DNA from: Chloroflexota bacterium
GTDB lineage: Bacteria; Chloroflexota; Anaerolineae; CG2-30-64-16
Direction of reading: 5' to 3'
DNA length: 24,622 bases
Assembly (NCBI GenBank): GCA_029555885.1
Contig: JAKPQT010000139.1
Coordinates: 1-24,622 of the forward strand
Shown: positions 1 through 24,622 of the stretch, piece after piece
Position numbering within the stretch: position 1 is the stretch's first letter
Layout: each line of letters begins with the position of its first letter
Program-made: the position numbers and the translations under genes
The notes under the pieces: generated by a model
What the model saw: only the letters and a program-made list of their open reading frames with translations
Told to the model about the DNA's origin: nothing
Database searches by the model: none

Positions 1-106
1 TCGCGCGGCGCCACAGCAGGTGGCGCGACATGCGTTGGCCCTTAGTGAGCTTGAGAATCTTGTTGTGACGACGGCGGAGGACAACTCCACCTTTTGCACG
101 TGGCAT
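1..106 (-). CDS. rplT: 50S ribosomal protein L20, 5' part only (runs off the window)
   Basis: Only the first 35 codons lie in the window; the gene continues beyond base 1. The peptide begins MPRAKGGVVLRRRHNKILKL and continues with KGQR, which is the characteristic basic N-terminus of L20, a 23S rRNA-binding assembly protein of the large subunit. The ATG at 106 is preceded by GAGGAGA at good spacing. It is the last visible gene of the thrS-infC-rpmI-rplT series on the minus strand, the usual bacterial order, and L20 is a known translational autoregulator of this operon in other bacteria. Residues MSRHLLWRR replace the more usual basic GRRSRLFRR stretch, a mild divergence. Confidence 0.93.
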   Translation of the reverse strand, partial: MPRAKGGVVLRRRHNKILKLTKGQRMSRHLLWRRA

Positions 107-226
107 AAGTACTCTCCTCTAGAATGGCGGCCGGTGTGCCGGCACTTCCGTGGTAGCCATCGGCGGCCGGGCCCCAAGCGTCAGAACGCTCAGGCGCCGG
201 CCCCCAGCAGGACGGTCCGATAATGC

Positions 227-430
227 TCAGTCGATGTACGGCGCGAGCTGCTGCACGCGCTTGTCGGCGGACGGAGCCTCCACCACCTTGACCGAGCGGT
301 ACGCGATCAGGGTGCGCTTGGCCTTGTTGCGGCGCAGGTGGCCCCGGCCCTGGTGGCGCGCCACCAGCTTGCCGGCGCCGGTGCGCCGAAACCGCTTCGC
401 CGTAGACTTGTGGGTCTTGATCTTTGGCAC
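227..430 (-). CDS. rpmI: 50S ribosomal protein L35
   Basis: The 67-residue product begins PKIKTHKSTAKRFRRTGAGK after the initiator and carries the internal RGHLRRNKAKR motif, both diagnostic of L35. The chosen start is a GTG at 430 because GGAGG sits 7 nt upstream and residue 2 onward aligns with the family; an upstream in-frame start at 475 would add 15 residues with no family counterpart. Length is normal (about 65 residues). It lies 86 nt after infC and about 120 nt before rplT on the same strand, so all three are probably cotranscribed. Confidence 0.96.
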   Translation of the reverse strand: MPKIKTHKSTAKRFRRTGAGKLVARHQGRGHLRRNKAKRTLIAYRSVKVVEAPSADKRVQQLAPYID

Positions 431-516
431 GGTAATTCCTCCAGACAGAATAAAACGTAAAACGCGGTCACGCAACTGCGCGTCGCGTCTTACGTTCTGT
501 AACCCAAATGATGCCG

Positions 517-1077
517 TTAGCTCGCCGCAGGGCTTTCGGCCTGTTTCTTGGCGGTCGCAGGATTCGGGCTGAGCAACATGAAGAGGTTCTTGCCTTCCAT
601 CAGGGGCAGCGACTCGATAACGGCCACGTTGCCCACCTTGTTGGCAAACTCCTCCAATTGCTCGCGCGCGATCTCCGGATGATGGATCTCGCGGCCCCGA
701 AAACGCACGGTCACTTTGACCTTGCTGCCTTCATCGAGGAAGGAAAGCGCCTGCCGGACCTTCGTATCCAGGTCGTGTTCGCCGGTGCGCGGGCGCAGAC
801 GGATCTCTTTGATTTCGATGACCTTCTGAGCCTTGCGCGCCTCGCGTTCCTTCTTCTGCCGCTCATACTGGAACTTGCCGAAATCGAGCAAGCGACAGAC
901 CGGCGGCACAGCATTCGGCGCGACCTCGACCAGGTCGAGGCCCCGCTCATAGGCCAGGCGCAGCGCATCCTGAATCGTATAGATCCCGAGTTGCGCGCCT
1001 TCTTCGTCGATGACCCGCACTTCACGCACGCGGATCTGCTGATTCACGCGGACGGACTTGTTGGTTACGGTAGTAAT
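517..1077 (-). CDS. infC: Translation initiation factor IF-3, probable ATT start
   Basis: IF-3 binds the 30S subunit, prevents premature 50S joining and proofreads the start codon. The N-domain reads NQQIRVREVRVIDEEGAQLG and the C-domain contains RPRTGEHDLDTKV and the FRGREIHHPE motif, typical of the family. The only strongly placed ribosome-binding site (GAGGA, 1086-1090) lies 8 nt upstream of an in-frame ATT at 1075-1077, giving 186 residues. A GTG at 1047 is in frame but has no Shine-Dalgarno. ATT/AUU is the well-known rare infC start in enterobacteria and many other bacteria and lets IF-3 repress its own translation. A sigma70-type promoter lies just upstream (1168-1196), so infC need not depend on the thrS T-box. 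Confidence 0.95.
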   Translation of the reverse strand: MTTVTNKSVRVNQQIRVREVRVIDEEGAQLGIYTIQDALRLAYERGLDLVEVAPNAVPPVCRLLDFGKFQYERQKKEREARKAQKVIEIKEIRLRPRTGEHDLDTKVRQALSFLDEGSKVKVTVRFRGREIHHPEIAREQLEEFANKVGNVAVIESLPLMEGKNLFMLLSPNPATAKKQAESPAAS

Positions 1078-1167
1078 GCTATTTTTCCTCTTCTGCTAGG
1101 GCCGGCAGTCACCGGCAATTCTCTGCTGCGCGCCACTGGACAGACTGCCCAAGCGCGTCGAAGCGAC

Positions 1168-1196
1168 ACTATAACATAACGTGGGGTGAGTGTCAA
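1168..1196 (-). promoter_or_regulatory. Candidate sigma70 promoter for infC-rpmI-rplT
   Basis: Read on the minus strand, TTGACA (1191-1196), a spacer of exactly 17 bp, then TATAGT (1168-1173). This matches the consensus at 11 of 12 positions. Transcription would start near 1161, leaving an infC leader of about 84 nt. It lies in the thrS-infC gap and would give the initiation factor and ribosomal protein genes expression independent of threonine control. Confidence 0.75.
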
Positions 1197-1211
1197 AAAG
1201 ACACCCACCCC
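1183..1211 (-). repeat. 12-bp hairpin overlapping the infC promoter -35 box, just after thrS
   Basis: The arms GGGGTGAGTGTC (1183-1194) and GACACCCACCCC (1200-1211) pair along 12 positions with one A/C mismatch around a 5-nt A (or T) loop. It begins 9 nt beyond the thrS stop codon. It lacks a following T-run on the minus strand, so it may be a weak terminator, a 3'-end stabiliser or a dyad bound by a regulator. The -35 hexamer of the infC promoter lies in its loop and left arm. Confidence 0.6.
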
Positions 1212-1219
1212 GCCCTGCT

Positions 1220-3052
1220 TTACAGGTCTTTCGCCCGCGTGGCGATCCGCTCCTGCACGAGCGCCACGAATGCATCCGCGTCCATGCCGTCCTGCCGCGA
1301 ACCATCGCGTTTGCGCAGCGACACCGTGTTGTTCTGCGCCTCCTGCTCACCGACCACCGCCATGTACGGCACCTTGAGCAGTTGCGCGCTGCGAATCTTC
1401 GCGTTCATGCGCTCCTGGCCCGCATCCACCTGCACGCGGACGTGGGCCGCGGCCAGCCGGTCCGCCAGCCGGTAAGCGTACTCGTTGTGCGCATCCGTGA
1501 TCGGGATAACCCGCACCTGCTCCGGCGCGAGCCAGGCCGGGAAGTTGCCCGCGTAGTGCTCGATCAGGAAGCCGATCATCCGCTCGTGCGTGCTCAGCGG
1601 CGCACGGTGGATACACAGCGGCGTCTCCTCCTGCCCCTCGCGGTTCGTGAACTTCAAATCGAAGCGCGCGGGCTGGGCGAAGTCCACCTGGTTCGTTGCC
1701 AGCGTGAACTCGCGGCCGATGGCGCTCCACACCTGCACGTCGATCTTCGGACCGTAGAACGCGGCCTCGTCGGCCTGCTCCACGAACGGGATCCCGCCAT
1801 TGGACATCGCCCGGCGCACCATGTCTTCTGTCTTGAGCCACAGCCGCTCGTTGTCGATGTACTTCTTGCCCAGGCCGCGCTTGTGGTGCGTGCTGAAGCG
1901 CATCACATACTTGTCGATGTCGAAGAGCTTGAAGTAATGCAGGTACAGGTCGATGACGGCCATGAACTCCCGCTCGAACTGGTCTTCGGCGCAGTAGATG
2001 TGCGCGTCGTTCATCTGCATCGAGCGCACGCGCATCAGGCCGAACAGTTCACCGCTCTTCTCGTACCGGTAGCACGTGCCGTACTCCGCGAACCGCAAGG
2101 GCAGGTCGCGGTAGCTGTGCGGCCGGGCCGCGAAAATCTTGTGGTGGAAGGGGCAGTTCATCGGCTTGACATAATAGCGCACCCCTTCCAGCTCCATCGC
2201 GGGGTACATGCTCTCTTCATAATAGGGCAGGTGGCCGCTGTGGAGGAACAGGTCCTCCTTCGCCAGGTGGGGCGAGCGCACGCGCACGTAACCCGCCTGC
2301 TCCTCGACCTCCTTCGCCAGCCGCTCCAGCTCCTCGATGAGCACGCCGCCGCGCGGCAGCCAGAGCGGCAGCCCCGGTCCCACCTCCTCGTCGAAGACGA
2401 AGATTTCCAGGTCCTTGCCAAGCTTGCGATGGTCGCGCTTCTTGGCCTCTTCCAGCATCGTCAGATGCGCGGCCAGGTCCTTCTTGTTCTGCCAGACCGT
2501 GCCGTAGATGCGCTGGAGCATCGGGTTGTGCTCGTCACCGCGCCAGTACGCGCCCGCGACATTCATCAGCTTGAACGCGTCCGGCGGAATCTGCCCCGTA
2601 TGCTCCAGGTGTGGCCCGCGGCACAGGTCCTCGAAGTTGCCGTGCCGGTACGTGCTCATGGGCACCGGCCCCTCGATCTCGTTGCCGTCCTCGTCCAGCC
2701 CGCCCTTCGCGAGGCCGTCGATCAGCTCCTGCTTATAGGGCTGGCCCTGGAAGAGCTGCCGCGCCTCGTCCGCCGAGACCTCCCGATACTGGAACGGCTT
2801 CTTTGCGGCGATGGACTGCCGCATGCGCTTCTCGATTTCAGCCAGGTCCTCGGGCGTGAACGTCTTCGGGCGGCCCTGCTCATCCTTGCCCAGGTCGAAG
2901 TCATAGTAGAACCCGGCGTCGATCGCCGGCCCGATGGCCAGCTTGGCGTCCGGGTAGAGCTGCAACACCGCCTCGGCCATGACGTGCGCCGTCGAGTGCC
3001 GCAAGCGATGCAGAAAGTCCTTATCTCCGTCGTGATTGTGTTGCCCGGCCAT
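1220..3052 (-). CDS. thrS: Threonyl-tRNA synthetase lacking the N-terminal TGS domain
   Basis: Charges tRNA-Thr with threonine in the cytoplasm. The 610-residue product begins directly in the editing domain: HSTAH at residues 19-23, and later CRGPH, the two metal-binding editing signatures. The class II catalytic core follows, with the zinc cysteine in MNCPFHH, the motif 2 arginine in GTCYRYEKSGE, the zinc histidine in NDAHIYC, and the zinc histidine and motif 3 arginine in LSTHERMIGF. The anticodon-binding domain ends in GSRQDGMDADAFVAL. The usual roughly 60-residue TGS domain is absent. I chose ATG 3052 because GGAGG lies 5 nt upstream; ATG 3064 and TTG 3076 are in-frame alternatives. Expression is governed by the T-box upstream. 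Confidence 0.97.
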   Translation of the reverse strand: MAGQHNHDGDKDFLHRLRHSTAHVMAEAVLQLYPDAKLAIGPAIDAGFYYDFDLGKDEQGRPKTFTPEDLAEIEKRMRQSIAAKKPFQYREVSADEARQLFQGQPYKQELIDGLAKGGLDEDGNEIEGPVPMSTYRHGNFEDLCRGPHLEHTGQIPPDAFKLMNVAGAYWRGDEHNPMLQRIYGTVWQNKKDLAAHLTMLEEAKKRDHRKLGKDLEIFVFDEEVGPGLPLWLPRGGVLIEELERLAKEVEEQAGYVRVRSPHLAKEDLFLHSGHLPYYEESMYPAMELEGVRYYVKPMNCPFHHKIFAARPHSYRDLPLRFAEYGTCYRYEKSGELFGLMRVRSMQMNDAHIYCAEDQFEREFMAVIDLYLHYFKLFDIDKYVMRFSTHHKRGLGKKYIDNERLWLKTEDMVRRAMSNGGIPFVEQADEAAFYGPKIDVQVWSAIGREFTLATNQVDFAQPARFDLKFTNREGQEETPLCIHRAPLSTHERMIGFLIEHYAGNFPAWLAPEQVRVIPITDAHNEYAYRLADRLAAAHVRVQVDAGQERMNAKIRSAQLLKVPYMAVVGEQEAQNNTVSLRKRDGSRQDGMDADAFVALVQERIATRAKDL

Positions 3053-3202
3053 GATGGCCTCCATTTCTCTACTCAAGTATGACGATCATCAAGTGACAGT
3101 TGAACACAGGGCGGCGCGATGCGCCGCGCCGAGGCGGGAGCACATAGCAGTGTCACCCGCAGTTGTCGTGCCCGACACGGCGATCACCCCCTTTCAGACT
3201 AT

Positions 3203-3253
3203 AGACCTTCGAGGTCAGACCAACCGAAGGTTGGCACGAGACCTCGAAGGTCT
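3203..3253. repeat. Nested palindromic repeat in the thrS leader
   Basis: Perfect 14-bp inverted repeats AGACCTTCGAGGTC (3203-3216) and GACCTCGAAGGTCT (3240-3253) flank an inner hairpin CCAACC-GAA-GGTTGG (3220-3234). Each 14-bp arm is also nearly self-complementary (GACCT-TCG-AGGTC). The element lies between the T-box terminator and the thrS start, so it would be in the thrS mRNA leader. There is no T-run to suggest a terminator. It looks like a REP/MITE-type dispersed palindrome, but no second copy is in the window. Confidence 0.75.
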
Positions 3254-3270
3254 TAACGCATGGCCCCAGG

Positions 3271-3310
3271 AAAACAAAAACCCCAACGCCCACCATTGGG
3301 GCGAGGGGTT
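3271..3310 (-). terminator. T-box regulated intrinsic terminator before thrS
   Basis: On the minus strand AACCCC (3310-3305) pairs with GGGGTT (3284-3279), with an inner CGCCC/GGGCG stem, and is followed by TTTTTGTTTT (3280-3271). The left arm overlaps the sequence that would form the antiterminator with the T-box element at 3312-3326, the standard mutually exclusive arrangement. Confidence 0.9.
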
Positions 3311-3562
3311 CCCGCGATTCCACCCAAGTTAGCGTGCGATCTGGGATTGCTGTGCGATCACGATCGCCTGGCGACCATCTGGTCGCACGCTGTCTCGTAA
3401 GGCCGGTAACGGGGCCAGCCGTGAACCCATACTGCTAGTTCCGGGTTCCGCTCTCGGGGGGTTTTCCGTGTCGCCTTGCAAGGCAGGCTCTCAGCAATCG
3501 GCCGATTGGCCGCGCCCGCCCTCTCTGCTGCCGGCGCTTCACGTACTCGTCCCGATCAACGC
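3271..3562 (-). promoter_or_regulatory. T-box riboswitch controlling thrS, predicted ACC (threonine) specifier
   Basis: The minus strand contains TGGGTGGAATCGCGG at 3326-3312, a close match to the T-box consensus AGGGUGGNACCGCG, followed by a competing terminator. The 5' side has GGACGAGTACGTG (about 3553-3541), the stem I kink-turn/AGUA signature, then CAGAGAGG and CTGAGAGCC elements. Stem II with an internal AGUA is recognisable as GAACCC...AGCAGTAT-GGGTTC (around 3448-3424), followed by CCGTTACCGG. By alignment with remembered thrS leaders, the specifier is ACC at 3462-3460, a threonine codon. The bulge TGGA would pair with a tRNA 3' end UCCA. Uncharged tRNA-Thr would bind, stabilise the antiterminator and allow thrS transcription. 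Confidence 0.92.
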
Positions 3563-3573
3563 TTTGACTATCA

Positions 3574-3647
3574 TGGGCGGTAGAGGGCTTGAACCTCTGA
3601 CCTCAGCGATGTCAACGCTGCGCTCTAGCCAACTGAGCTAACCGCCC
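3574..3647 (-). tRNA. tRNA-Val (anticodon GAC)
   Basis: A complete 74-nt cloverleaf on the minus strand: acceptor GGGCGGT/ACCGCCC, D-arm GCTC/GAGC, anticodon stem CAGCG/CGCTG with loop TTGACAT (anticodon GAC, reading GUC), T-arm AGAGG/CCTCT with loop TTCAAGC, discriminator A. CCA is not encoded. The 3' end is only about 15-20 nt from the T-box leader with no terminator between, so it is probably cotranscribed with thrS. Confidence 0.97.
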
Positions 3648-3659
3648 GCACAAGGTCAT

Positions 3660-3688
3660 ATTATAGCCAGGTGGCCGTGAAATGGCAA
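3660..3688 (-). promoter_or_regulatory. Candidate sigma70 promoter for tRNA-Val and the thrS T-box transcript
   Basis: Minus strand TTGCCA (3683-3688), 17-bp spacer, TATAAT (3660-3665); 11 of 12 consensus matches. The predicted start near 3653 is just upstream of the tRNA 5' end at 3647. No comparable promoter was found between the tRNA and the T-box, so this one may serve the whole tRNA-Val/thrS unit. Confidence 0.8.
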
Positions 3689-3689
3689 A

Positions 3690-3917
3690 TCAGGGCTTGT
3701 CCAGGTGCAGGATGGCGTACAGTCGGTCGCGCGCCTCCTCGGGCACCTCTGCATGGCCGTGCTCGCGATAGAGATAGACCGTCTTGCGCAGCGTGTCCAC
3801 GACCGCGCGGCAGTTGCCGCAGGTCGCCATGTGCCGTTCGATCTCCGCGCAGAACTCCGCCTCCAGCTCGCCATCCACATAATCCGAGAGCGTACCAAGC
3901 ATGTCTTTGCAGTGCAT
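3690..3917 (-). CDS. Zinc-finger (zf-HC2) anti-sigma factor
   Basis: A 75-residue cytoplasmic protein with the ZAS zinc-binding pattern: Cys3 near the N-terminus and H29-x3-C33-x2-C36 (HMATCGNC), followed by a helical tail ending YAILHLDKP. Proteins of this type bind and inhibit their partner ECF sigma factor, and the redox-sensing members release it on disulfide formation. It lacks a membrane segment, so it is the short soluble kind. It starts 13 nt after the end of the ECF sigma gene on the same strand, the standard sigma/anti-sigma order. The ATG at 3917 follows a GGGGA-type ribosome site. The stimulus cannot be read from sequence; the upstream thioredoxin gene makes thiol stress plausible. 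Confidence 0.87.
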   Translation of the reverse strand: MHCKDMLGTLSDYVDGELEAEFCAEIERHMATCGNCRAVVDTLRKTVYLYREHGHAEVPEEARDRLYAILHLDKP

Positions 3918-3930
3918 CTCCCATCCCCCA

Positions 3931-4521
3931 TCACCGACCTGTGACCACGGTTGCGAAGTAGCTGCTGAGTCTCTCGCGCAGCGCCAGTCGCGCCCGGTGG
4001 AGCCGCACCTTCACGTTGACCTCGGTCAGGCCCAGCGCCTCCGCCGTCTCCGCGGTGGAGAGCCCTTCGATGTCCCGCAGGACGAAGACGCTCCGCAGTG
4101 TATCCGGCAGCGCGGCCAGCGCCTTCTCGAGGACGCCGTGGAACTCCTTACCCAGTAGCTGCTCATCGGGCAGCGCGCTCCAGTCCACGAACTGCCGCGG
4201 CAGCATGTCCCCGTCTTCCGTGATTGCCGGCTCGTCCAGCGATTCGGTCGGCACGCGTCGCCGCCTGAGCCGCATCAGCGCCGCGTTGTACGCAATGCGG
4301 TACAGCCACGTCCCCAGTTGACTGCGACCCTCGAACCGGTCCAACGCCTGGAAAGCGCTGATGAAGGTCTCCTGCAAGACCTCCTCGGCCTCCTGTGGGT
4401 TGTTGACCAGCCGCAGCGCCAGGTTGTAGACCGTGCCGGAATGTCGTTCGACAATTTCAGCGAACGCATCCTGGCGGCCTGCACGGGCCGCGGCAATCAG
4501 TTCAGCCTCGGTGGCGTACAC
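3931..4521 (-). CDS. ECF-type RNA polymerase sigma factor (RpoE/SigW-like)
   Basis: The product (196 residues from the chosen start) has sigma region 2 with EIVERHSGTVYNLALRLVNN, EEVLQETFISAFQALDRFEG and GTWLYRIAYNAALMRLRRRR, and region 4 with LPDTLRSVFVLRDIEGLSTA and a helix-turn-helix around LGLTEVNVKVRLHRAR. It redirects RNA polymerase to stress promoters and should be held by the zf-HC2 protein encoded 13 nt downstream. The start is uncertain: GTG 4521 fits the family but AGGAG lies 14 nt upstream of it. The open frame extends to 4644, but that stretch encodes the inverted repeat after trxA and is not sigma-like. Confidence 0.92.
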   Translation of the reverse strand: MYATEAELIAAARAGRQDAFAEIVERHSGTVYNLALRLVNNPQEAEEVLQETFISAFQALDRFEGRSQLGTWLYRIAYNAALMRLRRRRVPTESLDEPAITEDGDMLPRQFVDWSALPDEQLLGKEFHGVLEKALAALPDTLRSVFVLRDIEGLSTAETAEALGLTEVNVKVRLHRARLALRERLSSYFATVVTGR

Positions 4522-4585
4522 GGCGTTCGTTGTTACTCCTATGATGAGGGAAGGGATGGCGAAGTTACAGATTGACGGGTTATAA

Positions 4586-4646
4586 GTTGAAGGTTGGCAG
4601 GCGAGAGCAGGCAAATCGCCAACCTTCAACCTGCTAACCTTCAACC
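4586..4646. repeat. Inverted repeat with heptamer-like units after trxA
   Basis: GTTGAAGGTTGGC (4586-4598) is perfectly complementary to GCCAACCTTCAAC (4618-4630), a 13-bp stem with a 19-nt loop. A further copy of AACCTTCAACC follows at 4636-4646. It lies immediately downstream of the trxA stop on the minus strand and may act as its terminator or as an mRNA 3' stabiliser. No T-run follows. Confidence 0.75.
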
Positions 4647-4651
4647 GTTAT

Positions 4652-5041
4652 TCAGGCGAGTACGCGCTCCAGCTTGTTCTTCAGCGTGCCGTAGTTGTTC
4701 AGGCCGACGATCCGCTCGACCTCTTTCCCGCCCTTAAAGTAGATGAGAGTGGGAATGCCCATGATGCCATAGTTCATCAGAATCTCGGGATAGTCGTCCG
4801 CGTTGACCTTCGTCACCAGGACGCGGCCCTCGTACTCGCGTGCCAGCTGGGCAACCGCCGGCGCAATCGCATGGCACGGCCCGCACCACTCCGCCCAGAA
4901 GTCCACGACCACCGGCAGTTCCGCCTGCAGCACCACCGACTCGAATTCCTCACCCGTCACATGGCGCGGCTCAACCGCGGCCTGACCGACTGCCTTTGTC
5001 TCTTCGGGCTTGTTGCCCCCACTGCGCTTGAAGAAACCCAT
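4652..5041 (-). CDS. trxA: Thioredoxin with a charged N-terminal extension
   Basis: A 129-residue thioredoxin-fold protein with the active site W52-C53-G54-P55-C56 in VVVDFWAEWCGPCHAIAP, the cis-proline loop GIMGIPTLIYFKGGKEV and the conserved VTKVNADDYP strand. It reduces disulfides in cytoplasmic proteins. About 25 residues precede the usual thioredoxin start (MGFFKRSGGNKPEETKAVGQ...), charged and probably disordered, with no signal peptide or membrane segment. The ATG has AAGGAG 8 nt upstream. It sits between the CsoR-family gene with its microprotein (upstream) and the ECF sigma pair (downstream), all on the minus strand, consistent with a thiol-redox theme. Confidence 0.95.
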   Translation of the reverse strand: MGFFKRSGGNKPEETKAVGQAAVEPRHVTGEEFESVVLQAELPVVVDFWAEWCGPCHAIAPAVAQLAREYEGRVLVTKVNADDYPEILMNYGIMGIPTLIYFKGGKEVERIVGLNNYGTLKNKLERVLA

Positions 5042-5170
5042 GCTGAATACTCCTTATCAAGAATCGATCTGCGGGGCTGTCGTCCCCGTCTCGTTATCGT
5101 TGTCACCTGGACGGCCCTCACGGGGCCGCTGTGTGCTGGCCTGTCGCGGCTGGCACACGCCTGAGCGAGC

Positions 5171-5245
5171 TCAGCCGCCGCCGCGGAACATAATCACCGC
5201 TGCCCACACGAGCAGCAAAACCAGGAACAGGTCTCCGTAGTTCAT
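5171..5245 (-). CDS. 24-residue single-span membrane microprotein
   Basis: A short frame runs from ATG 5245 to TGA 5171. The peptide begins MNYGDLFLVLLLVWAAV and ends IMFRGGG: a polar N-terminus, about 15 consecutive hydrophobic residues and a basic/glycine C-terminus, so a single membrane span is likely. GGAG lies 4 nt upstream of the ATG. It starts 15 nt after the stop of the CsoR-family repressor on the same strand, so the two are probably cotranscribed. I do not recognise a family. Being too short for ordinary gene finders, it would usually be missed. Confidence 0.6.
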   Translation of the reverse strand: MNYGDLFLVLLLVWAAVIMFRGGG

Positions 5246-5260
5246 GTCACTCCGTTTCTG

Positions 5261-5530
5261 CTATTCCAGCTTGCGCAGCGTGGCCATCAACTGATCGAGC
5301 ATCATATCCGTGTCGCCGGGCGCAGGCTCCTGCAGGCAGCGTGCGGCATATGCGCGCGCCAGCACCAGGCTGGCCTGATGTACCGCCGACCGGATGGCCG
5401 TCATCTGCTGCAGAATCGCGGCACAATCGCGCTCTTCGTCTACCATGCGCTGGACCCCGCGCACCTGCCCCTCGATCCGTTTGAGCCGGTTCATCAGGTC
5501 CTGCTTGACCTCAGTTGATGTGAGTTCCAT
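5261..5530 (-). CDS. CsoR/RcnR/FrmR-family repressor, CstR-like ligand set
   Basis: An 89-residue all-helical repressor with the family signature RLKRIEGQVRGVQRMVDEER and the Cys-containing core. The sensing positions align with Mycobacterium CsoR C36/H61/C65: here C36 and C65 are kept but position 61 is Tyr. Loss of the histidine with both cysteines kept is the pattern of CstR persulfide sensors rather than Cu(I)-binding CsoR (family knowledge); a sulfur-sensing role is my inference. ATG 5530 is preceded by GAGGA. A perfect palindrome at 5569-5586 in the divergent promoter region is the obvious operator, implying self-control and control of the gene at 5630. The microprotein follows after 15 nt. 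Confidence 0.9.
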   Translation of the reverse strand: MELTSTEVKQDLMNRLKRIEGQVRGVQRMVDEERDCAAILQQMTAIRSAVHQASLVLARAYAARCLQEPAPGDTDMMLDQLMATLRKLE

Positions 5531-5547
5531 CGCTTCCTCGGCGCAAC

Positions 5548-5576
5548 TTGACAGCCCATGCCTGGTACACTATACT
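5548..5576 (+). promoter_or_regulatory. Sigma70-type promoter for the 64-residue orphan gene
   Basis: TTGACA (5548-5553), spacer of exactly 17 bp, TATACT (5571-5576): a perfect -35 and a near-perfect -10. Transcription would begin near 5583. The -10 box lies inside the palindromic operator at 5569-5586, so repressor binding would block polymerase. Confidence 0.85.
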
Positions 5577-5586
5577 GGGGTATAGT
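5569..5586. promoter_or_regulatory. Palindromic operator of the CsoR/CstR-like repressor
   Basis: ACTATAC-TGGG-GTATAGT, 7-bp perfect arms around a G-rich centre. It resembles the AT-flanked G-tract operators of the CsoR/RcnR/FrmR family and covers the -10 of the rightward promoter in the divergent gap beside the repressor gene. The assignment is inferred from position and shape. Confidence 0.75.
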
Positions 5587-5629
5587 ATATGCACTCAGGC
5601 AAAGAACGTCAAATCCGGAGGACATGGTT

Positions 5630-5824
5630 ATGGCGCAGAGCGGCGGCAAGGGTTTCGGGTTGGGGCTAGCGCTGTCGGCGGAGGAAATCGTCGAGCTCAA
5701 GATGATCGTGCAGGATGAAGACGCGGCCGCCGCACTGGATTACCTGCGGCGGCTCCGGCGCAAGGTGCTGGAACTGGAGCGCCAGCACTGCGGCGACCCG
5801 GACAAGCTGCCGGGGCTGGCCTGA
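5630..5824 (+). CDS. 64-residue orphan protein under the divergent operator
   Basis: I do not recognise a family. The peptide has a glycine-rich start (AQSGGKGFGLGLAL) followed by one long charged helix containing the segment SAEEIVELKMIVQDEDAAAA and then YLRRLRRKVLELERQHC, plausibly a coiled coil, and ends HCGDPDKLPGLA with a single Cys. There is no signal peptide or membrane span. I chose ATG 5630 because GGAGG lies 8 nt upstream; ATG 5624 is only 2 nt from it, and the longer frame from 5558 overlaps the promoter. Divergent from the CsoR/CstR-like gene with a shared operator, it is presumably derepressed by that repressor's inducer. It ends 3 nt from the convergent fumarase gene. Confidence 0.8.
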   Translation: MAQSGGKGFGLGLALSAEEIVELKMIVQDEDAAAALDYLRRLRRKVLELERQHCGDPDKLPGLA

Positions 5825-5827
5825 TGG

Positions 5828-6448
5828 CTACAGCAGCTCCGCCAGCCGCTGCTTCGACTGCTCATACATCTGCTCGTGCAGGCTGACCCCGTGCGAGTCC
5901 ATCGTCACCACCGCCGGGAAGCCCTCCACGCGGATGACCCAGAACGCTTCCGGCACGCCCAGTTCGTCCTTCTTGAACACATCCAGCACTTCCTTGACAT
6001 AGCTGGCAATCAGCGTGGCTGCGCCGCCGATGGCATGCAGGTATACCGCACCGTACTGCTGGCAGGCCGCGAGCGTCTTCGGCCCCATCCCGCCCTTGCC
6101 AATGACCGCACGCAAGCCAAAGTGGGCGATGACATCCGCCTCATACGGTTCCTCGCGCGTGCTGGTCGTCGGTCCGGCGGAGACGAAGCGCCACCGCCCG
6201 TCGGCATCCCGGCTGACCACCGGCCCGCAGTGGTACATCACCCCACCCTGCCAGAGCTCGCGCAGCCGGGCATATACCCCGGCCTCGCTCTCCGGGATGG
6301 CCGGCCCGTGGAAGAAGGTGTCCTTCATATACTTATGAGCCGCATCGCGCGCGGTGACGATGGTGCCGAAGATGCGCACCTGGTCACCCACGTGCAGCGC
6401 CCGGATCGCTTCCTCTGTAATCGGCGTGTGCAGTTCGACAATAGCCAT
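5828..6448 (-). CDS. Class I fumarate hydratase, beta (C-terminal) subunit
   Basis: A 206-residue product of the FumA/TtdB C-terminal domain family, recognisable from VGDQVRIFGTIVTARDAAHK, the FHGPAIPE motif, the GPVV segment, SAGPTTSTREEPYE, GKGGMG, and WVIRVEGFPAVVTMDSHG. It pairs with the iron-sulfur alpha subunit encoded 13 nt upstream to interconvert fumarate and malate in the citric acid cycle. The split two-subunit form is usual in anaerobes, archaea and many deep bacterial lineages. L(+)-tartrate dehydratase beta subunit (TtdB) is the main alternative and cannot be excluded by sequence reading alone. It ends convergent with the small gene at 5630-5824. Confidence 0.93.
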   Translation of the reverse strand: MAIVELHTPITEEAIRALHVGDQVRIFGTIVTARDAAHKYMKDTFFHGPAIPESEAGVYARLRELWQGGVMYHCGPVVSRDADGRWRFVSAGPTTSTREEPYEADVIAHFGLRAVIGKGGMGPKTLAACQQYGAVYLHAIGGAATLIASYVKEVLDVFKKDELGVPEAFWVIRVEGFPAVVTMDSHGVSLHEQMYEQSKQRLAELL

Positions 6449-6461
6449 ATGGACGCGCTCC

Positions 6462-7331
6462 TTATTCGATCGTCACTTCGCCCTGCCGGTAGGTCAGCGT
6501 GCGCCGCCGGTCAGCCCAGCACATATAAGAGGCCGTGACGAAGTAGGACGCCGGCAGCCGCTCCAGTGAGTCAATCTTGACGTTCAGCACCGTAGTCTTG
6601 CCGCCGAAACCCATCGGCCCGATGCCCAGGGTGTTTGCCTCGCGCGTCAGCCGGTCCTCCAGCTCGGCCAGCTTCGGGTCGGGGTTGGTGTCGTCCAACG
6701 GCCGGTAGAACTGCTCCTTCGACTTGATGTAGCTCGACGCCCGATCGCCGCCCACCGCGACGCCGATGACCGCAGGCGCGCAGCCCATCCCCTGGGCCTG
6801 CTGGACGGCATCCAGCACCGCGCGGCGCACCCCCTCCAGGTCACGGTTCGCGTCCAGCCGGCTGTCCGGCAGGCTGTACTGCGCGCCGACGTTCTCGCAG
6901 CCGCCGCCCTTGAGCATCAGGTCAACCTTGAGATAGTCCTCTTCCCACTCCTCGAAGTGGAAGTAGGGGAAGTCATCGCCCAGGTTGGTGCCGGGATTCT
7001 TGCCCGTCAGCGTATCGACCGAGTTAGGTCGCAGGTATGAGCGAGCGGTCGCCTCGGCCACGGCCTCGCGAATCTGCCGCTTGAGCTCCAGCGTGGACCA
7101 GCCGGTCGGGTAATAGACGTAGAAGATGGGCGTGCCGGTGTCCTGGCAGATGGGGGTGGAATGCGCGCGTGAGAGCCGCACGTTTTCGAGGATCGAGTCC
7201 AGCGTCGTCTGCGCGGCAGACCCTGCCTCTTCCTCCTCGCGCGCCCGGCGCAGCGCGGCCTCGACATCCGCGGGCAGGTCTGTCGCAGACCGGCGAATCA
7301 ACTCGATGAAATGCGGAACCAGGTTATCCAT
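6462..7331 (-). CDS. Class I fumarate hydratase, alpha ([4Fe-4S]) subunit
   Basis: A 289-residue subunit of the oxygen-sensitive class I hydro-lyase family. The three cluster cysteines appear as C62 in PICQDTGTP, C145 in KGGGCENVG and C184 in GMGCAPAVIGVAVGG, each in its conserved context, plus GPMGFGGKTTVLNVKI near the C-terminus. The cluster binds the substrate carboxylate and hydroxyl directly. The ATG at 7331 has AGGAGG 4 nt upstream. The alpha gene precedes beta by 13 nt, so the two are cotranscribed, from the promoter at 7392-7421. Tartrate dehydratase alpha (TtdA) is the alternative annotation. Confidence 0.94.
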   Translation of the reverse strand: MDNLVPHFIELIRRSATDLPADVEAALRRAREEEEAGSAAQTTLDSILENVRLSRAHSTPICQDTGTPIFYVYYPTGWSTLELKRQIREAVAEATARSYLRPNSVDTLTGKNPGTNLGDDFPYFHFEEWEEDYLKVDLMLKGGGCENVGAQYSLPDSRLDANRDLEGVRRAVLDAVQQAQGMGCAPAVIGVAVGGDRASSYIKSKEQFYRPLDDTNPDPKLAELEDRLTREANTLGIGPMGFGGKTTVLNVKIDSLERLPASYFVTASYMCWADRRRTLTYRQGEVTIE

Positions 7332-7391
7332 GACGCCTCCTGTCGGGCAGGTGGGTGACTCTTACGGTTACCTCGGCCTGCTCGCGGAGCA

Positions 7392-7421
7392 AATATAGCA
7401 CAAAGACCTATGTTGCGTCAA
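7392..7421 (-). promoter_or_regulatory. Candidate sigma70 promoter for the fumarase operon
   Basis: Minus strand TTGACG (7416-7421), 18-bp spacer, TATATT (7392-7397). It is about 60 nt upstream of the alpha-subunit ATG and back to back with the promoter at 7445-7473. Confidence 0.65.
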
Positions 7422-7444
7422 TGGCTTTCGCGTGGCCGCCAAGA

Positions 7445-7473
7445 TAGACAAACGCACACACTCAGGCTATACT
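7445..7473 (+). promoter_or_regulatory. Candidate sigma70 promoter for the ferredoxin-like gene
   Basis: TAGACA (7445-7450), 17-bp spacer, TATACT (7468-7473); 10 of 12 consensus matches. The predicted start near 7480 falls within the GGGAGG ribosome-binding site (7479-7484), giving a very short leader of about 13 nt. Confidence 0.65.
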
Positions 7474-7492
7474 GCGGCGGGAGGTCAAGCGT

Positions 7493-7717
7493 ATGCGCCC
7501 GATCCTGTACGTCGAAGTAAGCGCCTGCCAAACCTGCGACACCTGCAGGGCGCGCAGCGCGTGCAAGACGCGCGCCCTCCACCAGTTCGAACGCGGTGAC
7601 CTGCCTACCATCGAAATCGACCGCTGTCTCGGCTGTCTCCTGTGCATCCCCGCCTGCCCTCACGGCGCCGTCCGCCGTATCGAGAACCGCATGCCGGATC
7701 ATCCCCGCAACAGATGA
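7493..7717 (+). CDS. Small 2[4Fe-4S] ferredoxin-like protein
   Basis: A 74-residue protein with two cysteine quartets: C12-x2-C15-x2-C18-x5-C24 and C45-x2-C48-x2-C51-x3-C55-P. The second is the textbook ferredoxin [4Fe-4S] motif (DRCLGCLLCIPACPHGAV). The first is a variant with a longer last spacing and is also positioned to hold a cluster. A cytoplasmic electron carrier or a small subunit of a redox enzyme is likely; the partner is not visible. The ATG has GGGAGG 8 nt upstream. It is divergent from the fumarase operon and upstream of the rhodanese gene, though an AT-rich gap of about 170 nt with its own signals separates them. Confidence 0.83.
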   Translation: MRPILYVEVSACQTCDTCRARSACKTRALHQFERGDLPTIEIDRCLGCLLCIPACPHGAVRRIENRMPDHPRNR

Positions 7718-7737
7718 CTGACAACACCCTATCATTT

Positions 7738-7765
7738 TTATGAGTAAAGCTAAACATACTCATAA
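7738..7765. promoter_or_regulatory. 9-bp perfect dyad upstream of the rhodanese gene
   Basis: TTATGAGTA (7738-7746) and TACTCATAA (7757-7765) with a 10-nt spacer, so half-site centres are 19 bp apart (about two helical turns). A second, weaker TTATG/CATAA pair lies at 7776-7780 and 7796-7800. The segment is AT-rich against a GC-rich background. An activator or repressor site for 7891-8985 is a reasonable reading; the cognate regulator is unknown. Confidence 0.6.
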
Positions 7766-7817
7766 CAATACCTGATTATGCAATCTGATGTAAATCATAA
7801 GTCATTCGAGGGAGTAA

Positions 7818-7826
7818 TGCGATAAT
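7818..7826 (+). promoter_or_regulatory. Possible extended -10 promoter for the rhodanese gene
   Basis: TGCGATAAT fits the extended -10 form TGnTATAAT with one mismatch, and no good -35 is present at the expected distance, which is common for activator-dependent promoters. The rhodanese ATG is 65 nt downstream. Weak evidence. Confidence 0.35.
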
Positions 7827-7890
7827 GTCTATGAAGACAGGCGCAATCCCGCGCTTGCTTCTATCGCGCGACCCCTTAGGAGTTACACGA

Positions 7891-8985
7891 ATGTCTCGCA
7901 AGTACTTCTTCATTTTCCTGGCCCTCGTGCTCATCCTGAGTACCTTTGCCATGCCCGCGCTGGCCGCTCCGGTCAGCCAGGCTGCCAACCCCATCCAGGC
8001 TGCCGCCGAACAGTATTTCTCCGGCGGAACCAAGAACATAAAGGCCGCCGACCTGTTCGCCACCCTAAATGATGGCGATGATTCCAATGACCCGATGCTG
8101 ATCGACATCCGCAAGGCGGAGGATTACGCGAACGGCCATATCCCAGGCGCGGTCAACATGAATGCCGCCACGCTGTTCACTGCAGCCGAGCTCGCTAAGC
8201 TCCCGCAGGATAAGCCCATCGTCGTCAACTGCTACACCGGCCAGACCTCCAGCCAGACCGTCGCTGGCCTGCGCATGCTCGGCTACGACGCTTACAGCCT
8301 GCTGTACGGCATCCCAAGCTGGGGCGTCAACGATAAGGTCAAGTATCTCTTCCTCGCCAGCCAAAGCGGCGGTTACGCGGTCTCGCAGGAACCGGCGCAA
8401 TTCGAAGACGAGTTCGAGGCCCCGGCTCCGCTGGGTGCGACGGTTGCCGCCGCGGCGGAGACCTACTATGCAGGTGGATTCAAGGCTACGAAAGCCGCCG
8501 ATGTCTTCGCCAACCTGAATGATGGCGACGACTCCAACAACCCGATGATCCTGGACATGCGCAGCGCGGACGACTATGCGCTCGGCCATATCCCCGGCGC
8601 GATCAACGTCAACGTGAAGGACCTCTTCAAGGCTGACATGCTGGCGAAGCTACCCGCCGACCGCCAGATTGTGTCCTACTGCTACTCCGGCCAGACCGCC
8701 AGCCAGGCGACTGCTGCACTGCGGCTGCTCGGCTACGATGCGTACAACATGCAGTTCGGCATGCCCTCCTGGGCCATCGTCGAAGGCGTTTCCACTGGCG
8801 TGTGGGATGACAGCAAGAGCGGCAACTACACGCTCGAAGGCGCAGCTGCGACTGCGGCTGCTGAGCCTGTCGCCGCGGCCGCCGCGACGCCCGCGACCCT
8901 GCCCGTAACCGGCGCGCCGGTTGCCGGCTTGATGGTGCTGGGCCTGGCGTTGGCCGGTGCCGGCGCCGCCCTGCGCCGCCGCTAA
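7891..8985 (+). CDS. Secreted tandem-rhodanese protein with LPxTG-type surface anchor
   Basis: The 364-residue product has a Sec signal peptide (MSRKYFFIFLALVLILSTFA, cleavage after PALA), two rhodanese domains and a C-terminal sorting signal: LPVTG at 337-341, a hydrophobic stretch, then RRR. The catalytic loops are C114-YTGQT and C264-YSGQT, both with the nucleophilic Cys, so both domains look active. The halves are internal duplicates (NDGDDSNDPM/NDGDDSNNPM; GHIPGAVN/GHIPGAIN). Rhodaneses carry persulfide sulfur between thiosulfate, polysulfide or protein thiols and acceptors. I chose ATG 7891 (AGGAG 8 nt upstream, signal peptide begins there) rather than 7825. The cytochrome gene follows on the same strand, separated by a strong hairpin. 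Confidence 0.92.
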   Translation: MSRKYFFIFLALVLILSTFAMPALAAPVSQAANPIQAAAEQYFSGGTKNIKAADLFATLNDGDDSNDPMLIDIRKAEDYANGHIPGAVNMNAATLFTAAELAKLPQDKPIVVNCYTGQTSSQTVAGLRMLGYDAYSLLYGIPSWGVNDKVKYLFLASQSGGYAVSQEPAQFEDEFEAPAPLGATVAAAAETYYAGGFKATKAADVFANLNDGDDSNNPMILDMRSADDYALGHIPGAINVNVKDLFKADMLAKLPADRQIVSYCYSGQTASQATAALRLLGYDAYNMQFGMPSWAIVEGVSTGVWDDSKSGNYTLEGAAATAAAEPVAAAAATPATLPVTGAPVAGLMVLGLALAGAGAALRRR

Positions 8986-9020
8986 ACCGACAGCCGTCCC
9001 TTCAGGGGACAAATCCAGCC

Positions 9021-9065
9021 TGTGCGACGGGTGTGGAGCTTCCGCTCGTGCACACCCGTCGCACA
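9021..9065 (+). repeat. 15-bp perfect hairpin between rhodanese and cytochrome genes
   Basis: TGTGCGACGGGTGTG (9021-9035) pairs perfectly with CACACCCGTCGCACA (9051-9065), and the 15-nt loop contains a further GAGC-TTCC-GCTC stem. Only ATTATCTACTC follows, not a clean T-run. It ends 12 nt before the cytochrome GGAGG, so it may be a leaky terminator/attenuator or a processing site that sets the ratio of the two products. Confidence 0.75.
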
Positions 9066-9088
9066 TTATCTACTCTTGGAGGAACCCC

Positions 9089-10600
9089 ATGTCCCACTCC
9101 TGGCGAGGATGGCCAGCAGCCGCAGCCGCGCTCCTGCTGTGCATCGTCCTCCTGGCAGCCTGTGGCGCCAGCGCCACACCTGCGCCGACGCCGGAGCCCC
9201 CACCGCCCACCGAGGCCCCGACCGAGGCGCCTACCGCCGTCCCGCCGACCGAACCTCCGCCGACGGCCACCGTGGCTCCGACCGAAGCCCCAACCGAAGC
9301 ACCGACTGAAGCACCCACTGAGGCGCCGACCGCCGAGCCGGCGGCTTCCACTGACGCCACCAACTGTATCGAGTGCCACACCAGCGAGGAAACCCTCCAG
9401 CAGTTAGCCGTCGAGGACGAGCCCGCAGAGGAACTCTCCGAAGGCGAAGGCTGAGGGGGCGATGTGCCTCCGTTGGAGGCATGGCAAAAGGTGTATGTAG
9501 ACGCCGAGAAATTCGTTGCATCTGACCCGCACGCCCAGGCTGCGACCTGCATCGACTGCCACGGCGGCGTAGGCGAAACCGACGATATGACCGCTGCGCA
9601 TGAGGGCGTGGTCGTCGATCCCACCAGCAACATTGAATCCGTCCAAAGACTGTGTGGCGCCTGCCACGCGGACATCAGCGAAGCGCAAGTGGTGAGCCTG
9701 CACTTCGACTCACACGGCTATGACACCATCATCGGCCAACGCCTGGGCGATGCACCCGAATCACACGCCGCGTGGGAAGAGGCGGAGGCCAATCACTGCA
9801 GCTCCTGCCACACGACCTGCGGCCAATGCCATATCAGCCAGCCGACGAGCGTAGGCGGCGGGCTCATCAGCGGCCACCAGTTCAAGAGCGTCCAGGCCTT
9901 CACCCGCACGTGCACGGGCTGTCACGGCTCGCGCATCAACAGTGAGTACACCGGCCTGAACGAAGGGATCCCGGCAGACGTACACTGGACCAAAGGTGGG
10001 ATGGCCTGCTTCAAGTGCCACACCGGCCCCGAACTGCACGGCATGAACGCCGACGGCGAGCCGGTCGACAAGACAGAGCGCTACGACGGCGCGCAATCGC
10101 CGGCCTGTACCAACTGCCATCCGGACGCAGTGGCTGGCAAGAGCGAGATCATGCAGCACAATATCCACGGCGAGAAGCTGGCATGCCAGGTGTGCCACAG
10201 CGTCGAGAACAAGAGCTGCTATTCCTGCCACGTCCAGAAGAACGAAGAGGGCGTGCCCTTCTACAAGATCGAGCCGTCCGTCATGGACTTCAAGATCGGC
10301 CTCAATCCGAAGAAGAGCGAGGACCGGCCGTGGGACTACGTGGTCTTGCGGCATGCACCGATCGATCCGGATAACTTCGACTTCTATGGCGAAGATATCC
10401 TGGGGAACTTCGACGCCCTGCCGACCTGGAAGTACGCAACGCCGCACAACATCCAGCGCAACACGCCGCAGACTGCGACGTGCGATGGCTGCCACGGCAA
10501 CGCGGACATCTTCCTGAGCGAGGAGGACCTCCTGCCCTACGAGGTTGAGGCGAACCAGGGTGTGATTCCGACGAAGCTGCCGGCGCCCATCGGGCAGTAG
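9089..10600 (+). CDS. 11-haem c-type cytochrome lipoprotein with in-frame UGA (candidate selenoprotein)
   Basis: Read with TGA 9452-9454 as residue 122, the product is 503 residues. It has a lipoprotein signal (LLAAC, Cys25), a TEAP-repeat linker, a first haem site CIECH (C93), SEGEG-X-GGDVPPLEAW across the TGA, then ten more CxxCH motifs starting at residues 154, 189, 237, 244, 275, 307, 340, 366, 377 and 465. Normal gene calling would give two genes: 9089-9454, and 9464-10600 from a GTG. The second part has no signal peptide although haem attachment occurs outside the cytoplasm, which argues for one protein. A SECIS-like hairpin follows the TGA. The ATG has GGAGG 6 nt upstream. Role: extracytoplasmic electron transfer or reduction, substrate unknown. 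Alternatives are a sequencing error, a true nonsense mutation, or reinitiation. Confidence 0.8.
9452..9454 (+). other. In-frame TGA, candidate selenocysteine codon
   Basis: The codons read GAA GGC GAA GGC TGA GGG GGC GAT GTG CCT CCG TTG, and the frame is open for 121 codons before and 381 after. TGA serves as an ordinary stop for other genes here (polA, argS, the aldo/keto reductase), so it is not reassigned genome-wide. Confidence 0.7.
9461..9485 (+). promoter_or_regulatory. SECIS-like hairpin downstream of the in-frame TGA
   Basis: TGCCTCC (9465-9471) pairs with GGAGGCA (9475-9481) around the 3-nt loop GTT. The stem extends by G-U pairs 9464/9482 and 9463/9483, one mismatch, and 9461-9485. 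The loop starts with G and lies 17 nt after the TGA. Bacterial SECIS elements are described as having a short apical loop with G in its first two positions, about 16-37 nt from the UGA, so all criteria I remember are met. Confidence 0.68.
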
Positions 10601-10611
10601 CAGCCGTAGAG

Positions 10612-10642
10612 TAGGGGCAGGCTTTCGGCCTGCCCCTATCTT
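10612..10642 (+). terminator. Terminator hairpin after the cytochrome gene
   Basis: TAGGGGCAGGC (10612-10622) and GCCTGCCCCTA (10628-10638) form a perfect 11-bp stem with loop TTTCG, followed by TCTT. It begins 12 nt after the cytochrome stop and lies between convergent genes, so it may also act on the LysR transcript from the other strand. Confidence 0.8.
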
Positions 10643-10668
10643 ATCGACCTTCCGCGCAAGGCCTGACC

Positions 10669-11598
10669 CTACACAGCGTAGGACAACTGGCGCAACTCCT
10701 CGTGTTCCTCCGCAAAAACGAACTCCCAGAAGGCCTGCTCCAGCGGCGTGATGGCATGGCGTACATTGCGCACCATGTAGATGCGCCGCGTCAGAGACAT
10801 ATCCGCGACCGGAACATGCACCACCTTCCCCAGGGCCAGGCCGCGGCTGGCCGCCATGCGCGACACGAACGCCACGCCGATGCCCGCCTCCACCGACATT
10901 TCGATGGCCTCTGCATTGGCGAGCGTCAGCGCGACGGGCAACTGGCCGATGTCCAGCCCGTGCTGATTCAGCCCTTCCAGTAGCACCTCGTACGAACCCG
11001 CCGTAGATTCGCGCAGGATGAAGGGGACGGTCAACAGGTCAGCCGGGACCACCGTGCGCCCGTCGGCCCACGGATGGTCGGGCGGCGCAATCAGGATGAT
11101 GTCATCTTCCAGGAAGTCCCGATATTCCAGCTCCGCACCATGGTTCAGCCGGGCCGAGACGACCGCCATGTCCGCGCGGCATGATAACAGCCAGTCGATT
11201 GCGGCACGGCGGCTCATGATATTGACAGTGACACGGACATCCGGATGCTTGCGCCGGAAGCCCGCCACCAGGCGCGGCAGGACATACTTGCCGACCGTCG
11301 TGCTGCACGCAATGGATAGCTCGCCGATCAGCACACCCTTGAGGCTCCACATGGTTTCCTCGATGTGCTTGACCTGGCGCATGGCCTCCTGTGCGAGGGG
11401 CAGCAGCGCCTGGCCCGCCGCACTGAGCTGGATCGAGCGCCCGTTGCGGCGGAACAGCTCCAGGCCGAGCTGCTTCTCGAGATTGCTGATGTGTAGGCTG
11501 ACTGCGGGCTGGCTGAGATACAGCCGCCGCGCCGCGACAGAGAAGTTCTGCGCCAGCGCAGCCTCGATGAATACGTTGAGTTCATGGATGTTGAGCAT
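10669..11598 (-). CDS. LysR-type transcriptional regulator
   Basis: A 309-residue LTTR. The N-terminal winged helix-turn-helix reads MLNIHELNVFIEAALAQNFS, then AARRLYLSQPAVSLHISNLE, KQLGLELFRRNGRSIQLSAAG, followed by the linker helix and a periplasmic-binding-like effector domain (LSIACSTTVGKYVLPRLVAG... FILRESTAGSYEVL... AGIGVAFVSRMA). The ligand is not predictable; the domain resembles the CysB/CbbR-like branch in general form. The start ATG 11598 has GGAGG 8 nt upstream; an alternative ATG at 11613 overlaps the upstream hydrolase stop as TGATG. It follows the hydrolase gene by 14 nt, unlike the usual divergent LysR layout, and the dyad at 12792-12805 ahead of the hydrolase is a candidate target. 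Confidence 0.94.
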   Translation of the reverse strand: MLNIHELNVFIEAALAQNFSVAARRLYLSQPAVSLHISNLEKQLGLELFRRNGRSIQLSAAGQALLPLAQEAMRQVKHIEETMWSLKGVLIGELSIACSTTVGKYVLPRLVAGFRRKHPDVRVTVNIMSRRAAIDWLLSCRADMAVVSARLNHGAELEYRDFLEDDIILIAPPDHPWADGRTVVPADLLTVPFILRESTAGSYEVLLEGLNQHGLDIGQLPVALTLANAEAIEMSVEAGIGVAFVSRMAASRGLALGKVVHVPVADMSLTRRIYMVRNVRHAITPLEQAFWEFVFAEEHEELRQLSYAV

Positions 11599-11612
11599 AC
11601 GCGCCGCCTCCA

Positions 11613-12713
11613 TCAGCGGGCCGCCTGGGCCTGCTGCCACAAGAAGTCATAGGCACGACGGCCGCTGATCTGATGGCGGCCCTCGAACTCGTCTAGCTCG
11701 ACATCCTGCTGTCCGTCACCGCCCAGCACTGCGCAGATTTCGCGCGCACGGGCCACGCTCGCACGCACGGTCGCGATGGGGAAGATGGGATCGCGCGTGC
11801 CCGCCTCAACCAGCATGGGTCGCGGCAGAATCAGGCCTACCAGGTCAGCCATCTCGCCGAGCTTGAGCAGCCCGGGCACGAAGTTGCACGTGCAGTGATC
11901 CATTGCGAGGATGCTGTCGCCGAAGCTGCTGAAGTAGCCGCTGATGACGCAGGCACGGATGCGCGTGTCCAGCATGGTGTGGAAGAAGGTCAACATGCCG
12001 CCGCCGGAAATGCCCATTGCGACCGTCCGACTCGCGTCAGCCTCGGGCAGCGTGGTGAGATAATCCAGCAGCCGCATCCCGTCGCGCACGCGCATCCCCA
12101 CGACCGACTTGCCGAGCATGAAGGCATAGGTTGCTGCGTTGTGGCAGGTCGAGGGCTGCGGCTGGCCCAGCTTCGTGTCCAGGTAGCCGTAGTCCGTCTG
12201 CCGTTCGCCGAAGCAGGCAATTTCCGGCGCGGCCACCACGAACCCCCGGCGGCACAGCTCGATCGCAAAATCCTTGTGGTAGCCGTCCGGTGTCAGCCGC
12301 TCTGTGCCATCTTCCCACAGGCCCACGATGTCCTTGACGCCGTAGCCGTGGCCCGCATAAGCCACGGCCACGGGACGTGGACCGGCCACGGGACGTGGAC
12401 CGGCCGTGTCCTTCGGCAACAGCAGGTAGACCGGCATAAGCGTGTGCTCCGCGGTACGGAGGATCACCTTGCGCCGGATGAAGTCTCCGCGGTCCACCTC
12501 TTCGATCACCTGTGGATCGGCCGGGACAGCCGGATCATCGAGGAAGCCGACCGTTTCTGCGAGCGCGGCGCGGCAGGCCTGCTGCCAGGCTTCCGCTTCG
12601 GCGCGCATGGTCGCAGTAAACGGAAAACGGGCTGCGCCCGCGGCTCGCGCGTGCAGCTCACAGGTCGGTTGCAGCTCGGGCAGGTCTGAGGCATGCAGGA
12701 TGCGACTGGTCAT
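11613..12713 (-). CDS. Alpha/beta hydrolase (dienelactone hydrolase / acetyl-xylan esterase-like)
   Basis: A 366-residue alpha/beta-hydrolase-fold protein. The nucleophile elbow is GISGGG (AMGISGGGMLTFF), the acid probably in VEAGTRDPIFPI and the histidine in FEGRHQISG. Upstream are the oxyanion region AYAGHGYGVKDIVG and the segment RGFVVAAPEIACFGERQTDY, typical of the large esterase group related to acetyl-xylan esterases and DUF-type abhydrolases. There is no signal peptide, so it is cytoplasmic. The substrate is unknown. ATG 12713 is chosen because the upstream frame is not protein-like, but its ribosome site is weak. A perfect 18-nt tandem duplication (12366-12401) doubles AGPRPV. Cotranscribed with the LysR gene. 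Confidence 0.85.
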   Translation of the reverse strand: MTSRILHASDLPELQPTCELHARAAGAARFPFTATMRAEAEAWQQACRAALAETVGFLDDPAVPADPQVIEEVDRGDFIRRKVILRTAEHTLMPVYLLLPKDTAGPRPVAGPRPVAVAYAGHGYGVKDIVGLWEDGTERLTPDGYHKDFAIELCRRGFVVAAPEIACFGERQTDYGYLDTKLGQPQPSTCHNAATYAFMLGKSVVGMRVRDGMRLLDYLTTLPEADASRTVAMGISGGGMLTFFHTMLDTRIRACVISGYFSSFGDSILAMDHCTCNFVPGLLKLGEMADLVGLILPRPMLVEAGTRDPIFPIATVRASVARAREICAVLGGDGQQDVELDEFEGRHQISGRRAYDFLWQQAQAAR

Positions 12714-12791
12714 AAGGGCAGGCTCACAAGAATGGGATGATGCAACAGAAGAACTAATATGCCAATGTACCAGAAGATTCTTTGCCCGCCT

Positions 12792-12805
12792 ATGACTATT
12801 GTCAT
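12792..12805. promoter_or_regulatory. ATGAC-N4-GTCAT dyad in the hydrolase/polA divergent gap
   Basis: A short perfect dyad about 80 nt upstream of the hydrolase ATG, with a neighbouring CGGTT-AA-AACCG dyad at 12812-12823. Size and shape fit a LysR-type box (T-N11-A), and the LysR gene is in the same operon. Weak without comparative data. Confidence 0.4.
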
Positions 12806-12850
12806 GGGCCGCGGTTAAAACCGTAAACTGATAGCGCATCAGCAGGCGCG

Positions 12851-12879
12851 TTGACTTTCCAGCCGCGGCAGGGTAAAAT
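12851..12879 (+). promoter_or_regulatory. Sigma70-type promoter for the orphan-polA-argS operon
   Basis: TTGACT (12851-12856), 17-bp spacer, TAAAAT (12874-12879); 10 of 12 consensus matches. The predicted start near 12886 is about 28 nt before the ATG at 12914. Confidence 0.78.
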
Positions 12880-12913
12880 GGCCTCACTGTACATCCCAAG
12901 CGGAGTTTGGACC

Positions 12914-13147
12914 ATGCCCGAACAGCCCTTTACCTGGCAACCCTCTGAAATCTACACGGTCACTAACGCGACCCGTGAGAACTTCCTGCTCGAACTGGAG
13001 AGCGGGCGGCTGCGGCTCGACGCAGGTCATTCCATCCGGCTGACCGGCGACGCGCTGCAACATCCGCAAGTCATGGAGCTCTCCAAGGCCGGCAAGCTCC
13101 AGGTCGAGAAATTCAACTGGCGCAAGAGGAAGGATGCCAAGCGATAA
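12914..13147 (+). CDS. 77-residue conserved-looking orphan overlapping polA
   Basis: I do not recognise a family. The soluble peptide begins MPEQPFTWQPSEIYTVTNAT and ends in a basic tail (KFNWRKRKDAKR). The middle, with FLLELESGRLRLDAGHSIRL then a short helix and MELSKAGKLQVEKF, looks like a small beta-rich domain. ATG 12914 has GGAG 8 nt upstream, and the promoter at 12851-12879 rules out the longer frame. Its stop overlaps the polA start by 14 nt, so polA translation is probably coupled to it. Being first in an operon with polA and argS suggests housekeeping use, but no function can be assigned. Confidence 0.82.
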   Translation: MPEQPFTWQPSEIYTVTNATRENFLLELESGRLRLDAGHSIRLTGDALQHPQVMELSKAGKLQVEKFNWRKRKDAKR

Positions 13148-16025
13148 CGCGACCGCGGTGCAGCCCGGCTCCGGCGCCGGCAAGCTGGTGCTCATCGACG
13201 GGCACAGCCTCGCGTTCCGGGCCTTCCATGCGCTGCCGCCCAATCTGACCTCCCCCGGGGGCGAGCTCACCAACGCCGTCTACGGTTTCACCTCCATGCT
13301 GCTGAACGTCCTGCGCGAGCAGCAGCCGAACTATGTGGCCGTCGCGTTCGATCTGGGCCGCACGTTCCGGCACGACATGTACGAGGGCTACAAGGGCCAT
13401 CGCGCGCGGATGCCGGACGAGCTAATCTCGCAGGTCGAGCGCATCAAGCAAATCGTCACCGCGCTGAACATCCCCATCTTCACCGCAGAGAACTTCGAGG
13501 CAGATGACGTGCTGGCGACGCTGGCGAAGCAGGCCGCAGCAGAGGGTGTCCAGAGCCTGATTGTCACGGGCGACCGCGACATCCTGCAGGTCGTCGACGA
13601 CCGCATCCACGTGCTGACGTCCGGCCGCGTCTTCTCCGACACCATCATCTATGACCCGCAGAGCGTCGAGGCGAAGTATGAACTCAGGCCCGACCAACTG
13701 CTGGACCTGAAGGCGCTCCTGGGCGACAAGTCGGATAACATCCCCGGCGTCAAGGGCATCGGGGAAAAGGGCGCGACCGAGCTGCTTAAGAAGTATGGCT
13801 CGCTCGACGCCGCATACGCGCACATCGACGAAGTCACGCCCGCACGGCTCAAGACCGCACTGGAGGCCGGCCGCGCGGATGCCGAGTTGAGCCGCAACCT
13901 GGGCCGCATCATCACGGACGTGCCCATCCGGCTGGATCTCGACGCCTGCCAGACGCAGGATTATGACCGCGACCAGGTGATTGCCCTGTTTCAGGACCTG
14001 GCCTTCCGTTCGCTGGTGGAGAAGCTGCCGCCGTCCACCCCGCGGCCCATCAGCGCGCGCCCGCTCGACCCCCGCGCCACAGAGGAAGGGGAGCCGCCCC
14101 CCGCGGGCAGCGAGGCGAATCAGATGGCGCTGTTCGAGATGACGCCCGACCTGATGGCGCAGCCCGCCAGCGTGACCCCTGCCGACGCAGCCGGCGTCTC
14201 CGACGTGCTAATGGTCGTCACCGAGTCTGCACTGGCGGAAGTGGCGGCGCAGCTCACGGCCAGCCGGCAGTTTGCCTTCGACACCGAAACGACCGGCACT
14301 GACCCGTACTCGGCCGACCTGGTGGGCGTGTCCGTCGCATGGGGACCGAGCCTGGGGCAGGCCGCCTACATCCCGCTGCGGCACTTCGACACGCCCGGCT
14401 TGCCGTGGGAGACCGTCGCCGCCGCACTGCAACCCGCGTTCGCCAACCCGGAAATCGACAAGATTGCGCACAACATCAGCTATGATCTCGGCATCCTCAA
14501 CCGCGCGGGGCTGAAAGTCGAAAGTCCCATCGTGGATACGATGGTCGCGGCCTGGTTGATCGACCCCGGAATGCGCGGGCTGGGCCTGAAAGACCTGGCC
14601 TGGACGCGGCTGCGGACGGAGATGACGCGCATCACCGACCTGCTTGGCACGGGCAAGACGCAGATCACAATGGACCAGGTGCCTGCGGCCGCGGCCACGG
14701 CCTATGCCGGCGCGGATGCCGCCGTCACGCTCCAGCTTGCACAGGTCCTTCTGCCCGAAGTGGAGGAAAAGGGGCTGGCCCACCTGTTCCGCGACATCGA
14801 GATGCCGCTGGCGCCCGTCCTCGTGGCGATGGAGGCGGCCGGCGTCAAGGTGGATGTACCGTTCCTGCGCCAGATGTCCGTGGACCTGACCGCGCGGCTG
14901 CAGAAGCTGGAGCGGAGCATCCAGGAACTCGCCGGCTACGCGTTCAACGTCAACTCGACGCAGCAGCTCTCCGACGTGCTGTTCGGCAAGCTGGGCCTGC
15001 CGACCGAGGGGCTGAAAAAGACGCAGGCGGGCGGCTACTCCACCGCGGCGGATGTGCTGGAGGGGCTACGCGGGCGGCACGAAATCATCGACCTCATCCT
15101 CGAACAGCGGGTGCTCAGCAAGCTCCTGGGCACCTACGTGGACGCGCTGCCCAACCTCGTCAACCCGCGCACCGGCAGAATCCATACCTCGTTTAACCAG
15201 GCAGGCGCGGAGACGGGACGCCTCAGCTCCACCAACCCGAATCTCCAGAACAGCCCCATCCGCAGCGAAGTGGGCCGGGAGATCCGGCGGGCATTTATCG
15301 CGGAGGAGGGCAATGTCATCCTCTCCGCAGATTACTCGCAGGTGGAGCTGCGCATCCTGGCCCACATCACGCAAGACGAATACCTGCTGGCCGCCTTCGC
15401 ACGGGGCGAGGACATTCACGCCAGCGCGGCCTCGAAGGTCTACGGCGTGCCGCTGAACCAGGTCACGAAGGAGCAGCGCGCGGTCGCCAAGATGATGAAC
15501 TTCGCGACGTCGTACGGCGTGACCGCGTTTGGCCTGGCGCAGCGCACCGGCCTGAGCCGCCATGAGGCCGAGCAGTTCATGAACCGCTATTTCGGGACGT
15601 ATCCCGGCGTGAAGCGGTACATCGAGGAAACGAAGGAGCTGGCGCGGCAACAGGGTTATGTCGAGACGCTGCTGGGCCGCCGCCGCTACTTCCCGGTGCT
15701 CAAGACCACCGCGACCACGCAGCAGGCCTACAACATGCGGCAGGCGGCGGAACGCGCGGCCATCAACCATCCCATTCAGGGCACGGCCGCGGACATCATC
15801 AAGATTGCCATGATCGCGCTGCACCGGCGTCTGCAGGAGGGCGGCTACCGCGCGCGGCTGACGCTCCAGGTGCACGACGAGCTCGTGCTGGAAGTGCCGC
15901 GCGAGGAACTGGCGACCGTGGCCCGGCTGGTCGAGGAAACGATGGAAGGCGCGTATGAGCTGCGCGCTGCGCTCAAGGTAGACCTCGAGGCAGGACCCAA
16001 CTGGTACGAACAGGAGCCATTGTGA
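13134..16025 (+). CDS. polA: DNA polymerase I with intact 5' nuclease and proofreading domains
   Basis: A 963-residue family A polymerase for Okazaki-fragment maturation and repair. The 5'-3' nuclease occupies about residues 15-305 (LIDGHSLAFRAF, FEADDVLATLA, TGDRDILQ, GDKSDNIPGVKGIGEKGATE). The 3'-5' exonuclease keeps its acidic residues: FDTETTG (D383, E385), HNISYDLGIL and YAGADAAVTLQL, so proofreading is probably active. The polymerase domain has SADYSQVELR (D733), O-helix RAVAKMMNFATSYG and QVHDELVLEVP (D915). In the O-helix ATS replaces the GLI of E. coli NFGLIYG, while the K, F and Y positions remain. GAGGAAGG precedes the ATG; it overlaps the upstream orphan by 14 nt and argS by 4 nt. 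Confidence 0.97.
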   Translation: MPSDNATAVQPGSGAGKLVLIDGHSLAFRAFHALPPNLTSPGGELTNAVYGFTSMLLNVLREQQPNYVAVAFDLGRTFRHDMYEGYKGHRARMPDELISQVERIKQIVTALNIPIFTAENFEADDVLATLAKQAAAEGVQSLIVTGDRDILQVVDDRIHVLTSGRVFSDTIIYDPQSVEAKYELRPDQLLDLKALLGDKSDNIPGVKGIGEKGATELLKKYGSLDAAYAHIDEVTPARLKTALEAGRADAELSRNLGRIITDVPIRLDLDACQTQDYDRDQVIALFQDLAFRSLVEKLPPSTPRPISARPLDPRATEEGEPPPAGSEANQMALFEMTPDLMAQPASVTPADAAGVSDVLMVVTESALAEVAAQLTASRQFAFDTETTGTDPYSADLVGVSVAWGPSLGQAAYIPLRHFDTPGLPWETVAAALQPAFANPEIDKIAHNISYDLGILNRAGLKVESPIVDTMVAAWLIDPGMRGLGLKDLAWTRLRTEMTRITDLLGTGKTQITMDQVPAAAATAYAGADAAVTLQLAQVLLPEVEEKGLAHLFRDIEMPLAPVLVAMEAAGVKVDVPFLRQMSVDLTARLQKLERSIQELAGYAFNVNSTQQLSDVLFGKLGLPTEGLKKTQAGGYSTAADVLEGLRGRHEIIDLILEQRVLSKLLGTYVDALPNLVNPRTGRIHTSFNQAGAETGRLSSTNPNLQNSPIRSEVGREIRRAFIAEEGNVILSADYSQVELRILAHITQDEYLLAAFARGEDIHASAASKVYGVPLNQVTKEQRAVAKMMNFATSYGVTAFGLAQRTGLSRHEAEQFMNRYFGTYPGVKRYIEETKELARQQGYVETLLGRRRYFPVLKTTATTQQAYNMRQAAERAAINHPIQGTAADIIKIAMIALHRRLQEGGYRARLTLQVHDELVLEVPREELATVARLVEETMEGAYELRAALKVDLEAGPNWYEQEPL

Positions 16026-17743
16026 TTCGCAACGACATCGCGGAAGTTGTGCGACGGGGCATCGCGGCTGCACAAGAGAGCGGCGGCCTGCCCGCCTTCG
16101 AAATCCCCACCGTCGAGATCGGGCGTCCCAAAGACCTGAAGCACGGTGACTATGCCGCCAGCATCGCCATGCAGCTCGCTAAGCCTGCGCGCATGGCGCC
16201 CCTGGCGATTGCCCAGGCCATTACGGCGCACCTGCCGGCACATCCCGCGCTCGGGGAGGCGCAGGTGCTCCCGCCGGGCTTCATCAATTTCCGGCTGAGC
16301 GATGCCTGGCTGGCCGGCCAGGTGGCCGAAATCGAAGCCAGCGGCGGGCAGTATGGCGACATCGACCTGGGCCGCGGCCAGACGTGCCAGGTGGAGTTCA
16401 TCAGCGCGAACCCCACCGGCCAGCTCCACATGGGGTCCGCCCGCAATGCCGTGCTGGGCGACAGCCTCGGCAACCTGCTGGCGGCTGCGGGCTGGCAGGT
16501 GCAGCGCGAGTATTACGTCAATGACGCGGGCACGCAGATGCGTACCTTCGCGGAAACCATACTTCTGCGTTACAAGCAGGCGCTCGGCCTCGACGCGCCG
16601 CTGGACAAGCAGCACTACCAGGGCGCAGACGTCATCGACCTGGCGCGCGAGATCGTGGCCGAATACGGCGATCGCTTCCTGGATATGCCGGAGGAGGAAG
16701 CCATCACCGAGCTGCGCGAGATCGGGCTGGCGAAGGTACTGGCCGGCATCCGGCAGACCGTCGAACGGCTGCGCATCCACTTCGACTGCTGGTACTCGGA
16801 GGCCAGCCTGTACGAGCCGGGCGGCCGGTTCGAGCACGTGCTCAACTACCTGCGCAACATCAACATGACCACGCACCGCGATGGCGCGGAGTGGCTGCTG
16901 ACCAGCGAGATGGGCTCCGACCGGGATGAGGTCATCGTCCGGTCGACCGGCCAGCCGGGCTACTACGCCTCCGACATCGCCTATCATTACGACAAGTTCG
17001 TCCTCCGCGGCTTCGACCGGGTCATCGATGTATGGGCGGTGGACCACCAGAACCAGGCCCGCCGGATGCCCTACCTGATGAAGGCGCTCGGCCTGGACCC
17101 GCAGCGGCTGGACATTCTGCTCTACGATATCGTGCGCCTCTACCGCGACGGCCAGGAAGTCAAGCTGTCCAAGCGGTCGGGCAATGTCATCACCATCGAC
17201 GAAGTTGTGGACGAGGTCGGCGTAGATGCAGTGCGCTTCCTGCTGCTGACCCGCTCCAATCAGGCGGTCATGGACTTCGACCTGAACCTGGCCGTCGCGC
17301 AGAAGGACGAGAATCGGGCCTTCTACGTCCAATATGCGCACGCGCGTATGGCGAGCATCCTGCGCAAGGCCGCCGAACGCGGCTTCCCGGCCGCGCGCTG
17401 GGCCGGCGGCAACCTCGACCTGCTGCGCCATCCCGCGGAGCTGACCTTGCTCCGCAAGATGGCCGACCTGTCCGAGGTCATCGAACGGGCCGTGCTGGAC
17501 CTCGCGCCGCACAACCTGGCCTTCTATGCGCAAGACCTGGCAAAGTTGTTCCACGCCTTCTACCGCGACTGCCGGGTCCTGCCGGGCAAGGACGATGACG
17601 CGGCCGCTGAAGACGCCGCTGCACCGGAGACCGAAGTCACTGCCGAGCTGAGCGAGGCGCGGCTGCGCCTGGTCGCAGCAACCAAATCGGTCTTCGCGCG
17701 GGTCCTCGGCCTGCTCGGCGTCAACGCGCCGGAAAGCATGTGA
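16022..17743 (+). CDS. argS: Arginyl-tRNA synthetase
   Basis: A 573-residue class I synthetase. The N-terminal tRNA D-loop-binding domain (about 1-110) contains GDYAASIAMQLAK and ends PPGFINFRLSDAWL. The HIGH motif is ANPTGQLHMGSARNA (H136-M-G-S139, Ser for the last His) and the KMSKS loop is VKLSKRSGN (K381 onward). The family segment EYYVNDAGTQM is present, and the C-terminal anticodon-binding DALR-type helical domain includes FYVQYAHAR. An acidic Ala-rich insert (GKDDDAAAEDAAAPETE) sits in the last domain. GTG 16022 has AGGAG 5 nt upstream and overlaps the polA stop (GTGA), so translation is coupled. Confidence 0.97.
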   Translation: MIRNDIAEVVRRGIAAAQESGGLPAFEIPTVEIGRPKDLKHGDYAASIAMQLAKPARMAPLAIAQAITAHLPAHPALGEAQVLPPGFINFRLSDAWLAGQVAEIEASGGQYGDIDLGRGQTCQVEFISANPTGQLHMGSARNAVLGDSLGNLLAAAGWQVQREYYVNDAGTQMRTFAETILLRYKQALGLDAPLDKQHYQGADVIDLAREIVAEYGDRFLDMPEEEAITELREIGLAKVLAGIRQTVERLRIHFDCWYSEASLYEPGGRFEHVLNYLRNINMTTHRDGAEWLLTSEMGSDRDEVIVRSTGQPGYYASDIAYHYDKFVLRGFDRVIDVWAVDHQNQARRMPYLMKALGLDPQRLDILLYDIVRLYRDGQEVKLSKRSGNVITIDEVVDEVGVDAVRFLLLTRSNQAVMDFDLNLAVAQKDENRAFYVQYAHARMASILRKAAERGFPAARWAGGNLDLLRHPAELTLLRKMADLSEVIERAVLDLAPHNLAFYAQDLAKLFHAFYRDCRVLPGKDDDAAAEDAAAPETEVTAELSEARLRLVAATKSVFARVLGLLGVNAPESM

Positions 17744-17745
17744 CG

Positions 17746-17925
17746 GCTGGAAGCTGGATATTGGAAGCTGGAAGCAGGAAACTGGAAGCTGGCCGTGCTC
17801 TGCTACGAAGATGCTAATCCGTAGCGTAGGGCCTTGTGCCCGTCAGAGCGCCCACAAGCGGCTATATGCTCTTGAACCATCGGTTCCCAGCTTCCAGCTT
17901 CCAGCATCCAGCATCCGGCTTCCGG
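17746..17925. repeat. Inverted heptamer arrays (GCTGGAA / TTCCAGC) after argS
   Basis: The left array at 17746-17794 consists of seven 7-bp units: gctggaa, gctggat, attggaa, gctggaa, gcaggaa, actggaa, gctggcc. About 90 nt further on, 17884-17925 holds six units of the reverse complement: ttcccag, cttccag, cttccag, catccag, catccgg, cttccgg. The two could form a long imperfect hairpin. This fills the gap between argS and the SH3b lipoprotein gene. No protein-coding signal is seen between the arrays. Confidence 0.85.
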
Positions 17926-17952
17926 CCCCTACTCTGACTCTAAAGGTGTGAG

Positions 17953-18747
17953 ATGCAAGGCAAACATGTGCCTTTTGTGGCGCTGGCAGTGCTGCTGCTT
18001 GCCACCCTGGCGTGCGGCGGGTTCCAGGTGCGCGTGACGCCCACGCCCGCGCCGCCGACGACTGCGGCTGAAGCCGAACTGAACCGGGCCACCGACACGC
18101 CTGCGGTCCAGGGTGAGAGCAACGAGCCGGCCAGCACGCCCGTGCCCTCCGACGGGCTGGCGACGCCGACCAACACGCCCACCGTTGCCCCCGTAGTTGC
18201 GGGCATGGCCCCAGGCGCCAATGTGCGCGTGACGGCGTCGGGCGGCGTCAACGTGCGCGCCGAACCGAGCGCCAGGGCGCAACAACTGGGCCGCTTCAAC
18301 GTCAATACGAACCTGACAATACTCGAAGGGCCGCAGCAGGCCGACAACTACACCTGGTGGCGTGTGGATAACGGGGCCGGTCTGGTCGGCTGGGTCGCCA
18401 GCGGGCCGGAGAATGACCCGTGGCTCGTGCCAGCAGTGGCGGCCGCGACGGCGGCCCCCGCGCCCACCGTCGAGACGCCGGGCGCACCGAAGCCGGTCAA
18501 CCGTGATATCAAAGTGGGTGACCGCGTGCAGGTGACAACGGAGCAGGGCCAGGTGCTCACCGTGCGCAACGACGCCGGTACCAGCGCCGTACCCGTTGCG
18601 CGCGTGCTGCGCGGCACGCTCTTCACGGTCAAGGGCGGTCCCATCAAGCAGGACAACTTCACGTGGTGGGAGCTGGAAGGCGACAAGCTGAAGGGCTGGG
18701 CCGCTGAGGGTGACGGCACAACGCGCTGGCTGACGCCCGTTGAGTAA
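17953..18747 (+). CDS. Lipoprotein with two SH3b domains
   Basis: A 264-residue exported lipoprotein: lipobox LLATLACGG with Cys21, a Thr/Pro-rich linker (about 25-85), then two bacterial SH3 modules. The first begins near GGVNVRAEPSARAQQLGRF and runs to TWWRVDNGAGLVGWVASG and WLVP; the second runs from QVLTVRNDAGTSAVPVARVL to FTWWELEGDKLKGWAAEG and RWLTPVE. SH3b domains usually bind cell-wall or protein ligands, so a surface-binding role is likely; no catalytic domain is present. The ATG has AAGGTG close upstream. The stop codon TAA (18745-18747) lies inside the first heptamer of the repeat that follows. Confidence 0.88.
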   Translation: MQGKHVPFVALAVLLLATLACGGFQVRVTPTPAPPTTAAEAELNRATDTPAVQGESNEPASTPVPSDGLATPTNTPTVAPVVAGMAPGANVRVTASGGVNVRAEPSARAQQLGRFNVNTNLTILEGPQQADNYTWWRVDNGAGLVGWVASGPENDPWLVPAVAAATAAPAPTVETPGAPKPVNRDIKVGDRVQVTTEQGQVLTVRNDAGTSAVPVARVLRGTLFTVKGGPIKQDNFTWWELEGDKLKGWAAEGDGTTRWLTPVE

Positions 18748-18811
18748 CGAGTAAGGAGTAACGAGTAATCACGCGTCTTACTCGTTACTCCTTACTCCTT
18801 ACTCGTCACTC
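18742..18811. repeat. Heptamer-phased palindrome (GAGTAAC / GTTACTC) between convergent genes
   Basis: Four 7-bp units (GAGTAAC, GAGTAAG, GAGTAAC, GAGTAAT, 18742-18769), a 7-bp centre CACGCGT, then five complementary units (CTTACTC, GTTACTC, CTTACTC, CTTACTC, GTCACTC, 18777-18811). The arms pair over about 27 bp with one mismatch. It spans the whole gap between the SH3b gene and the convergent RNase gene and supplies the former's stop codon. It may terminate transcription from both sides. Confidence 0.9.
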
Positions 18812-18812
18812 A

Positions 18813-20219
18813 TCAGAACTCGAAGCTCTGTCCCCGTTCGGGCACGGTGACCTGCCGGAAGCCCTGCTGGCGCAGCTTCTCGGCCAGCGTGAAGGCGCCG
18901 TTCGTCTCGCCATGCACCAGGAAAGTGTGCTGTAACCGCGGGCCGTTAGCCGGCCCCGCCCAGGTAATCAGCTCGCGCTGGTCGGCATGGGCGCTGTAAC
19001 CTTCGATGGACGCCACGCGCGCCCGCACATCATATTCCTCACCGAAAATCTTCACCCGGCGCTCCCCTTCCTGGATGCGCCGGCCGAGCGTGTTCTCCGC
19101 CTGGAAGCTGACGATCAAGATGGTATTATCGCTGTCCTCGATGTTGTTCTTCAGGTGATGGAGGATGCGCCCATTTTCAGCCATGCCGTTCGCGCTGATG
19201 ATGACCATCGGCCCGTTCATGTAGTTCAGTTGCTTGCTGCGGACGGCCTCGCGCACATACTCGATGTTGGGGGCATCGAAGGGATTCTGCCGCCGGCCCT
19301 CGCCAAGGAACTGCCGCGTCTCCTCATCCCACTCCTCCGGGTGCATCCTGAAGACCTCGGTCGCGCTGACCGCCAGCGGGCTATCCACGAAGATGGGCAC
19401 GGTCGGGATATCGCCGTCCGACTCCAGGTCGTTGAGCGTGTAGACCAGCTCCTGGGTGCGCCCGACTGCAAAACTGGGAATGATGACCTTGCTGCGGCGC
19501 TTGGCCGCATCGCGCACGATATCGCGCAGCTTCTTGCGGGCTTCCTCACGCGCCTGGTGCAACCGGTCCCCGTAAGTGCTCTCCAAGATAAGAATGTCCG
19601 CAGGCTCGGGCAGCTCCGGATCGTTCAGAATCGCCATGCCCGTCCGGCCCACGTCGCCGCTGAAGACGAGCCGCCATTCCTTGCCCGTCGCGAACTCCTT
19701 GATATCCAGCGTCACGAATGTGGAGCCGAGGATATGGCCCGCATTGGAGAAGGTCGCCCGCACGCCGTCCGCGACGGTGACGGGCCGGTGCAGCCCCACG
19801 CCCACAAACTGCTCGAGGGACCTCTGGGCATCGGCCTTTGTGTACAGGGGTGCAATAGGCGGCTGGCCGTCGCGGCGGCGCTTCTTGTTGACGAAATCCG
19901 CGTCGCTTTCCTGGATGTGGCCGCTGTCGAGCAGCATGTAGACGCTCAGATTGCGCGTGGCCGCAGTACACCAGATGTTGCCCTGAAACCCCTGCTTGAC
20001 GATATTGGGGATATTGCCGGAATGGTCGATGTGGGCGTGGCTCAGGACCAATGCGTCGATGGTCTTCGGATCGAATGGGAAGTTAAGGTTGCGCCGGTAA
20101 GTTTCTTCGCGGCGGCCTTGATACAGGCCGGTGTCGAGCAGGATGCGCTGGTCATTCACCTCGATGAGATGCATGGAGCCCGTGACTTCGCGGGCCGCGC
20201 CGTGGAATGTGATACGCAA
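18813..20219 (-). CDS. Metallo-beta-lactamase / beta-CASP ribonuclease
   Basis: A 468-residue RNA-processing nuclease of the CPSF73/YSH1-like beta-CASP group. Motif 2 is [12 protein letters not shown] (H61, H63, D65, H66), further metal ligands lie in NAGHILGS and FSGDVGR, and beta-CASP elements are [43 protein letters not shown] and [13 protein letters not shown], ending [16 protein letters not shown]. It is expected to cut or trim RNA with two zinc ions in the cytoplasm. The best start is TTG 20219 (GGAGG 7 nt upstream; peptide then begins [14 protein letters not shown]); the longer frame to 20429 crosses a hairpin and the VWA gene end. The MoxR-VWA pair lies upstream on the same strand. 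Confidence 0.93.
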
Positions 20220-20260
20220 GACGATCCCTCCTTCAATGCAAAACCAAACGGAAAGCACAA

Positions 20261-20285
20261 CGGGGCAGGCGCCAGGCCTGCCCCG
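20261..20285 (-). terminator. GC-rich hairpin between VWA and RNase genes
   Basis: CGGGGCAGGC and GCCTGCCCCG form a perfect 10-bp stem with loop GCCAG. On the minus strand it follows the VWA gene by about 60 nt; the tail TTGTGCTTT is only moderately T-rich. The stem core GGGGCAGGC is the same as in the hairpin at 10612-10638. Confidence 0.55.
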
Positions 20286-20343
20286 ACAGATCACCTTATG
20301 ACCGGTCTCCGACCAAGTCACAGCCCACCGTGCCGCGCCCGGC

Positions 20344-21723
20344 CTACCGCTGGACGAGCAGCCTGTCCACCGCCGCGGCCAGCTCAGCCAACGTGCCCAC
20401 CTGCAGGATGCTGCTGCAGTAAGGCGCATACTTGAGCATATCGCTGTCGCCCGTCGTCCACAGCATCGGCGGCTCCGGGTTGAGCCAGATCATCTGCCGC
20501 GAACGCCGCGCCAGGCGGCCAAACAAGTCCAGCCGCGGATCGTTGTAGTTGTTGCGCCCGTCGCCCACGACGATGAATGTCGTCCGGCTGTCCACCGTGT
20601 CCAGGTAGTCGTGCGTGAATTCCTCGAGGCTATGCCCCAGATCCGTATTGTAATAGCCTGAGGGCATCCGTAGCAAAACATCGGAGACCGCCTCGCGTGC
20701 CTCCTTGCTCTCGAAGTCAGGCGAGATGAATTCGAGCCGGTCGATGAACGCGAACGCGTGGGTCTTGCTAATCTGGTCCTGCATGGCATAGATGAGGCTG
20801 AGCATCAGCTCGCTGGCCGGGCGCATGGAGGTGCTGATATCGCAGACGACAACGAGCTTGGGCTTGAGATGGCGGTCGCGGTGCTTGAGGTCGATCGGCA
20901 CGCTGCCGTGCTTCAGGTTCGCGCGGATGGTGGCCTTCGCATCGAGCTGGCCGGTCTTCGCCCGCTTCTGGCGGAGCGCCACGCGGCTGCGCAGCATCTG
21001 CGCCAACCGGCGCACTTCCTTGCGCAGCAGGTCCATGTCGCGGTCGGAGAGCGCGTTGAAGGGCCGGTTGAGCAGCCCCTCGAGCTGGTCGTTGGGCCGC
21101 TGCTCGGCCATGTTCTCCGCGATTTTCTGCCCGGCGAACTGGCGCACCTGCTCCTGCATCGCCTGCTGGTTGGCCTGGAGAATCTGGCGCATCTGGTCGA
21201 GCCGCTGCTTGTTCATGCCCATCTGCGCGAGGAGTTCCTGGAGCTTCTGCAGCGCCTCCCGCACTTGCTTGAACTTGAGCGCCTGGGCCATGCGGCGCGC
21301 CATCCATTCGCGCTGGCGCAGGTCGTCCGCGCGATTCAGCCCGACCATCTGGCCGAGCCGCTCCATTTCCTCCTGGCTTAATGGCTCGCCCTTGACCAGC
21401 CGCTCGATCATCCGACGGAGCTGCTCGGTAAACTGCTTGAGCGCCTCTGCCAGCATCTGCCCTTCTTCAGGCGTCAGGTCTTGCGCCATGTTCAGCATGG
21501 GCGGCGCATCCGAGCTATCGAAGAACAGCGGGAACAGCTCATCGAAGGTGCCCTGGTCGTGGGCCTCCTTGACGAGGGTTGCGCGCAGGCTCAGGCGAAA
21601 GGCCTCCCGGTCCGCGATGCCCAACTCCTCGACCGCACGGAACGCGTCCGCGCTCTCGGCCAGGCTGACCCGCACCCCGCCCCCCCGCAGCGCGGAGATA
21701 AACTTGACGATGCGATCGTCCAT
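20344..21723 (-). CDS. VWA-domain protein, CoxE-like
   Basis: A 459-residue protein. The N-terminal two-thirds is helical and charged, with a Gln/Met-rich stretch (about 150-215, [20 protein letters not shown] and onward) likely to be coiled coil. The C-terminal von Willebrand A domain carries the MIDAS motif D295-I-S-T-S ([10 protein letters not shown]), the downstream Thr/Asp elements ([30 protein letters not shown]), and ends at the LVQR terminus. Such proteins act with MoxR-type AAA+ ATPases in metal insertion or assembly of enzyme complexes, and the MoxR gene lies directly upstream. The ATG has GGGGAG 6 nt upstream. Its client enzyme is not in the window. Confidence 0.9.
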
Positions 21724-21743
21724 AAGTGACTCCCCTTGGTATC

Positions 21744-21813
21744 GCGGGTGACCAGTAATGAGTAACGAGTCAAACAGCGAATTACTACTTACTCATGACT
21801 CTTTACTCGTCAG
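21744..21813. repeat. Degenerate heptamer-type inverted repeat between MoxR and VWA genes
   Basis: AATGAGT-AACGAGT (21757-21770) faces ATTACTACTTACTCATGACT and CTTTACTCGTCAG (21781-21813). The units (GAGTAAC/TTACTC type) are the same family as at 18742-18811 but more diverged, so pairing is imperfect. It occupies the 86-nt gap between the two genes. Confidence 0.65.
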
Positions 21814-22775
21814 TTTAGCCGCCGATAGCGGCCCGCGTCGTCATCATAGCGCGCGCGATCAGCCGCCCGGTTGATTTCGTTCTTGACGCGCTGCAAGTCC
21901 GTCTCGTGCTTGAGCAGCACGCTCAGGGTATTGTCCAGCGTCTGCTGATCCAGGTTACGCGCGTTGAGCGCCACCAGCGCCTTCGCCCAATCCAGCGTCT
22001 CGCTGATGCTGGGCGACTTGCGCAGGTCCATATTGCGCAGTCGCTGTACCAGCTCGACGGCCTGCCGCGCCAGCTTGGGCGCAAGCTCCGGCACTTTCAA
22101 ACGCACGACCGCCAGTTCCTGATCCACATCAGGATAGTCGATGAAGAGATACAGGCAGCGCCGCTTCAGCGCCTCGCTGAGCTCGCGCGTGTTGTTGCTC
22201 GTCAGCAGCACGAGGGGCCGGTGAACCGCGACCAGCGTGCCCAGTTCCGGCACACTCACCTGAAAGTCGCTCAGCACTTCGAGCAGGAATGCCTCGAACT
22301 CGGCATCGGCGCGGTCGATCTCGTCGATCAACAGCACCGTCGGCTTCTCGCTGAGGATGGCCTTGAGCAGCGGCCGCTGCAACAGGAAGCGCATCGAGAA
22401 GAAGACGTCTTCTTCGGAGGCCAGGCGATCCGCCGCCGCGGTCAGACTGTCCGCGCCGGCAAGCGTCTCCTGGAGCTTATCGCGCAGCAATTGCGTATAG
22501 AGCAACTGCTTGGCATACTCCCATTCGTACAGGGCCTTGGTCTCATCCAGCCCCTCATAGCATTGCAAGCGGATGAGCTCGCGGCCCGTTGCGCCGGCAA
22601 CAGCCTTCGCCAGTTCTGTCTTGCCGACGCCGGCCGGCCCTTCGGTCAGCAGAGGCTTGCCAAGCTGCTGGCTCAGATACATGATGGTCGCGATCTCGTT
22701 GCTTGCGATGTACTGCTGCGTGCCGAGCGCGTCTTTCAGCTCGTCCGGCGAGGCAAACTTATAGTGCTCAGTCAT
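21810..22775 (-). CDS. MoxR-family AAA+ ATPase (CoxD-like)
   Basis: A 321-residue AAA+ protein. Walker A is GPAGVGKTE (about 46-54), Walker B is VLLIDEIDRAD, sensor 1 is VLLTSNNTRELSEALKRRC with the following arginine finger region, and the C-terminal lid contains SPSISETLDWAKAL. MoxR ATPases work with VWA-domain partners as chaperones that mature or activate enzyme complexes, for example molybdenum CO dehydrogenase via CoxD/CoxE; here the VWA gene follows directly on the same strand. I use ATG 22775 (GGAG about 8 nt upstream, peptide MTEHYKFASPDELKDALG); GTG 22790 would add five residues. The gap of about 270 nt upstream has a possible -10 (TATACT, 22858-22863) without a clear -35. Confidence 0.94.
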   Translation of the reverse strand: MTEHYKFASPDELKDALGTQQYIASNEIATIMYLSQQLGKPLLTEGPAGVGKTELAKAVAGATGRELIRLQCYEGLDETKALYEWEYAKQLLYTQLLRDKLQETLAGADSLTAAADRLASEEDVFFSMRFLLQRPLLKAILSEKPTVLLIDEIDRADAEFEAFLLEVLSDFQVSVPELGTLVAVHRPLVLLTSNNTRELSEALKRRCLYLFIDYPDVDQELAVVRLKVPELAPKLARQAVELVQRLRNMDLRKSPSISETLDWAKALVALNARNLDQQTLDNTLSVLLKHETDLQRVKNEINRAADRARYDDDAGRYRRLN

Positions 22776-22986
22776 GCTGGTCTCTCCCACTCCGTCCCTG
22801 ATCCGGCATCCACTACGTCACCACTGAAGCGTCCTTGCTCCATCATTCGTGCATGGCAGTATACTCCGCCCGCCGCCCGAACTTCTGGAATCCTGCTTCC
22901 TCCGCTATTAGCGCGCCGCGTCACAGCTAACAAGATGAATTTCACTCAGATCAGTTTCATCAGCGTCATCAACGTTCTATTCACCT

Positions 22987-23015
22987 TTGCGATGAAAGCG
23001 GGGAGATGCTATAGT
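22987..23015 (+). promoter_or_regulatory. Candidate promoter for the aldo/keto reductase operon
   Basis: TTGCGA (22987-22992), 17-bp spacer, TATAGT (23010-23015), with TG one base before the -10 (extended -10). The predicted start near 23022 is about 24 nt before the ATG. Confidence 0.68.
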
Positions 23016-23045
23016 CAGCCGAACTGCTATCGGAGGAGGGAGACT

Positions 23046-24017
23046 ATGCAATACGGTACTGTGCCGGGCATCCACAAGCCGGTCTCACGGCTGGTCCAGG
23101 GGACCGTGATGGTCAACTCGCGCGAGCTGGATGCCAGCTTCGCGCTGCTGGACGGCATCTACGCGCTGGGCTGCAACGCGTTCGACACCGCGCACGTCTA
23201 TGGCGGCGGCGACGGCGAGCGCACGCTGGGCCGCTGGGTGCGCGAGCGCGGCCTGCGCGACGAGGTCGTCATCATCACGAAGGGCGCGCATCACAACGTC
23301 GATCGCAAGCGCGTGACGCCGTTCGACATCACCGCGGACCTGCACGACTCGCTGGCGCGGCTGAAGATGGACCACATCGACCTGTACATCCTCCACCGCG
23401 ATGACCCGTCCGTGCCGGTCGGCCCCATCGTGGAGGTGCTCAACGAGCATCACCGGACGGGCAAAATTCGCGCATTCGGCGGCTCGAACTGGTCGTATGA
23501 GCGCATCCGGGAGGCAAATGCCTATGCTGAGGCACATGGCCTCGTCCCATTCGCGGCCAGCAGCCCGCAGTTCAGTCTGGCTGAGATGGTGCAGCCGCCG
23601 TGGGATGGCTGCGTGAGCATCGGCGGGCCGAGCGGCGCAGCCGCACGCGCCTACTATGCGGCCACGCAGTTGGCCCTGTTCACCTGGTCGAGCCTGGCCG
23701 GCGGCTTCTTCTCGGGCCGGTTCCGCCGCGACAATCTGGGCGAGTTCACGACGGGCCTGGATGCGCTGTGCGTCAAAAGCTACTGCTATGAAAATAACTT
23801 CGCCCGGCAGGACCGCGCCGCGCAACTGGCACGGGAGAAGGGCCTGACCCTGCCCGAGATCGCGCTGGCCTACAGCCGCAACCAGCCGCTCAACCTGTTC
23901 TCGCTGGTCGGCTGCCAGACGCCGGCGGAGTTTGCCGATAACATCAAGGCGTTGGAGATCACACTGACGCCCGCTGAGATTCAATGGCTCGAAAATGAAG
24001 AGAAGGTAATCGCATGA
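23046..24017 (+). CDS. Aldo/keto reductase
   Basis: A 323-residue NAD(P)H-dependent oxidoreductase with the (beta/alpha)8 fold. The catalytic tetrad is visible: Asp and Tyr in [17 protein letters not shown], Lys in [10 protein letters not shown] and His in [11 protein letters not shown]. The cofactor-binding end includes [16 protein letters not shown] and [18 protein letters not shown]. The substrate is probably a sugar or small carbonyl compound, since the next gene is a Gfo/Idh/MocA sugar oxidoreductase whose ATG overlaps its stop (ATGA). The real start is ATG 23046, with GGAGGAGGGAG just upstream; the frame is open far upstream only by high GC content. Confidence 0.95.
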
Positions 24018-24622
24018 GCAAGCCGATTCGTTGGGGCATCCTGTCAACCGCACGCATCGCCAACCAGTTCGTCAAGGGGCTGGCCGAGCTGCCGGACGCG
24101 CAGCTCGTCGCGGTCGGCTCGCGCACGCAGGCCGCGGCAGACGAGTTCGCTGACAAGTACAACATCCCTCACCGCCACGCCAGCTATGAGGCGCTGGTCA
24201 ACGACCCGGACGTGGACATCATCTACGTCGCCACACCCCACAACCTGCACCGCATGGGCACGCTGCTCTGCCTGAACGCCGGCAAAGCGGTCGTCTGCGA
24301 GAAACCCTTCGCCATCAACGCGGCGGAGACGCGCGAGATGATCGACACTGCCCGCGCAAAGCGGCTGTTCCTGATGGAGGCCATGTGGTCGCGCTTCCTG
24401 CCAAACATCGTCAAGGTGCGCGAGCTGATTGCGGAGGGCGCAATTGGTGAGGTGCGCATGGTGGAAGCAGACTTCGGTTTCCGCGCCGAGCTCAACCCCG
24501 CCGGCCGCCTGTTCAACCCGGAACTGGGCGGCGGCGGCTTGCTCGACGTGGGCATCTACGTCAACAGCCTCGCCTCGATGATCCTGGGCAAGCCGGAGCG
24601 CATCGTGTCCGTCGCCCACCTG
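24014..24622 (+). CDS. Gfo/Idh/MocA-family oxidoreductase, 3' end beyond the window
   Basis: The first 203 residues are present. The Rossmann start reads [19 protein letters not shown], then [31 protein letters not shown], and the family hallmark [10 protein letters not shown], followed by the start of the C-terminal alpha/beta domain ([13 protein letters not shown]... [10 protein letters not shown]). The form STARIA and [10 protein letters not shown] resembles dimeric dihydrodiol dehydrogenase/1,5-anhydro-fructose reductase-like members. It uses NAD(P) on sugar-like substrates. The ATG overlaps the aldo/keto reductase stop by 4 nt, so the two are translationally coupled and likely act in one carbohydrate pathway. 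Confidence 0.94.

Follow-up and report, generated by a model that had tools for sequence, protein, structure and literature searches.

A probable selenocysteine in an eleven-haem lipoprotein cytochrome of Chloroflexota and its association with an exported rhodanese

Introduction

In the genome of a Chloroflexota bacterium, a lipoprotein signal and a first CxxCH motif are followed by an in-frame TGA and then, in the same frame, by a body with ten further CxxCH motifs. Is the TGA the end of a small gene, an error in the sequence, or a codon that is read as selenocysteine (Sec) within one long protein, and what would a Sec do in such a multihaem cytochrome? The locus lies in a stretch of 24,622 nucleotides (GenBank assembly GCA_029555885.1, contig JAKPQT010000139.1), here called the window, for which a new selenoprotein had been proposed from the sequence.

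Selenoproteins that may offer a precedent have been put forward before. Passages of a review count ExtKL as a selenoprotein, together with a GSU2204 family and an octahaem family (PMC13188914), and GSU2937 plus GSU2936 was proposed as a selenoprotein candidate in a section of an earlier study (PMC1914089). Excerpts of two papers describe an ExtHIJKL cluster that includes a rhodanese and a LysR gene (PMC5877670, PMC6148476); in an excerpt of the former, extI is linked to selenite and tellurite reduction, and ExtKL is proposed as a candidate for selenite reduction.

Results

One reading frame through the TGA

The features of the window to which the text refers are the following:

7825..8985, plus strand: exported double-rhodanese protein with a C-terminal LPVTG-type tail, upstream neighbour of the cytochrome (Pfam Rhodanese, two stretches)
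9089..10600, plus strand: predicted eleven-haem lipoprotein cytochrome, complete coding sequence of 503 aa with the putative Sec at residue 122 (sequence and homologues)
9089..9163, plus strand: lipoprotein signal with lipobox LAAC, Cys25 (sequence; Cys25 in at least 90% of 60 aligned proteins)
9365..9379, plus strand: haem site 1, CIECH, residues 93-97, 5' of the TGA (invariant in 60 aligned proteins)
9452..9454, plus strand: in-frame TGA, very probably read as Sec (78 of 80 relatives also have TGA here)
9455..10600, plus strand: body with ten CxxCH (Pfam Cytochrome_C7 and Cytochrom_c3_2 over cut-off)
9465..9481, plus strand: bSECIS-like hairpin UGCCUCC-GUU-GGAGGCA, its loop G 17 nt from the UGA (comparative folding and covariation)
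10669..11640, minus strand: LysR-type regulator adjoining the cytochrome gene (Pfam HTH_1 and LysR_substrate)

The ATG at 9089, the TGA at 9452-9454 and the TAG at 10598-10600 share a single frame, which confirms the original prediction that signal and haem 1 (9089-9451) run in frame with the ten-CxxCH body and that a single TGA lies between them. The 121 residues upstream of the TGA hold the signal (...LLCIVLLAAC, ending on Cys25), a Pro/Thr/Glu linker and the first CxxCH, and the other ten CxxCH follow the TGA. Readthrough would give the context SEGEG-U-GGDVPPLEAW at residue 122, so that the segment SEGEG-U-GGD falls between haems 1 and 2 as had been proposed. The body begins near PPLEAWQKV, where no export signal of its own is visible, again as proposed; c haems are attached outside the cytoplasm. 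With eleven CxxCH, a lipobox and Pfam c7/c3 matches, the readthrough product has the marks of a multihaem c-type cytochrome. TGA ends six of 16 window genes that were chosen by hand, the cytochrome with its own TAG end being counted among the 16, and TGA is therefore an ordinary stop in the window, a point on which the prediction also holds. An in-frame GTG at 9464 is the start of a database entry of 378 aa (P0002) and adjoins the conserved hairpin.

The TGA and its surroundings in relatives

At E <= 1e-5, 870 database proteins matched, and the best 120 of these were examined. Among these, 116 are 344-383 aa long and 115 start within a few residues of a conserved Trp after the TGA site (MPPLEAWEKV-like); P0033, P0073 and P0103 extend past the site, and P0086 and P0096 start elsewhere. 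A scan of genome contigs found 189 relatives, and in the best 80 of these the same codon is TGA in 78, besides the window; L013 has TGG and L046 has TTG. The 79 TGA sequences, window included, mostly follow the consensus S-[EK]-G-[EV]-G-U-G-G-x-V-[PA]-P-L-E-x-W, in which Gly (-3, -1, +2) and Trp (+10) are invariant (79/79).

Is the stretch before the TGA translated? In 112 sequence pairs, each less than 30% divergent, the region from haem 1 to the TGA carries 513, 441 and 1441 substitutions at codon positions 1, 2 and 3, respectively; because third positions take 1441 of the 2395 substitutions, this stretch is coding in the frame of the cytochrome. Its changed codons are synonymous in 1024 cases and not in 747, and the distance from haem 1 to the TGA is 28-31 codons in 78 of 79 sequences, the exception (L080) being cut. 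Homologues have an in-frame TGA (78/80) or, in one subfamily, Cys at the position, the pattern that had been named as support for Sec. Two of the outcomes named as refutation, a sequencing or assembly error and homologues that consist of separate halves, are not borne out: the same TGA stands in 78 of 80 other assemblies, uninterrupted full-length homologues exist, and the sequence before the TGA is coding as far as that codon.

The family was also followed through whole genomes. Of 150 genomes of the class of Thermanaerothrix daxensis, a cultivable carrier of the gene (L061), 32 have a match, with an in-frame TGA in 27 of the 32. A draw of 298 genomes of the same class, which overlaps the first, was queried with P0142 and yielded 66 matches in 64 genomes; 59 have a TGA, which on reading the codon lies at the site in 59/59. 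The remaining seven have Trp (G008), Leu (G009), His (G427), Phe (first copy of G419), Val with Trp beside it (G124), Val near a contig end (G074), or are a fragment with the site outside it (G162). The contig of G419 (L178) holds two cytochrome copies, one with TGA and the other with Phe at the site. Among 148 genomes from the class to which G016, an Acidimicrobiia assembly, belongs, four carry the family, each with TGA. Relatives with a phylum label are Chloroflexota or Actinomycetota, except L023; this contig is labelled Candidatus Thorarchaeota and carries a Chloroflexota-like copy that sits among Chloroflexota in the tree, probably through a binning error, or else through a transfer. The nearest relative of the window (L001, genome G004) is 90% identical over the body, and its genome has SelA, SelB, SelC and SelD over cut-off. 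No relative was found in viral contigs, and a sequence search of the PDB gave no match.

A conserved hairpin after the TGA

A bacterial SECIS element is a hairpin shortly downstream of the UGA, with a G beginning its small apical loop, and a hairpin just 3' of the UGA with a loop that starts with G is present in all 79 sequences compared. Folded alone, the window hairpin does not stand out (z -1.41, with an equally good fold in 20 of 200 shuffles), and we therefore relied on a comparative test in which synonymous codons were resampled according to each gene's own usage (200 rounds). At least six of seven stem pairs form in 79/79 sequences, against 8.8% under resampling, and all seven form in 49/79, against 0.7%. 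The mean number of stem pairs is 6.62, no resampled round having a mean above 4.39, and the mean MFE of nucleotides 11-34 is -12.6, against -5.1 for the resampled sequences. In the covariation count, 94.4% of cells are paired and 43 are double-changed, compared with 18.0 after shuffling (0 of 500 shuffles as high); slid registers of the hairpin give at most 6 double-changed cells.

Codon choice within the hairpin is fixed, with TTG for Leu (62/62), CCG for Pro (72/72), GAG for Glu (76/76) and GCT for Ala (38/38); in the bodies, Leu is TTG in 264 of 1361 cases. The apical loop is GTT in 62 of the 79 sequences, GGT in 8, GAT in 8 and GGC in 1. Ala at codon 5 pairs with Pro at codon 9 in 38/38, and Pro at codon 5 pairs with Ala (31), Gly (6) or Val (2); because these Ala/Pro swaps compensate each other, the stem is maintained while the protein changes. 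Folding energy is lost in L046, the TTG form (-5.6), and kept in L013, the TGG form (-10.9). Two TGA copies outside the set of 79 (L121, L166) have a hairpin that is shifted by a few bases and has an altered loop. An Rfam search of the window matched only a tRNA, and the missing SECIS match there was not counted as evidence. The hairpin is support beyond what the original prediction had mentioned.

Selenocysteine machinery in the genomes of relatives

In 20 genomes of relatives, SelA is over cut-off in 20 and SelB, SelC (tRNA-Sec) and SelD in 18 each, and in 14 control genomes the counts are 1 for SelA, 2 for SelB, 5 for tRNA-Sec and 2 for SelD. G001, the genome of T. daxensis, has all four over cut-off. 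Since five of the 14 controls pass, the tRNA-Sec test is loose; the matches in 18 of the 20 relatives' genomes score 63-77 bits. G003, in which a TGA copy is present, has no SelB, SelC or SelD over cut-off, and single gaps occur in G009 and G140 (SelB), G005 (SelC) and G007 (SelD), the completeness of these genomes not being given. A SelD match itself carries an in-frame TGA in 18 of 20 genomes, in the usual Sec context (e.g. SCAGUASK) in 14 of the 18, the motif picks in L125, L126, L127 and L129 being other frames; because SelD carries this TGA, a second gene of these genomes bears the same mark of UGA decoding. SelB is present in 26 of 27 TGA carriers against 98 of 123 other genomes among the 150 (Fisher p = 0.047), but it is near-universal in the class (124/150), so that this co-occurrence is weak evidence.

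Residues that replace Sec

What stands at the site where Sec is absent? Aligning the site by counting back from the conserved Trp places Cys there in P0138, P0141, P0142, P0146 and P0169, with a second Cys preceding it. In the tree, this Cys clade nests among Sec forms, including loci with a fused rhodanese (L016, L030). Its members are 13-CxxCH proteins in which Cys-Cys (e.g. ECCAVELPP) stands in place of the Gly-Sec of the Sec forms; at the same site, P0139 and P0148 read Cys-Trp. Trp occurs at the site or one residue off it in L013, P0033, P0103, P0139, P0148, P0172 and P0205, and is the commonest residue in place of Sec, ahead of Cys, which is unusual for a redox Sec. By a quick method the tree requires at least six changes of the Sec label; the letters were assigned by hand, and an X was given to the 9 of 102 rows whose alignment was unclear.

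Haem sites and histidines

For the haem sites we aligned 60 of 81 sequences, after setting aside 14 loci that were truncated, fused or of uncertain start, and 7 others. The eleven CxxCH and eleven further His (His148, 171, 205, 236, 263, 299, 317, 357, 360, 422 and 453) are invariant in these 60 full-length sequences, and no further Cys, Cys25 and the Sec site apart, reaches 90% conservation. Judged from this alignment, each haem could have two His, and the chain would hold no partner Cys for Sec. Since bis-His ligation is open to all the haems and there is no further conserved Cys, the reaction partner of Sec most likely lies outside the chain. Sec as a haem ligand was considered as the main reading and was rejected on account of the eleven further invariant His.

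A rhodanese beside the selenocytochrome

A rhodanese match lies on the cytochrome's strand in 67 of the 80 relatives' loci. Among 49 well-flanked loci, with at least 1.5 kb on both sides, a rhodanese lies within 2 kb in 47 of 47 Sec loci and in 0 of 2 non-Sec loci (p = 0.00085, kinship ignored). All 80 loci divide into 68 Sec loci with a rhodanese, 10 Sec loci without and 2 non-Sec loci without, and the ten Sec loci that lack one all have one flank shorter than 1.5 kb. In four loci (L016, L023, L024, L030) the rhodanese sequence is continuous with that of the cytochrome and shares its frame as far as the TGA. Two further loci, drawn from other forms of the family, gave the following: no rhodanese was found within 9 kb in L142 (non-Sec), nor within the 5.4 kb of L180 (His form).

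The operons of L143 (TGA) and L013 (TGG) are 84-86% identical. In L143 a rhodanese gene (2098-3186) lies between a 13-haem gene and the cytochrome, and just that piece is missing in L013; aligning L013:5596-5605 with L143:2075-3302, the rhodanese gene is lost, TGG stands for TGA and the hairpin is intact. The difference between these two sequences looks like a recent joint loss of rhodanese and Sec.

The rhodanese of T. daxensis, encoded downstream of the cytochrome, carries a lipoprotein signal, and a Cys loop is present in each of its four rhodanese domains (three CASGHR, one CKSGHR); the loops of the window rhodanese are CYTGQT and CYSGQT, all of them read by eye. The window rhodanese (7825-8985) ends in LPVTG, a hydrophobic stretch and RRR, like a sortase signal; by a simple pattern, similar tails occur in 6 of 68 neighbouring rhodanese genes. 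A LysR-family match is present somewhere in 32 of the 49 well-flanked loci. L013 and L046 carry NrfC-like and NrfD-like genes (by Pfam Fer4 and NrfD in L013, by similarity in L046), so that a quinone-linked complex is another possible partner of the cytochrome; an NrfD-like match is found in 10 of the 47 well-flanked Sec loci too.

Relation to known multihaem cytochromes

The original prediction knew of no described multihaem cytochrome selenoprotein, and in this respect it has to be corrected. According to the portions of the sources cited here, ExtKL of Geobacter sulfurreducens (GSU2937-GSU2936, NF040886) is predicted to be a multihaem c-type selenocytochrome split by a TGA, and its cluster contains a rhodanese lipoprotein (ExtH) and mostly a LysR gene on the opposite strand. 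The layout of a rhodanese and a LysR gene beside a selenocytochrome is thus shared with ExtHIJKL, a resemblance of gene order from which common descent does not follow. ExtKL differs, in the same portions, in having five CxxCH in its N-terminal part, followed by a C-terminal part without known relatives (PMC1914089, PMC6148476), whereas the window family has one CxxCH before Sec and ten after it. P0001, L061, L143, P0142 and P0169 gave no match to NF040886 up to E 10, in a search whose HMMER filters drop many weak matches.

Single members match the ExtM, ExtN and ExtO models (NF040943, NF040967, NF040968) at 22-41 bits over multihaem stretches, with cut-offs of 200-800 bits, and such matched stretches do not establish membership. 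The tetrathionate reductase family octahaem cytochrome (TIGR04315) is multihaem too, and a GenBank-annotated Sec member is listed in a passage of the review (PMC13188914), but P0103, P0142 and P0169 score 18.6-22.7 bits against a cut-off of 375, and P0001 has no match up to E 10. The deca- and pentahaem cytochromes MtrC/OmcA, DmsE and NrfB are approached through Pfam Mtrc-MtrF and cytochrome c3/c7, which are over cut-off; the NCBIfam matches to them are weak and none exceeds its cut-off. To our knowledge, no Sec occurs in the MtrC/OmcA, DmsE and NrfB models. Across NCBIfam, no model is over cut-off for P0001, P0033, P0103, L122, L013, L061, L143, P0142 or P0169, and in open-licence literature, searched by title or abstract start, no paper on this cytochrome family was among the matches listed; the passages cited above do not describe it either. 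Because no NCBIfam cut-off is passed and Sec lies elsewhere in the chain than in ExtKL, we regard the family as a new selenoprotein family of a known kind, the multihaem selenocytochrome.

Discussion

How is the UGA read? Taken together, we consider it likely that the locus encodes one Sec-containing lipoprotein cytochrome which acts with a rhodanese, and decoding of the UGA as Sec is nearly certain on the comparative evidence. Conservation of the UGA, the hairpin, continuity of coding, the sel genes of relatives and the linkage to the rhodanese are supported by the sequences.

Two rivals concern the codon itself. A pair of independent genes, or an error of sequencing or assembly, could be argued from the database proteins, which begin after the TGA, and from the in-frame GTG at 9464; this is hardly credible given the same TGA in 78 of 80 other assemblies, a first part that is coding up to it, the existence of uninterrupted full-length homologues, and a body that lacks an export signal although c haems are attached outside. 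Programmed near-cognate readthrough with tryptophan would account for the Trp at or one off the site in several non-UGA homologues and for the hairpin that L013 keeps with its TGG, but it is very improbable: a hairpin at SECIS spacing under extreme synonymous constraint, sel genes in the same genomes with an in-frame TGA in SelD in 18/20, the Cys in a nested clade and the weak hairpin of the TTG form L046 all speak against it.

Two further rivals accept Sec and differ on what it does. Ligation of haem 1 or haem 2, by which Sec would tune that haem, fits the position of Sec between the two in the chain, and Cys ligation is known in other sulfur cytochromes; yet eleven CxxCH and eleven invariant His can serve every haem, and relatives have Trp, Leu, Phe or His instead of Sec, which makes an axial role improbable. 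It is rather unlikely that the same protein has another job, its Sec centre reducing selenite or tellurite or gating electrons to metals as proposed for Geobacter ExtHIJKL. The parallel gene set of rhodanese, Sec multihaem cytochrome and LysR regulator points that way, as do the link of Geobacter extI to selenite and tellurite reduction and the candidacy of ExtKL for selenite in an excerpt of PMC5877670, but no NCBIfam Ext model reaches its cut-off.

How might the Sec cytochrome then work with its neighbour? From these comparisons we infer actual insertion of Sec, contact with the rhodanese, a substrate and a direction of electron flow. The SECIS hairpin after the UGA at 9452-9454 would recruit SelB with Sec-tRNA, so that Sec is inserted at residue 122 and translation continues. 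The chain would be exported as a lipoprotein and take up eleven c haems, forming an outside-facing electron wire, with Sec in the glycine-rich segment that separates haems 1 and 2, where it may react with a partner outside the chain. The exported rhodanese, the best candidate for this partner, could load sulfane sulfur (or selenium) on its Cys, and Sec could take the sulfur from the rhodanese or split a persulfide. Electrons would pass between Sec and the haems, most likely toward reducing sulfur species. Judging from gene linkage, the rhodanese is fairly likely to be the functional partner of the selenocytochrome; sulfane-sulfur reduction as the function is a tentative proposal. Equally tentatively, tandem rhodanese and selenocytochrome may form a cell-surface sulfur/selenium device in which Sec is the gate, for entry or exit, to an eleven-haem wire, a device whose origin in Chloroflexota and Actinomycetota would be separate from that of Geobacter ExtH/ExtKL and which would drop Sec when the rhodanese is lost.

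The family occurs in 64 of 298 sampled genomes of the T. daxensis class, and is widespread; it is mis-called in databases, where its forms are stored without the first haem, the lipid anchor and Sec (116 of the best 120 at 344-383 aa). A protein of this kind could be misplaced when surface electron transfer in Chloroflexota is surveyed. Read as proposed, the locus would add a selenoprotein family that connects Sec to haems and links it with a rhodanese. The near-identical pair of operons with and without Sec and rhodanese would make the role of Sec directly testable, and the parallel with Geobacter ExtH/ExtKL, whose role is open as well, suggests a general pairing.
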